In this document: piece by piece, positions 1-64,000 of the stretch | How the letters are laid out: the number at the start of each line of letters is the position of its first letter | Position numbering within the stretch: the stretch's first letter is position 1 | Assembly (NCBI RefSeq): GCF_003569915.1 | Contig: NZ_KZ984441.1 | Span: 124,001 to 188,000, forward strand | From: Comamonas testosteroni | GTDB taxonomy: Bacteria > Pseudomonadota > Gammaproteobacteria > Burkholderiales > Burkholderiaceae_C | DNA: 64,000 nt | Direction of reading: 5' to 3' | The notes under the pieces: model-generated | The model's input: only the letters and a program-made list of their open reading frames with translations | The model's database searches: none | What the model was told of the DNA's origin: nothing | Program-made: the position numbers and the translations under genes

Positions 1-895
1 CGCTGGCAGAAGCCTGCGCCGCCGGAATGGCATGACCATCCTGTGGCGTCACAGGAAACACGGCGTTGAGCTGCCCGGTCCCCGATGCCGCAAAGTACGG
101 CGTGATGATTTCAGCCTTGCCATCATAGGCAGACCAGCCCAGCGCACCCAGCAGCATGGCCGTGTCATGCATGAAACCTTCGCCATGGCCCTTGGCCGCG
201 TACTCGGGCAGCATGCCGCAGAAGGTCTCCCACTCCCCCGCCTTCCACTGCCGGATGACTTCCTGATCGAGTTGCTCCAGAAACGGGCTCCAGATCTTGA
301 AAGCGAAGTCAGGGGCCAGACCGTTCTGCGCAAAGCGGTGCGACAGCGAGCCGCTGGCCAGAATGGCCACCGTGCCGTCGTAATGATCTTCGATGGCGCG
401 GCGAATGGCCCAGCCCAGACGCGCGCTGTCATTGAGGTAATGCGCCATGCACATGGCAGAGACAGACACCACCTTGAAGCGCTGATCCGTGTTCATGTAG
501 CGCATGGGCACCAGCGTGCCGTATTCGGGATCCAGCGTGGTTTCGTCGTGCGCCAGGGTATCGACACCGGCAGCCTTGGCCGTCTCGGCCAGCAGCTTGC
601 CCAGCGCCGGGTTGCCGGGGAACTCAAAGCCCATGTTGCGGATGAAGTGCGGCAGCTCATTGCTGGTGTACGAGCCTTGGAAATGCGGCGCACAGTTGAT
701 GTGATAGCCCGCATTGACCAGCCAGTGCGTGTCGAACACCACAATCGTGTCCACCCCCAGATCGGCGCAGCGCTGAGCGATGATTTTGAAGCCATCGATC
801 GCATCCTGACGCGTGCCCTTGCGGGGGCCGTCAAGCTCGCTCAGGTATATCGAAGGGACGTGCGTCACCTTGGCGGCGAGTGCCAGTTTTCCCAT
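1..895 (-). CDS. hpaD: 3,4-dihydroxyphenylacetate (homoprotocatechuate) 2,3-dioxygenase, 3' end cut by window edge
   Basis: Extradiol (class III, LigB-type) ring-cleaving dioxygenase that opens homoprotocatechuate in 4-hydroxyphenylacetate catabolism. I translated the minus strand: it opens with MGKLALAAKVTHVPS, very close to what I recall of E. coli HpaD, and keeps FDTHWLV, GTLVPMRYMN and SGSLSHRF. Candidate iron ligands are His12, His57 and the Glu in GEGFMHD. There are 298 codons without a stop, so the C-terminus is missing and slightly longer than the E. coli protein (about 283 residues). An AAGGAG ribosome site precedes the ATG. It is the last visible gene of the leftward hpa operon; hpaF, hpaH and hpaI may lie beyond the edge (inference). 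Confidence 0.93.
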   Translation of the reverse strand, partial: MGKLALAAKVTHVPSIYLSELDGPRKGTRQDAIDGFKIIAQRCADLGVDTIVVFDTHWLVNAGYHINCAPHFQGSYTSNELPHFIRNMGFEFPGNPALGKLLAETAKAAGVDTLAHDETTLDPEYGTLVPMRYMNTDQRFKVVSVSAMCMAHYLNDSARLGWAIRRAIEDHYDGTVAILASGSLSHRFAQNGLAPDFAFKIWSPFLEQLDQEVIRQWKAGEWETFCGMLPEYAAKGHGEGFMHDTAMLLGALGWSAYDGKAEIITPYFAASGTGQLNAVFPVTPQDGHAIPAAQASAS

Positions 896-1007
896 GATCT
901 CTCTCCTTGTTTAAACCACCCAAACCCGATCATTTGGCGGGAACTGCCTCGCGCAAGCGCCATCCAGTCAATGACTTCATCCCCGCCCGCCACTGCAGAC
1001 GAAAAAC

Positions 1008-1982
1008 CTATCCCATGGTGATATTTGCGCGGCGGATGATGTCGCCGTACTTCGCAATCTCACTGTTCACAAAGCCTGCAAACTGCGCTGCCGTACCGGG
1101 CTGCGCCACGATGCCGCTCTTGGCAAACACCTCCACCACACTGGGCAAGGCCAGCGCCTTGTTCACTTCTGCATTCACGCGCTGCACGATGGCGTCCGGT
1201 GTTCCAGCCGGAGCCAGCAGCCCCTGCCAGGAGTTGGACTCCAGCGCCGCTCCTTGCTCAGCCAGCGTTGGCACATTGGGCGCAAAGCGCGAGCGCTTGA
1301 GCGTCGCCATGCCGATGGCGTGAAGCTTTCCGCTTTCGATATGGCCACGAAACTCCGACCAGTTGCCAAACATCACCGTGACCTGGCCGCCGAGCAAATC
1401 GGTCAGCGCCGGGCCTTGCCCTTTGTACGGCACATGCACCATGTTGACGCCCAGCATCTGGCACAGCAGTGCCCCCGAAAGATGGGCCGATGTCCCGTTG
1501 CCGAAAGAGGCATAGGTCAGGCTGTCCGGCTTGGCCAGCGCTGCCTTCTTGAGATCGTCCAGCGTCTTGATGCCGCTGTTCGGATGGGTGGCCAGCACAT
1601 GCTCGGACAAGCCCATCAACGCCACAGGCTTGAGATCCTTGGTCGTGTCATAGGGCAGGTTCTTCACCAGCGTCTTGTTGGCCGTAAAACTGTTGGCCAC
1701 ACAGACAAGGGTGTAGCCGTCTGCAGGCTGCTTGGCCACGTAGTCCACACCAATCACCGTGCCCGCGCCGGGCTTGTTTTCGACAATGACGGGCTGGCCC
1801 AGTTGCTTGCCCAGTTCCACACCGATCAGGCGTGCCACCATATCGGTTGTGCCACCGGGCGTAAACGGGACAACGACCCGCACCGGCTTGCCAGGCCAAG
1901 CGCTCTGCTGGGCCAGGGACAGGGCGGGTACCGATGCCAGTGCAGCGGCGGATCCTGCCTGCAGAAATTGACGACGTTGCAT
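1008..1982 (-). CDS. Bug-family (TctC-like) periplasmic solute-binding protein
   Basis: 324-residue extracytoplasmic binding protein of the Bug/TctC family, which captures carboxylates for tripartite tricarboxylate (TTT) transporters or for sensing. The N-terminus MQRRQFLQAGSAAALA with a cut after SLA is a signal peptide, with a twin-arginine look. The mature part starts WPGKPVRVVVPFTPGGTTD, the family signature; NKPGAGTVIG and VPYKGQGPALTDLLGG are typical internal motifs. AGGAGA precedes the ATG. It sits between hpaE and hpaD on the same strand, so it probably binds a substrate or intermediate of that pathway (inference). No TctA or TctB membrane subunit is in the window. Confidence 0.9.
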   Translation of the reverse strand: MQRRQFLQAGSAAALASVPALSLAQQSAWPGKPVRVVVPFTPGGTTDMVARLIGVELGKQLGQPVIVENKPGAGTVIGVDYVAKQPADGYTLVCVANSFTANKTLVKNLPYDTTKDLKPVALMGLSEHVLATHPNSGIKTLDDLKKAALAKPDSLTYASFGNGTSAHLSGALLCQMLGVNMVHVPYKGQGPALTDLLGGQVTVMFGNWSEFRGHIESGKLHAIGMATLKRSRFAPNVPTLAEQGAALESNSWQGLLAPAGTPDAIVQRVNAEVNKALALPSVVEVFAKSGIVAQPGTAAQFAGFVNSEIAKYGDIIRRANITMG

Positions 1983-2009
1983 ATCCGTCTCCTTGTCTTG
2001 TCGTTTTTA

Positions 2010-2056
2010 ATGTTTTAGGCCTCTAGTCCAAAAATTGCATAGGCTTTCAGCTATCA
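2010..2056. repeat. AT-type dispersed intergenic repeat
   Basis: The spacer between hpaE and the Bug gene carries a CCTCTAGTCCA ... TGCATAGGCT ... AGCTATCAAA string. Close relatives occur near 11654, 31058 and 44798, and in reverse orientation near 25617, 34917 and 52280. The common core is a GTCTA/GTCCA word, an ATAGGCT word about 12 bases on, and AGCTAT at the end. Confidence 0.6.
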
Positions 2057-2094
2057 AAATCGATGCACTACGCCCCGGTTTCGATGCCTTTGAC

Positions 2095-3552
2095 TCACAC
2101 GCCCCAGTGCGGGATATGGTGGCTGCCCAGCGACACTGCCACGTTCTTGGGCTCGCAGAAGACTTCGTAGCTCCAGGTGCCACCTTCGCGGCCCGTGCCC
2201 GAAGCTTTCGTGCCACCAAAAGGCTGACGCAGATCGCGCACGTTCTGGCTGTTGACAAAGCACATGCCGGCTTCCACAGCGGCGGCCACGCGGTGCGCCT
2301 TGCCGATGTTCTCGGTCCACACATAGCTCGACAGCCCGTACTGAATGTCATTGGCCAGGCGAATCGCTTCGGCCTCATCGCTGAACGGAATGATGCAGGC
2401 CACAGGGCCAAAAATTTCTTCCTGAGCGACGCGCATGCGGTTGTCCACATCGGCAAACACCGTGGGCAGCACATAGTTGCCGTTCTTCACACGGTCGGGG
2501 ACCACGGGTGCATCCAGGCCGCCGCACAGCATGCTCGCGCCTTCCTTTTGGCCCAGCTCGATATAGCTGCGCACCTTGGCCAGATGACCCTGGCTGATCA
2601 TGGGGCCGACAATGGTTTTCTCGTCCAGCGGATCGCCCACGGTGATGCGTTTGGCGCGCTCCACAAAGCGTTCGACAAACTTCGCGTAAATGCCCTTCTG
2701 CACCAGGATGCGGCTGCCTGCCGTGCAGCGCTCGCCGTTGTTGCTGAAGATCATGAACACGGCGGCGTCCAGCGCGCGCTCAAAGTCCGCATCATCAAAG
2801 ATCACGAACGGGCTCTTACCGCCCAGCTCCATGCTGAACTTCTTGAGGCCTGCGGCCTGCACGATGCGGTTGCCCGTGGCGGTGGAGCCGGTGAAGGAAA
2901 CGGCGCGCACATCGCGGTGAGCGACCAAAGGTTCGCCCGCATCCTTGCCATAGCCATGCACCAGGTTCAACACGCCTGCTGGAATGCCTGCTTCCAGCGC
3001 CAGCTCGCCCAGGCGAGCCGCAGTCATGGGCGAGAGCTCGCTCATCTTGAGCACGGCAGTGTTGCCAAAAGCCAGGCAGGGTGCGACTTTCCAGGTCGCG
3101 GTCATGAAGGGTACGTTCCATGGCGAGATCAGTGCGCACACACCCACGGGGTGGAACAGCGTGTAATTCAGGTGCGTGGGCGTAGGGTAGGTGTGACCAT
3201 CCACACGCGTGCACATCTCGGCAAAGTAGTAGAAGTTGTCGGCCGCGCGGGGAATCAGCTGCTTGCCGGTTTGTGCGATGACCTGGCCGCAGTCATTGGT
3301 CTCGGTCTGCGCAATTTCAGGCACATGCTGGGCGATCAGATCGCCAAGCTTGCGTACCAGTTTGGCACGTTCGGTCGCAGGCGTGTTCGCCCATTTGGGA
3401 AAGGCTTCCTTGGCCGCAGCAACAGCGGCTTCGACGTCCGCAGCACCACCGGAAGCGACTTCGGCCAGCACTTCCTGCGTCGCAGGATTGACGGTTTCAA
3501 AGTAGTCTTTGCCGGCCACGCTTTTGCCGTTGATCAAATGGTCGATTCTCAT
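2095..3552 (-). CDS. hpaE: 5-carboxymethyl-2-hydroxymuconate semialdehyde dehydrogenase
   Basis: NAD-dependent aldehyde dehydrogenase that oxidises the ring-cleavage product of HpaD. 485 residues (E. coli HpaE about 488) from the ATG at 3552, which has an AGGAG site; an upstream in-frame start at 3627 would add 25 residues unlike the family. The N-terminus MRIDHLINGKSV is typical. Seen: the cofactor-side motif SPWNVPF, FTGSTATGNRI, the catalytic glutamate in MELGGKSP (Glu242) and the catalytic cysteine in NNGERCTAGSR (Cys276). It lies between two Bug genes in the leftward hpa operon. A long antisense reading frame across it is a shadow. Confidence 0.93.
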   Translation of the reverse strand: MRIDHLINGKSVAGKDYFETVNPATQEVLAEVASGGAADVEAAVAAAKEAFPKWANTPATERAKLVRKLGDLIAQHVPEIAQTETNDCGQVIAQTGKQLIPRAADNFYYFAEMCTRVDGHTYPTPTHLNYTLFHPVGVCALISPWNVPFMTATWKVAPCLAFGNTAVLKMSELSPMTAARLGELALEAGIPAGVLNLVHGYGKDAGEPLVAHRDVRAVSFTGSTATGNRIVQAAGLKKFSMELGGKSPFVIFDDADFERALDAAVFMIFSNNGERCTAGSRILVQKGIYAKFVERFVERAKRITVGDPLDEKTIVGPMISQGHLAKVRSYIELGQKEGASMLCGGLDAPVVPDRVKNGNYVLPTVFADVDNRMRVAQEEIFGPVACIIPFSDEAEAIRLANDIQYGLSSYVWTENIGKAHRVAAAVEAGMCFVNSQNVRDLRQPFGGTKASGTGREGGTWSYEVFCEPKNVAVSLGSHHIPHWGV

Positions 3553-3641
3553 TTTTATCTCCTGTTCGGTGACTGGCCAGGCGGGCTTGCCCGCCGTTCG
3601 GGTGATGGTGGAGCCCATGCACGGCATGGGCTCTGCGCTGG

Positions 3642-4622
3642 TTAATCCAGCTGAATATTCTTTTCTTTGATCAGCGCGGTCCAGATTTCGCGCTCGGAGC
3701 CCACATAGCGCGCCATGTCTTCAGCGTTGGTGGGCCGCGCTTCCCAGCCTGCATCAAACAGGCTCTGGCGTACGGTGGCTTCCTTCATGGCTTTTTGCAG
3801 CTCTGTGCTCAGCCGGGTCTGGATGTCCGCCGGTGTGCCCTTGGGCACCACCAGACCTTGCCAGGTATAGGCTTCCACCTTGGTAAAGCCCAGCTCGCGT
3901 GCCGTGGGTACATTCGGCAGCTGCGGAATGCGCTCGCCCGACATGGCCAGCAGCGGAATCGCCTTGCCCGCCTTGACCGAACTGATGCCGCTTGGCAGGT
4001 CCAGCATCATCAGCGGGATCTGGTTGCCCATCAGGTCCTGCAAGGCCGGAGCTCCACCCTTGTAGGGGATGTGCTGCATGGAGACCTTGGCTTCGCGCTG
4101 AAACAGCTCCAGCGCCAAGTGGTGAGGGCTGCCGGTGCCCGCAGTGCCAATACTGTATTTGCCTGGCTCCTTGCGCAGTGCAGCCAGCAGGCTCTGCGCA
4201 TCCTTGATGCCCAGCTGCGGAGACGCCACGATGACCAGTGGCGAGCGCCCCATCATGCCCAGCAGAGAAAAGTCCTTCTGCGGGTCGTAGCGCAGTTTTT
4301 TGTACAGCACGCTGTTGTAGACCAGCACGCCGTTGTCGGCCGAGAAGACGGTATAGCCATCAGGCGCGGCACGCGCGACCAGCTCGGACGCGATGATCGC
4401 TCCCGCACCTGGGCGGTTGTCTACCACCGCCTGCTGCCCAATCTGATGCGACAGCTGAGCGCCCACCGTGCGGGCCAGAAAGTCGGTACCGCCACCTGCG
4501 GGATAGCCCACGACCCAGCGCAAAGGCTTGTTCGGGTAGGTTTGCGCCGTGGCAGGCAAGCTCATGCCCAGCAAGCTGCCTATCGCCAGTGCAGCGGTGG
4601 CGATGCGAAAAGATAAACGCAT
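3642..4622 (-). CDS. Bug-family (TctC-like) periplasmic solute-binding protein
   Basis: 326 residues, signal peptide MRLSFRIATAALAIGSLLGM with a cut after ATA, then YPNKPLRWVVGYPAGGGTD, the Bug N-terminal signature; DNRPGAGAII and IPYKGGAPALQDLMG follow. GGAG lies upstream of the ATG. It is inserted between hpaG2 and hpaE, co-directional with both and closely spaced, so it is very likely in the operon. It is clearly diverged from the Bug protein at 1008-1982, so the two may bind different ligands (inference). No partner membrane permease is encoded nearby, a common situation for Bug proteins in Burkholderiales. Confidence 0.9.
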   Translation of the reverse strand: MRLSFRIATAALAIGSLLGMSLPATAQTYPNKPLRWVVGYPAGGGTDFLARTVGAQLSHQIGQQAVVDNRPGAGAIIASELVARAAPDGYTVFSADNGVLVYNSVLYKKLRYDPQKDFSLLGMMGRSPLVIVASPQLGIKDAQSLLAALRKEPGKYSIGTAGTGSPHHLALELFQREAKVSMQHIPYKGGAPALQDLMGNQIPLMMLDLPSGISSVKAGKAIPLLAMSGERIPQLPNVPTARELGFTKVEAYTWQGLVVPKGTPADIQTRLSTELQKAMKEATVRQSLFDAGWEARPTNAEDMARYVGSEREIWTALIKEKNIQLD

Positions 4623-4664
4623 ATCTCAGTCTCCTCGGATTAGACGGCCGCTGGTGCTCGCTCT

Positions 4665-5420
4665 TCAGGCGGCTTGCAACGTATTGACCAGGGTGCCAAT
4701 ACCGTCGATTTCAGTTTCCACCACGTCTCCGGCGTTGACGTTGACCACCCCGTCCGGGGTGCCCGTCAGGATGACGTCTCCAGCCTGCAGCGTCATGATG
4801 CTGCTGAGGTAGGCAATCAACTCTGGAATGCGGTGGATCATGTGGCTTGTGTTGCCACTCTGGGTTTGCTGGCCGTTGACACGGGTGCGCAGGGCCAGTG
4901 CATGGGGATCGGGCACGTCGCTGGCATCCACCAGCCAGGGTCCGATCACGGTGCTTGCATCGCGGTTTTTCACGCGCAGATTGGGGCGGTACCAATTCTC
5001 CAGATAGTCGCGTACCGCATAGTCGTTGCAGACGGTGTAGCCCGCCACGTACTGCATGGCATCCGCCGCCTGCACACGCTTGGCAGTGCGGCCGATAACC
5101 ACCGCCAGCTCGCACTCATAGTGCATGAAGCTGGCATCTGCCGGGCGCGGCGTGAAACCACGGTGACCGACCAGAGAGTTCGGCCCCTTGAGAAACACCA
5201 ACGGCGCATCCTTGGTGCTGACCGTCAGCTCATGCGAAAGCTCTTTGACATGGTCCGCATAGTTCAAGCCCAGCGCAATGATGGTGCCGAACTCCAGCGG
5301 GGCGAGCCATTGCACATCGGTCTCGGCCACCACGCGGCCATCGGGCAGCTGCACGCGGCCATCGGCGCTTTCGGTCACGGCCAGCACCTGACCGTTCAAG
5401 ATCACACGTCCGTGCTTCAT
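4665..5420 (-). CDS. hpaG2: 4-hydroxyphenylacetate degradation isomerase/decarboxylase, C-terminal-type subunit (HpaG2)
   Basis: 251-residue protein of the fumarylacetoacetate hydrolase (FAH) fold. In E. coli HpaG is one chain with two FAH-like halves that decarboxylate OPET and isomerise the product; here the halves are separate genes and this one corresponds to the C-terminal half. Seen: GTIIALGLNYADHV near the start, MHYECELAVVIG with the metal-binding acidic residues, and a TGTPDGV turn near the end. A strong AGGAGG site lies within the end of hpaG1, whose stop overlaps this start (ATGA, 5417-5420), so the two are translationally coupled. Confidence 0.88.
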   Translation of the reverse strand: MKHGRVILNGQVLAVTESADGRVQLPDGRVVAETDVQWLAPLEFGTIIALGLNYADHVKELSHELTVSTKDAPLVFLKGPNSLVGHRGFTPRPADASFMHYECELAVVIGRTAKRVQAADAMQYVAGYTVCNDYAVRDYLENWYRPNLRVKNRDASTVIGPWLVDASDVPDPHALALRTRVNGQQTQSGNTSHMIHRIPELIAYLSSIMTLQAGDVILTGTPDGVVNVNAGDVVETEIDGIGTLVNTLQAA

Positions 5421-6094
5421 GGCAGTACCTCCTCGACCACAGAGTGCTTGAGCTCGCCCAGACCGGGCACCACAATGCGAATCTCATCTCCAGCATGTGC
5501 CACGGGCGAGGCTTCACCCGGCCCCAGCAGCAGCACGTCGCCAGCAGCCAGCGTCATGAATTCCGTCACATCGGCCATCAGTTGCGCAGCAGGACGCACC
5601 AGCGTGGCAAAGCTGCGCTCATAGGCGCGCTCACCGTTGATGCTGATGCTCAAAGTGGCGTTGTCGAGGTCAAAGCCTGCTTCGTCATTGAACAGTTGGC
5701 TGATGGGGCAAAAGCCATCCCGATCCCGCTGCTGAATTGCGGGGCGGTAGTAGTTTTCGTGGGGCAAAGTGACATCGCTGACCACCACAAAACCCGCAAC
5801 GTGGCTGAGCGCCTGATCCACCGACACGCAGGTCGCAGCCTTGCCGATGACCAGGCCGATGGTGGCATCGATGCGCACCTCGCCCGGCTCTGCGGGCACC
5901 TGCACTTTTGCGCCATCCGCAGCAAAGGTATTGCGCGGCTTGATGTAGAGCACAGGGGCTTTGGGCGCAGCCTTGTAGGGCGCGCTGTCGAACTGGGGCG
6001 ACAGGCGCTCCAGCGTGGCACGGTCATTGAGCAGCGCCCCGTAGATGGTGCGCAGGGGCAGGCTGTCGCTTAAGAGAAAGGGCTGCATCTGCAT
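5417..6094 (-). CDS. hpaG1: 4-hydroxyphenylacetate degradation isomerase/decarboxylase, N-terminal-type subunit (HpaG1)
   Basis: 225-residue FAH-fold protein matching the N-terminal half of E. coli HpaG (5-oxopent-3-ene-1,2,5-tricarboxylate decarboxylase). Seen: APVLYIKPRNTF, VRIDATIGLVIGKAA with the metal-site glutamate position replaced relative to the other half, VVVSDVTLPHENYYRP and LLLGPGEASPV. It is the first gene of the leftward hpa operon. The start is uncertain by two residues (MQMQ: ATG at 6094 or 6088) and no clear ribosome site is visible. It overlaps hpaG2 by four bases. Confidence 0.87.
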   Translation of the reverse strand: MQMQPFLLSDSLPLRTIYGALLNDRATLERLSPQFDSAPYKAAPKAPVLYIKPRNTFAADGAKVQVPAEPGEVRIDATIGLVIGKAATCVSVDQALSHVAGFVVVSDVTLPHENYYRPAIQQRDRDGFCPISQLFNDEAGFDLDNATLSISINGERAYERSFATLVRPAAQLMADVTEFMTLAAGDVLLLGPGEASPVAHAGDEIRIVVPGLGELKHSVVEEVLP

Positions 6095-6101
6095 GATTGA
6101 T

Positions 6102-6189
6102 ATTTAGTTAACGTGGTAATTTTCATCTTGCCACATCAACTCGTCAATCAGTGCCAGACAGGGTTTTTACTTAATCTGTTAATTAGTTT
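6102..6189. promoter_or_regulatory. Possible operator region upstream of hpaG1
   Basis: The AT-rich spacer between hpaG1 and dadA holds TTTAGTTAAC at about 6103-6112 and GTTAATTAGT at about 6178-6187, which face each other as imperfect inverted copies. The first palindrome (GTTAAC) lies 14 to 20 bases ahead of the hpaG1 ATG. The hpa operon of E. coli is controlled by the MarR-type repressor HpaR, which binds palindromes at the promoter. Matching this site to HpaR is only a guess, and no hpaR gene is in the window. Confidence 0.25.
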
Positions 6190-6204
6190 GCGTTGCCGCA
6201 AACT

Positions 6205-7539
6205 TCAGGCCGTCAGCGCAATTGGCGCGGGCGATGAGGGGTTCGGCTCGTGCCCCCAGAAGCCAAAGTCCAGCGCGGGCTGCTCGCCGCTGATCAGCGC
6301 GGCCATGGCCTTGCCCGAGCCTGCACCATGCGTCCAGCCCAGTGTGCCGTGGCCTGCGTTGACCCAGATGCCTTGTGCCTGCGTAGCGCCAATGCAGGGA
6401 ATGTTGGTCGGCGTCGCAGGGCGCAGACCGCACCAGAATTGCGGATCACCACCTTCTTCAGGCAAGCGCGTATCGCAGACGCCGGGCATCAGCTCTTCCA
6501 CCCGCTTGACCAGCATTTCGCAGCGTGCACGTGCGGTAGCTGTATCAAGGCGCATATCAAAGCCGCCCAGCTCAATCGTGCCTGCCACGCGCAGATGGTT
6601 GCCCAGGCGGCTCATGGCGACCTTGCGGCTGTCGTCGATGGTCGAGACAACGGGCGCTTTTTCAGGCTGCAACAGCGGCAAGGTGGCGCTATAGCCTTTG
6701 CCGGGATAGATGGGCACATTCACGCCCAGAGGCTTGAGCAGCAGCGGCGTGTAGGAACCACAGGCAACCACCACAGCGTCCGCGCTCAATATGCGTCTGG
6801 CGCTATTGTTGTGAGAGCGAATTTGCACCGTTGCAGGCTTGCCGCTGCGTGCGGGCTGCAGGCTCAAAATGTCGTGCTGATAGAGAAATTCCACGCCTGC
6901 AGATGCGCACAGCTGCGCCAGCTTTTCGGTGAAGACGCGCGCGTCGCCGCTTTCGTCGGTTTCGGTGAATGTGCCACCCGCAATGTGCTCGGCATAGGGC
7001 GTAAAAGCCGGCTCGATCTTGAGCAGTTCATCTCGGCTGACCAGGCGGCGCTGCACTCCGTACTGGCGCATCAGCTCCACGCCTTCGGCGGCTTCGTCAA
7101 AGGCTTTGGCGCTGCTGTAGAAGTGGGCAATGCCGCGCTCCAGGCGCTCGAATTCAATGCCGGTCTTGCTCACCATGTCTTTGAGCGCAGCGTGGCTGTA
7201 GGCACCCAGCGCCACGATCTGCTGCACATTGCGCGCAAAGGCCTTGTCGTTGCATTGCGCGAGAAACTGCAGACACCAGCGCCATTGCGCAGGATCAAGC
7301 TGCGGACGAAACAGCAGCGGCGCCTGTTTGTCGAACATCCACTTGAGCGCCTTCCACGGCGCCTGACGATTGGCCCAGGGCTCGCAGTAGCTCACGGAGA
7401 TCTGCGCGCCGTTGGCAAAGCTGGTCTCCTGCGCGGCGGATGCCTGCCGGTCCACCACGGTGACTTGATGGCCGCGCTCGCGCAGATGCCAGGCGGTGCT
7501 GATGCCGATGATGCCGGCGCCGAGGACGATGATGTTCAT
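6205..7539 (-). CDS. dadA: D-amino acid dehydrogenase small subunit, FAD-dependent
   Basis: Membrane-associated flavoprotein that oxidatively deaminates D-amino acids (mainly D-alanine), passing electrons to the respiratory chain. 444 residues from the ATG at 7539 (E. coli DadA 432); the open frame runs further upstream but without homology. Seen: the FAD dinucleotide motif VLGAGIIGIS at the N-terminus, CEPWANRQAPWKALKWM typical of DadA, FTETDESGDARVF, and the C-terminal GHGTLGWTHGAGSG flavin motif. No strong ribosome site. It is divergent from argP with an 84-base gap, a common layout for a regulator and its target, although ArgP normally controls lysine/arginine genes. Confidence 0.9.
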   Translation of the reverse strand: MNIIVLGAGIIGISTAWHLRERGHQVTVVDRQASAAQETSFANGAQISVSYCEPWANRQAPWKALKWMFDKQAPLLFRPQLDPAQWRWCLQFLAQCNDKAFARNVQQIVALGAYSHAALKDMVSKTGIEFERLERGIAHFYSSAKAFDEAAEGVELMRQYGVQRRLVSRDELLKIEPAFTPYAEHIAGGTFTETDESGDARVFTEKLAQLCASAGVEFLYQHDILSLQPARSGKPATVQIRSHNNSARRILSADAVVVACGSYTPLLLKPLGVNVPIYPGKGYSATLPLLQPEKAPVVSTIDDSRKVAMSRLGNHLRVAGTIELGGFDMRLDTATARARCEMLVKRVEELMPGVCDTRLPEEGGDPQFWCGLRPATPTNIPCIGATQAQGIWVNAGHGTLGWTHGAGSGKAMAALISGEQPALDFGFWGHEPNPSSPAPIALTA

Positions 7540-7623
7540 GCGCTCAGTGTCGGCAGACTTGCCAACAACCAAAAGCATCATTAAATTTTCAGCAGTTTCA
7601 TCAGTTTTACTAATGGAAATCTC

Positions 7624-8538
7624 ATGAACTCCTGGGACCCTGCTGCGCTGGAATGCCTGGCCGCCATCGTCGAAGAAGGCGGCTTTGAGCGCGCCGCGCA
7701 AAAGCTGCACATCACGCAGTCCGCCGTGTCGCAGCGCCTGCGCGCGCTGGAGGCACAAGTGGGCTCGGTACTGGTGGAGCGCACGCGCCCCGTCAAGCCC
7801 ACGAGTGCGGGACGGCTGCTGCTCAAACATGCCAAACAGCTGCGACTGCTGCGTGCCGATCTGGCGCACGACTTGCAGGAGCTGGCACCGCAGACCGGGC
7901 AGAGCCTGGCGGGCGAGATTGTGTCGATTGCCATCAATGCCGACAGCATTGCCACCTGGGCCATGACCGCACTCGATGATCTGGCGCGCAGCGGCCTGCC
8001 GCTGGAGGTGGTGGTGGATGACCAGGACTTCACGCAGGAGCTGCTGCGATCGGGCCAGGTGATGGGCTGCGTGACCACGTTGAATCAGGCGCTGCGTGGC
8101 TGCACGGTGCAGCCGCTGGGGGCCATGCGCTATGTGGCCGTGGCCTCTGCCGAGTTTGCGCAGGACCAGTTGCCGCAAGGGCTGACGCGCAAGAACTTCA
8201 ACCAGTTTCCCTATCTGTCCTTCAACCGCAAGGACGATATGCAGGCCGAGTTTGTGGCGCGCTGCCTGGGGCTGCGCGGCGTGTCGCTACAGCATCAGAT
8301 TCTGCTGCCCAGTTGCGAGGCGCAGGTGCGCGCCGTGCAGGCGGGCTGGGGCGTGGGCGTGCTGCCGGAATTGCTGGTGCAGCCTGCGCTGCAAAGCGGT
8401 GCGCTGATCGATGTGGCACCGGGCCATGCACTGGCGATTGATCTGTTCTGGCACTGCTGGAATCTGGAGTCGCGCGTGCTGTCCCGCGTGAGCCTCGCGC
8501 TGCTTGAAACCGCTGGGCAGTTGCTGGAGCAGGCATGA
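7624..8538 (+). CDS. argP: LysR-type regulator ArgP (IciA)
   Basis: 304-residue LysR-family activator. In E. coli ArgP senses lysine and arginine and controls argO and others. The N-terminal winged helix reads ALECLAAIVEEGGFERAA with LHITQSAVSQRLRALEAQ; ArgP-typical words include VERTRPVKPTSAGRLL and WGVGVLPELLV. Co-inducer domain from about residue 95 on. It is divergent from dadA. An argO-like LysE-type exporter gene exists at 38260-38871 but is far away, so the local target may be dadA (inference). Confidence 0.85.
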   Translation: MNSWDPAALECLAAIVEEGGFERAAQKLHITQSAVSQRLRALEAQVGSVLVERTRPVKPTSAGRLLLKHAKQLRLLRADLAHDLQELAPQTGQSLAGEIVSIAINADSIATWAMTALDDLARSGLPLEVVVDDQDFTQELLRSGQVMGCVTTLNQALRGCTVQPLGAMRYVAVASAEFAQDQLPQGLTRKNFNQFPYLSFNRKDDMQAEFVARCLGLRGVSLQHQILLPSCEAQVRAVQAGWGVGVLPELLVQPALQSGALIDVAPGHALAIDLFWHCWNLESRVLSRVSLALLETAGQLLEQA

Positions 8539-8541
8539 AAA

Positions 8542-8567
8542 AAGGCCGTGCTTTGCGACACGGCCTT
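8542..8567. terminator. Hairpin after argP
   Basis: Perfect 9-base stem AAGGCCGTG / CACGGCCTT with an 8-base loop, starting a few bases after the argP stop. An A-run precedes it, so it could also terminate leftward transcription; there is no T-run after the + strand stem. Confidence 0.6.
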
Positions 8568-8690
8568 GACGAAGCGATGAGAAATGGGAGGTGCTTTGGT
8601 TTTTATAGCTGTTGCCGCTCTTGATTCGTGCACTTTAAGCTGATTCGCACCTGAAACACATCAGTCACCAGGACAATCAGCTATGAAGTT

Positions 8691-9113
8691 TTAGCGAATC
8701 AGCAGAACCGGAATCGTGCAGCCAGCCAGCACTTGCGAGCTGACCGAGCCCATGACCAGACGACCCAGCGCGCCGTGGCCGTGCGTGCCCATGCCGATCA
8801 GGTCGAACTTGCCTTCCTGCGCTTCGTGGATGATGGTGTCGGCAATGGGGCCGACCTTGCTGATGGCCTGAGCCTTCACGCCGCGCGAGGTCAAAAATTC
8901 CTGCACGGGCTGCAGAATCTTGGCGGCTTCTTCGTCGTAGTACTGCTCCACCACTTCCTTGCCCAGCGCGGCACGCGCACGGGGAGGCAGCAGCGGCTGC
9001 ACGGTGATGACGGTGTACTCGTGGCCTGTGCCCAGCATCTCCTGATGCGAGGTCAGATAAGCGAGCATTTTCTGGGTGTAGGCGCTACCGTCTACTGCGA
9101 GCAAGATCTTCAT
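8691..9113 (-). CDS. Universal stress protein, UspA family (ATP-binding type)
   Basis: 140 residues from the ATG at 9113, which has a GGAGG site; the frame opens nine residues earlier without one. Single Usp domain: MKILLAVDGSAYTQKML at the start and GTHGHGALGRLVMGS near the end. That last motif fits G-2X-G-9X-G(S) exactly, the ATP-binding signature of UspFG-type proteins. Cytoplasmic, probably dimeric. The gene stands alone; the spacer 8568-8690 on its 3' side contains imperfect AGCTG/TAGCTAT repeat words of the AT-type family but no gene. Confidence 0.88.
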   Translation of the reverse strand: MKILLAVDGSAYTQKMLAYLTSHQEMLGTGHEYTVITVQPLLPPRARAALGKEVVEQYYDEEAAKILQPVQEFLTSRGVKAQAISKVGPIADTIIHEAQEGKFDLIGMGTHGHGALGRLVMGSVSSQVLAGCTIPVLLIR

Positions 9114-9142
9114 ACCAAATCCTCCATGTTGATGACCCAAGC

Positions 9143-10024
9143 CTAAAGGCTGGACACAGCCTGCACCTTGACTTGGCTCAAGTCAATGGTGGATGCGGCC
9201 TGAAACTGTTCCTGCTCCCCCTTGCGCGCATAACCGAGCGGGTTGGCCACCACGCGGCATTGCCAGGCGCTGCCATCGGTCCTCACGCCCTTGGCCAGAT
9301 AGTCGCTGGCGCAATGCAGATGGCCGTGCAGCCACAGGTCGGCAAAAGGCAGCAAATCGTCCATCACATTGCAAAAACCGGCCGTGCCCGGCACCAGCCC
9401 GTAGCGCGGGTCGGCGCTGCGCAGACTGGGCGCAAAGTGCGTGACGGCCACCGTGGGGCCTGCGTCATAAGGCTGCTGCAGCGCGGCGCGCAGCCAGTCT
9501 TGGCACAGCAGGCTTTCGGCGCGCATGGGCTCGGCCAGAAAAGGCTGGCCCTGGCGCGTGCCGCCGGTCTTTTGCAGGTAGAAGTTGGCCGCGCGATAGG
9601 CTTTTTCGCGCAGCTGATGCAGGCGGGTGACATCGGTCACTCCCTCATGCATGGCGATGGCGTCAAAGTCGCTCCACAGCGTGGTGCCGATAAAGCGCAC
9701 GCCGTCCATGAACACGGTTTCACGGTCCAGCCAGATCAGGCCCAGTTGGTCGCAGGTGCGCTGCAGGCGGATGCGTGCCTCGTCAAAATCCTGCGAGTCA
9801 TATTCATGATTGCCGGGCACAAACAGCACGGGCGTGGGCCAGCTCGCGTATTGCGGCAGCGGCGAAAAGCGCTCCAGACCGAAGTTCTCGCCATCGACCT
9901 GGGTACTGCTCTGGTAGGAGCCGATATCGCCCGCCAGCACCAGCACATCCGCGCCCGCCGCGGGCTGAGCGACAAATTGCGGGTGAACTTCGAGGTGCAG
10001 GTCGGAAAGCAGCTGGATCTTCAT
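9143..10024 (-). CDS. Calcineurin-like metallophosphoesterase
   Basis: 293-residue metal-dependent phosphoesterase. The ordered family motifs are present: SDLHLE (D-x-H) at the N-terminus, LAGDIGS (GD), VPGNHEYD (GNHE), TTLWSDF, VTHFAPS and LHGHLH (GHxH). These bind a dinuclear metal centre. No signal peptide, so cytoplasmic. Substrate is unknown; relatives annotated only as metallophosphatase act on nucleotides or phosphodiesters. It is followed at 29 bases by the usp gene on the same strand. Confidence 0.85.
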   Translation of the reverse strand: MKIQLLSDLHLEVHPQFVAQPAAGADVLVLAGDIGSYQSSTQVDGENFGLERFSPLPQYASWPTPVLFVPGNHEYDSQDFDEARIRLQRTCDQLGLIWLDRETVFMDGVRFIGTTLWSDFDAIAMHEGVTDVTRLHQLREKAYRAANFYLQKTGGTRQGQPFLAEPMRAESLLCQDWLRAALQQPYDAGPTVAVTHFAPSLRSADPRYGLVPGTAGFCNVMDDLLPFADLWLHGHLHCASDYLAKGVRTDGSAWQCRVVANPLGYARKGEQEQFQAASTIDLSQVKVQAVSSL

Positions 10025-10037
10025 TGGGCTAGTTTAG

Positions 10038-11018
10038 TCAAACATGCTGCGTGACCTGGGCCGAGCCATTGGCGAATGTGATTTCCGCTGATCGCGTCAG
10101 CGTCTTGAGCAGCCAGTCATAGGCCTGCGGGTGCGGGCCGCGACGCCGCCACAGCGCGTCCACATGCACGGGCGTAACGTCAAACGGCAGATCACGCAGC
10201 ACCAACTGGTCTTCCATGCCGGTGACGGGCACAAAGTGGCGCGGCAGGATGGTGAGCAAATCAGAATTGATCACCACGCGCGCCGCCGTGAAGAACTGGT
10301 TGACCGTAAGCACCACATTGCGCGAGCGGCCCAGTGAAGCCAGCGACTCGTCAATAAAGCCAAAGGAGCGGCCCGAGAAGCTGACCAGCATATGCTGCTC
10401 GGCGCAGTAGTTGTCCAGCGTCAGCGGCACATGTTCGAGCGCATGGCCTTTGCGCATCACGCACAGGTATTCACCCTCGTACAGCCGCCGACTGTCAAAC
10501 GCCACCAGCGCTCCGGCCTGGGCGCGGGCCGTCAGGTCGGCCAGCACGGCGGGGAAGTAGCCCACGGCCATGTCGGCCTCTCCATCGTCGAGCAAGGACC
10601 GGGGGTCGCGCGTAGTCAGCGGCAGCAGGCGGATGTTGATGCCCGGAGCCTCGCGCTCAAGGATGGGGTACAGCGGCGGTATCAGCGTGGCGGCCGTGGC
10701 GTCCGCCATGGCAATCACAAACGTGGTGTCGGCCGTGGCGGGGTCGAAATCGTCCGGGGCCAGCACCCCTTCGAGCTGCTGCATGGCCTCGCGCACCACC
10801 GGCCACAGCGCCTGCGCACGCGGCGTGGGCTCCACGCCCTGACCGTGGCGCACCAGCAACTCATCGCCCAGCACCTCGCGCAGGCGGCGCATGGCATTGC
10901 TGACCGCAGGCTGGGTGATATTGAGCTTGAGCGCAGCCTTTGTCAGGCTGCGCTCGGACATGACCTCGTCGAAGACACGCAGCAGATTCAGATCGAGGGC
11001 GCGAAAGTTCAACGTCAT
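10038..11018 (-). CDS. LysR-type transcriptional regulator (NahR/NodD/LinR-like)
   Basis: 326 residues from the ATG at 11018; a TTG twelve bases upstream would use the GGAGG that actually serves the ATG. The N-terminal helix-turn-helix (LDLNLLRVFDEVMSERSLT, LNITQPAVSNAMRRLR) and the phrase DELLVRHGQGVEPTPRA are typical of the NahR/NodD/LinR branch, which usually responds to aromatic compounds. The inducer domain follows from about residue 95. It ends 13 bases before the metallophosphoesterase start and is divergent from a small membrane protein gene. Ligand and targets are not evident. Confidence 0.85.
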   Translation of the reverse strand: MTLNFRALDLNLLRVFDEVMSERSLTKAALKLNITQPAVSNAMRRLREVLGDELLVRHGQGVEPTPRAQALWPVVREAMQQLEGVLAPDDFDPATADTTFVIAMADATAATLIPPLYPILEREAPGINIRLLPLTTRDPRSLLDDGEADMAVGYFPAVLADLTARAQAGALVAFDSRRLYEGEYLCVMRKGHALEHVPLTLDNYCAEQHMLVSFSGRSFGFIDESLASLGRSRNVVLTVNQFFTAARVVINSDLLTILPRHFVPVTGMEDQLVLRDLPFDVTPVHVDALWRRRGPHPQAYDWLLKTLTRSAEITFANGSAQVTQHV

Positions 11019-11153
11019 GGCAGCCTCCAATACATCACTACTGTGAATGCTACAGATTCAAAATATAAATTTGAACACTACTAGGGTAATCCCTATAGTT
11101 ACACCTATTCCCCGGGCATGTCGCCAAAAGCGTGGGTCAAAGGGTCATCTGCC

Positions 11154-11579
11154 ATGAGCAACTTTATTTTCAATTCCTACTGTGTCGAGCACCCTGGTGT
11201 GGTGCGTGTTTATCAAGCCGACGATGAGCGCCTGGCCGCTATCGCCGCCCAACAGGCCAACAAGTCCTCCACATCGCAGTGGACGGTTCTGGCCGTGCTG
11301 CTGGCCGCTCTGGCCGCAGGCATCTTCCAGGCCACAGAAACCTGGAGCGACGGCCATATGCTGGCTGCCTGGATTGTGCTGTGGGCCATGGCTTTTGCCA
11401 GCGTGGCACTGTTCACCACCCCAGCCCGCCGCGCCCTGCGCATGGTGCGCAGCGCCTACCGCGCCTGGACGCTTAGCCGCCAGCAGGCCGCTGCCGACGA
11501 GCGCATCTGGAACGCCGCTCTGCAAGACGCGCGCCTGATGGCCGACCTGGCCCGCGCCATGGATCGCCAAAGCCGCTAA
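11154..11579 (+). CDS. Hypothetical two-helix membrane protein
   Basis: 141 residues from the ATG at 11154. Not recognised. Hydrophobic segments WTVLAVLLAALAAGIF and MLAAWIVLWAMAFASVAL lie in the middle, joined by a short loop (ETWSDGH). The flanks are hydrophilic and the C-terminal third is rich in Arg, Ala and Gln (RALRMVRSAYRAWTLSRQQ), likely cytoplasmic. It has its own terminator at 11598, so it is probably a single-gene unit. It is divergent from the LysR gene at 10038-11018, which might control it (inference). Confidence 0.65.
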   Translation: MSNFIFNSYCVEHPGVVRVYQADDERLAAIAAQQANKSSTSQWTVLAVLLAALAAGIFQATETWSDGHMLAAWIVLWAMAFASVALFTTPARRALRMVRSAYRAWTLSRQQAAADERIWNAALQDARLMADLARAMDRQSR

Positions 11580-11597
11580 GCGCTCAAGCCTTTAAAA

Positions 11598-11629
11598 AAG
11601 CCGCTGACCCACAAGGTCAGCGGCTTTTT
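11598..11629 (+). terminator. Intrinsic terminator
   Basis: Perfect 12-base stem AAGCCGCTGACC / GGTCAGCGGCTT with a 5-base loop, followed by TTT and preceded by A6. It ends the small membrane protein gene. Confidence 0.9.
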
Positions 11630-11653
11630 ACATGGCGGATTGAATTTCAAGCC

Positions 11654-11703
11654 AAATTGGCCGTCAGTCTAGAAACTGCATAGGCATGAAGCTATAAAAC
11701 CAG
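11654..11703. repeat. AT-type dispersed intergenic repeat
   Basis: AAATTGGCCGTCAGTCTAG, then TGCATAGGCATGAAGCTATAAAA. Same architecture as the copies near 2010 and 31058. It lies between two terminators. Confidence 0.6.
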
Positions 11704-11711
11704 TAGCAAAC

Positions 11712-11747
11712 AAAAAGCCCCACCGGAAAAACCAGTGGGGCTTTTTT
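11712..11747. terminator. Intrinsic terminator, probably bidirectional
   Basis: Stem AAAAAGCCCCAC / GTGGGGCTTTTTT with an 11-base A-rich loop. It has T-runs in both directions, so it can serve leftward pckG as well as rightward readthrough. Confidence 0.85.
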
Positions 11748-11763
11748 GATGGACACAGCCTAA

Positions 11764-11860
11764 GCAAGGGACACCGCGCAAGGGCCGCCCCGCCGCGCTG
11801 GTGTCGTCCCCCTCCCGCGCAAGCGAGAGAGGGGGAAGGCGCGAAGCGCCTCAGGGGGTG
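11764..11860. repeat. GC-rich palindromic intergenic repeat (reverse orientation)
   Basis: Directly downstream of the pckG stop: GGCCGCCCCGCCGCG ... GTCCCCCTC ... GAGGGGGAAGGCGCGAAGCGCC then TCAGGGGG. It holds two hairpins (CCCCCTC/GAGGGGG and GGCGCGAAGCGCC). The same element in forward orientation follows boxB (19030) and boxA (20475), with a diverged form after boxC (17450). Confidence 0.7.
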
Positions 11861-11861
11861 A

Positions 11862-13718
11862 TCAAGCCGCCAATCGCTTTTCCAACTCTGCCTTGGTATC
11901 CAGCAGCGCCTTGGGCAGGTTGTAAGCCAGCTTGTCGAAGTGCTCGCCGTGCAGCTTCATTTCTTCGGCCCAGGCAGCCTTGTCGATATTGGTCACGCTG
12001 TCGAACTGGGCGGCGTTGAAGTCCAGGCCGTTCCAGTTGATTTCGGCGTACTGAGGAGCGATACCGAAAGCGGTCTGCGCGCCCTGTGCCTGACCTTCCA
12101 GACGGTCGATCATCCACTTCAGAACGCGCATGTTTTCGCCGTAGCCGGGCCAGACGAACTTGCCTTCGGCGTTCTTGCGGAACCAGTTGGTCGTGAAGAT
12201 CTTGGGCAGAGCAGCGCCCTGAGCTTCGATCTTGGCGCCCATGTCCAGCCAGTGCTGGAAGTAGTCGCTCATGTTGTAGCCAGCGAAAGGCAGCATGGCG
12301 AAGGGGTCACGACGCACCACGCCTTGCGCGCCAAAGGCGGCGGCGGTGGTTTCGGAGCCCATGGTCGCAGCCATGTACACGCCTTCGGTCCAGTTGCGCG
12401 CTTCGGTGACCAGAGGCACGGTGGTGGAGCGACGGCCACCGAAGATGATGGCGTCGATCTTCACGCCCTTGGGGTCGTCCCAGGCTTCGTCCAGAGCGGG
12501 GTTGTTGGTTGCAGCCACGGTGAAGCGGGCGTTGGGGTGAGCCGCCTTGGCACCAGTTTCCTTGGCGATCTGGGGCGTCCAGTCCTTGCCTTGCCAGTCG
12601 ATCAGGTGATCGGGCAGCTTGCCTTGGTCCTTTTCCATGCCTTCCCACCACACGTCGCCGTCATCGGTCAGCGCCACGTTGGTGAAGATCACGTTCTTGT
12701 CCAGGCTCTGCATGCAGTTCGGGTTGGTGAGCATGTTGGTGCCGGGAGCCACGCCGAAGTAACCGGCTTCGGGGTTGATGGCGCGCAGCGAGCCGTCAGC
12801 CTGAGGCTTGATCCAGGCGATGTCGTCACCAATCGTGGTGACCTTCCAGCCGTCGAAAGCCTTGGGAGGCACGAGCATGGAGAAGTTGGTCTTGCCGCAG
12901 GCCGAGGGGAAGGCCGCAGCCACGTGGTACTTCTTGCCTTCGGGGTTGGTCACGCCCAGGATGAGCATGTGCTCGGCCAGCCAGCCTTGGTCCTTACCCA
13001 TGGTGGAAGCGATGCGCAGCGCAAAGCACTTCTTGCCCAGCAGCGCGTTGCCGCCGTAGCCGGAGCCGTAGGACCAGATTTCGCGGGTTTCGGGGTAGTG
13101 AACGATGTACTTGGTCTTGTTGCAAGGCCAGGTGGTTTCGTCCTTCTGACCTTCGGCCAGAGGTGCGCCGATGGTGTGCACGCAGGGCACGAATTCGCCT
13201 TCGGTGCCGATCACGTCGTACACGGCCTTGCCCATGCGGGTCATGATCTTCATGTTGACGGCCACATAGGGGCTGTCAGACAGCTCGATACCGACGTGAG
13301 CGATGGGCGAACCCAGAGGGCCCATGGAGAAAGGCACCACATACATGGTGCGGCCTGCCATGCAGCCGTCAAACAGAGGCTGCAAAGTGGCGCGCATCTC
13401 GGCGGGAGCCATCCAGTTGTTGGTGGGGCCGGCGTCTTCCTTCTTCTGCGAGCAGATGTAAGTGCGGTCTTCCACGCGGGCCACGTCGGAAGGATCGGTC
13501 CATGCCAGATAGCTGCCGGGGCGCTTGGGCAGCTTCTTGAAGGTGCCTGCGTCCACCAGTTGCTGGCACAGCGCGTCGTACTCGGCCTGAGAGCCATCGC
13601 ACCAGTGGATCTTGGCAGGCTTGCACAGTGCAGCCATCTCAGCCACCCAGGCGATGAGCTTGGGGTTCTTGACGTAGTCAGGAGCCTGAATGTTCAGGCC
13701 TTGTACAGAAGCGTTCAT
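11862..13718 (-). CDS. pckG: Phosphoenolpyruvate carboxykinase (GTP)
   Basis: 618-residue cytosolic enzyme of gluconeogenesis: oxaloacetate + GTP to PEP + GDP + CO2. Seen: [11 protein letters not shown], the P-loop-like kinase motif [12 protein letters not shown], the metal-binding IGDDIAWI segment, and the nucleotide/PEP-site words ALRIAS and EHMLILG. Length matches GTP-type enzymes (about 600-620). AAGGA precedes the ATG at 13718. The gene stands alone, as expected for a cell living on organic acids and aromatics. The 669-residue + strand frame across it is a composition shadow. Confidence 0.97.
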
Positions 13719-13992
13719 GGGGAAAGTCCTTCAATTAATAAACCAGTTTTTCAAAGAAGCAACCCCGCAGCTGCACCTTTGAAAAAAGGCTTTGAAAGAA
13801 GTGTCTCCGGCTTTCCCTGGCATCTGAATGTGCCCTCGGTCCACCATAAAAAGTCAAAACTGCCATGCGTTGCAGGGCAGCGGGAGATCGATTTTAGGGA
13901 GGGGGGCCGAATTTGTCAGCAAATCACGGGCAATATCTATGCGTTTTAAGCATTGAAATATGCGCTGCAGTATTCATTCAAACCTTGTTTGG
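13719..13992. other. Spacer upstream of pckG
   Basis: 274 bases with no supportable gene. It must hold the pckG promoter, but I see no clear -35/-10 pair or operator. The terminator of the small gene at 14046 lies at its right end. Confidence 0.5.
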
Positions 13993-14020
13993 CCATAAAA
14001 AAACCCCGCTCAGCGGGGTT
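13993..14020 (-). terminator. Intrinsic terminator for the 45-residue small gene
   Basis: Stem AACCCCGCT / AGCGGGGTT read on the minus strand, followed there by a run of seven T. It lies 26 bases after the stop of the small gene, which supports that gene being real. Confidence 0.85.
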
Positions 14021-14045
14021 CGGTGTGTGGGGCGGTGTTCTGCGC

Positions 14046-14183
14046 TCAGGCCATGTTGACGGCAATAAAGGCCAGCAGAAACATCATCACCGCACCGGCG
14101 GCGGGAATGACGACCGCAGTATAGGGAACCACGGCTTCGACGGCGTCCTGCGCCTCTTCGTGTGCGACGGGATCATGTGACAT
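14046..14183 (-). CDS. Small single-helix membrane protein (45 residues)
   Basis: Too short for usual gene finding. The minus strand from 14183 encodes MSHDPVAHEEAQDAVEAV followed by a hydrophobic helix (YTAVVIPAAGAVMMFLLAFIAV) and a stop after NMA. An AGGAG ribosome site lies nine bases upstream of the ATG and a strong terminator follows at 13993. The acidic, His-containing N-terminus and single C-terminal helix suggest a small inner-membrane subunit or regulator; I do not recognise a family. It lies between pckG and threonine dehydratase, all leftward. Confidence 0.65.
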   Translation of the reverse strand: MSHDPVAHEEAQDAVEAVVPYTAVVIPAAGAVMMFLLAFIAVNMA

Positions 14184-14276
14184 GCGATCAATGCTCCTAG
14201 TTTCGATTTGGGCTGGCGTTCATTCTGGCGCACAGGGCTGGCCAGCCCGATAGGGGAAAGCCCGCCGCCGCTGTCA

Positions 14277-15476
14277 TCAGATGCGCACCGCCTCCATGCC
14301 TGCTGCGCGCAGCGCCTGCAGCACCTGCTCCACATGGGGCTGGTTGCGGGTCTGCAACACAAACTCGATTTCTACGCTCTGCGCGGCCAGCAAGGTGAAG
14401 GCGCGCTGGTGGTGCACTTCTTCGATATTGGCACCAGCCCCGGCCACGGTGGCTGTGATCTGGGCCAGCACGCCGGGCACATCGCGCGCGCTGACGCGGA
14501 TGCGCGCCAGACGGCCCGAGCGCACCATGCCGCGCTCGATGATGTCGGCCAGCAGCATGGGGTCGATATTGCCGCCCGAGAGCACCAAGCCCACCTTCTT
14601 GCCCTTGAACTGCTTGGGGTGGCGCAGCAGCGCTGCCAGCCCCGCCGCGCCCGCGCCTTCGACCAGTGTTTTTTCAATTTCCAGCAGCATGAGCACGGCT
14701 TGCTCGATATCGCCTTCATCGACCAGCAGCAAATCATCCACACAGCGCTGCACCACTTCCTGCGTGATGACGCCGGGCTGGGTCACGGCAATGCCTTCGG
14801 CAATCGTCGAGGTGCCCATGGGCAGGTCGCTGTGGCGCAGCGCGTTGACCATCGATGGAAAGCGCTGAGTCTGCACGCCCACGACTTCAATCGAGGGCTT
14901 GATGGTCTTGGCCGCCGTGGCAATGCCTGCAATCAAGCCACCGCCGCCAATGGCGACGACCAGTGTGTCCAGGTCTGGCTGTGCTTGCAGTACTTCTAGC
15001 GCCAACGTGCCCTGACCTGCGGCAATCGCTTTATCGTCATAGGGGTGGACAAAGGTCAGTTGCTGCTGTTCGGCCAGTTGGTAGGCGTGGGCGCGCGCCT
15101 CGGCCAGCGTGTCGCCGTGCAGCACGACTTCGGCCCCGAAGCCGCGTGTGCGCTCCACCTTCACGCCGGGCGTAAAGCGCGGCATGACGATGACGGCGCG
15201 CATACCCAGACGCTGGGCGTGATAGGCCACACCCTGCGCATGATTGCCCGCACTCATGGCGACCACGCCATGGGCGCGCTCTGCATCGGTGAGCAGTAGC
15301 AGCTTGTTGAGCGCACCGCGCTCCTTGAAAGATGCAGTGAACTGCAGGTTCTCAAACTTGAGAAAGACCTGCGCGCCGGTGATCTGCGAGAGCGTGCGCG
15401 ACTCCACACAAGGGGTCTGGAGCACGGCACCACTGAGGCGCTCGGCGGCGGCTTGGATATCAGCAAAAGTCAGCAT
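14277..15476 (-). CDS. Threonine ammonia-lyase (dehydratase) with C-terminal ACT domain
   Basis: PLP enzyme converting threonine to 2-oxobutanoate and ammonia. 399 residues from the ATG at 15476 (MLTFADIQAAAERL). Seen: the PLP lysine in ASFKERGALNKL, SAGNHAQGVAYHA, the phosphate-binding glycine loop AIGGGGLIAG, and VLSGGNIDP. An ACT domain (about 325-399; ISARDVPGVLAQI-like segment) is a likely allosteric site. The short single-ACT form resembles the catabolic TdcB/short IlvA class rather than long biosynthetic IlvA. It has no obvious operon partner. Confidence 0.9.
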   Translation of the reverse strand: MLTFADIQAAAERLSGAVLQTPCVESRTLSQITGAQVFLKFENLQFTASFKERGALNKLLLLTDAERAHGVVAMSAGNHAQGVAYHAQRLGMRAVIVMPRFTPGVKVERTRGFGAEVVLHGDTLAEARAHAYQLAEQQQLTFVHPYDDKAIAAGQGTLALEVLQAQPDLDTLVVAIGGGGLIAGIATAAKTIKPSIEVVGVQTQRFPSMVNALRHSDLPMGTSTIAEGIAVTQPGVITQEVVQRCVDDLLLVDEGDIEQAVLMLLEIEKTLVEGAGAAGLAALLRHPKQFKGKKVGLVLSGGNIDPMLLADIIERGMVRSGRLARIRVSARDVPGVLAQITATVAGAGANIEEVHHQRAFTLLAAQSVEIEFVLQTRNQPHVEQVLQALRAAGMEAVRI

Positions 15477-15785
15477 GGTGGGCCTATTGTGCAAGCGCCC
15501 CGGCACCCCGTCCACGCAATCGGGGCGGCTTTTTTCAGGGCCTTGAAAGCATTTGTTCGCTCACTTATTCATAGCTAAAAGTCTATGAATTATCTGGACA
15601 AGAGAGCAAAAACACTCAAATTTTCCAAAACAGCGCTGCTGCGAGCCCGCCTCAGGATTACCCTTGATTTACTCAAAACATGCAACATAGTGCTTAAACC
15701 CACGTGCAATTTTTGAATGAATCTGCATAATTGTGCCAACAACACCGATTCGACTGCACTATTTTTCATCTCATCGGAGGCGAGC
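15477..15785. promoter_or_regulatory. Divergent spacer upstream of boxC with TGCA motifs
   Basis: 309 bases without a gene. TGCA words occur at 15681, 15705 and 15724 in the AT-rich stretch before boxC; BoxR/BzdR-type repressors of benzoyl-CoA pathways are known to recognise TGCA-containing operators. No boxR gene is in the window, so the assignment is inference. A partial AT-type repeat (ATAGCTAAAAGTCTATGAATT) lies near 15570-15592. Confidence 0.35.
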
Positions 15786-17447
15786 ATGCAGCAACAGCAC
15801 CCTATCGTCGATTACCGCACCGAGCCCGGCCAGTACCGCCACTGGTCGTTTGAAGTGGAAGGCTCCATCGCCCGCATGAAGCTGGACATTGCCGAGGATG
15901 GCGGCATTCGCCCCGGCTACAAGCTCAAGCTCAACAGCTATGACCTGGGCGTGGATATCGAGCTGCATGACGCCGTCAACCGCATCCGTTTTGAGCACCC
16001 GCAGGTCAAGACCGTCATCGTCACCAGCGGCAAGGACCGCATCTTCTGCTCAGGCGCAAATATCTTCATGCTGGGCGTCTCTACCCACGCCTGGAAGGTG
16101 AACTTCTGCAAGTTCACCAACGAGACGCGCAACGGCATCGAGGACAGCTCCAAGCACAGCGGCCTGAAGTTCGTCGCCGCCGTCAACGGTGCCTGCGCAG
16201 GCGGTGGCTACGAGCTGGCTCTGGCCTGCGATGACATCGTGCTGATCGATGACCGCTCTTCCTCCGTCTCGCTGCCCGAAGTGCCGCTGCTGGGCGTGCT
16301 GCCCGGCACCGGCGGCCTGACCCGCGTAACCGACAAGCGCCATGTGCGCCATGATCTGGCCGACATCTTCTGCACCAGCGTGGAAGGCGTGCGCGGCCAG
16401 CGCGCCGTGGACTGGCGGCTGGCCGACGCGATTGCCAAGCCCGCGCAGTTTGCCGAGGTGGTGAAGCAACGCGCCGAAAATCTGGCCGAAACCAGCCTGC
16501 GCCCTGCCAATGCCAAGGGCGTGCAGCTCACAAAAATAGAGCGCGCACTGAATGCCGATAGCGTGGAATATCAGCATGTCAGCGTGCAGATTGACCGCAG
16601 CAAACGTGCCGCCACCCTCACCGTCAAGGCCCCGCAGGGCGCGCAACCCACGGATGTGCAAGCCATCGAAGCAGCGGGCGCAAACTGGTGGCCACTGGCC
16701 ATGGGCCGCGAGCTCGATGACGCCATCCTGCACCTGCGTACCAACGAGTGCGACATCGGCACCTGGATTTTGAAAACACAGGGTGATGCCGCTGCCGTGC
16801 TGGCCGCAGACCAGACTTTGATTGCCCATCAGGATCACTGGCTGGTGCGCGAAACCATTGGCCTGCTGCGCCGCACTTTTGCGCGCCTGGATGTGTCGTC
16901 GCGCTCGCTGTTTGCGCTGATTGAACCGGGTTCTTGCTTTGCTGGCATGCTGGCCGAGCTGGCCTTCTGTGCAGACCGTGCCTACATGCTGGTGCTGCCC
17001 GACGAAACCGAGCGCGAACCTGTGATGGAGCTGGACGAATTCAACTTTGGCCTGCTGCCGCTGGTCAACGATCAAAGCCGTCTGCAGCGCCGCTTTTATG
17101 AAGAGACCGAGCCGCTGCAAGCCGCACGCAATGCCGTGGGCCAGAAGCTCAATGGCGACGCTGCGCAGCAGCTGGGACTGATCACGGCGGCGCTCGACGA
17201 TATCGACTGGGAAGACGAGATTCGCATCGTCATCGAAGAGCGCGCCGCCATGTCGCCCGATGCGCTGACCGGCCTGGAAGCCAATCTGCGTTTTGCCAGC
17301 CAGGAAAACATGATCACGCGCATCTTCGGTCGCCTGTCTGCGTGGCAGAACTGGATCTTTATCCGCCCCAATGCGGTCGGTGAAAAAGGGGCTCTCAAGG
17401 TCTATGGAACGGGCCAGAAAGCGGGCTTCGACTTCAACAGAGTATGA
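15786..17447 (+). CDS. boxC: 2,3-epoxybenzoyl-CoA dihydrolase (benzoyl-CoA-dihydrodiol lyase)
   Basis: Ring-opening enzyme of the aerobic benzoyl-CoA (box) pathway; hydrolytically cleaves 2,3-epoxybenzoyl-CoA to the C6 semialdehyde and formate. 553 residues (family about 555) from the ATG at 15786 with GGAGG ahead. Enoyl-CoA hydratase-like core: TSGKDRIFCSGANIFMLG, VNGACAGGGYELALACDDI and SLPEVPLLGVLPGTGGL form the CoA and oxyanion parts; a second, diverged crotonase-like half follows (SCFAGMLAELAFCADRAY). First gene of boxC-boxB-boxA. The benzoate-CoA ligase and boxD expected for the pathway are not here. Confidence 0.95.
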   Translation: MQQQHPIVDYRTEPGQYRHWSFEVEGSIARMKLDIAEDGGIRPGYKLKLNSYDLGVDIELHDAVNRIRFEHPQVKTVIVTSGKDRIFCSGANIFMLGVSTHAWKVNFCKFTNETRNGIEDSSKHSGLKFVAAVNGACAGGGYELALACDDIVLIDDRSSSVSLPEVPLLGVLPGTGGLTRVTDKRHVRHDLADIFCTSVEGVRGQRAVDWRLADAIAKPAQFAEVVKQRAENLAETSLRPANAKGVQLTKIERALNADSVEYQHVSVQIDRSKRAATLTVKAPQGAQPTDVQAIEAAGANWWPLAMGRELDDAILHLRTNECDIGTWILKTQGDAAAVLAADQTLIAHQDHWLVRETIGLLRRTFARLDVSSRSLFALIEPGSCFAGMLAELAFCADRAYMLVLPDETEREPVMELDEFNFGLLPLVNDQSRLQRRFYEETEPLQAARNAVGQKLNGDAAQQLGLITAALDDIDWEDEIRIVIEERAAMSPDALTGLEANLRFASQENMITRIFGRLSAWQNWIFIRPNAVGEKGALKVYGTGQKAGFDFNRV

Positions 17448-17449
17448 GT

Positions 17450-17575
17450 CCCTGCGAGCTGCTGTGCAGCTTGCTTCCTCTGCGGCACTTTGCGCCGCCA
17501 GAGGACCACGCGGGCCACCCAGGCCCTCGCTTGGCGTCCCCATCGGTAGCGCCAGTTTCACAAGCTTGCTTGCCT
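17450..17575. repeat. Diverged GC-rich intergenic repeat between boxC and boxB
   Basis: Contains GAGCTGCTGTGCAGCTTGC and CCTCTGCGGC/GCCGCCAGAGG stems followed by GGGCCACCCAGGCCCTCGC and TTGGCGTCCCC. The stem order matches the elements after boxB and boxA, with changed arms. Confidence 0.5.
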
Positions 17576-17601
17576 CGGATCAACAGGACAGGAGAGACCA
17601 G

Positions 17602-19029
<1,428 letters not shown>

Positions 19030-19112
19030 TCCCCCTGAGCCGCTTCGCGGCTTCCCCCGGAGGGGGACGGCATCTTCGCTGCGGGGCGGCCCTTGCTTGA
19101 TGCCCCTTAGTT
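19030..19112. repeat. GC-rich palindromic intergenic repeat between boxB and boxA
   Basis: CCCCCTGAGCCGCTTCGCGGC with a CCGCTTCGCGG hairpin, then a CCCCC/GGGGG hairpin and TCGCTGCGGGGCGGCCCTTG. Forward copy of the element family at 11764 and 20475. Confidence 0.75.
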
Positions 19113-19152
19113 GGGGGCGTCAGCGCCAGTTTTGGCCAGTTGGAGAGACAAG

Positions 19153-20475
19153 ATGAGCACCACCACGTTGATTGCCAATGGCATCCTGAACCAGCATCTG
19201 ATCGACCCTGAAATCTGCATTCGCTGCAACACCTGCGAAGCGACTTGCCCCGTCGGTGCGATCACGCATGACGATACCAACTATGTGGTGATGGCAGACA
19301 AGTGCAATGGCTGCATGGACTGCATCTCGCCCTGCCCTACGGGCAGCATCGACAACTGGCGCAAAGTACCTTCCAGCAAGGCTTACACCGTGGAAGAGCA
19401 GCTGGGCTGGGAGAGCCTGCCCGGCGAGCTTTCAGACGATGTGCTGGCTGCTGCGCAGGCGGGTGATGGCGCCGCCGATCTGCAGGATCTGAGCCAGGCC
19501 CAGGCCGTGATTGCGGCAGCTGCGGGCATTGCACCCAGCGCCAGCAGCAGTGGCGGCATGATTGAAAACGACGCGTTTCGCGCCGCCAGCTACGGGGCCA
19601 GCACGCCGCCTTGGTCTGCAGCTCACGCCTACACCAATCTGCACGGACCCAAGGCTCCGGTCACCGCCACCGTGGTGGGCAATATCAATTGCACAGAAGC
19701 CGGTTTTGACAACGAGACTCACCATATCGTGCTGGACTTTGGCTCCATGCCTTTCCCTGTGCTGGAAGGTCAGTCGATAGGCATCATCCCGCCCGGTGTG
19801 GATGCCAACGGCAAGCCGCATGTGGCGCGCCAGTATTCGATTGCCAGCGCACGCAATGGCGAGCGCCCCGGCTACAACAATCTGGCGCTGACCGTGAAGC
19901 GCGTGGTGGAGAACCACAACGGCCAGCCCGTGCGCGGCGTGGCCAGCAACTATCTGTGCGATGTGCAGGTGGGCGACAAGGTGCAAGTCATTGGCCCGTT
20001 CGGCAGTTCCTTCCTGATGCCCAACCACCCGCGCTCGCATATCGTGATGATCTGCACCGGCACAGGCAGCGCGCCCATGCGCGCCATGACGGAGTGGCGT
20101 CGCCGCCTGCGCAAAAGCGGCAAGTTTGACGGCGGCAAGCTGCTGCTGTTCTTTGGTGCGCGCACGCCGCAGGAGCTGCCCTACTTCGGCCCCCTGCAAA
20201 GCCTACCCAAGGACTTTATCGACAACAATTTTGCGTTCTCACGCGTAACGGGCCAGCCCAAACGCTATGTGCAAGACGCCATGCGCGAGCGCGCTGCAGA
20301 CCTGGGCGAATTGCTGCGTGACGAGAACACGCATATCTACGTCTGCGGCCTCAAAAGCATGGAAGAAGGCGTGGTGCTGGCCCTGCGCGATGTGGCCCAA
20401 CAAGCCGGTATCGGCTGGGATGAACTGGGTGCAAAACTCAAGCGCGAAGGTCGCCTGCATCTGGAGACATATTGA
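19153..20475 (+). CDS. boxA: Benzoyl-CoA 2,3-epoxidase, NADPH-dependent reductase subunit
   Basis: Reductase partner of BoxB. 440 residues from the ATG at 19153 with GGAGAGA upstream. N-terminal 2[4Fe-4S] ferredoxin domain ([12 protein letters not shown] and [12 protein letters not shown], about residues 22-70), a variable linker rich in Ala/Ser, then an FNR-like module: [10 protein letters not shown] (FAD), [13 protein letters not shown] (NADPH pyrophosphate), [13 protein letters not shown] and a C-terminal [12 protein letters not shown]. Domain order is that of BoxA. It closes the box cluster. Confidence 0.95.
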
Positions 20476-20570
20476 CCCCCTGAGGCGCTTCGCGCCTTCC
20501 CCAAAGGGGGGACGCCGCCTTCGCTGGGGCGGCCCATGCCGCAAGGCGGCTTTTGCTCGGCGGCCCTGAC
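20475..20570. repeat. GC-rich palindromic intergenic repeat after boxA
   Basis: CCCCCTGAGGCGCTTCGCGCC with a GGCGC/GCGCC hairpin, CCCC/GGGG arms, then ACGCCGCCTTCGCTGGGG. Closest relative of the copy at 11764, in opposite orientation. Confidence 0.75.
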
Positions 20571-20652
20571 TTGGATTCATGTCGTGCCGTTGACAGCGGT
20601 GTCCATGCCTTCGTCCTAAAGTGGGGTGATAACAACCCACGAGAGACAAGCC

Positions 20653-21231
20653 ATGAATGCACGAGCGAATTTTCTGCGCATGCAAGACAGCACGCGTGAA
20701 GACTGGCAGTTGATAGGGGCAGAGTTTGCGCAGTTCACGCGCGGCCTTCCCGACCGCGTGATGGCGCACCTGAAGCTGCTGGAGGGCGACTACGGCGGCT
20801 TTCCGGTAGACCGCTACACCCACTCGCTGCAGACCGCCACGCGTGCGCTGCGTGACGGGCGTGATGAGGAATATGTGGTCTGCGCGCTGCTGCACGATAT
20901 TGGCGACACGCTGGGCTCCTTCAACCACCCGGACATCGCCGCTGCGATTGTTCAGCCCTTTGTGAGCGAGGCCAATCACTGGATGGTCAAGCATCACGGC
21001 ATCTTTCAGGGCCACTACTTCTTCCACCACATCGGCCTGGACCGGGACATGCGCGAGCAGTTCAAGGCCAGCCCGCATTACGCGCTGACCGCCGAGTTCT
21101 GCGAGCTGTATGACAACCCCGCGTTTGACCCCAAGGGCGAGACCCTGCCCATCAGCGAGTTCGAACCCATGCTGCGCCGTGTGATGGCAGCGCCCAGGCA
21201 GAGCATCTACAAGGCGGCCATGGCGCTTTGA
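20653..21231 (+). CDS. HD-domain protein, PhnZ/MIOX-like
   Basis: 192 residues from the ATG at 20653 with GAGAG upstream. HD-type metal-binding helical protein: YTHSLQTATRA supplies the first His, LLHDIGD the HD pair, then HPD, NHWMVKHHG and FFHHIG add His residues. Length and motif spacing recall the PhnZ-like HD-oxygenases and myo-inositol oxygenase relatives more than signalling HD-GYP or dNTPase proteins, but the substrate cannot be told. It follows boxA after a repeat and may be transcribed with the box genes (inference). Confidence 0.75.
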   Translation: MNARANFLRMQDSTREDWQLIGAEFAQFTRGLPDRVMAHLKLLEGDYGGFPVDRYTHSLQTATRALRDGRDEEYVVCALLHDIGDTLGSFNHPDIAAAIVQPFVSEANHWMVKHHGIFQGHYFFHHIGLDRDMREQFKASPHYALTAEFCELYDNPAFDPKGETLPISEFEPMLRRVMAAPRQSIYKAAMAL

Positions 21232-21330
21232 CAATAGCTTTTCAGCTTGCTATTGATTACAGAGCTATTAGCCTGATCGATTCAATGGCTTCAGGCCAAA
21301 ACCGGTCTGAAATCATTGTTCAACCAGCAC
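21232..21330. repeat. Weak AT-type repeat in spacer
   Basis: AATAGCTTTTCAGCTTGCTATTGATTACAGAGCTATTAGCC: AGCTAT and TAGC words in both orientations, giving an imperfect inverted repeat between the convergent HD and PduO genes. It may also act as a weak hairpin terminator. Confidence 0.4.
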
Positions 21331-21358
21331 TATACGCTCATGAATTCAAAGCAGTGCC

Positions 21359-21937
21359 TCAGGCCTGGCCGTCTTCAGACTGGCTCTTGGCTAGGCGCTC
21401 GCTCTTCCAGTACACATCGTCACCGCCATCGACACGGTTGAGCACGCGGGCCAGCACAAACAGCAGGTCCGACAGGCGGTTCAGATACTGGCGCGGCGCA
21501 GGGCGCATGGCTTCGGCCTGCTCCAGCGCCACCACATGGCGCTCTGCGCGGCGTGCCACGGTGCGGCAGACATGGGCTTGCGATGCGGCGCGCGTGCCTG
21601 CGGGCAAGATGAACTCCAGCAGGCGCGGCAGCTCGGCGTTGTAGTGGGCCAGCGCGTTATCGAGCTGCAGCAGCGCATCGTCCTTGAGCAGCTCATAACC
21701 AGGCATGGACAACTCGCCGCCCAGATTGAAGAGCTGGTGCTGAATGTCGATCAGCAGATCGCGCACCTGCTGCGGCAGCGGCTCGCACAGCAGCAGGCCG
21801 ATATGGGAGTTCAGCTCGTCCACATCGCCCATGGCATGCGGGCGACCGCTGTTCTTCGATACGCGGGTGTTGTCACCCAGTCCGGTGGTTCCGTCGTCGC
21901 CGGTGCGGGTGGCGATCTGTGTGAGGCGGTTGCCCAT
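21359..21937 (-). CDS. Cob(I)alamin adenosyltransferase, PduO type
   Basis: Transfers the adenosyl group from ATP to cob(I)alamin to make coenzyme B12. 192 residues from the ATG at 21937 with AAGGAAGAG upstream. Seen: the N-terminal ATP-binding TRTGDDGTTGLGD, GDVDELNSHIGL, the LPAGTRAASQAHVCRTVARRAER segment of the active site, and YLNRLSDLLFVLAR near the end. All are PduO signatures. Homotrimeric in known members. Last gene of a leftward run with the BMP-like and Bug genes, 58 bases downstream. Confidence 0.92.
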   Translation of the reverse strand: MGNRLTQIATRTGDDGTTGLGDNTRVSKNSGRPHAMGDVDELNSHIGLLLCEPLPQQVRDLLIDIQHQLFNLGGELSMPGYELLKDDALLQLDNALAHYNAELPRLLEFILPAGTRAASQAHVCRTVARRAERHVVALEQAEAMRPAPRQYLNRLSDLLFVLARVLNRVDGGDDVYWKSERLAKSQSEDGQA

Positions 21938-21995
21938 GACTCTTCCTTGTTCAATCAATGCGATGCAAGCCTTGATTGTGCTTGAAGGCCGAGGC

Positions 21996-22973
21996 TCAGA
22001 CTTCCACACGGGCGCTTTGCAAATCTCTGCTGGGCAAAGGCAGTTCCTCGCCGCTGTACTGCAGTTCGATGATGTGCTCGCCGCGCAGCAATTTCTGCGC
22101 CCAATCCTCGACCAGTGTGCGTATCTGGGAGTCCACCCGCTTGCCCATTTCCAGCCGCACCAGCGCTGCATCCTCCAAGCCAAAGGCGCGATAGCCACCC
22201 AGCGGTAACTGCTCATGCGCATGGTCTTTGATGGCCCTGAACAAGGCCTCGCCAGAATCACAGATCGCCGATGCAATGAACACTTCAGGATCACGCTCTA
22301 CCCAATTGAGCACGTTGCCGATCTGCACCAGCCCATGCTGACGGCAAGCCTGCGTCACACCGGGCCGACCTCCATCGATCATGGCGAACACAATGTCTGC
22401 GCCCGTCTGCAAGGCCATATCGCTGATGCAGGTCTGCGCCCATTGCGGCTGATGCTGATGACCGCAGAACTGTGTAGCGATGCGACCTTCAAAACCTGTG
22501 GCCCTGAGTCCATCGATATAGGCCGCTCGCCCACGCAAACCAGGAGGCACTTTTTCGCCCGAAAAATGGGCTGCCACGCGTGATTGGCTCCACTGCCCCG
22601 CCAGCACCCCGGCCAAAAATGCCGATTGTTCCTGCAGCACCTCATAGCGCGCCACATTGGCTACGCGCAAACTGCCTTGAGTCACGACAAATGCCTGAGA
22701 GGGCCAGCGCTCGGCCAGTATCTGCACCGGCCCATCGCCTTGACCTCCATGCGCCAGGATCAGCGCATATCTGCCATCGCAAAGCTGCGCCATTTCATCG
22801 GCACGTTGCTGCGCGCTTTGGCCAGCCACCCAGAGCACATCGACCTCATAGCCCGCACGCTGCGCTTTCTGCGCACCCAGCAGACCAGACTCATTGAAGC
22901 TGCCCTGCCCTTGAGGACCGAAAAGCACGACCGCGTAGCGGCTTTTGCGTGCGTCATTTACGTTGCTCATCAT
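21996..22973 (-). CDS. BMP/PnrA-like ligand-binding domain protein without signal peptide
   Basis: 325 residues starting MMSNVNDARKSRYAVVLFG (ATG at 22973 or 22970; GAGAGA upstream). The fold is that of the BMP/PnrA family of ABC-transporter binding proteins: GPQGQGSFNESGLLGAQKA, an ADEMAQLCDGRYALILAHGG segment, then GADIVFAMIDGG. Family members that serve transporters are lipoproteins, but here there is no signal peptide or lipobox, so it should be cytoplasmic, as in regulatory members such as Bacillus Med. It starts eight bases after the stop of the Bug gene 22981-23973, so the two are coupled. Confidence 0.75.
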   Translation of the reverse strand: MMSNVNDARKSRYAVVLFGPQGQGSFNESGLLGAQKAQRAGYEVDVLWVAGQSAQQRADEMAQLCDGRYALILAHGGQGDGPVQILAERWPSQAFVVTQGSLRVANVARYEVLQEQSAFLAGVLAGQWSQSRVAAHFSGEKVPPGLRGRAAYIDGLRATGFEGRIATQFCGHQHQPQWAQTCISDMALQTGADIVFAMIDGGRPGVTQACRQHGLVQIGNVLNWVERDPEVFIASAICDSGEALFRAIKDHAHEQLPLGGYRAFGLEDAALVRLEMGKRVDSQIRTLVEDWAQKLLRGEHIIELQYSGEELPLPSRDLQSARVEV

Positions 22974-22980
22974 TCTCTCG

Positions 22981-23973
22981 TCAAAGCTTGGCGCCGGTCT
23001 TGCGGGCCACCTCGGACCAGGCTTGCTGCTGGTCCGCAATCAATCGGGTAAAGGCACCGGGTTCCATATCGCGTGTCACAAAGCCCTGGGCCTGCAAGGC
23101 CTGCACAAAGTCCGCACGGCTGGTAATTTCTCGAACGGCGGCGCTGATCCGCTCTGCCAGCGCCGTCGGCAGTCCGGCAGGTGCGGAGATGCCCACAAAG
23201 TTCTCGGACACCAGTTGTGCCAGCCCCAACTCAGCCACACTCGGTATTGCAGGGGCCTGAGGCACGCGACGCGGCGACGTCAATGCCAGCAGTTTGAGTC
23301 GCCCCTGTTTTTGCAGCGCAATATTCTGCGGCAAGGCATCCACAGCGAGCTTGATATGGCCACTGAGAAGATCTGCGCGCATGGGCCCTGCCCCGCGATA
23401 TGACACATGCTCCATGGGCAGCTTAAGCGTTTGTGCAAACTGCTCGCCCACCAGATGCCCGACCGAGGCTGCGCCTCCACTGCCAAAAGGTACAGGAGCA
23501 GGCTGCTCCTTGATCCACGCAACAAGCTCCCCCAAGGTGTCGACAGGCACGGATGGGTGCACAGCAAACACCGTGGGCACGGCGCCGATGTAGGCAAGAT
23601 GTTCAAAGCTGCGAAGCGCGTCATAGGCAGACTTTTGCAGCAGCGAAGGAGCAATGGAAAGAGCCGCCGAGTTGGAGACCAGCAGGGTATAGCCGTCACT
23701 GGCGCTGTGCGCAACAATCTGCGCACCAATGGATGAGCCGGCACCGGGCTTGTTGTCGATGACCACGCTCTGACCCAGCTTTTGCGCCAGCAGCGGCGCA
23801 AGAATGCGCGCCACGATATCGCTGGAGCCACCGGGCGGGAAAGTCACCACCAGCCGAATCGGGCGTGATGGCCAGGTCTGCGCCGCTCGTGCAGCCAACC
23901 CCATCCCCAGCAAGGCTGCCGCAGACGCACCGCTCAGCCCCCATAGAAATTGCCTTCGACTTGCACCTCGCAT
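22981..23973 (-). CDS. Bug-family (TctC-like) periplasmic solute-binding protein
   Basis: 330 residues from the ATG at 23973 with GGAGGG upstream; the frame runs 43 codons further but without a site. Signal with twin-arginine character (ASRRQFLWGLSGASAAALLGM), mature start WPSRPIRLVVTFPPGGSSD, then DNKPGAGSSIGAQIVA and VSYRGAGPMRADLLSG. It is coupled to the BMP-like gene and followed by the adenosyltransferase gene. Divergent from the D-lactate dehydrogenase gene across 220 bases that show no other gene. Confidence 0.88.
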   Translation of the reverse strand: MRGASRRQFLWGLSGASAAALLGMGLAARAAQTWPSRPIRLVVTFPPGGSSDIVARILAPLLAQKLGQSVVIDNKPGAGSSIGAQIVAHSASDGYTLLVSNSAALSIAPSLLQKSAYDALRSFEHLAYIGAVPTVFAVHPSVPVDTLGELVAWIKEQPAPVPFGSGGAASVGHLVGEQFAQTLKLPMEHVSYRGAGPMRADLLSGHIKLAVDALPQNIALQKQGRLKLLALTSPRRVPQAPAIPSVAELGLAQLVSENFVGISAPAGLPTALAERISAAVREITSRADFVQALQAQGFVTRDMEPGAFTRLIADQQQAWSEVARKTGAKL

Positions 23974-24193
23974 GAATCCGCCCTCCGAGCTTGCTTTTGG
24001 TTTGAAGCGAGCTCTGCAGCGCACGCCATGAGGTTGCCAAGCATAGGAAGATGAGTGCAAAAAGCGAAACTTGTTTTTCGCATTTGCTTGCTCCCAACTC
24101 ATCTATGCGGCACCTCTGCACGTATAACTACGCCCCAGTCAGACACTAACCGGGTGGTATTCTTTTGACCCTCACCAAGAGTTCCCGAGAGCC

Positions 24194-25615
24194 ATGAACG
24201 CCCCTGTTGCCACGCACGAGCTGCAAGCCATGCAGCGCCCCGTTTCTGATGAGTTTCTGCAAGCGCTGACGACGCGCTTTGGCACACAGTGCTCCACCGC
24301 TCTGGCCGTGCGCGAACAGCATGGCCGCGATGAAGGCTCGATTGCCGCACCACCACCCGCTGCCGTGGTGTTTGCCGAGTCCACCCAGGACGTGCAGGAC
24401 GCCGTCAGGCTCTGCGACCAGCACAGAGTGCCCGTGATCGCTTACGGCGCTGGCTCGTCGCTGGAAGGCCATTTGCTGGCCGTGCAAGGCGGCATCACCA
24501 TCGATGTGAGCCGCATGAACCAGGTGCTGTCGGTCAACACCGAAGACCTGACCATCACGGTGCAGCCCGGCATCACGCGCAAGGCGCTCAACGACGCGAT
24601 CAAGGACACCGGCTTTTTCTTCCCCATCGACCCGGGCGCTGATGCCTCGATTGGCGGCATGACATCAACCCGCGCCAGCGGCACCAATGCCGTGCGCTAC
24701 GGCACCATGCGCGAGAACGTGTTGGCGCTGGAAGTGGTGACCGCCAATGGCGAAGTGATCCGCACCGGCAACCGTGCCAAGAAGAGCGCCGCAGGCTACG
24801 ACCTGACGCGCCTGTTGGTGGGCAGCGAAGGCACGCTGGGCATCTTCACCGAAATCACGTTGCGCATTTACCCGCTGCCCGAGGCGGTGAGCGCGGCGAT
24901 TTGCTCCTTCCCCAGCATTGAAGCGGCGGTGCACACGGTGATCCAAACGATCCAGATGGGCATTCCCATCGCCCGCGTGGAGCTGGTCGACGTGAACTCA
25001 GTGCGCATGGTCAACGCCTACAGCAAGCTCGATCTGCGCGAAGAACCGATGCTGCTGATGGAGTTCCATGGCTCGCCCACCGGCGTGAAAGAGCAGGCCG
25101 AAATGGTGCAAGACATTGCCAACGAGTTCGGCGGCCAATCGTTCGAATGGGCCGAGCGCCCCGAAGACCGCACGCGCCTGTTCACCGCCCGTCACAACGC
25201 CTACTTTGCCGCCGTGTCCAGCGTGCCCGGCTGCCGCTGCATCACGACGGACGCCTGCGTGCCCATCAGCCGCCTGGCCGATGCGCTGCTCGAATGCGTG
25301 ACCGAGGCAGATGCCAGCGGCATTCCCTACTTCCTGGTGGGCCACGTGGGCGACGGCAACTTCCACTTTGGCTACCTGATCGACCCCGACAACGATGCAC
25401 AGCGCGAGCAGGCCGAACAACTGAACCACACGCTGGTGGCACGCGCGATTGCTTTGGGCGGCACCTGCACGGGCGAGCACGGCATCGGCATCCACAAGCA
25501 AGGCTTTTTGCTGGAGGAAGCCGGTGACGGCGCCGTGGCCATGATGCGCGCCATCAAGCAGGCGCTGGACCCCAAGAACATCCTGAACCCCGGCAAGATC
25601 TTTCAGCTACAGTAA
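24194..25615 (+). CDS. FAD-linked D-lactate dehydrogenase (cytochrome-type)
   Basis: 473-residue flavoprotein of the GlcD/D-LDH family oxidising D-2-hydroxy acids to 2-oxo acids. N-terminal FAD-binding domain (about 55-235): VPVIAYGAGSSLEGH, FFPIDPGADASIGGM, RASGTNAVRYGTM and LLVGSEGTLGIFTEI. C-terminal cap with VGHVGDGNFHFGYL (His substrate/metal site) and CTGEHGIGIHKQGFL. Length fits mitochondrial/bacterial D-LDH; glycolate oxidase GlcD would usually be followed by glcE and glcF, which are absent. It stands alone with a terminator. Confidence 0.88.
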   Translation: MNAPVATHELQAMQRPVSDEFLQALTTRFGTQCSTALAVREQHGRDEGSIAAPPPAAVVFAESTQDVQDAVRLCDQHRVPVIAYGAGSSLEGHLLAVQGGITIDVSRMNQVLSVNTEDLTITVQPGITRKALNDAIKDTGFFFPIDPGADASIGGMTSTRASGTNAVRYGTMRENVLALEVVTANGEVIRTGNRAKKSAAGYDLTRLLVGSEGTLGIFTEITLRIYPLPEAVSAAICSFPSIEAAVHTVIQTIQMGIPIARVELVDVNSVRMVNAYSKLDLREEPMLLMEFHGSPTGVKEQAEMVQDIANEFGGQSFEWAERPEDRTRLFTARHNAYFAAVSSVPGCRCITTDACVPISRLADALLECVTEADASGIPYFLVGHVGDGNFHFGYLIDPDNDAQREQAEQLNHTLVARAIALGGTCTGEHGIGIHKQGFLLEEAGDGAVAMMRAIKQALDPKNILNPGKIFQLQ

Positions 25616-25616
25616 C

Positions 25617-25655
25617 GATAGCTATCAACCTATATTCTGTCTGGACTAGCAATGA
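25617..25655. repeat. AT-type dispersed intergenic repeat (reverse orientation)
   Basis: ATAGCTATCAACCTATATTC then TGTCTGGACTAGCAATG: the reverse complement order of the copies at 2010, 11654 and 31058. It starts right after the D-lactate dehydrogenase stop. Confidence 0.6.
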
Positions 25656-25684
25656 AAAAGGGCCTGATTTCTCAGGCCCTTTTT
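25656..25684. terminator. Bidirectional intrinsic terminator
   Basis: Stem AAAAGGGCCTGA / TCAGGCCCTTTT with a 4-base loop and a T-run, between convergent D-lactate dehydrogenase and CsgG-like genes. Confidence 0.92.
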
Positions 25685-25701
25685 CTTTCAGCAGATCACG
25701 A

Positions 25702-26529
25702 TTACTTGCCGACCTTGAGCTGACCACCGCGGCCCAGACCGCCCTTGACTTCCTGCGCCTTGTAGTTGCGCAGCGAGATCACCATATTGTTGTAGGCGTC
25801 CATAAAGGCGGCCACAGTGGCCTTGCCTTCGGGAGAGCGCGAGAAGCCGCTCAGACCCGCCATGGCACCGCCGCCGATGGCACCCATGGCCGCGCCGAAG
25901 TTGGTGGCCGTGGAGTTGCCTTCGGAGATGGAGATCTGCACACCGGAGCGGATGTCAAACATGCTCAGCGTCACCACCGAAGCCTTGCTCTGCATGGCGC
26001 CGCCAATCAGCGAGCCCACATTGCCAAACAGACCGCCGACACCTGCGGCCAGCTGGCCGGTGGCGGAGTTGTCGATGATGATGGAAGGCTCCATGTAGTA
26101 GTCAGCCGCCACGCGCTGACCCTTGTGCTGGTTCGAGCCAGCGCGGAACTCACCGGAGTTGCGCTGTTTGTCCGTGATGGCAGACATTCTGCTGTCCAGG
26201 CGGTTGTTGCCAACGGAAGTGATCACAAAGCAGTTGGACTGCTGAACGGCCAGACGAATCAGAGGCTCGATCGTGGTGATCTTGGTGGCAGCGCCAAAGC
26301 TGGCATACCACTCCTTGCCGCGGCCATCATCGACAGCCAGCGTGCCCAGAGGCGCATCGCAGCGCTCCAGCGATGCGTTGGCATTGACGCTGGTTGCGCC
26401 GCCAGCAGCGCCCGTGGCGGCCGTAGGAGCCGTGCCAGTGCTGATGGTGCCGCCGCCAGGGGTCACGCAACCACCCAGGGCCAGAGCCGAGGCCAGAGCG
26501 GCCAGACGCAGAGTTGTCTTCTTGGACAT
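25702..26529 (-). CDS. CsgG/HfaB-family outer-membrane lipoprotein
   Basis: 275 residues. Lipoprotein signal MSKKTTLRLAALASALALGGC with a lipobox ending at Cys21, followed by a Gly/Thr/Ala-rich linker. The body resembles the CsgG/HfaB fold (YMEPSIIIDNSATG, VTLSMFDIRSGVQISISEG) with very glycine-rich stretches (GVGGLFGNVGSLIGG, GAAMGAIGGGAMAG) that could line a membrane-facing segment. CsgG itself is the curli export pore, but no curli genes are here, so export of something else is inference. It lies 48 bases downstream of a Sel1 lipoprotein gene, co-directional. Confidence 0.7.
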   Translation of the reverse strand: MSKKTTLRLAALASALALGGCVTPGGGTISTGTAPTAATGAAGGATSVNANASLERCDAPLGTLAVDDGRGKEWYASFGAATKITTIEPLIRLAVQQSNCFVITSVGNNRLDSRMSAITDKQRNSGEFRAGSNQHKGQRVAADYYMEPSIIIDNSATGQLAAGVGGLFGNVGSLIGGAMQSKASVVTLSMFDIRSGVQISISEGNSTATNFGAAMGAIGGGAMAGLSGFSRSPEGKATVAAFMDAYNNMVISLRNYKAQEVKGGLGRGGQLKVGK

Positions 26530-26577
26530 AAGAATGCTTTCTTGGTATGAAATTTAAAAATTGAAATCCTGGCTGGA

Positions 26578-27180
26578 TCAGCGCAGATACCAGCCAGAAG
26601 ACCCCCAAACCCAGTAGTACGGAGCCGTGGTGTACCAGAGGCCCCAGGACTTTCTGTCTTCTTCTCGAATCTGATAGCGGGCCTGCGCATCGCGCTTGGC
26701 GGCCTGAGCCTGAGGCAGCAGGCGTGCGGCCTCCTTGTAGCCCTTGGCAGCAGCGCGAGACAGCCATGCCTCCGCCTCTGCAGGGTCGGAGCCCATTTCT
26801 TCAAAGCCCAGGAAGTACAGACGACCCAGCGCAAACTGGGCGGGGCCATGGCCAGCATTACCGGCCTTGCGCATCCATTCAATCGCCTGATAAGTGTTGC
26901 GCTCCACACCGTCGCCACGCAGATAGCGCAGGCCCAGGTCGTAGGCAGCTCGCGGATCGGCTTCGGCGCGGGCCGTCAGTGCGGCCAAGCGGCGCTCGGC
27001 CTCGGGATTGACGGGCTCGCCGTGGAATGTCTGCACATTGCGCGGCATTTCGGAGCAGTTATTGCCTTCGCACAGGCGCACCGTGGGTGACGAAGGTGCC
27101 AGCTGCTCCTGCGGAGTCTGAACAGCACACCCTGCCAGCGCCAGCGCAGCCAAGGAAAGACAGGGAAGAACAAATCGCAT
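26578..27180 (-). CDS. Sel1-repeat lipoprotein
   Basis: 200 residues from the ATG at 27180 with GAGGG upstream; the frame opens earlier without a site. Lipoprotein signal MRFVLPCLSLAALALAGC (Cys18). Two to three Sel1-like repeats follow (AAYDLGLRYLRGDGVERNT with AIEWMRKAGNAGHGPAQFALGRLYF, then AWLSRAAAKGYKEAARLL), a scaffold for protein contacts. The C-terminus is aromatic (YTTAPYYWVWGSSGWYLR), unusual for the family. Probable operon with the CsgG-like gene, suggesting an envelope assembly pair (inference). Confidence 0.75.
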   Translation of the reverse strand: MRFVLPCLSLAALALAGCAVQTPQEQLAPSSPTVRLCEGNNCSEMPRNVQTFHGEPVNPEAERRLAALTARAEADPRAAYDLGLRYLRGDGVERNTYQAIEWMRKAGNAGHGPAQFALGRLYFLGFEEMGSDPAEAEAWLSRAAAKGYKEAARLLPQAQAAKRDAQARYQIREEDRKSWGLWYTTAPYYWVWGSSGWYLR

Positions 27181-27412
27181 GAGAAAGCCCTCGGTGGTTC
27201 TTATCCGTTGGAAGCCAAAAAGTATACATGGGCGACTTGCATACTTTTTGGGCATTTTCCTGTCACTTGCCGCCACGGTGTGGAGACTAGCAACAGTAAA
27301 TCAACGGAGTAAATAGATTTACACAATCGATCAAATGAATCAATAGCTTAATTCATCCATAAAGATCTGTCTCGATCAAAGTGGACCGGTATCACTGAGA
27401 TATACCTCAGGC

Positions 27413-28165
27413 ATGTCTTCACGCCCTTTTTCTCTGCCCTGGCCGCTGCCTGCCTTGCTGACCTGGACGCTGGCCTGGGCCTGCCTTCTGTTGTTGGGCC
27501 GCGTGCTGCCCTGGTGGCTGGCTTTGGGCATGGCCTGCGCGATCAGCACCGCCGCCAGCCTGTGGGGCCATAGCTGGTGGCGCAGAGCCATGATTGCAGC
27601 GGGCTTTCCGCTATCTTTTGGCGTGATGTGGGTCAGCCAGTCGGCTTGGGGCTTGCCCGCCTGGGGCTGGTTGCTGCCGCTGGGCTTGCTGCTGTTGGTC
27701 TACCCGCTCAATGCGTGGCGCGATGCGCCGGTATTCCCCACGCCTGCCAATGCGCTGCGGGGCCTTGCCGATATCGTCAAGCTGCCCGAACAAGCCTTGG
27801 TGCTGGATGCGGGCTGTGGCCTGGGTGATGGTTTGAAAGCTTTGCGCACAGAGCTTCCACAAGCCAGGCTGCACGGGCTGGAGTGGAGCTGGGCGTTGGC
27901 CATTGCCTGCGCGCTGCGCTGCCGCTGGGCACGCGTGCGGCGCGGTGATATCTGGCTGGCGGATTGGAGCGGCTATCAACTGGTTTATCTGTTCCAGCGA
28001 CCCGAGAGCATGGGTCGCGCCGCCGTCAAGGCCGCTACCGAGATGCAGCCCGGCAGCTGGCTGGTGAGCCTGGATTTCGCGCTGCCCGGCGTGCTGCCCA
28101 CCGCTTGTCTTGAAGGCAATAGCCGCCACAAGGTGTGGATTTATTCCATGCCGCTGCAGCAATAA
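27413..28165 (+). CDS. Membrane-anchored SAM-dependent methyltransferase-like protein
   Basis: 250 residues. The first 110 residues hold three hydrophobic segments (ALLTWTLAWACLLLLGRVL, WLALGMACAISTAASLWG, WGWLLPLGLLLLVYPLN), the rest a class I methyltransferase-type domain: VLDAGCGLGDGLKAL is motif I and LHGLEWSWALAI covers the acidic motif II region. The domain is short and no specific substrate motif is recognised. Single gene, divergent from the Sel1 lipoprotein (232-base gap without another gene) and convergent with sorB. Confidence 0.65.
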   Translation: MSSRPFSLPWPLPALLTWTLAWACLLLLGRVLPWWLALGMACAISTAASLWGHSWWRRAMIAAGFPLSFGVMWVSQSAWGLPAWGWLLPLGLLLLVYPLNAWRDAPVFPTPANALRGLADIVKLPEQALVLDAGCGLGDGLKALRTELPQARLHGLEWSWALAIACALRCRWARVRRGDIWLADWSGYQLVYLFQRPESMGRAAVKAATEMQPGSWLVSLDFALPGVLPTACLEGNSRHKVWIYSMPLQQ

Positions 28166-28184
28166 GGAGCTGCGCGGCAGACCG

Positions 28185-28514
28185 TTACTTGGCGCGGCTG
28201 ACCTTGCTCACGTAAAGAGAGACAGCCGCAATATCGGCCTCACTCATGGTGGCCTTGAAGGAGGGCATGGCGCCAATGCCATCCTTGAGCGCGCGGGCCA
28301 CGCGGGCAGCGTCGGGCTGCAGCTCATCAAGCACGGGGCCGATGGCGCCTTCTGCACCCGCATCCTTGAGCGCATGGCAGACCGCGCAGGCGGGCACGGC
28401 GGCGGTCAGAAACAGTTCCTTGCCGCGCTTCATCTGGGCGGCTTCATCGGCATGCGCAAACCCTGCAACGGCAGACAGCAGGAGGGCGGCGAGGGTGTAT
28501 GTCTTCTTCATCAT
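28185..28514 (-). CDS. sorB: Cytochrome c subunit of sulfite dehydrogenase (SorB-like)
   Basis: 109 residues from the ATG at 28514 (a further ATG at 28529 is possible). Signal peptide MMKKTYTLAALLLSAVAGFAHA, then one c-type haem site CAVCH; a late Met in GAMPSFKATM is the likely distal ligand. Periplasmic. It is the last gene of a four-gene leftward unit (sigma, anti-sigma, molybdoenzyme, cytochrome) and would take electrons from SorA. Identification rests mainly on adjacency to sorA. Confidence 0.82.
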   Translation of the reverse strand: MMKKTYTLAALLLSAVAGFAHADEAAQMKRGKELFLTAAVPACAVCHALKDAGAEGAIGPVLDELQPDAARVARALKDGIGAMPSFKATMSEADIAAVSLYVSKVSRAK

Positions 28515-28583
28515 TTTTATGGATTCCATTCATCGGGAGTCAACCCCATGCCCTGCGCGGCAAGGCATGAGGCGTGGCGCAGA

Positions 28584-29798
28584 TCAGGCCACGGTCACAG
28601 TGACCGCGTGGTCGGCCCAACTGGTGTTGTTGTAGCCACTCTGGTTCTCGCCACGGGTTTCGGGCTGGACATTGCCCTTGTCATCCGTGGCGCGGCTGGC
28701 CAGGGTGTATGTGCCCTTGGGCAGATCGGCCTGCAGCGCAAACTGACGCCAGGCGTACTTGCCCATGTCGGGCCCGATCAGGCGGGCCTGCTTCCAGGTC
28801 TTGCCGCCGTCGATGGAGACTTCCACGCCCTTGATGGCGTTCATGCCGCCAAAGGCCACGCCCTGAATCTGCACCTTGCCCGCAGACTGGTTGCCGTCTT
28901 CGGGGATGGGACTGTTGATCCAGGACTTGACGCTCATCTCCTGCACCGAAGGCTGGCTGGGGTCGCCCTTGGCACCGGGGGGCGAGATACGGTAGCCGTG
29001 CGACATGATGTGCGCTTCGCTTTCCTTGGCGGTGAAAGCCAGCTGCTTGATGTACTTGATGTTGTTCACGCCGGTGTAGCCAGGCACGATCAGGCGCAGC
29101 GGGCCGCCATGCGCCAGCGAGACAGGCTCGCCATTCATCTCCCAGGCCAGCAACGCGTCCTGCATGGCGGCTGCGGGCACGGAGCGCTCCACCATCACGG
29201 TCTTGGGATCGATGCCTGCGGGCAGCACTTCGCCACCAGTGCCGGTCATGTAGACCATGCCATCGGCCACGCCACCCAGGGCCTTGACCACATCGCGCAC
29301 GGGCACGCCGCTCCAGACCACGCAGCCTGCTGCACCTACCGTCCACTGCGTGCCGCTGGGTTTGCTGGGGAAGAAGCCACGACCATTGCCAGAGCATTGC
29401 AGCACCATGGTCACGGTTTCCAGACCCATCTTTTTCAGCTCGGCCACGGTCAGCTTGGCGGGCTTCTTCACGCCGTCGATCTGCACAGCCCATGCATCAC
29501 GGTCGGCCACGATGGATTCAGGCGGCGTGGGCAGGTTGTTGCGCACATAGAGCTGATTGGTGGGCGTGATGACGCTGGAGCCAAAGGCGGAGCGCTTGGT
29601 CTCGATGGTCGTGCTGCTGTGGACGATGACAGCGTCCGCATTCTTGAAGCTGGCATAGCCGGGCAGCGGCTTGGCAGCAGATGCGGCAGCCTGCGCCAGC
29701 GCCTGACCTTGGAAACTGGCCAGACCGGCGGCCGCCAGTGCGCTGGCACTGCCAGTCAGCAGGCGGCGGCGGGGAAGGGATGCGGGGTTGTTTTGCAT
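28584..29798 (-). CDS. sorA: Sulfite dehydrogenase, molybdopterin subunit (SorA-like)
   Basis: 404-residue periplasmic molybdoenzyme oxidising sulfite to sulfate. Twin-arginine signal (LPRRRLLTGSASALAAAGL) for folded export. Sulfite-oxidase fold: IDGVKKPAKLTVAEL, the molybdenum cysteine in VLQCSGNGRG (Cys135), AAGCVVWSGVPVRDV, HGGPLRLIVPGYTGVNNIK, and a C-terminal immunoglobulin-like dimer domain (ISIDGGKTW-type segment, YAWRQF, LASRATDDKGNVQP). An AGGAG site precedes the ATG. Detoxifies sulfite from sulfonate or thiol catabolism (inference). Confidence 0.9.
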   Translation of the reverse strand: MQNNPASLPRRRLLTGSASALAAAGLASFQGQALAQAAASAAKPLPGYASFKNADAVIVHSSTTIETKRSAFGSSVITPTNQLYVRNNLPTPPESIVADRDAWAVQIDGVKKPAKLTVAELKKMGLETVTMVLQCSGNGRGFFPSKPSGTQWTVGAAGCVVWSGVPVRDVVKALGGVADGMVYMTGTGGEVLPAGIDPKTVMVERSVPAAAMQDALLAWEMNGEPVSLAHGGPLRLIVPGYTGVNNIKYIKQLAFTAKESEAHIMSHGYRISPPGAKGDPSQPSVQEMSVKSWINSPIPEDGNQSAGKVQIQGVAFGGMNAIKGVEVSIDGGKTWKQARLIGPDMGKYAWRQFALQADLPKGTYTLASRATDDKGNVQPETRGENQSGYNNTSWADHAVTVTVA

Positions 29799-29844
29799 GA
29801 TGTCTCCTCTTTGTGGTTAGGGAATGCAAACGGGAAAAAAGCTT

Positions 29845-30447
29845 CTAGCTGCTGGCCCGGCCCAGTGCGCGCGAGGCGACGGCCAGGGCCTGTTTTTTCT
29901 CGGCAATCAGCACCAGCGGGCGGCCTTCGCGCGAGCGCACGACCTGCCAGTAGGTGTTGGCCCACCAGCCTTTGCCGTCGGGAATGTGCTGGGGCTGATC
30001 AAAGGCCAGCACGGTAACGATGCCGCCTTTTTCAAAAAACGTGGTCAGGTGATACGCGCGGCTGCCGTCGATATCGCAGGGCCGCATCAGTTGGGTGTAG
30101 CCAGGCAGCTTCTCGTCGGCAGGCCAGTCCATGTGGCGGGCGATGTCGGCTTCGGGCATGAAGTTGCCGCGCAGCGTGCGCTCGTAGTACTCATGCTCGA
30201 TCGCCGAGCGCACCATCTCTGGCGGGCGCATGGCAAACACGGCCCCGGTGACGGAGCCACTGACCAGCAGGGCCGCAAACATGCGCTGCAGACCACGGCG
30301 GGCGTACCAGGGGGTGTGGCGCAGCAGGTGCGCGGGCGGCTCGCCGGGCTCGAAGGCCAATGCCAACTCGGCGCGGGCGCGCAGGTCGAACGCGGTGTCG
30401 AAAGAGGCATCGAAAGCGCTGTTGTCAGGTCGGTCTTGGGAGTTCAT
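29845..30447 (-). CDS. Probable anti-sigma factor with one membrane helix
   Basis: 200 residues. Acidic N-terminal cytosolic part (about 1-55), one helix (LQRMFAALLVSGSVTGAVFAM, about 56-76), then a periplasmic domain of about 120 residues (CDIDGSRAYHLTTFFEKGG, WWANTYWQVVRSREGRP). Its ATG overlaps the stop of the ECF sigma gene (ATGA, 30444-30447), the classic layout of a sigma/anti-sigma pair. No zinc-binding HxxxCxxC motif is present, so it is not a ZAS-type anti-sigma. The periplasmic part could sense sulfite or redox state (inference). Confidence 0.7.
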   Translation of the reverse strand: MNSQDRPDNSAFDASFDTAFDLRARAELALAFEPGEPPAHLLRHTPWYARRGLQRMFAALLVSGSVTGAVFAMRPPEMVRSAIEHEYYERTLRGNFMPEADIARHMDWPADEKLPGYTQLMRPCDIDGSRAYHLTTFFEKGGIVTVLAFDQPQHIPDGKGWWANTYWQVVRSREGRPLVLIAEKKQALAVASRALGRASS

Positions 30448-30977
30448 GGTGCACGCTTTCTCAGCTGTATCACGCTGGCGCCCGATGCACGGGCGGGTTC
30501 TTGCAGAGCGTTTTTAAGGGCTTCACGCGCCCGCGCCAGGCGCGAGAGCACGGTGCCGGGGGCAATGTCCAGCGCCTCGGCCATCTGGGCCGTGGGCATA
30601 TCGTCAAAGTAGTACAGCACCAGCACTTCGCGGTGAATGGGAGCGATGCGTGCCAGCGCCTTGACGACGTCGAGCTGGGCGTCGAGTGCATCGTGCTGAT
30701 GGCTGGCTTGCTCGCAGACCTCATCCATCGGCTGCTGCAGGTGCTGCGCAGGATCAAAGTGGCGAAAGGCGTGGCGGCGCATGATCTGGAACAGCCAGGC
30801 GCGGGCCATGCCAGGGTCGCGCAGCTGGTTGCGAAAGCGCCAGGCGCTGGTGAAGCAATCCTGCACCACATCCTCGGCAATCGCGCGCGAGCCGGTCAGC
30901 GCCCAGGCGCTGCGCAGCAGAAATCGGTAATGCTCGCGCACCCACTGGTTGTAGCGCGACTCGGCGGTGGAGATCAT
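30444..30977 (-). CDS. ECF-type RNA polymerase sigma factor
   Basis: 177 residues. Region 2: YRFLLRSAWALTGSRAIAEDVVQDCFTSAW with RAWLFQIMRR; region 4: LARIAPIHREVLVLYYFDDM with MAEALDIAPGTVLSRLARARE as the -35-binding helix-turn-helix. First gene of the leftward unit sigma / anti-sigma / sorA / sorB. In Sinorhizobium meliloti an ECF sigma is known to control a sulfite dehydrogenase, so local control of sorAB is likely. GGAATGAAA about 45 bases upstream of the ATG resembles an ECF -35 element, suggesting autoregulation (weak). Confidence 0.9.
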   Translation of the reverse strand: MISTAESRYNQWVREHYRFLLRSAWALTGSRAIAEDVVQDCFTSAWRFRNQLRDPGMARAWLFQIMRRHAFRHFDPAQHLQQPMDEVCEQASHQHDALDAQLDVVKALARIAPIHREVLVLYYFDDMPTAQMAEALDIAPGTVLSRLARAREALKNALQEPARASGASVIQLRKRAP

Positions 30978-31057
30978 GTGGCTAAAGAGCGCGCTGCCGC
31001 GACTTTCATTCCATGCCCTGCCGAATATTTTTTGAGCTGAATTTCAAAAATCAGCAT

Positions 31058-31108
31058 CAAATTGGCCTCTAGTCCATGATTTGTATAGGCTGGCAGCTAT
31101 AAATTTTG
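31058..31108. repeat. AT-type dispersed intergenic repeat
   Basis: AAATTGGCCTCTAGTCCATG, then TTGTATAGGCTGGCAGCTATAAA. Near-identical in layout to the copy at 2010. Its end overlaps the last codons of the AraC-type gene. Confidence 0.65.
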
Positions 31109-32044
31109 AGTATGCATGCCAAAGAACTGCGCAGGCGGCATGCCCACGGTGCGGCGCACCATGGCACTGAAGGCACTGGGGCTGTAGTCCAGCTCGGCGG
31201 CAATGCGCTGAATGGGCCAGTTGCGCGCGGCCAGGCTGACGGCATGGGCCAGCACGACTTGCTGGCGCCACTGGGTGAAGCTGCATTCCAGCTCCTGCCT
31301 GAAAAGCCGCGCCACGGTGCGCGGGCTGGCTCCTGTGTCGCGTGCCCAGTCTTCCAGCGTTTCAAAGCGCGTGGGGTCGGCCAGCACGTCTTCGCACAGC
31401 AGCCGCAAACGCTTGTCCTGCGGCAGCTTCACGCCCAGTTGCACCTCACTGGCACGGCGCAGTTCGTCGAGCAGCAGCTCGCTCAGGTGGTGTTCACGCG
31501 CTCTGTCCTGCTCGGACAACTGCAGGCTGTCATCGGGCAGCGTGGGCAACTCGCGCGCCACGGCGCGCAGCAGGTCGGATGCATTGAGCACGCGGCACTG
31601 CCGCCATGCGGCCTCTTGCTCCACACCCACATTGGGGCCGCAGCGGCCATTGGTTTGATAGAAGTACATGGTGCGCAGGTCCGCGCTTTCAACCATGGTC
31701 ACCGCATGCTCCATGCCCGGCGGCACCCATAGCGCGCGCGAGGGCGGCACGATGAAGGTGCCCTGCGCCACCGTGAGGCGGATGGTGCCCGTGGTGGAGA
31801 TAGCCAGCTGCGCCCAGGGGTGGCGGTGTGGCTTAACCTGGGTGTCGGCCTCCAGCCAGCGGCATTTGGCGCGCACGGGACGCACTGCCGTCGGCATGTA
31901 GAGATGCGGGGTGATGGTCTCCACATAGGCCGTGGCCTTGCCCGCACGCAAAGGCTCTGCCGGGGGCTGGGCCTGCTGCATCTCGGCCCAGCGCTGGAGG
32001 TAGGGTGCAGCAGACATTTCAGGGGTGGTGGGCGGGGTCGTCAT
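31097..32044 (-). CDS. AraC-family regulator with N-terminal cupin domain
   Basis: 315 residues from the ATG at 32044. Cupin-like sensor domain (about 40-140: KPHRHPWAQLAISTTGTIRL, PPSRALWVPPGMEHAV), then a C-terminal double helix-turn-helix (DWARDTGASPRTVARLF and IAAELDYSPSAFSAMVRRTVGM). This architecture matches NimR/YeaM-type regulators that sit divergent from an MFS exporter gene, which is exactly the layout here. The open frame continues far upstream but across the MFS gene on the other strand. The effector is unknown. Confidence 0.85.
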   Translation of the reverse strand: MTTPPTTPEMSAAPYLQRWAEMQQAQPPAEPLRAGKATAYVETITPHLYMPTAVRPVRAKCRWLEADTQVKPHRHPWAQLAISTTGTIRLTVAQGTFIVPPSRALWVPPGMEHAVTMVESADLRTMYFYQTNGRCGPNVGVEQEAAWRQCRVLNASDLLRAVARELPTLPDDSLQLSEQDRAREHHLSELLLDELRRASEVQLGVKLPQDKRLRLLCEDVLADPTRFETLEDWARDTGASPRTVARLFRQELECSFTQWRQQVVLAHAVSLAARNWPIQRIAAELDYSPSAFSAMVRRTVGMPPAQFFGMHTQNL

Positions 32045-32057
32045 GGCTTGGCGGGTT

Positions 32058-32119
32058 TGCGACAGTAATTGGCAGACTATCGCATACAAGACGCGACACC
32101 TCTGCCTAAGATGCGACAC
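32058..32119. promoter_or_regulatory. Candidate AraC-type operator in the divergent spacer
   Basis: Direct copies of a GCGACA(C) word start at 32058 (TGCGACA), 32092 (CGCGACAC) and 32112 (TGCGACAC); the last two are exactly 20 bases apart, two helix turns. A reverse-facing ATCGCA word lies at 32080. This is the usual shape of an AraC-family site. The third copy would sit inside the MFS gene if its start were 32111, which favours the ATG at 32120. Confidence 0.5.
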
Positions 32120-33397
32120 ATGAACCGCCCTGCCTCCACAACACCTCAAAACCAGGCGCCAGAGACACTGCGCAGCGATGTGCGCACCATCAGCCTCATC
32201 GGTCTGGCCCATGGCTCCTCGCACTTTTTTCACTTGTTGCTGCCGCCACTGTTTCCGTGGCTGATCAAGGACTTTGGCTACAGCTACGCCGAGCTGAGCG
32301 TGCTGGTCTCGCTGTTCTTCATTGTCTCGGGCACCGGTCAGGCGCTTGCCGGTTTTGCCGTGGACCGCTTTGGCGCGCGCCCCATTCTGTTTGCCGCGCT
32401 TTCCAGCTTTGCCGTGGCGGGCCTGATCGCCAGCACGGCCACGGGCTACACCATGCTGCTGGCGGCCTCGTTCTTTGCGGGCCTGGGCAATGCTCCCTTC
32501 CACCCGGTGGATTTCACGATTTTGAACAAGCGCGTGTCGCCACAGCGCATTGGCCATGGCTTCTCGGTGCATGGCCTGTCCGGCAATATTGGCTGGGCGC
32601 TGGCTCCGCTGTTCATGGCGGGCATCACCACTGCGACTGGCTCCTGGCGCACAGCCTGCCTGTGCGGCGCCATCTGGGCGCTGGTGGTGCTGGCCATCAT
32701 GGTCTACAACCGCGATGCGCTCGATGACCGTGCCGAATCGGCCAATGCTGCTGCCAAGCCTGCCGCCAATGCCGCAGCCGCGCCTCAGGAGCACCCCATG
32801 GCCTTCATGAAGCTGCCATCGGTGTGGTTGTGCTTCTCCTTCTTCTTCTGGAGCACCTGCGCGCTCAGCGCCATCCAGACCTTTGCCAGCCCGGCCATGC
32901 AGGCCATGTACCAGCTGCCGCTATCGGTCACCGCGCTGATCGTGACGGGCTATATGCTCTGCGGCGCGGCCGGCATGGTGGTGGGCGGCTTTCTGGTGGG
33001 CCGCGTGCAGCGGCTTGAGAAAGTGATCTCGATCTGCATGCTGGGCTCTGCTTTGCTGCTGTTCATCGTGGGCACCGGTGTTCTGCCGGGCATGGCGGGC
33101 GTGGTGGTGGCTTCGCTGGCCGGTATCGGCACCGGTCTGGCCGGGCCTTCGCGTGACATGCTGATCAAGCGCGCTGCGCCCCCTGGGGCGACAGGCCGCG
33201 TCTATGGCACGGTGTACTCGGGCCTTGATCTGGGCTTTTGCCTGGCCGCGCCCGTGTTCGGCTACATGCTGGACCATCACATGAACAACGCCGTGTTCTA
33301 CGGCTCGGCCATTGCACTGGTGCTGTCCGTGGTGTCTGCCGTCATCGTCGGCGACGGGGTGAGCAAGAAGAACAAGCCGGTACCAGCTGCGGCCTGA
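32120..33397 (+). CDS. Major facilitator superfamily transporter
   Basis: 425 residues with about 12 hydrophobic segments. Opens MNRPASTTPQNQA; ATG at 32111 would add three residues, and neither start has a clear ribosome site. Seen: HFFHLLLPPLFPWLIKDFG in helix 1, the loop-2/3 motif GFAVDRFGARPI and a central hydrophilic loop rich in Ala. The N-terminal half resembles fosmidomycin-resistance-like MFS exporters (FHPVDFTILN, GHGFSVHGLSGNIGW). Divergent from the cupin/AraC regulator, which probably controls it. Substrate unknown. Confidence 0.83.
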   Translation: MNRPASTTPQNQAPETLRSDVRTISLIGLAHGSSHFFHLLLPPLFPWLIKDFGYSYAELSVLVSLFFIVSGTGQALAGFAVDRFGARPILFAALSSFAVAGLIASTATGYTMLLAASFFAGLGNAPFHPVDFTILNKRVSPQRIGHGFSVHGLSGNIGWALAPLFMAGITTATGSWRTACLCGAIWALVVLAIMVYNRDALDDRAESANAAAKPAANAAAAPQEHPMAFMKLPSVWLCFSFFFWSTCALSAIQTFASPAMQAMYQLPLSVTALIVTGYMLCGAAGMVVGGFLVGRVQRLEKVISICMLGSALLLFIVGTGVLPGMAGVVVASLAGIGTGLAGPSRDMLIKRAAPPGATGRVYGTVYSGLDLGFCLAAPVFGYMLDHHMNNAVFYGSAIALVLSVVSAVIVGDGVSKKNKPVPAAA

Positions 33398-33424
33398 TCA
33401 CCGCCCCAGCTCCCAAACCAAGCC

Positions 33425-33449
33425 AAGCCCTGCCCCGCAGGGCTTTTTT
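33425..33449 (+). terminator. Intrinsic terminator
   Basis: Stem AAGCCCTGC / GCAGGGCTT with a CCC loop and T6 after it, 28 bases after the MFS stop. Confidence 0.92.
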
Positions 33450-33629
33450 CATGCTGTAACAAGCTCTGGTGTTTACCCCCAGTCTTTGCGCGCCGCTGCC
33501 GCAGACCCGGCTGCTAAGCTGCAATGCTTGAGTGGCATACCGCCCTTGCACTGATTGGCTGGTGCACTATCAAAAACAAAGCAGCAGCCTTTCATCCCCT
33601 CGCCTCAACCCAGACAGGAGACTCCCCTC

Positions 33630-34910
33630 ATGCCTTCCCCCGCTTTCGCCCTCTTTCGCGCCGCACCGCTGGCACTGGTCCTGGCCCTTGGCAGCGCTTA
33701 CGCAGCCCCGCAGACCGAGCTGCTGGACTTTGCCAAGAAGGAACAGCAGCCCTACCTGGATACGCTGCGTGATCTGGTGCATATCGAGTCCGGCAGCAAG
33801 GATGTGGAAGGCGTGAAGAAGATTGCCGAATACGTGGCCGGCAAGCTGCGCGCGCAGGGCGGCAAGGTCGAGGTCATCACCCCCACGGACGTTTACCGCC
33901 TGGACGACACACCCGAGAAGATCGGCCCCATGGTGCATGCCGAATTCAAGGGCAAGGGCACCAGCCGCATCATGCTGATTGCGCATATGGACACGGTGTA
34001 CCTGCCCGGCATGATCAAGGACCAGCCTTTCCGCATCGATGGCGACAAGGCCTATGGCCTGGGCATTGCCGACGACAAGCAGGGCGTGGCGCTGATTCTG
34101 CACATCGTGCCCATGCTCAAGAAGCTGGGCATTGAGGACTTTGGCACGCTGACCGTGCTTATCAATGGCGACGAGGAAATCAGCTCGCCCGGCGCGCGCA
34201 GCACCATCGTGCGCCTGGGCGCGGAGCAGGACGCCGTGTTCAGCTTTGAAGGCGGCGGCACCGACGGCAGCCTGCGCCTGGCCACCAGCGGCATCGGCTC
34301 GGCCTACCTCAAGGTCATCGGCAAGGCATCGCACGCCGGAGCCAAGCCCGAGGATGGCGTGAACTCGCTGTACGAAATCTCGCACCAGATTCTGCAGATG
34401 AAGGACCTGTCCAAGCCCGAGCAAGGCCTCAAGCTGAACTGGACCGTGTCCAAGGCCGGTACCAATCGCAATGTGATTCCCGCCGAATCCACGGCCCAGG
34501 CCGATGCACGCGCGCTGAAGGTGGACGATTTCACGGCACTGGAAAAAGCCATGCAGGAAAAGATCACCCACAAGCTGCTGCCCGCCAGCAAGGTGGAGCT
34601 GAAGTTTGAAGTGCGCCGCCCACCGCTGGAGGCCAATGCCGTCGGCATCCAGCTGGCCAAGCACGCGCAAGGCATTTACGACCAGGAGCTGAGCCTGCCC
34701 ATGAAGGTGATGGAAAAGGCTACGGGCGGCGGCACGGACGCGGCTTTTGCGGCTCTCAAGAGCAAGGGCGGCGTGATCGAGGGCTTTGGCCTGTCGGGCT
34801 ACGGCGCGCACTCCAACGACGCCGAATATGTGCAGATCAGCACCATCGCACCGCGCCTGTACCTAGCCGCACGCATGATTCAGGACCTGTCTCGCGGTCA
34901 GATCAAGTGA
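33630..34910 (+). CDS. M20 family metallopeptidase, glutamate carboxypeptidase (CPG2-like)
   Basis: 426 residues from the ATG at 33630 with AGGAG upstream. Signal peptide (FALFRAAPLALVLALGSAYAA), so periplasmic. Di-zinc M20 core: LIAHMDTVY (His/Asp), GLGIADDKQG (bridging Asp), INGDEEISSPGA (catalytic Glu pair), FEGGGTDGSLRLA and a terminal AHSNDAEYV with the last His. A dimerisation domain is inserted at about 210-325 (IGKASHAGAKPEDGVNS). Length and motifs fit carboxypeptidase G2, which removes C-terminal glutamate from folates. Single gene. Confidence 0.88.
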   Translation: MPSPAFALFRAAPLALVLALGSAYAAPQTELLDFAKKEQQPYLDTLRDLVHIESGSKDVEGVKKIAEYVAGKLRAQGGKVEVITPTDVYRLDDTPEKIGPMVHAEFKGKGTSRIMLIAHMDTVYLPGMIKDQPFRIDGDKAYGLGIADDKQGVALILHIVPMLKKLGIEDFGTLTVLINGDEEISSPGARSTIVRLGAEQDAVFSFEGGGTDGSLRLATSGIGSAYLKVIGKASHAGAKPEDGVNSLYEISHQILQMKDLSKPEQGLKLNWTVSKAGTNRNVIPAESTAQADARALKVDDFTALEKAMQEKITHKLLPASKVELKFEVRRPPLEANAVGIQLAKHAQGIYDQELSLPMKVMEKATGGGTDAAFAALKSKGGVIEGFGLSGYGAHSNDAEYVQISTIAPRLYLAARMIQDLSRGQIK

Positions 34911-34916
34911 TGCAAA

Positions 34917-34965
34917 TTTGATAGCCGCCCGCCTTTTCAATCTCTGGACTGGAGGGCAAAAAACC
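34917..34965. repeat. AT-type dispersed intergenic repeat (reverse orientation)
   Basis: TTTGATAGCCGCCCGCCTTTTC, then CTCTGGACTGGAGGGCAAAA: GATAGC plus TGGACTgGAGGG correspond to the reversed repeat order at 25617. Confidence 0.5.
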
Positions 34966-34967
34966 TC

Positions 34968-34995
34968 AAAAGAGCTGCTTCGGGCAGCTCTTTTT
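34968..34995 (+). terminator. Intrinsic terminator
   Basis: Stem AAAAGAGCTGC / GCAGCTCTTTT with a TTCGG loop and T5, after the M20 peptidase gene. Confidence 0.93.
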
Positions 34996-35092
34996 CATGG
35001 CGCGCTCAAGCAGCGCATCTGTCGCCTACCCTACTGACTGCAACCCGCCCAATCCCTACATTGATGGCACCAACGATGAAGGAGACAAGCCC

Positions 35093-35866
35093 GTGAGCAC
35101 CGCATCCCTGAACATTCCCAGCGTGCAGCATCTGGTCAGCCCCGAAGAGTGGCAGCTGCGCGTGGACCTGGCCGCCTGCTACCGGCTGGTGGCGCAATAC
35201 GGCTGGAGCGATCTGGTCTTCACCCACATCAGCGCGCGCCTGCCAGGGCCGGAGCATCACTTTCTCATCAACCCCTACGGGCTGATGTTTGACGAAATCA
35301 CGGCCTCGTCTCTGGTCAAGGTGGACATGAGCTGCAACAAGCTCATGGACTCACCCTTCCCCGTCAACCCTGCCGGCTTCGTCATCCACAGCGCCGTGCA
35401 TGCCGTGCGCCCCGATGTGCAATGCGTGCTGCACACCCATACGCGCGCCGGTGTGGGCGTGGCGGCGCAGAAGAAGGGGCTGCTGCCCATCAGCCAGCAA
35501 AGCACGTTTGTGCTGGCCTCGCTGGCCTATCACGACTATGAGGGCGTGGCCTTTCGCGAAGACGAGGCACCGCGCCTGCAGGCCGATATGGGCGCAGCCA
35601 ACTTCCTCATGCTGCGCAACCATGGCTTGCTGACCTGCGGCGCGACGATTGCCGATGCCTTCCTCGGCATGTATGTGTTCGAGTCCGCCTGCCAGATTCA
35701 GCTGGCTGCCCAGTCCGGCGGCAGCGAACTGACCGAGGTGAACCCTCAGATCATTCAGGGCGTGGCCCATGCCATGAAGGTGCAGACCGGCGGGCTGGGT
35801 GGCCAGTTTGCCTGGCCCGCGCTGCTGCGCAAGCTGGACCGCACCGACCCCAGCTATCGAAACTGA
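35093..35866 (+). CDS. Class II aldolase/adducin family protein
   Basis: 257 residues from a GTG at 35093, chosen because GGAG lies at the right distance and homology begins soon after (SVQHLVSPEEWQLRVDLAACYRL). Class II aldolase fold: GWSDLVFTHISARLPG, NPYGLMFDEITASSLVKVD, zinc His pair in VLHTHTRAGVGVA and a third in LRNHGLLTCG. Such proteins include sugar-phosphate aldolases and decarboxylases; this adducin-like group has no firmly known substrate. Stands alone between terminators. Confidence 0.85.
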   Translation: MSTASLNIPSVQHLVSPEEWQLRVDLAACYRLVAQYGWSDLVFTHISARLPGPEHHFLINPYGLMFDEITASSLVKVDMSCNKLMDSPFPVNPAGFVIHSAVHAVRPDVQCVLHTHTRAGVGVAAQKKGLLPISQQSTFVLASLAYHDYEGVAFREDEAPRLQADMGAANFLMLRNHGLLTCGATIADAFLGMYVFESACQIQLAAQSGGSELTEVNPQIIQGVAHAMKVQTGGLGGQFAWPALLRKLDRTDPSYRN

Positions 35867-35885
35867 AGCACCTGCCGTAATAACA

Positions 35886-35914
35886 AAAAGGGCATCCGAG
35901 AGGATGCCCTTTGT
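35886..35914. terminator. Bidirectional intrinsic terminator
   Basis: Stem AAAGGGCATCC / GGATGCCCTTT with a GAGA loop between the convergent aldolase and parB genes; A- and T-rich flanks suit both directions. Confidence 0.9.
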
Positions 35915-35930
35915 TTTTGGAAGAAGGTAC

Positions 35931-36860
35931 TCAGCCTTCGCCGCGCAGTTTTTCAATGATGCCGTTGAGCTCGTCCAGCGAACCGAACTGGATGGCGATC
36001 TCGCCCATTTCCTGCACCTTGCCATGGCGACGCACAGTCTTCTTGATGCGCACCTCCACATCGGCCGTGAGCAGGTCGGACAGCTCTTCCTCGATGCGCT
36101 TCACATCGCGGGACTTGCCGTCCTTCTTGGCCTTCTGGCGCGTCAGGCTGAACTCGGCACCGATCTTCTTGACCAGCGATTCGGCCTCGCGCACCGACAT
36201 CTTCTTGGCTGCAATCTGGTTGCCAGCGGTGATCTGCGTGGCTCGGTCCAGCGTCAGCAGCGCACGGGCATGGCCCATGTCGATGTCACCAGCCATCAGC
36301 ATGGTCTGCACGGGCTCGGCCAGATTCAGCAGGCGCAGCAGATTGGTGGCGGCGCTGCGCGAGCGGCCCACGGCCTGCGCGGCCTGCTCATGCGTCAGGC
36401 CAAACTCCTTGACCAGACGCGACAGGCCCTGCGCTTCTTCCAGCGGGTTCAGGTCTTCACGCTGAATGTTCTCGATCAGCGCCATGGCGGCGGCGGCTTC
36501 GTCCGGCACCTCGCGCACCAGCACCGGCACTTCGGCCAGACCAGCCAGACGCGCAGCACGGAAACGCCGTTCACCGGCAATGATTTCGTACTTGCCTGCG
36601 TTGTCGCCCTTGGCCAGCTGGCGCACCAAAATTGGCTGCATGATGCCCTGAGCCTTGATGCTCTCGGCCAGCTCATACAGCGCGCCCTCGTCCATGCGCG
36701 TGCGCGGCTGGTACTGGCCGGCCACCATCACATCGAGCGACAGCACGCTGGGCAGACCGCTGGTCTGCGTGCTGGTTGCGGCTTCTTCCTTCTCGCTGAC
36801 CTTGGGGCCCAGCAGGGCTTCCAGACCACGTCCCAGGCCCTTGGGTTTCTTAGTCACCAT
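35931..36860 (-). CDS. parB: Chromosome partitioning protein ParB (CTPase, parS-binding)
   Basis: 309 residues. N-terminal GLGRGLEALLG ParA-contact motif, CTP-binding IIAGERRFRAARLAG and ALIENIQREDLNPLEEAQG, helix-turn-helix FGLTHEQAAQAVGRSRSAATNLLRL for parS binding (about 150-190), and a C-terminal dimerisation domain (EMGEIAIQFGSLDELNGIIEKL). ParB loads at parS and spreads along DNA to organise the origin region. It is last in the leftward mnmG-rsmG-lysE-parA-hydrolase-parB run, separated from parA by the hydrolase gene. Five parS-like sites lie within 12 kb. Confidence 0.97.
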   Translation of the reverse strand: MVTKKPKGLGRGLEALLGPKVSEKEEAATSTQTSGLPSVLSLDVMVAGQYQPRTRMDEGALYELAESIKAQGIMQPILVRQLAKGDNAGKYEIIAGERRFRAARLAGLAEVPVLVREVPDEAAAAMALIENIQREDLNPLEEAQGLSRLVKEFGLTHEQAAQAVGRSRSAATNLLRLLNLAEPVQTMLMAGDIDMGHARALLTLDRATQITAGNQIAAKKMSVREAESLVKKIGAEFSLTRQKAKKDGKSRDVKRIEEELSDLLTADVEVRIKKTVRRHGKVQEMGEIAIQFGSLDELNGIIEKLRGEG

Positions 36861-36875
36861 TGCTGAAATCTTTCC

Positions 36876-37424
36876 TTAAAGGGTGAGCAGCAGTTCATGC
36901 CCTGCTTCCCAAAGTCCTAATCCACTGGCCGTGTTGATATGGCCTGCAGCGCCTGCATTCACAAATCGGCTGCCCCAGCCCTCGGCCATGGCTTGCGCGC
37001 GCTGCAGCGTGCAGTTCGGGTCGTTCTCGCTGCCCACCAGTATCGATGGGAAAGGCAGCTTGTGCATCAGCACAGGTGCCCAGCCAGGCAGTACGGCGCG
37101 CAGGCTGTCCTGCTCCGTATCGCCAGGGGCCACCAGCAAGGCGCCGCGCACCTTGGTCTTGGCGACGGGCGAATGCGCAGCCCACCATGCCACCAGCACG
37201 CAACCCAAGCTGTGCGCCACCAGCGTCACGGGGCGCGGAGCGTCGAGCACGGTCTCCTGCAGGCGAATGCTCCAGTCACCGCGCAGCGGGTGCTGCCAGT
37301 TGTGCTGGTCAAGGCGCTGATAGCCGTATTGGTCCTGCCACAGGCTTTGCCAGTGAGCAGCATCCGAGTTCTGCCAGCCGGGCAGCAGCCAGACATCCTG
37401 AGGGTTGAGCACTTCAGATGTCAT
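36876..37424 (-). CDS. RBBP9/YdeN-family alpha/beta hydrolase
   Basis: 182-residue serine hydrolase of the RBBP9/YdeN family. Seen: VWLLPGWQNSDAAHWQSLW at the N-terminus, the nucleophile elbow VAHSLGCVL, the Asp in GSENDP, and the His in GAAGHINTASGLG; the triad is complete. Substrate unknown. It sits between parA and parB, 15 bases from parB and 52 from parA, in a position normally empty. Function in partitioning is not implied; co-transcription is likely. Confidence 0.85.
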   Translation of the reverse strand: MTSEVLNPQDVWLLPGWQNSDAAHWQSLWQDQYGYQRLDQHNWQHPLRGDWSIRLQETVLDAPRPVTLVAHSLGCVLVAWWAAHSPVAKTKVRGALLVAPGDTEQDSLRAVLPGWAPVLMHKLPFPSILVGSENDPNCTLQRAQAMAEGWGSRFVNAGAAGHINTASGLGLWEAGHELLLTL

Positions 37425-37459
37425 AGCTGCACGCGTATATGGAATAAGGACTTGAGAGC

Positions 37460-37475
37460 TGTTTCACGTGAAACA
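37460..37475. promoter_or_regulatory. parS site 1 (perfect)
   Basis: TGTTTCACGTGAAACA, all 16 bases of the palindromic consensus. It lies just after the parA stop, in the spacer before the hydrolase gene. Confidence 0.97.
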
Positions 37476-37476
37476 C

Positions 37477-38247
37477 TCACATTTTCTTGATGCGGCGCAC
37501 CATTTCCTCGGCAAACTCGATGAAGGCCTTGCTGCCCTTGGCCGAAGCATCGAACACCACGCCGGGCAGGCCGTAGCTGGGGGCCTCGGCCAGACGCACA
37601 TTGCGCGGGATGACGGTGTCGAACACCTTGTCGCCGAAGTGGTCCTTGAGCTGGTCGCTGACCTGCTGCTGCAGCGTAGTGCGCGGGTCGAACATCACGC
37701 GCAGCAGGCCGATGATCTGCAGGTCGGGGTTCATGTTCGCGTGCACCTGCTTGATGGTGTTGACCAGATCGGTCAGGCCTTCCAGCGCAAAGTATTCGCA
37801 CTGCATGGGCACGATCACGCCATGGGCCGAGCACAGGCCGTTGAGCGTCAGCATGGACAGCGAAGGCGGGCAGTCGATGAGCACAAAGTCAAAATCATTC
37901 TTGACCAGCTCCAGCGCGGCCTTCAGACGCTCGTTGCGGCGCTCCAGCGAGACCAGTTCAATCTCGGCCCCCGACAGTTCGCGGTTGGCACCCAGCACGT
38001 GGTAGCCGACCTGCTCGGAGTTGATCGCCGCTTCCTTGATGCTGGAGTTTTCCAGCAGCACGTCATAGACCGACAGCTCCAGCGCGCGCTTGTCCACGCC
38101 CGAGCCCATGGTGGCATTGCCCTGCGGGTCCAGGTCGATCAGCAGCACACGCTGGCCGACCTTGGCCAGACCGGCAGCAAGATTGACCGTGGTGGTGGTC
38201 TTGCCCACTCCACCTTTTTGATTGGCAACGCAGAAAATCTTGGCCAT
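37477..38247 (-). CDS. parA: Chromosome partitioning ATPase ParA (Soj)
   Basis: 256-residue deviant-Walker ATPase. Seen: MAKIFCVANQKGGVGKTTTTVNLA (deviant Walker A with the signature lysine), LLIDLDPQGNATMG (A' motif), FVLIDCPPSLSMLTLNGL (Walker B), and PRNVRLAEAPSYGLP near the C-terminus, all typical of chromosomal Soj-type ParA. No N-terminal extension, as usual for chromosomal versions. It forms ATP-dependent gradients on the nucleoid that move ParB-parS. It starts 12 bases after the LysE-type gene's stop. Confidence 0.97.
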   Translation of the reverse strand: MAKIFCVANQKGGVGKTTTTVNLAAGLAKVGQRVLLIDLDPQGNATMGSGVDKRALELSVYDVLLENSSIKEAAINSEQVGYHVLGANRELSGAEIELVSLERRNERLKAALELVKNDFDFVLIDCPPSLSMLTLNGLCSAHGVIVPMQCEYFALEGLTDLVNTIKQVHANMNPDLQIIGLLRVMFDPRTTLQQQVSDQLKDHFGDKVFDTVIPRNVRLAEAPSYGLPGVVFDASAKGSKAFIEFAEEMVRRIKKM

Positions 38248-38259
38248 GAAACTTCTCTT

Positions 38260-38871
38260 TTAGTTGGTGGCCAGCTTGAGGCCAAAACCGATCAAAAACA
38301 CACCGGCAGTCTTTTCCAGCCACTTCACCACAGCCGGGTTGGCACGCAGGCGCTCGGCCAGCAGGCGGGTCAGGGTCACCACGATGATGCTGTAGATCAG
38401 CGTGATGGCCGCCACGGTGGCGGCCATCACGCCAAAGGTCAACATGCCCTGGTGCCTGGCCGGGTCCACAAACATGGGAAAGAACGCCATATAGAACACG
38501 ATGGCCTTGGGGTTCATCAAGGTGATGAGCGCCCCCTGGCGGAAATACTGGCGCGGCTGGATATGGATGGCAGGCGCATCACCGGGCTTGGCTGTGAGCA
38601 GCTTGTAGCCCAGCCAGGCCAGGTAGGCCGCCCCCACCCATTGCACAGCATGAAAAGCTGCCGGGTACGCAGCCAGCACCGCCGCCACACCGGCCACTGC
38701 CAGCCACATCAGCACCTGGTCTGCAGCTATCACCCCGAAGCAAGCCGCCATGCCCGCACGCACGCCACCCTTGCCTGTTGATGTGATCAAGGCCAGGTTG
38801 CCCGGCCCGGGAATCAACAAAAAGACGGTGACGGCTGCGACAAAAGCGCCGTAATCAGAGATGCCGAACAT
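38260..38871 (-). CDS. LysE/RhtB-family amino-acid exporter
   Basis: 203 residues with about six hydrophobic helices. N-terminal FLLIPGPGNLALITSTGKGG and the central ITLMNPKAIVFYMAFFPMFVD are LysE/RhtB signatures. Inner membrane; substrate unknown (threonine, homoserine, lysine or arginine type). It sits between rsmG (103-base gap) and parA (12-base gap), co-directional. It might be the exporter under ArgP control, but the two are 30 kb apart. Confidence 0.85.
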   Translation of the reverse strand: MFGISDYGAFVAAVTVFLLIPGPGNLALITSTGKGGVRAGMAACFGVIAADQVLMWLAVAGVAAVLAAYPAAFHAVQWVGAAYLAWLGYKLLTAKPGDAPAIHIQPRQYFRQGALITLMNPKAIVFYMAFFPMFVDPARHQGMLTFGVMAATVAAITLIYSIIVVTLTRLLAERLRANPAVVKWLEKTAGVFLIGFGLKLATN

Positions 38872-38974
38872 TCAAACCCTGCGCGATGGAAAACTTCGAG
38901 TTTATGCGAGGGCCGTGGCAGGCGCATCTGCCTTGCGCAGATGTCGCCCATAAACATCTGTAAAAGATGAACAA

Positions 38975-39637
38975 TCAGGCCGCCGTGCGCAGCCAGATCA
39001 CGCAGCGTTCTGCGTCGAGCCCTGGAACCTCAAGCTGTTCCACGTGAAACACTTGCACATCAGCAGGCAGGGCCGCGATTTCGTCGTCAGGGTGCTTGCC
39101 CTTCATGGCGAACCAGATACCGTTCTCCGCCAGCGCCTTGCGCGACCAGGTCGTGAAGTCCACCAGCGAGGCAAAAGCGCGGCAGCTGATGACCGGGTAC
39201 AGGGTCTTGAGGTTTTCCACCCGGTCATGAATGCCGTGCAGATTGGGCAGGCGCAGCGATGCAGCGACCTGCTGGATAAAGGCAGCCTTCTTGCCCACCG
39301 TATCCACACAGTTCACATCGATCTGCGGGCAGCAGATGGCAAACACCACACCAGGCAGACCACCGCCTGAGCCCACATCGAGCAGCGGCAAACGCTTGCC
39401 CTCTTCCACAGGCAAAGTATTCACATGGCGCAGCAAGGCAGGCACGGCAGCCAGACTGTCCAACAGGTGGTGCGTCAGCATCTCCTGCGGGTCACGTACC
39501 GATGTCAGGTTGTAGACCTTGTTCCACTTCTGCAGCAGGTCCATGAAATTCATCAGCAGATCAATCTGCGCAACGCTCAAGTCCAGCTTCAGCGTTTTGA
39601 TACCAGCTTCGAGTTGGGGTCGCAGTGCCTCGCTCAT
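38975..39637 (-). CDS. rsmG: 16S rRNA (guanine527-N7)-methyltransferase
   Basis: 220 residues. SAM-binding core [17 protein letters not shown] and [28 protein letters not shown], and [14 protein letters not shown], all RsmG (GidB) features. Modifies G527 of 16S rRNA. Its ATG overlaps the mnmG stop by four bases (39634-39637), a coupling common in bacteria. A parS site lies within its 3' end at 39036. Confidence 0.95.
39036..39051. promoter_or_regulatory. parS site 2 (one mismatch)
   Basis: TGTTCCACGTGAAACA inside the rsmG coding sequence; the core palindrome CACGTG is kept and position 5 is C instead of T. Confidence 0.85.
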
Positions 39638-41598
39638 GCCGCTGCCTCTTCACCATGAGCGGCAAAACCCTTGAAGCCACCTTTTTTAAGGTGAACCATC
39701 AACAAGGAGATGGCTGCAGGCGTCACGCCTGAAATGCGCGAAGCCTGACCCAGCGTCTCGGGGCGATGTTTTTGCAGCTTCTGACGCACCTCAAACGACA
39801 GCGCCGCCACCTGCATGTAGTCAAAGTCCAGCGGCAGACGAAGCTTCTCGAAGTGCGAGGCGCGCTCCACCTCATCCTTCTGACGGTCAATATAGCCAGA
39901 GTACTTGGCGGCGATTTCCACCTGCTCGATGACCGGCGCACTCAGCTCACCCAGTGCCTCTGGCTGAACATCAGCCGAGGCGTACTTGCCCTCGTTCATG
40001 CTCATGAGCTTGTCGTAATCCACACCGGGGCGGCGCAGCAGGTCGAACAGGTTGTACTCGCGCTCCATGGCCTTGCCCAGCACGCGCTCGGCTTCTTCGG
40101 CGGTCACGATGCGTGGGTTGACCCAGGTGGACTTGAGGCGCTCTGTTTCACGTGAAACAGCATCGCGCTTGCGGCTGAAGGCTTCCCAGCGCTCGTCGCT
40201 GATCAAGCCCATCTTACGGCCCTCTTCCGTCAGGCGCATATCGGCATTGTCTTCACGCAGCTGCAGGCGGAACTCGGCACGGCTGGTGAACATGCGGTAA
40301 GGCTCGGTCACACCCTTGGTAATCAAGTCGTCCACCAGCACGCCCAGATAGGCCTCGTCACGTCTGGGTGTCCATGGGCCGTCGCCACGGCATTGTAGCG
40401 CGGCGTTCAGGCCGGCAAACAGGCCTTGGGCCGCAGCCTCTTCGTAGCCGGTCGTGCCATTGATCTGACCGGCAAAGAACAGGCCTTGGATCTGCTTGGA
40501 CTCGAAGCTGCTCTTGAGCGAGCGCGGGTCAAAGTAGTCGTATTCGATGGCGTAGCCAGGGCGCAGGATATGGGCGTTCTCCAGACCCTTCATGCTGCGC
40601 ACCAGCTCGTACTGAATGTCGAATGGCAGGCTGGTCGAGATACCGTTGGGGTAGAACTCGTTGGTGGTCAGACCTTCGGGCTCCAGAAAAATCTGATGGC
40701 TTTCCTTGTCGGCAAAGCGGTTGATCTTGTCCTCAACACTGGGGCAGTAACGCGGGCCCACACCCTCGATCTTGCCGGTGAACATGGGGCTGCGGTCAAA
40801 GCCGCTGCGAATGATCTCGTGCGTGCGGGCATTGGTGTGCGTGATCCAGCAAGGCATTTGCTGGGGATGCATGGCACGGTTGCCCATGAAGCTGAACACG
40901 GGCACTTCGCCCTCGTTCACGCCACCGGGCATGCCGTCACCGGGCTGCTCTTCACACTGGCTGAAGTCAATGCTGCGGCCATCAATGCGCGGCGGTGTAC
41001 CGGTTTTCAGGCGGCCCTGCGGCAGCTTCAGCTCCTTCAGGCGTGCCGACAGCGATACGGCGGGAGGATCGCCCGCACGGCCTGCAGCGTAGTTGTTCAG
41101 ACCCACGTGAATCTTGCCGTCCAGGAAGGTACCCGCCGTCAGCACCACGGCGCGGCTGCGGAACTGGATGCCGACCTGAGTCACCGCTCCAACGACCTTG
41201 TCGCCTTCGACCATCAGGTCATCAACGGCCTGCTGGAACAGCCAGAGATTGGGCTGGTTCTCCAGCATTTCGCGGATCGCGGCCTTGTACAGAATGCGGT
41301 CGGCCTGAGCGCGCGTGGCACGCACGGCCGGGCCTTTGGAGCTGTTGAGGATACGGAACTGGATACCACCCTTGTCCGTGGCCAGCGCCATGGCACCGCC
41401 CAGTGCATCGACTTCCTTGACCAAATGGCCTTTGCCGATGCCCCCAATGCTGGGGTTGCAGCTCATCTGCCCCAGGGTTTCGATATTGTGGGACAGCAGC
41501 AGCGTTTTGCTGCCCATGCGCGCAGCGGCCAGCGCAGCCTCGGTGCCAGCATGGCCACCGCCGACCACGATCACATCAAATTCCTGTGGGTACAACAT
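39634..41598 (-). CDS. mnmG: tRNA uridine-5-carboxymethylaminomethyl modification enzyme MnmG (GidA)
   Basis: 654 residues from the ATG at 41598 with GGAG upstream; the open frame begins at 41763 but those residues lack homology and overlap a parS site. FAD-binding [57 protein letters not shown], the GidA motif [12 protein letters not shown] and [13 protein letters not shown] are present; the helical C-terminus has [13 protein letters not shown] and [13 protein letters not shown]. Works with MnmE to modify the tRNA wobble base. First gene of the leftward block. Confidence 0.97.
40144..40159. promoter_or_regulatory. parS site 3 (perfect)
   Basis: TGTTTCACGTGAAACA inside the mnmG coding sequence. 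Confidence 0.95.
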
Positions 41599-41762
41599 GT
41601 TCTTGCTCCGGGCCTCGCCCGGCCCTTGGTTCCCGGCACGAAGCGCCCATGCTCCGGCTCTCTTGGCAGGCCAGCACCCTTCTTCTGAATGCCTGGCCCT
41701 GCGGGGAACCCGCAATTTTCCCACCATTGGGCCAACAATGCCCTGCCTAGGGTTGCAGACCA

Positions 41763-41778
41763 TGTTTCACGTGAAACT
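41763..41778. promoter_or_regulatory. parS site 4 (one mismatch)
   Basis: TGTTTCACGTGAAACT in the spacer between mnmG and the FMN reductase gene; the last base differs. Confidence 0.9.
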
Positions 41779-41852
41779 CCAGCCTCCAGATTTGCCCTAA
41801 GGTAGTCCAAATTCCATAGCCAGCCACTACCGGCCTATGCTGCAATGCACAC

Positions 41853-42434
41853 ATGAAAATCCTGATATTCGCGGGCAGTACCCGCAAGGAATCCTACAAC
41901 CGCAAGCTGGCCCAGGCTGCTGCAGAGATTGCCCGCCAACAAGGCGTGCAGGCCACCGTGCTGGAGTTGTCGGACTTTGACATTCCGCTCTACAACGCCG
42001 ATCTGGAAGCGCAGGGAACGCCGCCCGATGTGATCCGTCTCAAACAACTGCTGCATGAGCATTCGGCCTGGATCATCTGCAGCCCCGAATACAACGGCAG
42101 CTACCCGGCCCTGCTCAAGAACACCCTTGACTGGGCCTCCAGCCCCGTCAAGGGGGACGCGCAGTGGAGCGATGGCGTTCTGCCCTTTCGTGGCAAGGTG
42201 GTCGGCATGTGCAGCGCCTCGCCCGGAGGCCTGGGCGGGCTGCGTGCTCAATCTCACCTCGCACCGCTGCTATTGAATCTGGAGTGCTGGCTTGCCCCCG
42301 TCAGCCATGCCGTGGGCCATGCCGGTGATGCGTTTGATGCCCAGGGCAAACTCGTGCGCCCTCAGAATCAGCAAGGCGTACAGGCCGTCGTCACCCAGGT
42401 GGTATGGGCCGCTCAGCGGCTGCATGCAGAATAG
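41853..42434 (+). CDS. NADPH-dependent FMN reductase
   Basis: 193-residue flavodoxin-like reductase. FMN-phosphate loop IFAGSTRKESYNRKLA at the N-terminus, ICSPEYNGSYPALLKNTLDW (SPEYNG signature) in the middle and MCSASPGGLGG for the isoalloxazine site. Reduces FMN, quinones or azo compounds in relatives. Divergent from mnmG over a 254-base spacer that contains a parS site and no other gene. Confidence 0.9.
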   Translation: MKILIFAGSTRKESYNRKLAQAAAEIARQQGVQATVLELSDFDIPLYNADLEAQGTPPDVIRLKQLLHEHSAWIICSPEYNGSYPALLKNTLDWASSPVKGDAQWSDGVLPFRGKVVGMCSASPGGLGGLRAQSHLAPLLLNLECWLAPVSHAVGHAGDAFDAQGKLVRPQNQQGVQAVVTQVVWAAQRLHAE

Positions 42435-42505
42435 ACAAGCATTCTCCTGGCTGCCTTCGGCAGCTGGTTCGTCCGGTTCGACCTCCTTGATGTGAGAAGC
42501 CTTCC

Positions 42506-42922
42506 ATGCCAGCCGATATGCCAGCCAACAACTCTCTGCATGCTTTTCTCTACTGCAGCACGCTTGCTGCGCAGCAGCCCATCTCCGTGGTCGGCGACAT
42601 TGTCAAGGCGGCGCGGGAAAAGAACGCGCGCCTTGGCCTCACGGGTGTGCTGATCTTCGATGGGCAGCGCTTTTGCCAGTATCTGGAAGGCAATGCCGTA
42701 GCGATCTCCGATATGCTGCAAAACATCTGCCTGGACCCTCGCCACACCGATGTCGTCGTTCAGTTCCATGGCCCGCAGGAAGGCCCGCGCCGCTTTCAAG
42801 ATTGGGCCATTGCCTATGCCGAGCTAGAAGAGCCGATTGCACTTGACGAGCTCATGAGCTTTGAAGGCGAAGAAGCCCTGCTGCTGTTTCATCAGCTATT
42901 ACCCAGTCTGGACTACTGTTAA
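42506..42922 (+). CDS. Short BLUF-domain blue-light sensor
   Basis: 138 residues, essentially a lone BLUF domain with a 40-residue C-terminal extension. Tyr16 (FLYCS), Asn40 (KNARLGLTGVLIF) and Gln58 (FCQYLEG) match Tyr21/Asn45/Gln63 of AppA with identical spacing; Trp100 (FQDWAIAY) corresponds to Trp104 within one residue. LDPRH is also conserved. FAD-binding cytoplasmic photosensor; no output domain, so it must act by protein contact like PixD- or AppA-type short BLUF proteins. The final codons (HQLLPSLDYC) overlap a fragment of the AT-type repeat. Confidence 0.85.
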   Translation: MPADMPANNSLHAFLYCSTLAAQQPISVVGDIVKAAREKNARLGLTGVLIFDGQRFCQYLEGNAVAISDMLQNICLDPRHTDVVVQFHGPQEGPRRFQDWAIAYAELEEPIALDELMSFEGEEALLLFHQLLPSLDYC

Positions 42923-42996
42923 GCGTGCATGCGCCGGACATGCAACCGGTTTAGCATGTCTGCTTGTCTTTTCAATGCAATAGAAAGCCCATCGAC

Positions 42997-43605
42997 ATGA
43001 AGCTTTACTACAGCCCCGGCGCTTGCTCTTTGTCCCCCCACATCGTGCTGCATGAGACAGGCCTCAAGCACGAGGCCATTCTGGCCAGCACCAAGAGCCA
43101 CAAGCTGCAAGACGGCACGGACTTCTACACCATCAACCCTCTGGGCTATGTACCGTTTCTGGTGCTCGATGATGGCGACACGCTGCACGAAGGCCCGGCC
43201 ATCATTCAATACCTGGCGGATCAGGCGCCTGAAAAGAATCTCGCCCCCGCCAACGGCACCATGGCACGCTACCACCTGCAGGAGTGGCTGAACTTCATCA
43301 GCACCGAGCTGCACAAGGGCTTTGGCCCCCTCTTCAACCCTGCCACGCCCGAAGACTTCAAGCCCGCTGTGCGCGCCAATGTGCTCAAGCGCCTGACCTG
43401 GGTGGATGAGCAACTGGGCAACAAGACCTATGTGATGGGCGACCAGTTCACCGTGGCCGATGCCTATCTGTTCACCGTTACCGGCTGGGCCCAGTTCGTG
43501 GGCGTGGACATCTCTGGCCTCAAGCACATCCAGGCCTACCGCGAGCGCGTTCTGGCCCGCCCTGCCGTGCAGGCTGCAATGAAGGCTGAAGGCCTGCTCA
43601 AGTAA
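42997..43605 (+). CDS. Glutathione S-transferase, beta class
   Basis: 202 residues from the ATG at 42997. N-terminal thioredoxin fold MKLYYSPGACSLSPHIVLHE with Cys10 (mixed-disulfide residue of the beta class), cis-Pro in PLGYVPFLVL and the glutathione-binding HEGPAIIQYLAD. All-helical C-terminal domain with FTVADAYLF. Cytoplasmic detoxification enzyme. Followed by a terminator. Confidence 0.9.
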   Translation: MKLYYSPGACSLSPHIVLHETGLKHEAILASTKSHKLQDGTDFYTINPLGYVPFLVLDDGDTLHEGPAIIQYLADQAPEKNLAPANGTMARYHLQEWLNFISTELHKGFGPLFNPATPEDFKPAVRANVLKRLTWVDEQLGNKTYVMGDQFTVADAYLFTVTGWAQFVGVDISGLKHIQAYRERVLARPAVQAAMKAEGLLK

Positions 43606-43628
43606 GTTCTTTCGCATACGCGCACACT

Positions 43629-43663
43629 GAAAAGCCCGGGTCTTTCCGACCGGGCTTTTTTTG
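43629..43663 (+). terminator. Intrinsic terminator
   Basis: Stem AAAGCCCGG / CCGGGCTTT with a 10-base loop and a T-run, between the glutathione transferase and the OYE gene. Confidence 0.92.
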
Positions 43664-43679
43664 TCTTCTGGAGTTCTGC

Positions 43680-44789
43680 ATGACCTCGTTGTTCGACCCC
43701 ATTGATGCTGGCGATCTGCGCCTGCCCAACCGCATTGCCATGGCCCCGCTGACGCGCAACCGCGCGCCTGGTGCAGTCCCTACGGAGCAGATGCAGACCT
43801 ACTACGCACAGCGCGCCACGGCAGGCTTGCTGATCAGCGAAGGCACCGCGATCAGCGCGCAGGCTCAGGGCTATGCCGATGTACCTGGTCTGTACGGTGA
43901 AGACCAGTTGCAAGCCTGGAAGAAAGTGACCGATGCCGTGCATGCCAAAGGTGGCCGCATCGTCACCCAGCTCTGGCATGTGGGCCGCATCTCGCACCAT
44001 GTGCTGCAGCCCGAGAACCAGGCACCTGTGGCCCCTTCGGCCATCACGGCCAAGTCCAAGACCTATGTGATCGACCACGGTACGCAACAAGGGCATTTCG
44101 TGCCCACATCCGCCCCGCGCGCACTGCGCCAGGATGAGCTTCCAGGCATTGTTCACAGCTTTGCCGTGGCAGCCCGCGAAGCCGTGAAAACGGCGGGCTT
44201 TGATGGCGTGGAACTGCACAGCGCCAACGGCTATCTGCTGGACCAGTTCCTCAAGACCGGAGCCAACCAGCGCAAGGATGACTACGGCGGCAGCATTGAA
44301 AACCGCGCCCGTCTGGTGCTGGAATGCGTGCGCGCCGTGGTCGATGAAATCGGCGGTGGCAAGGTGGGCATCCGCATCTCGCCCGTCACGCCCGCCAACG
44401 ACATCGTGGACGACGATCCTCAGGCCCTGTTCGAGTATCTGGTGCGCCAGCTGGCCCCGCTGGGCCTGGCCTTCATCCACGTGATCGAAGGCTCCACCGG
44501 CGGCCCGCGCGAGTTGCCCGATCGCCCATTCGACTACCACGCCCTCAAGCAGGCTTACCGCACAGCGGGCGGCAAGGGCGTCTGGATGGTCAACAACGGC
44601 TATGACCGTAACCTCGCCATCAAGGCCGTGGAAAGCGGCTATGCCGACGTGGTGGCTTTCGGCAAGGCCTATATCTCCAACCCCGACCTCGTACACCGCC
44701 TGCATGACAATCTGCCGCTGAACGCATGGAACAGCGCTCGCTTCTATGGCGGTGGCGCAGACGGCTATACCGACTACCCCACGGTCTGA
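43680..44789 (+). CDS. Old Yellow Enzyme family alkene reductase (NemA-like)
   Basis: 369-residue FMN-dependent ene-reductase. Seen: LPNRIAMAPLTRNRA (FMN site), LISEGTAISAQAQGY, TQLWHVGRISHH with the substrate-binding His pair position (HVGR), GFDGVELHSANGYLLDQFL, SIENRARLVLE and AFGKAYISNPDLV. Reduces activated alkenes, nitro-esters or N-ethylmaleimide in relatives. Single gene after a terminator. Confidence 0.9.
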   Translation: MTSLFDPIDAGDLRLPNRIAMAPLTRNRAPGAVPTEQMQTYYAQRATAGLLISEGTAISAQAQGYADVPGLYGEDQLQAWKKVTDAVHAKGGRIVTQLWHVGRISHHVLQPENQAPVAPSAITAKSKTYVIDHGTQQGHFVPTSAPRALRQDELPGIVHSFAVAAREAVKTAGFDGVELHSANGYLLDQFLKTGANQRKDDYGGSIENRARLVLECVRAVVDEIGGGKVGIRISPVTPANDIVDDDPQALFEYLVRQLAPLGLAFIHVIEGSTGGPRELPDRPFDYHALKQAYRTAGGKGVWMVNNGYDRNLAIKAVESGYADVVAFGKAYISNPDLVHRLHDNLPLNAWNSARFYGGGADGYTDYPTV

Positions 44790-44796
44790 TTTCAAG

Positions 44797-44850
44797 CCAT
44801 ATCAGCCTTTAGTCTATACGGAATATAGGCTATATGCTACATAAATAATA
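44797..44850. repeat. AT-type dispersed intergenic repeat
   Basis: CATATCAGCCTTTAGTCTAT, then GGAATATAGGCTATATGCTAC. Same order of words as the copies at 2010 and 31058. Confidence 0.6.
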
Positions 44851-44852
44851 GC

Positions 44853-44888
44853 AAAAGCCCGGCGCATCGCTGCTGCCGGGCTTTTTTT
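44853..44888. terminator. Intrinsic terminator
   Basis: Stem AAAAGCCCGGC / GCCGGGCTTTT with an 11-base loop and T-run; lies between the convergent OYE and chemotaxis receptor genes. Confidence 0.92.
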
Positions 44889-44910
44889 GTGGAGGGATCA
44901 GAACGCTGCG

Positions 44911-46608
44911 TCAGGCATGTTCCAGCTGCTTGGCCTTCTGCGCGGGCAGCGCACTCTTGGCGGGTGCTGCGCCGCTGGGTGCCAGGGCCGGATGTGCGGC
45001 CTGCGGCCTGGCCCGGGCCATCCTTTGGGCAGCCTGCACATTTACATCCGAGAGCTTGAACTGGCTGACCAGTTGCGCCAGTCTCGCGGCCTGCTCGCGC
45101 AGCGATTCGGCAGCGGCGGCGGACTCTTCCACCAGCGCAGCGTTCTGCTGCGTCATGCGGTCGATATCACCAACCGCCTGGTTGACCTGACCAATGCCCA
45201 GCGACTGCTCGGCCGATGCGGCCGTGATCTCGCCAATGATGTCGCCCACGCGCTTGGCGCTGTCCACCGTGTCCTGCATGGCCTTGCCTGCCCCGTTGAC
45301 CTGGCGCGATCCCGTATCCACCGTCTGCACGCTGGTGCTGATCAGGGATTTGATTTCGCTGGCGGCCTGAGCGGAGCGCTGGGCCAGGCTGCGCACCTCA
45401 CCCGCCACCACGGCAAAGCCGCGCCCCTGCTCGCCGGCGCGGGCGGCTTCCACGGCCGCATTGAGCGCGAGGATGTTGGTCTGAAAGGCAATCGAGTCGA
45501 TCAGGCCGATGATGTCGCCAATCTTGCGGCTCGAGGCCGAAATCTCCTGCATGCTGCTTACGGCCTGACCCACGATCTGACCACCCTCCACCGCCGTGGA
45601 CGACGCCGAGGAAGCCAGTTGGTTGGCCAGCTTTGACGACGATGCCGTCTGCTGCACCGTGGCGGTGAGTTGGGCCAGAGAAGCCACGGTCTCCTGCAGA
45701 TTGCTGGCCGTCTGCTCGGTGCGAGCGGACAGGTCCTGATTGCCAGTGGCGATCTCGTCGCTGGCCGTGGCGATATTGCCGCTGGCATCACGCACCTGCA
45801 TGACCATGGCGGACAACGACTGCTGCATCTGCTCCAGCGCACGCTGCAGCTCGGCCAGCTCGTCCTCCCCCGTCACCATCTGGCGTGTGGACAGATCACC
45901 GTCCGCAATCGTCAAAGCCATCTGGCGCGCGCGCTCCAGCGGGCGGCAGATGGACTGCATGTTCAGCAGCGTCAGCGGCGCCACGACAAGCAGCGTCAGC
46001 ACCACCGCCGCAATGAACAGCCAACGCGTCTGGGTGGCCACATCGCGTTCGGCGGTTGCCAGTGCGTCGGACTGCTTCAGCAGCAAGCTGTCGAGCTGCG
46101 CCAGCAGCTTGTCGGCTTCCACCACCTCCACCAGCGCCTTGCCGCTCATCTTGTTGGCCGTGGTGGCCGAGTCATAGCCGCCGCCCTCCAACTGGCGAGC
46201 CACCGGTTCAAACGCCTTCTGGTAGTTATCGATGCGGGCGATGATGCTCTTGGCCAGGGCCTCATCCTGCGCATCGCTGCCCGTCACGAACTTGCCCAGC
46301 GTGAGCTTGGACTTGTCGATGAAGCCCATCCACTGCTCGTGCGCCTTGCGCACTTCCTCGGGCTTCTCGTACTGGATCACCATGTCTTTTTCACTGATGC
46401 GGATACCGCCCAGCTCCATGCGCAGCTGCGCCATGTAGCCCGATTTGGCATAGGCGTTGTTCAGGAAATCCTGACTCATCTCCTGAATGCGGAACATGCC
46501 CAGCATGCCTGCGCCCCCCAGCAGCCCCAGCAGCGCCATCACCACGCCGATCGCGCCCAGCATGCGCGTACGAATCGTGAAGTGCCGCATCATTCCCAAC
46601 AGACTCAT
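44911..46608 (-). CDS. Methyl-accepting chemotaxis protein
   Basis: 565 residues. TM1 ([21 protein letters not shown], about 16-36), a four-helix-bundle periplasmic sensor (about 37-190), TM2 ([20 protein letters not shown], about 193-212), HAMP, then the signalling hairpin with the invariant tip [38 protein letters not shown]-terminal tail is Ala/Pro/Lys-rich and lacks the NWETF-type pentapeptide, so it likely depends on other receptors for methylation. No che genes nearby. Confidence 0.92.
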
Positions 46609-46787
46609 GAATCCCTCTCAACTTGTAGTGGCTGGTGTTTTTTACACCAGAAAAGGCGGTTTGTTTCAGATTGTCACAAAACCAAGGGCATTCCTTGGCC
46701 TGACGTAGCTCTTTGCCTGATCAGGCCTCGATATCGGCAGTTTTTGCGGCGGATCAACCCCGCCGCAAACCAAGTCTTGTAGAAGGC

Positions 46788-46818
46788 TTGACCTTGCCAT
46801 GATGTTAGGGTTGATCAT
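46788..46818 (+). promoter_or_regulatory. MerR/CueR-type promoter of copZ
   Basis: TTGACC (-35) and GATCAT (weak -10) are separated by 19 bases, the over-long spacer typical of MerR-family promoters. An imperfect dyad lies within the spacer: ACCTTGCCAT facing ATGTTAGGGT. CueR operators in E. coli have the same ACCTT...AAGGT type of dyad. Confidence 0.65.
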
Positions 46819-46871
46819 TCAGACATCGAGAACGCCAGCCCCGGCGAAGCTCACATTCAAGGAGTGAAGCA

Positions 46872-47066
46872 ATGCAACAAGTTTTTGAAGTTCAGGGCAT
46901 GACCTGCGGACACTGCGAACGCGCCGTCACCAACGCCATCCAGGGCGTGGACGCCAATGCGCAGGTCAAGATCGACCGTGCCGCCAACCGCGTGGAAGTG
47001 CAAAGCGATGCCCAGCGCGAAGCCATCAGCGCTGCGATTGCCGAAGAAGGCTACAAGGTCGCATAA
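46872..47066 (+). CDS. copZ: Copper chaperone CopZ-like (heavy-metal-associated domain)
   Basis: 64-residue single HMA domain with GMTCGHCERAV (metal cysteines 12 and 15) and the typical end of EEGYKVA. A GGAG site precedes the ATG. Cytoplasmic Cu(I) carrier that normally hands copper to a CopA ATPase. Here it pairs with cueR downstream and has a CueR-type promoter, but no copA is nearby. Confidence 0.9.
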   Translation: MQQVFEVQGMTCGHCERAVTNAIQGVDANAQVKIDRAANRVEVQSDAQREAISAAIAEEGYKVA

Positions 47067-47099
47067 GCGCTGCTTTCACCTTTTTTGGCAAACCACCAC

Positions 47100-47149
47100 C
47101 GCGCCAGCACCTCTTCAAGACCCCTGAAGGGCCGCTGGCGCGATTTTTT
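47100..47149 (+). terminator. Long hairpin with T-run between copZ and cueR
   Basis: Arms CGCGCCAGC (47100-47108) and GCTGGCGCG (47134-47142) pair perfectly and are followed by ATTTTTT. The loop holds an inner CTTCA/TGAAG stem. Works as a partial terminator or attenuator, since cueR starts 18 bases after the stem. Confidence 0.75.
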
Positions 47150-47159
47150 GGAGAGTTCC

Positions 47160-47678
47160 ATGCCTGGACACCCAAGCGCCCCCAAAACCGCTCAGAACTG
47201 GCCTGTGGTGATTGGCGAAGCTGCGCGCCGCGCCGGTGTCTCCGCACGCATGGTGCGCCACTACGAATCACTGGGTCTGCTGCCGCCCGTGCACCGCACC
47301 GACAGCGGCTACCGCCAGTACACCGAGGCCGACGTGCATGCGCTGCGCTTCATCCGCCGCGGGCGTGACCTGGGTTTCTCGATGGAAGAAATCGGCACGC
47401 TGCTGAGCCTGTGGCAGAACCAGGGCCGCGCCAGCAGCCAGGTCAAGGAAATTGCGCAACGCCATATCGCCGTTCTGGCAGAGCGCATCGCCGCCATGCA
47501 GGCCATGCAGCGCACCTTGCAGAGTCTGGTGCACTGCTGCCACGGCGACGACCGCCCCGACTGCCCCATTCTGGATGACCTGGCCAGCGCAGACACGGAT
47601 CTCACACCCGCCAGCCCCGAACCTCTGACACCCAAGCGCGCAGCGCGCAGTCCGGCTGCCGCCCGCCGTTCCACGTGA
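47160..47678 (+). CDS. cueR: MerR-family copper-responsive regulator CueR
   Basis: 172 residues from the ATG at 47160 with GGAGAG upstream; the open frame starts at 47085 through the hairpin. DNA-binding IGEAARRAGVSARMVRHYESLGLL and YRQYTEADVHALRFIRRGRDLGFSMEEI, then a dimer helix and the metal loop: Cys127 and Cys135 (CHGDDRPDC) have the spacing of E. coli CueR Cys112/Cys120. The C-terminal tail of about 30 residues (Pro/Ala/Arg rich) is longer than usual. Its stop lies inside parS site 5. Confidence 0.9.
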   Translation: MPGHPSAPKTAQNWPVVIGEAARRAGVSARMVRHYESLGLLPPVHRTDSGYRQYTEADVHALRFIRRGRDLGFSMEEIGTLLSLWQNQGRASSQVKEIAQRHIAVLAERIAAMQAMQRTLQSLVHCCHGDDRPDCPILDDLASADTDLTPASPEPLTPKRAARSPAAARRST

Positions 47679-47682
47679 AACT
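47667..47682. promoter_or_regulatory. parS-like site 5 (three mismatches)
   Basis: CGTTCCACGTGAAACT; the inner 14 bases match with one change (C for T). It overlaps the cueR stop codon. Confidence 0.7.
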
Positions 47683-47844
47683 CGTGCACCGTTTTTTGCG
47701 GCGACGCAACCCCTTGTTCGGCTAGATGGAGCGCGACAGCCGTCTCCTACAAAGTTACTGCAAAATGCCAGTTTGACAGGCTCGCACGGCCTTCATTCAA
47801 ACTCACAGATTTGCCATTGCCTTGCAATGGAAGGAGACACCAAC

Positions 47845-49032
47845 ATGAGCACCCGAGACATCTTCGTCGTCAGCGCAGCGCGCACCGCCATCGGCACCTT
47901 TGGCGGCGGCTTGAAGGACGTTCCCAACACCCAGCTGGCCACCACCGTGGTCAAGGCCGCCATCGAGCGCGCAGGCATTGCCGCCGATCAGGTCGGCCAT
48001 GTGGTCATGGGCAATGTGATTCCTACCGACACCAAGGATGCTTACCTGTCCCGCGTGGCGGCCATCGATGCGGGCTGCCCCATCGAGACGCCCGCCTTCA
48101 ACGTCAACCGCCTGTGCGGCTCGGGTCTGCAGGCCATTGTTTCTGCCGCTCAGGCGATTGCGCTGGGTGACTGTGAAGTGGCGATTGGTGCTGGTTCTGA
48201 ATCCATGAGCCGTGGCCCGTACTTCGACACCGCTTCGCGCTGGGGCGCACGCATGGGTGATGCCAAGAGCATCGACTACATGCTGGGCATCCTGCACGAC
48301 CCCTGGCAAAAAATGCACATGGGTATCACCGCAGAAAACGTGGCCGAGCGCTACAAGATCAGCCGCGTCATGCAGGACGAACTGGCCGTAGTCAGCCAGC
48401 AGCGCGCAGCGGCCGCGATTGAGGCCGGTCGCTTCAAGGAGCAGATCGTTCCCGTCGAAATCGCCACCCGCAAAGGCACGGTGCTGTTCGACACCGACGA
48501 GCATGTGCGCGGCAACACCACAGTGGAAACGCTGGCCGGCATGAAGCCTGCGTTCAAGAAAGAAGGCGGCACCGTGACTGCGGGCAACGCCTCCGGCATC
48601 AACGACGGCGCCGCCGCCGTGCTGATGATGAGCGCTGAAGCCGTCAAGTCCAGCGGCGCCAAGCCTCTGGCGCGTCTGGTCGGCTACGCCCACGCTGGTG
48701 TCGAGCCTGCGTACATGGGCATCGGCCCCGTGCCCGCCACGCAAAAAGTGCTGGCGCGCACCGGCCTGAAGATTCAGGACATGGACGTGATCGAAGCCAA
48801 CGAAGCCTTCGCCGCACAGGCTTGCGCCGTGATTCAGGAACTGGCGCTGGACCCCGCCAAGGTCAACCCCAATGGCTCGGGCATCTCGCTGGGTCACCCC
48901 GTGGGTGCGACCGGTGCGATCATCACCACCAAGGCGATCTATGAGCTGCACCGCACCGGTGGCCGCTATGCACTGGTGACCATGTGCATTGGCGGTGGCC
49001 AGGGCATTGCTGCAATCTTTGAGCGCGTGTAA
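47845..49032 (+). CDS. bktB: Acetyl-CoA C-acyltransferase (beta-ketothiolase, BktB-like)
   Basis: 395-residue thiolase: condenses or cleaves acyl-CoA with acetyl-CoA. ATG at 47845 with AAGGAG. Catalytic Cys91 in NRLCGSGLQAI, VTAGNASGINDGA, EANEAFAAQACAV, NPNGSGISLGHPVGATG (His) and CIGGGQGIAAIFERV (second Cys). The sequence resembles what I recall of Cupriavidus BktB more than PhaA. Could serve beta-oxidation, aromatic ring-cleavage products or polyhydroxyalkanoate supply. No pha genes are near. Confidence 0.9.
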   Translation: MSTRDIFVVSAARTAIGTFGGGLKDVPNTQLATTVVKAAIERAGIAADQVGHVVMGNVIPTDTKDAYLSRVAAIDAGCPIETPAFNVNRLCGSGLQAIVSAAQAIALGDCEVAIGAGSESMSRGPYFDTASRWGARMGDAKSIDYMLGILHDPWQKMHMGITAENVAERYKISRVMQDELAVVSQQRAAAAIEAGRFKEQIVPVEIATRKGTVLFDTDEHVRGNTTVETLAGMKPAFKKEGGTVTAGNASGINDGAAAVLMMSAEAVKSSGAKPLARLVGYAHAGVEPAYMGIGPVPATQKVLARTGLKIQDMDVIEANEAFAAQACAVIQELALDPAKVNPNGSGISLGHPVGATGAIITTKAIYELHRTGGRYALVTMCIGGGQGIAAIFERV

Positions 49033-49051
49033 ACCGCTTTAGCTGCACCGC

Positions 49052-49092
49052 AAAAAAGGCCTGCCGGATCACTCCGGCAGGCCTTTGTTTTT
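49052..49092. terminator. Intrinsic terminator
   Basis: Stem AAAGGCCTGCCGGA / TCCGGCAGGCCTTT with a short loop, after bktB. The spacer beyond it (to 49186) carries degenerate AGCTAT words of the AT-type repeat. Confidence 0.92.
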
Positions 49093-49186
49093 GATAGCTA
49101 TATGCGCTGAATATTCATGGCTTTCAATGCATTAAGGCACTGCAGCCCATGATCATTCAGCACTATCAGCTACTGTTTCAATAGCA

Positions 49187-50224
49187 TCAAAAAGGTGCCT
49201 CTTCGGGGGCTGTGTCGGCCGGTGCTGTGGACGGTCCCGTCACCGTACCTTGACCGCGCCCCTGCGCCAGTCGCACGGGCAATGTTTCCGCAGCGGGAGC
49301 GGCCTGCAGCGATGCAGGCAGACCATCGCCCAGCCCGGTGCGACCTTCGCCGCCCAGCGCCTCGATCAGATCTGGAATCAGACGCGAGAGCTCGCCTGTG
49401 GCAATCGTCACATCGGTGTCAAAGCCACCATCGTCCTGCGACTGGCCATCCATCACCGCATCGAGCAGCGCAATCTTCTTGATCTGCAGGCCTTCTGAGA
49501 GGACAAAGCTCACGCGGTCATCCCAGGTCATGGCCAGCTTGGTGGGCAGCTTGCCATGCTCAATGTGCTGGCGCACCTCGTCGATATCGAGCGGGTGGCG
49601 GGCATAACGCACCACGGCCTTGGACTCATCGGCGGCCTTGAGTTCACACTCGCGGTCGATCGAGAAACCGGCAGGTGGCTCCTGCGTCACCAGCCAGTGC
49701 GCCATCGCGGCCTGCGGGCTGGTTTGCGTGTCTACCAGCGCCAGTGCAAAGCCTGGCAGACCTTCCACCAGCAAGGTCACGATCTCGTCGGCACGGCCTT
49801 GCGCGCTGGTATCGAGCACCAGGGTACGCGCCTGCGGGTCAATCCACACCCACATGCTGCCCTGCTTGGTAAACGCCATGGGCAGCAGATCCAGCTTGGC
49901 TTCGTCCTTGAGCTCTTTTTTCTCTTTCTTGCCAGGCTTGCGGCCCTCGGTTTTCTCGATGTGCTCGGCCTTTTCATTGACCTTGCGATTGAGCACGCTG
50001 GCGGGCAGCATCTTCGACTCGCTCATGAAGCGCATCACCCATTGCCCGGCCACGCTTTCGGCCAGTGGGCCATGCTGCTCGCCACGCGGCGGCACCCAGC
50101 CTACGGAGCGTTCCTGCGTTGCGCCGCACTCCTCAAACACCGTCTTTTGCAGCGCATCTTCCAGCACCTGCAGATCGCCCTGCCAACTCTCGGCAATGCG
50201 ATAAACAATCATGTTCTTGAACAT
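49187..50224 (-). CDS. rdgC: Recombination-associated protein RdgC
   Basis: 345 residues from the ATG at 50224. Opens MFKNMIVYRIAESWQ and has CGATQERSVGWVPPRGE, VLNRKVNEKAEHIEKTEGRKPGKKEKKELKDE (charged RdgC signature region), LLPMAFTKQGSMWVWID and VVRYARHPLDIDEVRQHIEHGK. E. coli RdgC forms a ring on DNA and limits RecA; the C-terminal 40 residues here are a low-complexity extension. Next to the proposed origin region, with only two genes between. Confidence 0.93.
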   Translation of the reverse strand: MFKNMIVYRIAESWQGDLQVLEDALQKTVFEECGATQERSVGWVPPRGEQHGPLAESVAGQWVMRFMSESKMLPASVLNRKVNEKAEHIEKTEGRKPGKKEKKELKDEAKLDLLPMAFTKQGSMWVWIDPQARTLVLDTSAQGRADEIVTLLVEGLPGFALALVDTQTSPQAAMAHWLVTQEPPAGFSIDRECELKAADESKAVVRYARHPLDIDEVRQHIEHGKLPTKLAMTWDDRVSFVLSEGLQIKKIALLDAVMDGQSQDDGGFDTDVTIATGELSRLIPDLIEALGGEGRTGLGDGLPASLQAAPAAETLPVRLAQGRGQGTVTGPSTAPADTAPEEAPF

Positions 50225-50489
50225 CCAAAAAACCTTTGCTAAACCTATCGTCAACGCCCTGCCGAACAAGCAGGCAGGACGGAAAAAATCAGCCGCAGCG
50301 CGCAGCTCCATAAGCACATTGTTGCGCAGTCCGGAGCACGCAAAATTCTCAATACTTTACATAGCGGCTGCAAAACCTCACGTCTCAGAAACATGAGCAC
50401 CCCACACTTCAGTCATCCGCTGCCGGATGCCCATGTGGAGCAAGACCGAGCGGCCACCCTCTTTCACTTCTTTTGAAAAGGAAACTGAT

Positions 50490-51053
50490 ATGACCCGCTT
50501 TCGCCAAACACTGACTGGTGCCGCTGTTGCCACTGCCCTGCTGGCCTCTCTGAGCCTGCCCAGCTTTGCCCAGACAGCCGCTCCCGCCGCACCTGCAGAC
50601 AAGGCCGCTGCCACACAGTCTGCCCATGAGCATCACAAACACCACCGTGGCGACAAGCGCGGTGACCGCGCCGAGCACATGAAAAAGCGCCTGGACAAGC
50701 TCAAGACCGACCTGAAGCTGAGCCCCGCCCAGGAAGGCGCATGGACCAGCTATCTTGAATCCATGAAGCCCGCCGAGCGCCCACCCGTGCCCGCTGACCG
50801 TGAAGCCTTTGCCAAGCTGACCACACCTGAGCGCATCGACAAAATGCGTGAAATGCGCACCAAGCGCAATGCCGAGATGGACAAGCGTGCAGATGCCACC
50901 AAGGCCTTCTATGCCCAGCTCAATGCCGACCAGAAAAAGACTTTCGATGCCGAAAGCCTGCGCATGCATGGTCCCCGCCATCCGGGTGGTCCTCGTGGTC
51001 CCCGCGACGGCAAGCCCGGTGGCCAGGAGCGCCCTGCTCCCGCAGCCAAGTAA
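50490..51053 (+). CDS. Spy/CpxP-family (LTXXQ-motif) periplasmic protein
   Basis: 187 residues from the ATG at 50490 with AAAGGA upstream. Signal peptide (TGAAVATALLASLSLPSFAQ), then a His-rich stretch (HEHHKHHRGDKRGDRAEH) and two LTXXQ-like helices (LKLSPAQEGAW and LNADQKKTF). The C-terminus is Pro/Gly/Arg-rich. Members are ATP-independent chaperones or metal-sensing proteins. The His-rich segment suggests metal binding (inference). Confidence 0.82.
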   Translation: MTRFRQTLTGAAVATALLASLSLPSFAQTAAPAAPADKAAATQSAHEHHKHHRGDKRGDRAEHMKKRLDKLKTDLKLSPAQEGAWTSYLESMKPAERPPVPADREAFAKLTTPERIDKMREMRTKRNAEMDKRADATKAFYAQLNADQKKTFDAESLRMHGPRHPGGPRGPRDGKPGGQERPAPAAK

Positions 51054-51077
51054 ATCCGGCTGATTTCCCTCTCGCCA

Positions 51078-51110
51078 AAGCCCTCTGCCCTCGTGGCAGA
51101 GGGCTTTTTT
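51078..51110 (+). terminator. Intrinsic terminator
   Basis: Stem AAAGCCCTCTGCC / GGCAGAGGGCTTT with a short loop and T6. Confidence 0.93.
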
Positions 51111-51270
51111 CATTGCTTGTAGCCCCTTGGCTGACTCTCAAGACAAGCACTTTCCGACATCCATCTTAAACACAGGCTTCAAACTCCTATCCACAGCATT
51201 TCAAGAACTTGTGATCTGCACATCTAGCCTGCTGGCGCTTCATGGAGCAGACTAAAAGGGAGGTATTGCT

Positions 51271-51837
51271 ATGAATAAGCTGAAATTTCCTGCATGTTTA
51301 GCCACAGGCGTGCTGATCAGCCTGCTGAGCCCAAATACTTTTGCACAGGCTGTGCAAAACAATTCATGGGGACTCTATCTCCAGTACGGAGTTGCCGAAC
51401 ATGGCACTGACACGCAGACCGCTGGCGCCATTCTTCCCTGGAAACACTGGAGCTACCCACTGGGCTCCGGCCAGCTGACAGGTTACTGGGACATCTGGGG
51501 CAGCCGCTGGGCCAGCGACTTTCAAAACGGCACCCGCTCGACCTGGGTCATCGGTGCCAAACCAACCCTGCGCTGGCGTGGCGCTCAGGGCCAGTCGCCT
51601 TGGTTCATCGAAGCTGGCGTGGGTGTGAGCTATGCCCTCAACCATCGCTACATGAACGACACCAAGGAATTTTCCACACGCTACAACTTTGCCAGCCACA
51701 TCGGCGTTGGCTACCTGTTTGGCCAACAGCAAAAAAATGAAATCAGCCTGCGGCTGGAGCACCAGTCCAATGCCGGCATCAAACATCCGAACCCCGGAGA
51801 AAATTTTCTGCAGCTTCGCTACGCGCACTACTTCTGA
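51271..51837 (+). CDS. pagL: Lipid A 3-O-deacylase, PagL family
   Basis: 188 residues with signal peptide (KFPACLATGVLISLLSPNTFAQ). Outer-membrane beta-barrel of about eight strands with alternating aromatics. Catalytic triad candidates His164 and Ser166 (EHQSNAGI) and Glu178 (NPGENF) have the same spacing as His126/Ser128/Glu140 of Pseudomonas aeruginosa PagL. Ends in an aromatic residue (YAHYF), a typical barrel terminus. Removes an acyl chain from lipid A. GGGAGG precedes the ATG. Confidence 0.88.
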   Translation: MNKLKFPACLATGVLISLLSPNTFAQAVQNNSWGLYLQYGVAEHGTDTQTAGAILPWKHWSYPLGSGQLTGYWDIWGSRWASDFQNGTRSTWVIGAKPTLRWRGAQGQSPWFIEAGVGVSYALNHRYMNDTKEFSTRYNFASHIGVGYLFGQQQKNEISLRLEHQSNAGIKHPNPGENFLQLRYAHYF

Positions 51838-51864
51838 ATTTCCTCTTCGCTCCCCAGAAACATC

Positions 51865-51889
51865 AAGCCACCTATCCGGTGGCTTTTTT
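51865..51889 (+). terminator. Intrinsic terminator
   Basis: Stem AAGCCACC / GGTGGCTT with a 5-base loop and T6, 27 bases after pagL; it marks the left edge of the AT-rich gap. Confidence 0.92.
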
Positions 51890-52072
51890 CATTTCTGAAC
51901 GGCCCAGACAAGCTGTGCATAAACATGGTGATAAAAACGGTCGAATTTTCGTGTTTTCCACAGATAGAAGCGACGCTTGCAAGTTGTGCCCAAATGCGAG
52001 ACATCAGCAGCCTCTATTCCGTCACAGACTTTCAATGAATTCAAGTGATTGATTTTTATTGTTTTTTTCTAT

Positions 52073-52119
52073 TTATCAACACTTAAGTGGGCTACTTACT
52101 ACTACTACTAATTAAAAAG
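52073..52119 (+). promoter_or_regulatory. Origin unwinding element 1: DnaA box, spacer, DnaA-trios
   Basis: TTATCAACA (52073-52081), an 11-base spacer containing GTGGGC, then TACTTACTACTACTACTA (52093-52110) followed by AATTAAAAAG. Read on the other strand the repeat is TAG-TAG-TAG-TAG-TAA, i.e. the DnaA-trio. Box, GC-rich spacer, trios and AT-rich DNA occur in the order known for the basal unwinding system of Bacillus subtilis oriC. Confidence 0.75.
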
Positions 52120-52502
52120 ATAAGAGTAGAAATAACAACTCAAGTGGAATTTTTCACAGCATACATTGACTCGTTGGACAAAAAAATGCCCGACACACAC
52201 AGGTCAGGTACTCCAAAAAAAAGACCACATCTCTGAAAAAGGATGTGTTCAAGCATCGATGGATCCGCTATTTGCTACTAAAAATATAGCTACATGTCTA
52301 TATGGAACATAGACTTCATTGCTTTTTCACTGCAAATCACGTTTGAAAAACAAATTGTTGATAAGCAGTAGTCAGATATTCAGATATCCACAGATTGGTG
52401 AGAAAAATAAAAGTTGTTCATGCCGGAAGAACAGTAGGAACAGGGTTTTGTCACCACCCTTTTCATCAAGATAACTACTTGATTTTCAATATTTTTATCA
52501 AG

Positions 52503-52550
52503 TTATCAACAGGTTTGAGCCATCTCTATTACTACGACTAATTTTTTATA
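52503..52550 (+). promoter_or_regulatory. Origin unwinding element 2: DnaA box, spacer, DnaA-trios
   Basis: TTATCAACA (52503-52511), a 15-base spacer with GAGCC, then TATTACTACGACTA (52527-52540) and AATTTTTTATA. Same direction as element 1, 430 bases away; the trio tract is less regular. Confidence 0.6.
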
Positions 52551-52809
52551 AAACTTCTAAAGAACAACCAGAAGCAAAGTCCTGGTTCCGCGCGAATGGG
52601 CTTGCCGTCAAGTCATCCAGTTCGCATGGAACCGTCCTCTTTCCAGAAAAAAGGGCTTTGAAGAAATTGACGCGCCTGAATTCAAAAATTTGGCGTAAGA
52701 TGCGCAGCCTTCAGGCAGACGATCTGGGGATAAGGTCTAAATCTCGAGGTCTGAAATCAATAGTTATCAACAGAATGTTATAAACAGATGGGGGTAACTG
52801 CGGAAGCGA

Positions 52810-53332
52810 ACCTCAGGGCTTGCCTTTCGGGGAGCGGCAGATCTGTATTCAAAAAAATTCAATGATCGTTAGTGCATTGTTTTTATTGAATTTTTTGTTT
52901 TTCATCACAAAATTCAGGCTCTCTGCTGGATGAAGTGGGTCTGGCAGACCTGCCTCGAAAGATGGACTTGGGCCTGCGGTGGAAAGCCATTGCCAGAGAC
53001 CAGACAGCCAGGAAATTGCAGCTATCAACAGCTTGTGTGTTGCAGCAGGACGTGATGTGCGGATATCGGGATGCCGCAGGCCTCGCACCATGCGCAGAGA
53101 CGGCTGTGTTAGAAAAATTACAAAAGCGGTAGGTGGCCTGGCACGGGCTGGTGCTGAGACGCAAGCGGCGCTGATCGCTTGAGATGAGTTGCCGGCGGAA
53201 CCTTGGCAAGGGCCTGCAGCGAGGGCTGGAAAGCCGCGTTGAATGGAGCAATAAGCTGCCTGTCCTCACAGCCGCTGAACATGGCGCGAGCAGCAGGTGC
53301 GACTGCTTCTTGCCATGCTCCAGCTCCAAGTT
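52810..53332. other. Gene-free stretch between the AT-rich origin and dinG
   Basis: Base composition returns to moderate GC. A CTATCAACA box lies at 53022. Short frames on both strands (for example 52935-53132 + and 52883-53329 -) have neither homology I recognise nor ribosome sites. It may contain origin-flanking sites, an RNA or the remnant of a gene; I cannot support any of these. Confidence 0.4.
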
Positions 53333-55495
53333 CTACACAGGCTGGCGCTGCAGTGTGAATGGCGGCAGCCCCTTGATGAGCAGCTGGCCATAGCTGGTCG
53401 TGGTCAGGCGACGGTCATAGCAGTACACATGGGCCTGGTCTTCCTCGGTACGGATGGCCCGCCCTACCCATTGCGCCAGGCGAATGGCGGTGGCGGGCAC
53501 CACCAGTTCATTGAAAGGGTTGCGGCCACTGCTGCGCAGCCATTCGGCGCGGGCCTCGCCAACCGGATCATCGGGCGGCGCAAAAGGCAGTTTGGTGATG
53601 AACAGGGATTCGCATAACGCGCCGGGCAGATCCAGACCCTCGCCAAAGCTCTGCATGCCGAAGATGATGGAGGGCTCGCCCATCTCCACGGCCTCACGGT
53701 GGCGCCTGAGCAAGGTCTGGCGGGGCAAGGCTGTTTGCACCAGCACCTGGTTGCGCATGCTGGTGGACAGCGCATCCACCGCCTGGCGCATCTGCTCGCG
53801 GGATGTGAACAAGACCAGCGCACCGGCCTGTACGCGGCTCAGATCGTTGAGCAGGGCATCGACCATCTCCTCGGTAAAGCGGGCCGCTTCGCGCGGGTCT
53901 GAGGCCGTTTCCCGGGCCACCAGCGTGCCTTGGCGGGCATAGTCGAAGGGGCTGGGCACTTCCAGCGTGGTGACGCAGGCGTCGTTGGCCAATCCGGCCT
54001 CGCGCAAGAAGAAGTCGAAATGTCCGCAACTGGTCAGCGTGGCCGAGGTCAGAACCGCGCCGCGTACCTGCGACCACAGGTGCTGGCGCAACGTGGAGCC
54101 CGGCTGTATGGGGCTGGCATGGGCCTTGACCACGATGAACTCACCATCCATCTCCAGCGTGAACCACTTGGCGTGGGGCACGGGTCGGCCTTCGCCCTCT
54201 TCTTCGCTTTGCTGCAGCAGCAATTGCGTGGTGTTGTAGATGGCTTCCAGCCGCGGAGCCAGCGCCCCGACCTGCGCGTAGATGGTGGAAAGGCGCCGCG
54301 CTTCTTCCGGTTTGTCCTTGATTTCGGCACGCAAAGCCTTGGAGACCGCACGCAGCGCATCCAGAAAGCCATCGGCATGGTGCGCAATCTGGCTCAGAGG
54401 CTCCAAAAGCGCCTCTGGCAGCACGCCGCGGGCTGCCCGTACCCTGGCAGGGCCATAGCTGTCCTTTTGCGATTTGAGCGCCTCTCCGTACTGCTCCATG
54501 ACCAGTCTGGCCAGCTCCTGCATCTGCTGGCGCAACTGGCCCGCGTGCTTGGGTACATCGGCCAGTTCCTCCACCTCGGCAACCGTGTTCACGCGCAGGG
54601 CACGGCTGGCCAGCTTGTCGATCCAGGTCAGACGGCTCAGGTCCATCTCACCGGCAAACTGGTCCAGTGCCGTCGCGGGCAAGTGGTGGGCTTCGTCGAG
54701 AACCAGCAGGCAGTTGTCCAGATCCGGCAGCAGCTTGGAGCCCAGAGAGGAAAGCAGCAAATCATGATTGGCAACAATGACTTGCGCGGCAACCAGGTCC
54801 TTGCGGCGCTCGTAGTACACGCAGTTGCTGAAAGCCGGGCAGTGCTTGCCTGTGCAGGACGCTGACTCGGCCGCCACGGGGCTCCAGGCATCAGGCTCCG
54901 GCGGGGTCTCCAGCGAATCCCGGTCGCCGTCCCAGGCCTCGGTGGCCAGCGCATCCGCCATGGATTTGTAGAACTGCATACGGGCCTGCAATTCGTGCTG
55001 TGGGCGGGCAGCCTTGGCCTGTGCCTGCTCCTCACCAAACAGGTCATCGGCCTCGTCCTGCACTTCGCCGGTACTGGCCAGACGCTCGAGCTTGAGCTTG
55101 CAGACAAAACGGCCGCGGCCCTTCGCCAGCGCAAATTTGAAGGGCTGATCGAGTTTTTGGGCCAGCGCGGGCAAATCCTTGTTCACCAGCTGTTCCTGCA
55201 GCGCCACCGTGGCGGTGGATATCAGCACCCGTGTACCGCGCGACAGCGCCATGCGGATGGCGGGGATGCTGTAGGCCAGCGATTTTCCGACTCCGGTTCC
55301 GGCCTGCACCACGGCCATGGCCCGGCGGGGCTCCGGGTCATCTTCATCGACTTTTCCGAGCTGGGCTTCGCTCAGCGTTTTCGCGACCTGGGCTGCCATT
55401 TTTCGCTGCCCCTCACGGCTGCGGAAACCCGGCATGGCCCCAACCACGGCATCAAAGGAATTCAGGGCCTCTTCAGTCCATTTTTTTTCATGCAT
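53333..55495 (-). CDS. dinG: ATP-dependent DNA helicase DinG (Fe-S, XPD-like)
   Basis: 720 residues (E. coli DinG 716). Walker A VVQAGTGVGKSLAY, four iron-sulfur cysteines (Cys132 in RGRFVCKLKL; Cys214, 219 and 225 in SCTGKHCPAFSNC), VANHDLLLSS, DEAH box LVLDEAHHLP, then motif IV-VI parts LFTSREQMRQAV, FGEGLDLPG and QWVGRAIRTEED. A 5'-3' superfamily 2 helicase that removes R-loops and helps forks cross transcription units. It stands alone between the two AT-rich origin-like gaps. No ribosome site is obvious. Confidence 0.93.
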   Translation of the reverse strand: MHEKKWTEEALNSFDAVVGAMPGFRSREGQRKMAAQVAKTLSEAQLGKVDEDDPEPRRAMAVVQAGTGVGKSLAYSIPAIRMALSRGTRVLISTATVALQEQLVNKDLPALAQKLDQPFKFALAKGRGRFVCKLKLERLASTGEVQDEADDLFGEEQAQAKAARPQHELQARMQFYKSMADALATEAWDGDRDSLETPPEPDAWSPVAAESASCTGKHCPAFSNCVYYERRKDLVAAQVIVANHDLLLSSLGSKLLPDLDNCLLVLDEAHHLPATALDQFAGEMDLSRLTWIDKLASRALRVNTVAEVEELADVPKHAGQLRQQMQELARLVMEQYGEALKSQKDSYGPARVRAARGVLPEALLEPLSQIAHHADGFLDALRAVSKALRAEIKDKPEEARRLSTIYAQVGALAPRLEAIYNTTQLLLQQSEEEGEGRPVPHAKWFTLEMDGEFIVVKAHASPIQPGSTLRQHLWSQVRGAVLTSATLTSCGHFDFFLREAGLANDACVTTLEVPSPFDYARQGTLVARETASDPREAARFTEEMVDALLNDLSRVQAGALVLFTSREQMRQAVDALSTSMRNQVLVQTALPRQTLLRRHREAVEMGEPSIIFGMQSFGEGLDLPGALCESLFITKLPFAPPDDPVGEARAEWLRSSGRNPFNELVVPATAIRLAQWVGRAIRTEEDQAHVYCYDRRLTTTSYGQLLIKGLPPFTLQRQPV

Positions 55496-56524
55496 TTCAG
55501 CGTTTTTTCAGACGCAAAGACGCTGTGCTTTGGCGTTTTATAAGTATTCGTACAGAGATATGTATCAAATAAGATGAAATTTCTTATGTGATACAGCATA
55601 CAAATTGCAGGATTTGTATGTTCTACAGCTGTATGAAAGACGAGCTTTTGTAGAACTTTTCCACTGCTTGTATGAACCTTATCCATTGTAATTGTGGATT
55701 CCCTGGTGTGAAGTTCTCAAGAAACTTATCCACAGAACGGCATCGTATTCACGCTGTGAGTAGCCTGGATATAAGGCTGTGCAAATCTATGTTTGTAATG
55801 TTGTTAAATTTTTATGAATAAAAAACTTTTTCTGAATTTTTGACTTATTGATCCGTTTGAGCAGAAACCAAGTTCTCCAGTGCTGTAGATAAGTTTGTTC
55901 ATGCATAACTTTGCTCTGAAATGGCTTGAAACAAGCTATTTATCCACAGATATGCGTCAAGGCACTGAGTGTGAATGCTGTACGGGCTTTTCCCACACCG
56001 TGGTGTGGTGGGCTTGCTTGCCTCGAAATCAGTGCCTGCGCTGTGGAATGTCAGCTTGGGCCTCCGGATTTGTCCACCACGTGGACAAGTCATTTGCTCT
56101 GTTTTTAATAGTGGATATCCAATGATTTATATGGACTTGAGGCTGTTTTTGATCAAAATTTTGCGCTTTACGGCAAAGCAGATCTGCGCCTCTGACTGAG
56201 ACTACTTTAAGTACTCATGTATGAAAAAATACATGAAATTTGCCTGTTTTTTAGGCACTCAGGCCTTGGAGAGGCAGAAATGCTGAAATTTCAGGCAATC
56301 GGTGCCTGCCAGCGCCAAATTGGTGGTTCTGGCGGCTGCTGAAATTGGCTTTGAGTTGGCGAGCCAGACTTTTCAGGCGTCTGCACCGCCCATCGCCCTT
56401 ACCAAACCGTAATGCATGCGTCATCCACGCAGTCAGTCTCAATTCCTAGCATGGCGTCATCACTGGAAGTGAAGGTGTCTTCAACTCGCCCTTTGCTTGC
56501 CGGTCCTGGAACAAAGGGTGAACG
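55496..56524. other. Proposed replication origin, part 2 (AT-rich gap with perfect DnaA boxes)
   Basis: About 1 kb without a supportable gene. Perfect TTATCCACA boxes at 55726-55734 and 55940-55948; TTATCTACA on the minus strand at 55884-55892; two opposed TTGTCCAC words form a palindrome at 56070-56088. A cluster of inverted repeats lies at 55562-55656. No DnaA-trio tract seen here. The short frames 55895-56125 and 55926-56108 lack ribosome sites and homology. The promoter of the efflux operon must lie near the right end. Confidence 0.55.
55562..55656. repeat. Stacked inverted repeats
   Basis: Three consecutive dyads: GTATCAAATAAG / CTTATGTGATAC (11 of 12, 9-base spacer, 55562-55594); CATACAAAT / ATTTGTATG (perfect, 6-base spacer, 55597-55620); GTTCTACA / TGTAGAAC (perfect, 21-base spacer, 55620-55656). 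TGTATG words recur at 55615, 55630 and 55669. Confidence 0.8.
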
Positions 56525-57688
56525 ATGAACAAAAGCCTTGTGGGATTGCCTGGAGCAGCGCGCTTGTCGAAAGTGGCGCTGGCAAGACTGTCTGTGGGTG
56601 CTGCGGCCATTGCCGTAGCCGGATTGATGACGGGTTGTGACGTATCCAAGGCAACGGAAGAACCGGTAGTAAAAGCAGCGCAACTGCCCAAGGGCTTTAT
56701 CCAGGTCAAGCCTGAGTCCGTGAAGATGCTGGAGATTGCGCCCGTGGCCGATCCGCAGGGCACACAGATGGCCTGGGCTCCCGCACATGTCGCTTTTGTG
56801 GAGGACCGTGTGGCCTCGGTTTCCGTGCCGGTTTCTGCGCGTGTCGTGGCCGTCAATGCGCATGTCGGCGATATGGTGAAGGCGGGCGATCTGTTGGCCA
56901 CACTGGTCAGCCCGGATGCACTGCGCACCCGCTACGAAGTGGCTGCCGCGAAGACGGCCCATGACGTGGCAGCCGTGGAAGCACAGCGCCAGAAAACCAT
57001 GGTGGACAAGGGCGTTGGCGTGGAGGTCGATCTGCGCGCGGCCCAGGCCAAGTTGCGTGAGACATCGCAGGAGCTGTCCCGCGCACAAGGCACGGCAGCG
57101 TTGCTGGGCTCGGGGGGCGGTGATCGCATCGAGCTGCGTGCACCGCGCTCCGGCATCGTGGCTGAACGCAAGGCGGTGGTGGGGGATTCGGTCGAGCCTG
57201 CATCGGCGCTTTTCATGATTGGTGACCCACAGGCCATGAATGTGGTGGCCGAAGTCTTTGAGACGGATTTACCGGGTATTCGGATAGGTAGCTCGGTGCA
57301 GGTGAACGTGCCGCAGCTGGCCAAACCTATCAAGGGCACGGTGCGCTATCTGGGAGCCACGCTGGACAAGGAATCGCGCCGAGCCGCAGTGGTGGTGGCG
57401 TTGAGTGAGCAGAACCCGGCTCTTCGTCCCGGCATGCAGGCCAAGGTTGGTGTGCAGTTGTCCAACCAGCAGGAGATGCTGATCCCAGTCTCCGCCGTAC
57501 TGGTGAAGGACGAGAGCCGCAACGTGGTCTATGTCCAGCACGAGAACAACCAGTTTGAGGCGCGCCTGGTGACGCTGGGGCGTCCTCTGCGCGGAATGAT
57601 TCCGGTGATTGATGGCCTGAAGGTGGGCGAGAAGATTGTGGTGCGTGGTGGCCTGCTGCTTGACGGCGCAGCCAGCCAATTGCTGTAA
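56525..57688 (+). CDS. RND efflux periplasmic adaptor (CzcB/CusB-like) lipoprotein
   Basis: 387-residue membrane-fusion protein. Lipobox near residue 37 (GLMTGC), then barrel-sandwich and lipoyl halves (VSVPVSARVVAVNAHVGDMVKAGDLLATL and IELRAPRSGIVAERKAVVGDSVEPASALFMI) flanking an alpha-hairpin (AAAKTAHDVAAVEAQRQKTM). Beta-barrel domain follows (VAEVFETDLPGIRIGSSV), then a C-terminal domain (KVGEKIVVRGGLLLDGA). First gene of the efflux operon, 21 bases before the pump gene. No N-terminal His-rich metal sensor segment. Confidence 0.9.
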   Translation: MNKSLVGLPGAARLSKVALARLSVGAAAIAVAGLMTGCDVSKATEEPVVKAAQLPKGFIQVKPESVKMLEIAPVADPQGTQMAWAPAHVAFVEDRVASVSVPVSARVVAVNAHVGDMVKAGDLLATLVSPDALRTRYEVAAAKTAHDVAAVEAQRQKTMVDKGVGVEVDLRAAQAKLRETSQELSRAQGTAALLGSGGGDRIELRAPRSGIVAERKAVVGDSVEPASALFMIGDPQAMNVVAEVFETDLPGIRIGSSVQVNVPQLAKPIKGTVRYLGATLDKESRRAAVVVALSEQNPALRPGMQAKVGVQLSNQQEMLIPVSAVLVKDESRNVVYVQHENNQFEARLVTLGRPLRGMIPVIDGLKVGEKIVVRGGLLLDGAASQLL

Positions 57689-57709
57689 GCCGCGGCAGGA
57701 GAGTCAAAC

Positions 57710-60700
57710 ATGCTGCGTTCATTCATTGCATTCGTCGTGCACCGACGCCTGCTGGCGCTATGCGCCACGCTGGCCATCGCCATGTATGGCGTCTATGCCT
57801 ATCTGCAGACCGCCATCGAGGCCTACCCCGATGTGACCAATGTGCAGGTCGGCGTGATTACCCAGGCACCAGGTCTTGCACCTGAAGAGGTGGAGCGTCA
57901 GATCACTCAGCCGCTGGAGCGTGAACTCAATGGCACGCCGGGCCTGATTTCGTTGCGCTCGGAGAGCTACTTTGGTCTGTCCATGATCAACCTCGTCTTC
58001 AATGACGACGCCAATAGCTTCAATGCGCGCGCCGAGGTTTCTCAGCGCTTGCCGCAGGCCAATCTGCCCAATGGCGTGACGCCTGAAATGGCGCCCGATT
58101 ACACCCCGCTGGGCAAGATTTTCTACTATCGCCTGCAAAGTGACAGGCACACACTGGCACAACTGCGCACCGAGCAGGAATGGCGCGTGGTGCGCGTACT
58201 CAAGCAGGTGCAGGGTGTGGCCGATGTGGTCAGCATTGGCGGTTTTGTGAAGGAGTTTCACGTTGAGGTGGACCCCGAAAAGCTCTACAGCCTGGGGCTG
58301 TCGCTCGACGATGTGAGCGATGCACTGTCCAAGTCCAACCGCAATGTGGGCGGTGGCCTGATGCGTCGTGGCGAGCAGTCATTCATCATTCGCGGTATTG
58401 GTCTGCTGCGTACGCCGCAGGAGATTCAGGACGTCGTCGTCGCCATGCGTGGCAAGGCCCCTGTGACCATTGGTGATGTGGCCCGTGTCGCTCAGTCGCA
58501 CACACCACGCCAGGGCTCGGTGGGCATGGACGACCAGAACGACGTGGTGCAGGGCATTGTGCTGCTCAAGCGCGGTGCCAATCCCTCTGTGGTGCTGGAC
58601 AATATTCACGCCAAGGTCGAAGAGCTGAACAACGGCGCATTGCCTGAAGGCATGCGCATGGTCACGAACTATGACCGCTCCGATCTGGTAGGCCACACGC
58701 TCAAAACCGTGCAGCACAATCTGCTGTTCGGCGCGACGCTGATTGTGGCTGTGCTGTGGCTGTTCCTGCGCAGCCTGCGTGGCTCGCTGATCGTCGCCAC
58801 GGTGATTCCTCTTTCGCTGCTGGTGGCCTTTATCGGCCTGCACTGGCTGGGCATGCCAGCCAATCTGATTTCCATGGGTGCGATCGACTTCGGCATCATG
58901 GTGGACGGTGCGGTGGTGCTGGCGGAAAACATCATCCGCAATGCGCGCCAGAGAAGGCCGCAGACAGCCAACGACATGCGCCACATCATCGTGGATTCGG
59001 CAGTCGCCGTGGCCAAGCCCACGCTGTTTGCCATGGCCATCGTGATTGCGGCGCTGATTCCTGTGTTTTCGCTGCAAAGCATCGAAGGCCGCATCTTCCG
59101 CCCCCTGGCCATGACCTACAGCTTTGCGCTGCTGGGTGCTCTGGTTTTCGCCATGGGTCTGGTGCCAGCGCTGTGCGCGCTGTTCCTCAAGCCCAAGCAT
59201 GTGATGGTGGAAGAGCCCAAGATTTTTGATCGCGCTCACCATGGTTATCAGAACTGGATTGCTCGCGTACTCAGTGCATCCAAGCGACGCATGATGGTGC
59301 TGCTGGTGTTTGTGTCGGTACTGGTGGTGGCCGGTGTGTCTGCCAAGTGGCTGGGCACGGAATTTCTGCCGGAACTCGATGAAGGCGATGCCTATGTGCT
59401 GGTGCAGATGCCGGCATCGATCTCGCTGCAAAAAGGCCAGGAAGTACTGCGCGAGGTGCGCATGCGCCTGAAGGTTTTTCCCGAAGTCATCACCGTGACA
59501 ACAGAGCAGGGACGTCCTGAATCCGGTACCGACAACGAGACGCTGAATCTGGCCAAGGTGCTGGTGCGTCTGAAGCCCCACGGCGAATGGCGCAAAGGTT
59601 TGAACAAGCCTGCGCTGATTGAAGAGATGCGCACCACGCTCAGCGATATTCCTGGTGTCGCCTTCAACTTCGCGCAGCCTATCCGCGACAGTGTGGAAGA
59701 GTCCACGTCGGGTGCGCGCGGTCAGGTGGTGCTCAAGCTGTTCGGCCCCGATATTCCAACGTTGCGCGGCATTCTGGAGCAGACGGTGGGTCTGGTGAAG
59801 GACATCAATGGCGTAGTCGATCTGGGCCTGTATCGTGATGCCCCTGCGCCGCAGGTGCACGTGGAGTTTGATCGTCAGGCGCTGGCTCGTCAGGGCATTG
59901 CGATGGAGACGGCGCAGAAGACGCTGGAAGTGGCGCTGGCTGGCAATATCGCCACCACGCTGTGGGAGGGCGAATACCCTGTTCCCGTGCGTGTGCGCCT
60001 GCCCTATGTGGACCGCATGGATGAAGAGCAGATTCGCAATATCGCCATTCCTCTGCCAGATGGTGGATCTGTGCCTTTGCGCTCAGTGGGCTCGGTCAGC
60101 ATGAAGATCGGCAACTCTTCCATCTTCCGCGAAGGCAATGCGCGTTACATGGCCCTGAAATTCAACGTGCAAGGGCGGGACATTGGCTCGGTGGTGAAAG
60201 ACACGCTTGCCACCTTCAAGAAGAACGTGAAGCTACCAGAAGGCTATCAGGCCGTGTGGGGCGGTGAATGGGAGAACCAGCAACGTGCCGCAGGCCGCTT
60301 GCGCGTAGTGGTCCCGCTGTCGCTGGTAATCGTCTATGCGTTGTTGTTTGGCGCACTGGGCCAGGCACGCAGCGCGGGCATCATCTTGCTGTGTGCTCCG
60401 TTTGCCATGGTGGGCGGTATTGCCGCCCTGCATCTGGCTCATATCGAGCTGTCCATCAGCGCGGCCATCGGCTTTATTGCCTTGCTGGGACAAGTGGCGC
60501 TGGCCGGCTTGCTGGTGATCTCTGCCGTCGAGGAATTGCGACGCCAGGGCATGCCCATGATGCAAGCCTTGATCGAAGGCACGGCAGAGCGCATGCGCTC
60601 CATCATTCTGGTGGCACTGCTGGCGCTGCTGGGCTTGCTGCCCATGGCGTTGTCCACTGGTGTGGGCAGTGAAACCCAGCGCCCATTCGCTTCCGTCATC

Positions 60701-60823
60701 GTGGGCGGCATGGTGGTGCTGCCGCTGGTGGCGCTGGTGCTGCTGCCTGTGCTGTATGCCCTGATGGGCCCCAAGAACATGTTGACGCAGGAAGAGCGTG
60801 ATGAAAGCGATCAAGATGAATAA
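57710..60823 (+). CDS. Heavy-metal RND efflux pump (CzcA family, HME-RND)
   Basis: 1037-residue inner-membrane proton antiporter. TM1 near the N-terminus and YPDVTNVQVGVITQAPGLAPEEVERQIT porter start, IDFGIMVDGAVVLAENI in TM4 with the acidic residues Asp, Asp and Glu of the DFGxxxDGAxxxxEN motif found in divalent-cation (Zn/Co/Cd/Ni) pumps, as opposed to Cu/Ag pumps. Large periplasmic domains, then GFIALLGQVALAGLLVISAVEELR and a LLPVLYALMG end. Works as a trimer with the adaptor before it and the outer-membrane factor after it. Confidence 0.93.
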   Translation: MLRSFIAFVVHRRLLALCATLAIAMYGVYAYLQTAIEAYPDVTNVQVGVITQAPGLAPEEVERQITQPLERELNGTPGLISLRSESYFGLSMINLVFNDDANSFNARAEVSQRLPQANLPNGVTPEMAPDYTPLGKIFYYRLQSDRHTLAQLRTEQEWRVVRVLKQVQGVADVVSIGGFVKEFHVEVDPEKLYSLGLSLDDVSDALSKSNRNVGGGLMRRGEQSFIIRGIGLLRTPQEIQDVVVAMRGKAPVTIGDVARVAQSHTPRQGSVGMDDQNDVVQGIVLLKRGANPSVVLDNIHAKVEELNNGALPEGMRMVTNYDRSDLVGHTLKTVQHNLLFGATLIVAVLWLFLRSLRGSLIVATVIPLSLLVAFIGLHWLGMPANLISMGAIDFGIMVDGAVVLAENIIRNARQRRPQTANDMRHIIVDSAVAVAKPTLFAMAIVIAALIPVFSLQSIEGRIFRPLAMTYSFALLGALVFAMGLVPALCALFLKPKHVMVEEPKIFDRAHHGYQNWIARVLSASKRRMMVLLVFVSVLVVAGVSAKWLGTEFLPELDEGDAYVLVQMPASISLQKGQEVLREVRMRLKVFPEVITVTTEQGRPESGTDNETLNLAKVLVRLKPHGEWRKGLNKPALIEEMRTTLSDIPGVAFNFAQPIRDSVEESTSGARGQVVLKLFGPDIPTLRGILEQTVGLVKDINGVVDLGLYRDAPAPQVHVEFDRQALARQGIAMETAQKTLEVALAGNIATTLWEGEYPVPVRVRLPYVDRMDEEQIRNIAIPLPDGGSVPLRSVGSVSMKIGNSSIFREGNARYMALKFNVQGRDIGSVVKDTLATFKKNVKLPEGYQAVWGGEWENQQRAAGRLRVVVPLSLVIVYALLFGALGQARSAGIILLCAPFAMVGGIAALHLAHIELSISAAIGFIALLGQVALAGLLVISAVEELRRQGMPMMQALIEGTAERMRSIILVALLALLGLLPMALSTGVGSETQRPFASVIVGGMVVLPLVALVLLPVLYALMGPKNMLTQEERDESDQDE

Positions 60824-62096
60824 GTGGCACTCTCTGGTAGTGGCAGCCGCCGCTTGCTGCAGCATTTTCAGCAGCGCAAGTCATGCCGCGGATGCTGGCT
60901 TGGCAGTGACGGCCACCAGTGCGGCCCCTGGCTCGGCAACAGCACCTGTGCAGCCGGTAACCTTGCTTGAATATCTGCGGCTTGTGGTGCAGAACCAGCC
61001 CAATCTGGCCGCGGATCGCATGCAGCTGAATCTGGCCAAGGCCGACAGCAAAACCGCTGCGGCTTTTCCCAATCCGGCATTGCACTACACCAGCAAGCGC
61101 GGTGAAAAGGAGTGGGGTGTGGAGCAGGCCATCCCCATCTTTGGTCAGCGCGGCATGCGCATCGAAAACGCTCGCTTGGGCGAGCGCGCTGCGGCGGCCA
61201 ATACCGATGTGGCGGTTGCCATCACCTTGACGGATGCGGCCCACGCCTTCAATGAACTGCTCGTTGCACAGCAGCGCTACCAGGTGTGGCTGGCTGCGAA
61301 AGATGAACTGGAGAAGGCTGGCAACATTGTCAAAGGCCAGATCGAAGCAGGCACGCGCAGCCGCTATGACGGCGCTCGTCTGAACCTGCAACAGGCCCAG
61401 ATGTCCATGCAGGTCAGCAAGGCCCAGGCTGCGCTGCGCGATGCCGCGTCGCGCGTGGCCAGCATTGCCGCCTTGCCGCAGTGGCAGGTGCGTGCGGAAG
61501 GCAGCTTGCAGGCCACGGATGTCCGCAAGGCGCCCAGTTATGAGCAGTTGTGGAGCGCTGCGCAAACGCAGTTGCCCACCTTGCGCGCGGCGCAGGCCGA
61601 GCTCGATCGTGCACGCCAGAAGATCAAGCTGGAGCAGCGTGAAGCACTGCCCACGCCGACGTTTGGGCTGGCTCGCATCCGCAATAGCGTGGAAGGCAGT
61701 TTCAACCAGGTCGGTGTGAATGTAGAAATTCCGCTGTTCGACCGCCGTCAGGGCCAGATTGAGCGCGCCAAGGTGGAAGCTGATCAGGCAGAGCTGCGCC
61801 GTGATGCCACGGTGCTGGCCGCGCAAAGCGAGCTGCAGCGCGCTTTGCAGCAACTGACCTTGCGACGCACAGCTGTGCGCGACTACGAGAAGGAGGGGCT
61901 GGCCCAGATAGCGCCGTTGCACCAGATGGCGCAGGACGCCTACAAGCTGGGTAAAGGCACGATTCTGGAACTGGTCGATGCGCTGGGCTCCATCAACGAA
62001 CACCGGCTGGAGCACCTTGAGCTGGTCAAGGACATGCTGGACGCCGAGTGGGAAGTGCGCTTGGCCAGTGGTGATCTGCCACAGGTTCTACCCTGA
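60801..62096 (+). CDS. TolC-family outer-membrane factor of the metal efflux system
   Basis: 431 residues; ATG at 60801 with GGAAGAG upstream inside the pump gene, overlapping it by 23 bases (an ATG at 60816 is also possible). Signal peptide (HSLVVAAAACCSIFSSASHA). Two OEP repeats with long coiled-coil helices (LRLVVQNQPNLAADRMQLNLAK, LRAAQAELDRARQKIKLEQ) and the NSVEGSFNQVGVNVEIPLFDRRQ segment typical of CzcC-like factors. Forms the exit duct. Confidence 0.88.
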   Translation: MKAIKMNKWHSLVVAAAACCSIFSSASHAADAGLAVTATSAAPGSATAPVQPVTLLEYLRLVVQNQPNLAADRMQLNLAKADSKTAAAFPNPALHYTSKRGEKEWGVEQAIPIFGQRGMRIENARLGERAAAANTDVAVAITLTDAAHAFNELLVAQQRYQVWLAAKDELEKAGNIVKGQIEAGTRSRYDGARLNLQQAQMSMQVSKAQAALRDAASRVASIAALPQWQVRAEGSLQATDVRKAPSYEQLWSAAQTQLPTLRAAQAELDRARQKIKLEQREALPTPTFGLARIRNSVEGSFNQVGVNVEIPLFDRRQGQIERAKVEADQAELRRDATVLAAQSELQRALQQLTLRRTAVRDYEKEGLAQIAPLHQMAQDAYKLGKGTILELVDALGSINEHRLEHLELVKDMLDAEWEVRLASGDLPQVLP

Positions 62097-62220
62097 TAGG
62101 GGAGTGCAGGAGATGGAGCAAAGCCCTGCATCACCTCCTGCGGCTGCTGCATTGGTCAATACACAGGACGATGTGACGGCTTATAGTGTCTGTCCTCCCA
62201 CGGCCAGAGACAGACACAGC

Positions 62221-62925
62221 ATGTACCGCTACCTCATCATCGAAGACGATGCGCTCAACGCGCGTTACATCGCTGAAGGTTTGCGCCAGCAGGGCGCGCA
62301 TGTCAGCGTCTGCGGCGACGGCGTGCAGGGCATTGCACAGGCGGTTGGCGAGAACTGGGACGTCATCATTCTTGACCGCATGCTGCCCAATGGCTTTGAT
62401 GGGCTGCAGATTCTGCAGACGCTGCGGTCCATGGGAAAACAGACGCCAGTCCTTGTACTGAGTGCCTTGTCTGCGACAGATGAGAGAGTGCGCGGACTCA
62501 AGGCCGGCTGCGATGACTATCTGACCAAGCCTTTTGCATTCTCTGAACTGGCGGCGCGACTGGAGGCTCTGGTGCGACGCGCGCAGATACCTGCGCCCAC
62601 GCGTGAGATGCATCTGGCAGACCTGCGCCTGAACCTGATGTCGCGCAGCGCGGAACGCGCAGGCCAGCCGCTTTCCCTGCAGCCCCGAGAGTTCCGCTTG
62701 CTGGCATTTCTCATGCAGCATGCGCACCAGATCGTCACCCGTACCATGCTGCTGGAGTCTGTCTGGGACTACCGTTTTGACCCGCAGACGAATGTGATTG
62801 ACGTTCACATCAGCCGTCTGCGCAGCAAGGTGGACAAAGGCTTTGCCACCGCTCTCATCCACACCGTTCGCGGTGTGGGCTACAGCCTCTCGGATCGCCC
62901 GCAAGACCTGCCAGAGGTTGCTTGA
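62221..62925 (+). CDS. OmpR-family response regulator of the efflux operon
   Basis: 234 residues. The frame opens at 62113 (36 residues earlier), but receiver homology begins exactly at MYRYLIIEDDALNARYI (62221). Phosphoacceptor Asp52 in VIILDRMLPNGFDG, Thr/Ser and Lys in VLSALSA and DDYLTKPFAF, then a winged-helix DNA-binding domain (LSLQPREFRLLAFLMQHAHQIVTR, VIDVHISRLRSKVDKG). CzcR/CopR/CusR-like. The stop overlaps the sensor gene start (TGATG). Confidence 0.9.
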   Translation: MYRYLIIEDDALNARYIAEGLRQQGAHVSVCGDGVQGIAQAVGENWDVIILDRMLPNGFDGLQILQTLRSMGKQTPVLVLSALSATDERVRGLKAGCDDYLTKPFAFSELAARLEALVRRAQIPAPTREMHLADLRLNLMSRSAERAGQPLSLQPREFRLLAFLMQHAHQIVTRTMLLESVWDYRFDPQTNVIDVHISRLRSKVDKGFATALIHTVRGVGYSLSDRPQDLPEVA

Positions 62926-64000
62926 TGACGGACTCCAAACCCTGGAGTTCGCTGGCCTTCAGGCTGGCCCTCAGCTTTGGTGCGCTCATGGTGCTGACCA
63001 TGACGATTGTGCTGGCGGTCTTCTATGTACAGACCGTGGGTGTGGTGCGCGTGAGGCTGGACAAGCAGGCCGAAAACCATCTGCGCAGACTGATGGAGCA
63101 TTCCGCCAAATATGGCCCCGGCGCGCTGGAGAGCGAGATTCTGCAAACCATCCGTGACGGAGTGAATACGGAGACGGAAATCCTCATCCTCATGGATCCA
63201 GAAGGTGAGCCCATTGTCAGCAATGCAGAGGTATTTCCGCCGCGCAGGCTCAGCATCATGGGCGTGCGCGAGCTGACCGTTAAACGCAATGGCCGCCTGA
63301 TTGTCGGGCGCGTTGCAGTCGCTGAAATGCCTAACGGCGATCTGCTCGCGGCAGGCAGTGACATGCAACTGCAGCGCGATATGGAAGAGCTTTTTGGCAA
63401 GGCCAGTCTGATGGCGGCGATTGCAGCCTGCATCATGGCCGTGATCGGTGCCATGGTGTTCAGGCGTGTGGTGGATGAGCGCGCTGCGGCCATCCGCAAC
63501 ACCATGTCGCGCGTTGCCGCCGGTGATCTGCGTCAGCGCATTCCGGTCGACAGGCGCAACGATGAATTCACGCTGCTCAATCGTGACATCAACGCCATGC
63601 TCGACAGGCTGGAGCAGCTGATGGAGGGCATACGCCATGTCTCCAACAGCATCGCGCACAACCTCAGAACGCCGCTCACACGCATTCTTTTGCGACTACG
63701 TAATGCACAGCAGGCCAGCCCTGAAATGCAGAGTGCAACACTGGCGCTGGTCGCCGAAGAAGTGGCGGAGCTTGGTGTCGTTTTCGAGAAGCTTTTGCAG
63801 ATTGCCGAAGTGGAAAGTGGAGCCAGCCGCAAGAGCTTTGCCGCAGTTGATCTGCAGGCTTTGCTGGTGGATGTGGTGGACTTCTATGAGCCGCTGGTGG
63901 AGGATGCCGGCGGCGCTCTCAGGCTTGATGTACAAGAAGGCGTACAAGCCTTCGGCGACGGCGATCTGATTGCCAGTGCCGTGGCTAATCTTGTGGATAA
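62925..64000 (+). CDS. Sensor histidine kinase of the efflux operon (cut by right edge)
   Basis: Open to the window end, so about 358 residues are visible. Read: TM1 (LALSFGALMVLTMTIVLAVFYV), a periplasmic sensor of about 130 residues, TM2 (ASLMAAIAACIMAVIGAMVF), HAMP (RVAAGDLRQRIPVDRRNDEF), HisKA with phospho-His245 in SNSIAHNLRTPLTR, and the start of the ATPase domain (ending at NLVD). The ATG overlaps the regulator stop. Paired with the regulator, it probably senses periplasmic metal and controls the efflux genes (inference). Confidence 0.9.
   Translation, partial: MTDSKPWSSLAFRLALSFGALMVLTMTIVLAVFYVQTVGVVRVRLDKQAENHLRRLMEHSAKYGPGALESEILQTIRDGVNTETEILILMDPEGEPIVSNAEVFPPRRLSIMGVRELTVKRNGRLIVGRVAVAEMPNGDLLAAGSDMQLQRDMEELFGKASLMAAIAACIMAVIGAMVFRRVVDERAAAIRNTMSRVAAGDLRQRIPVDRRNDEFTLLNRDINAMLDRLEQLMEGIRHVSNSIAHNLRTPLTRILLRLRNAQQASPEMQSATLALVAEEVAELGVVFEKLLQIAEVESGASRKSFAAVDLQALLVDVVDFYEPLVEDAGGALRLDVQEGVQAFGDGDLIASAVANLVD

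Follow-up and report, generated by a model that had tools for sequence, protein, structure and literature searches.

The chromosomal replication origin (oriC) of Comamonas is very likely a region in which two origin modules, each complete, follow one another in the same direction. The presence of two modules, their rigid geometry, their persistence among relatives, and their coincidence with the minimum of GC skew are shown by sequence and comparison. The likely joint explanation is an oriC composed of two tandem same-direction modules; the binding of DnaA and IHF to them and the melting of DNA are inferred. The DNA analyzed (the window) is a 64-kb stretch corresponding to positions 124001 to 188000 of contig C3 in a 4.94-Mb draft genome of 92 contigs.

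The origin gap (51838 to 52882) is flanked by a 188–amino acid (aa) open reading frame (ORF) that ends at 51837 and by the next ORF of at least 90 aa, which starts at 52883; the ORF list contains no ORF of ≥90 aa between them. Eight DnaA-box–like words with no more than one mismatch to TTATCCACA are located in 0.9 kb of this gap, starting at 51914 (minus strand), 51954, 52073, 52356 (minus), 52384, 52503, 52725 (minus), and 52764. In the whole 64 kb, 23 such words were observed compared to 5.05 expected, a count reached in 0 of 100 shuffles of the same 64 kb. The criterion of DnaA boxes clustered above chance, as for a chromosomal oriC, is met.

Two copies of the box TTATCAACA are each followed by exactly 14 nt, a triplet run, and an A/T-rich tract. 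Both elements face the same direction (plus strand) and are separated by 430 bp. The triplets read CTA, which corresponds to 3′-GAT-5′ on the opposite strand. Matches to TACTACTAC (≤1 mismatch) occur 10 times in the window compared to 0.78 expected, and 5 of the 10 are at the two trio sites. When the whole genome was searched with the pattern TTATCMACA-N14-YTAYTAYTAYKACTA (≤2 mismatches), these two elements were the only matches; the same pattern read backwards gave none in the 4.94-Mb genome. Both elements meet the BUS criterion (a box with ≤2 mismatches at ≤16 nt from at least three trios), with spacers of 14 nt and 15-nt trio runs. By stability, the 50-bp windows starting at 52093 (which holds the trio and tract of module 1) and at 52459 (with the IHF-type site and box of module 2) rank third and fourth from the bottom in the 64 kb.

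The original prediction, made from the sequence alone, had described a gene-free, A/T-rich stretch of ~0.9 kb with about eight DnaA-box–like words, in which a box, a spacer, a triplet run, and an A/T tract occur twice in the same direction 430 bases apart. All of this held, and the 14-nt spacer is exact in both copies. The description of the triplets held in part: they had been read as TAC/TAG at 52093 to 52110 and 52527 to 52540, while the runs are of CTA and located at 52096 to 52110 and 52526 to 52540. The claim that both elements unwind remains an inference.

Table 1. Features of the twin origin region in window coordinates. R1 is a sequence-only module profile (model length 235) built from 54 modules; both window modules were among these 54 rows, so their R1 scores are not independent.
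Feature	Coordinates	Strand	Evidence or remark
Origin module 1 (upstream), complete	51911..52134	+	Profile R1 match 111.3 bits, E 1.2e-32
Module 1 inverted DnaA box A TTATGCACA	51914..51922	-	Offset -159, in 29/29 dereplicated genus origins
Module 1 direct DnaA box B TTTTCCACA	51954..51962	+	Offset -119, 29/29 genus origins
Module 1 IHF-type site CAAGTGATTGATT (consensus YAANNNNTTGATW)	52042..52054	+	Offset -31; no binding data
Module 1 unwinding-element DnaA box TTATCAACA	52073..52081	+	
Module 1 14-nt spacer with GTGGGC	52082..52095	+	
Module 1 DnaA-trio run TTACTACTACTACTA	52096..52110	+	
Module 1 A/T-rich tract	52111..52136	+	
Origin module 2 (downstream), complete	52344..52570	+	Profile R1 match 95.7 bits, E 7.3e-28
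Module 2 inverted DnaA box A TTATCAACA	52356..52364	-	Offset -147, 29/29 genus origins
Module 2 direct DnaA box B ATATCCACA	52384..52392	+	Offset -119, 28/29 genus origins
Module 2 IHF-type site TAACTACTTGATT	52472..52484	+	Offset -31; no binding data
Module 2 unwinding-element DnaA box TTATCAACA	52503..52511	+	
Module 2 14-nt spacer	52512..52525	+	
Module 2 DnaA-trio run CTATTACTACGACTA	52526..52540	+	
Module 2 A/T-rich tract	52541..52570	+	
Third DnaA-box group, without trio: inverted 52725, direct 52764 and 52778	52725..52786		
Local minimum of cumulative GC skew, contig C3	52644		

What is duplicated goes beyond the unwinding element and comprises an entire origin module, upstream boxes and IHF-type site included, which extends the original prediction. 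As shown by sequence and comparison, the module is a rigid unit of ~225 bp consisting of an inverted box (offset −159 or −147), a direct box (−119), an IHF-type site (−31), a box, a spacer, a trio, and an A/T tract. Offsets were surveyed in 133 distinct elements from the loci collected, many of them closely related. DnaA-box counts around these elements form sharp peaks at −119 on the same strand and at −159 or −147 on the opposite strand. A same-strand box at −119 (≤2 mismatches, three offsets allowed) accompanies 128 of the 133 elements, and an opposite-strand box at −159/−147 (≤2 mismatches, 19 offsets allowed) accompanies 129; the background for a same-strand box is 0.006 per position. The IHF-type site at −31 was detected with zero or one mismatch in 82/133 elements compared to 1 of 2261 background positions. 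Sites at this offset were named by their match to YAANNNNTTGATW, the IHF consensus. Both window modules match it exactly, and the E. coli–type criterion of an IHF-consensus site beside the DUE-proximal box is met by sequence match, without binding data.

The geometry is retained in 29 dereplicated origins of the genus, among which only those with both elements were counted. The inverted box is located at −159 in the upstream module and at −147 in the downstream module in all 29, and the spacing of the two elements is 417 to 439 (428 to 430 in 22 of the 29). Helical phasing was considered as the cause of this spacing, and no claim was kept; shared descent accounts for it equally well. In 18/29 origins, manual reading also revealed the third box group past module 2, in which an inverted box (+210 to +243) is followed 38 to 39 bp on by a direct box. 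Separately, a piece of the DNA between the modules (52267 to 52337) has ~50-bp matches (83 to 92%) on two other contigs, at C42:3152-3200 and C56:8839-8889, and is possibly a small dispersed repeat within the origin.

The assignment of this region as oriC rests on comparison with relatives, since the skew minimum lies at the elements, and not at dnaA, in five of six of them. In these five genomes of the genus, the minimum is inside the elements or no more than 0.3 kb from them, and dnaA is 17 to 269 kb off. The values are as follows: in G037, a minimum at 251284, modules at 251451 to 252106, and dnaA at 168842 (82 kb off); in G029, a local minimum of a 60-kb stretch at 2654023, modules at 2654024 to 2654680, and dnaA at 2635922 (18 kb off); in G017, a minimum at 129621, modules at 128760 to 129340, and dnaA at 641 (128 kb off); in G041, a minimum at 555758, modules at 555400 to 555975, and dnaA at 824530 (269 kb off, outside the stretch used); and in G047, a minimum at 18122, modules at 17797 to 18454, and dnaA at 397 (17 kb off). 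The sixth relative, G010, is ambiguous, with the minimum at 1852321, 26 kb from modules at 1825.8 to 1826.4 kb. In G047, nine 8-kb samples plus the ends were positive in skew between 20 kb and 2.0 Mb and negative between 2.4 and 4.12 Mb and on round to the origin. In G029, 27 samples placed a sign change at the modules, but the arms are unequal and the sign is disturbed at 2.54 to 2.58 Mb.

In contig C3 itself, the 20 kb preceding the modules have a skew of −0.063 and the side to their right one of +0.058, and no sign change was found at dnaA. The far end of the contig is deeper than the origin (a cumulative skew of −3092 at 281320 compared to −3032 at the modules). Because the genome is in 92 contigs, the draft leaves the whole-chromosome skew unsettled. 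When 20-kb stretches of 20 other family genomes were assessed, a far shorter view than in the genus, the minimum came within 1 kb of a module in 11 of them and lay farther away in the other 9. Overall, the skew minimum in close relatives supports the claim of a chromosomal oriC, with the replication start and DnaA binding remaining inferred. Two of the checks set in advance by the original prediction came out in its favor: the minimum lies at the modules, not dnaA, in close relatives, and the elements are present at the same place, beside dinG, in relatives.

The origin had also been predicted not to lie beside dnaA, and this held. The dnaA gene (C3:196298-196780, minus strand) is outside the window, at window coordinate 72.3 kb and 19.7 kb past module 2, so that the criterion of a dnaA-linked origin (adjacent to dnaA) is not met. 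A position away from dnaA is the usual one in Comamonas, as shown in the genus genomes compared; this, too, extends the prediction. The mnmG and rsmG genes, a parA-like gene (under its model cut-off), and a parB-family gene are found at 35.9 to 41.8 kb of the window, and three parS-like 16-mers (37460, 39036, and 40144) are within this mnmG-rsmG-parA-parB region, 12 to 15 kb from the origin. Such genes together with parS-like sites are a usual neighborhood of an origin. The DinG protein encoded in the window (53333 to 55495, minus strand) is 93% identical to DinG of Comamonas testosteroni JL40, which places the genome in Comamonas.

An alternative explanation is that the modules form a regulatory cluster of DnaA boxes, i.e., a datA- or DARS-like titration or activation locus, with the origin elsewhere, e.g., at dnaA or at 55.4 to 56.5 kb. 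In its favor, perfect DnaA boxes are also present at 55726 and 55940 in an A/T-rich gap, and dnaA is 19.7 kb distant. Against it, five relatives have their skew turn at the modules, and no turn was seen at dnaA in the four of them whose stretch includes that gene (G037, G029, G017, and G047) or in our own contig; an origin at dnaA was rejected on the absence of a turn in these sequences. A scan of C3 revealed no trio at 55 to 56 kb, only a weak half-module match (E 0.0067). We consider this alternative very unlikely. An origin in the gap at 55.4 to 56.5 kb was rejected as well, there being no trio in it and the local skew minimum being at 52.6 kb.

This second A/T-rich gene-free gap (55400 to 56520), upstream of dinG, has features of its own. 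In addition to the two perfect boxes and, at 55902 to 55970, the half-module R1 match, it contains two 50-bp windows (55803 and 55537) that are less stable than any other in the 64 kb; there is no trio in it. Its dinG-side part is ~77 to 80% identical over ~450 to 560 bp in C. testosteroni–like loci. The gap may possibly be a site of DnaA titration or reactivation.

Within the genus, the TTATCMACA-N14-YTAYTAYTAYKACTA pattern was found once or twice per genome in 43/53 genomes, and in 0/53 when read backwards. The R1 profile finds modules in 52 of the 53; in 51, manual reading of the match list revealed two same-strand modules whose starts are within 0.5 kb of each other. The exceptions are G034, which is 85% complete and in which dnaA was also not found, and G026, in which the matches are on two contigs and one is weak. 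Weak extra matches were observed in G015, G016, and G021. In a tree with the 29 genus origins, upstream modules form one clade (support 0.979) and downstream modules another (0.812); therefore, the pair predates the genus. Consistently, mean module identity is 0.485 within a genome compared to 0.615 (upstream) and 0.586 (downstream) between genomes, and like-position identity exceeds cross-position identity in 353/406 genome pairs.

These data bear on the possibility that the second module arose by a recent chance duplication without selection. No supporting point was found for it. Against it are the within-genome identity, which is below both between-genome values, the two separate clades in the 29 origins, and the pair in 51/53 genomes, and this explanation is all but excluded. 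Among 58 loci fetched via dinG, 18 contain two modules, 1 contains one (at the locus edge), and 39 contain none, the absences covering only the fetched flanks (up to 6 kb) and not the rest of the genomes. Loci with two modules include those of C. testosteroni ATCC 11996, C. terrae, C. suwonensis, C. aquatica, C. avium, C. denitrificans, Delftia acidovorans, and D. tsuruhatensis; no modules were found in the flanks of ≤6 kb in C. kerstersii, C. granuli, or Acidovorax and Simplicispira species, among others.

Outside the genus, the strict pattern matched 135/397 genomes of the family (GTDB rank) and missed 262/397, and many have one module or none. By hand count, 47 family genomes have two or more same-strand matches, some far apart. 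Same-strand spacings include 267 (G159), 323 (G062), 372 (G055), 611 (G223), and 1189 (G353), and wider ones of 3249 (G309), 4186 (G117), and ~9.1 to 9.3 kb (G256, G056, and G060); some pairs were discounted as too widely spaced (35 kb in G397). One match on each strand was found in four genomes of genus g38 (G198, G272, G333, and G384) and in G302. In the tree, like positions cluster for g77, g84, g66, and g5/g9. In g11, g78, g102, and g117, the two modules of one genome cluster together, and the pair there is therefore newer or homogenised.

When the order was searched, 200 of 349 genomes matched R1 at E ≤0.01. Among the 13 listed f7 genomes that R1 matched, 12 carry at least two modules on one strand, and four (G494, G682, G742, and G661) have three same-strand R1 matches 0.36 to 0.78 kb apart. 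A box and a trio are present at all three modules in G682 and at two of three in G494 and G661, G742 having been outside this inspection. Family f44 has outward-facing pairs 1.2 to 3.5 kb apart (G611, G634, and G678), and most of these matches stop before the trio. In the class search (n = 141), R1 matched 47 genomes, 42 of them once. Since class matches are mostly single, the single module appears older than the order, and its multiplication is commonest inside the order. Module absences are soft because the filters used lose weak matches.

By analogy with known origins, in each module DnaA would fill the inverted box (−159/−147), the direct box (−119), and the box adjoining the unwinding element. 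A bend at the IHF-type site (−31) would bring the upstream boxes back against the last one, and DnaA would spread across the 14 nt to the CTA triplets (3′-GAT-5′ on the bound strand) and open the A/T tract. Binding of both proteins and melting are inferred. Both modules would most probably assemble DnaA and be able to melt. The downstream module is predicted to be the obligatory helicase-loading site, and the upstream module a second, cooperating unwinding site of variable use that may decay to a plain DnaA-box array.

This division of labor is our reading of trio losses and of skew in wide-spaced relatives. In G017 (L269) and G041 (L278), module 1 keeps its boxes but lacks the trio, while module 2 keeps it. 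In six more genomes (G015, G018, G019, G021, G023, and G030), the R1 match of module 1 stops at 179 to 183 of 235; judged from model coordinates, these probably also lack the module 1 trio. The second trio is therefore not universally needed, and module 2 can suffice. Skew was compared in six relatives with modules 3 to 9 kb apart, using short stretches and with confounding by gene orientation. It is negative before module 1 in all six and positive after module 2 in five, and four of them have the minimum of the 20-kb stretch no more than 0.6 kb from module 2; in G256 it is near module 1, and in G117 it is past both modules. Minima 2 to 9 kb past module 2 were observed in G117, G353, and G221. 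Between the modules, skew is close to zero (−0.001, 0.000, and −0.020) in three relatives whose two complete modules are ~9 kb apart (G056, L206; G060, L207; and G256, L205) and left arm–like (−0.05 to −0.06) in three spaced by 3.2 to 4.5 kb.

The same data can be read as a bipartite origin with one working unwinding element, in which module 2 melts and module 1, likened to oriC1 of H. pylori and B. subtilis, is a looping DnaA-binding array with a relic trio. The loss of the module 1 trio with retention of boxes in G017 and G041, and probably in six more genomes, speaks for this reading, as does the skew minimum at ≤0.6 kb from module 2 in 4/6 wide-spaced relatives. Against it, the trio and 14-nt spacing of module 1 are kept in the 29 dereplicated pairs (albeit chosen for having a trio), and 46/62 genus elements carry the IHF-type site with zero or one mismatch. 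Because a relic would be expected to drift, a relic trio is disfavored, and we consider this reading possible but less likely than not.

It is also possible, though again less likely than not, that two redundant or separately firing origins lie side by side, either module being sufficient alone. Neither module lacks a part, as boxes, an IHF-type site, and a trio are present in both, and the near-zero skew between modules in the three ~9-kb relatives would be expected if both fire. In contrast, left-arm skew between modules at 3.2 to 4.5 kb looks as if module 2 alone fired. Both arguments from inter-module skew are confounded by gene orientation over short stretches. A bolder view is that each chromosome origin in bacteria of the order contains two separately working unwinding sites, or as many as three in one family, with an ancient distinct pair in the genus and kilobase-spaced modules acting as two neighboring, used origins. 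The evidence falls a little short of favoring it, and two cooperating modules, with the downstream one obligatory, remain our preferred reading.

Compared to known systems, each element is similar to the B. subtilis BUS (PMC8287927 and PMC6669920), with a box, a spacer of ≤16 nt, at least three trios, and an A/T-rich tract in the same order on one strand. Unlike published BUS, they occur as a pair in one origin, and separate upstream boxes and a separate IHF-type site accompany each of them. The rule of one BUS per origin, a reporting rule in PMC8287927 and not a defining property, is not met, since two are present in the genome. The BUS survey was restricted to the best candidate, so that >99% of genomes ended up with a single one (PMC8287927); because about one candidate was kept per genome, pairs would not show in it. 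As in the bipartite oriC of H. pylori and B. subtilis (PMC8235120), there are two DnaA-box clusters able to interact across the DNA between them. In those bacteria, however, dnaA lies between the clusters, and oriC2 is the part for which the unwinding element is described (PMC8235120). Neither bipartite criterion is met here: dnaA does not split the subregions but is 19.7 kb beyond both modules, and a trio is present in both window modules and not in one subregion only.

The left half of E. coli oriC is arranged as DUE-R1-IHF-R2, with R1 pointing to the DUE, and is away from dnaA. The Comamonas origin resembles it in the distance from dnaA and in the IHF site near the DUE-proximal box. E. coli oriC has one DUE only and is not known to contain a second same-direction module or a CTA-trio run. 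Burkholderia cenocepacia belongs to the same order as Comamonas. The origin region of its chromosome 1 likewise has dispersed DnaA boxes, an IHF site, and an AT block (PMC4948915); the exact origin was left uncertain by the authors, and, unlike for Comamonas, no twin module is described in the relevant passages of PMC4948915. BUS elements and origins away from dnaA are already known. No description of a twin unwinding element per origin was found in the literature searched, which mostly excluded subscription papers and preprints. In that literature, nothing comparable turned up to complete unwinding modules paired within one origin, a trait that is conserved throughout a genus and recurs in the order.

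One-candidate-per-genome searches hide origins with several elements. The R1 module profile provides an origin finder for an order in which the main origin of at least one species is uncertain (PMC4948915). The way in which two helicases come to sit on opposite strands of a single bacterial origin has been described as unclear (PMC10201434), and same-direction twins, the outward-facing pairs of family f44, and the lineage that lost a trio form a comparison set for this question. Most origin models assume a single DNA-opening site, and nearly all species of the genus examined carry twin modules.
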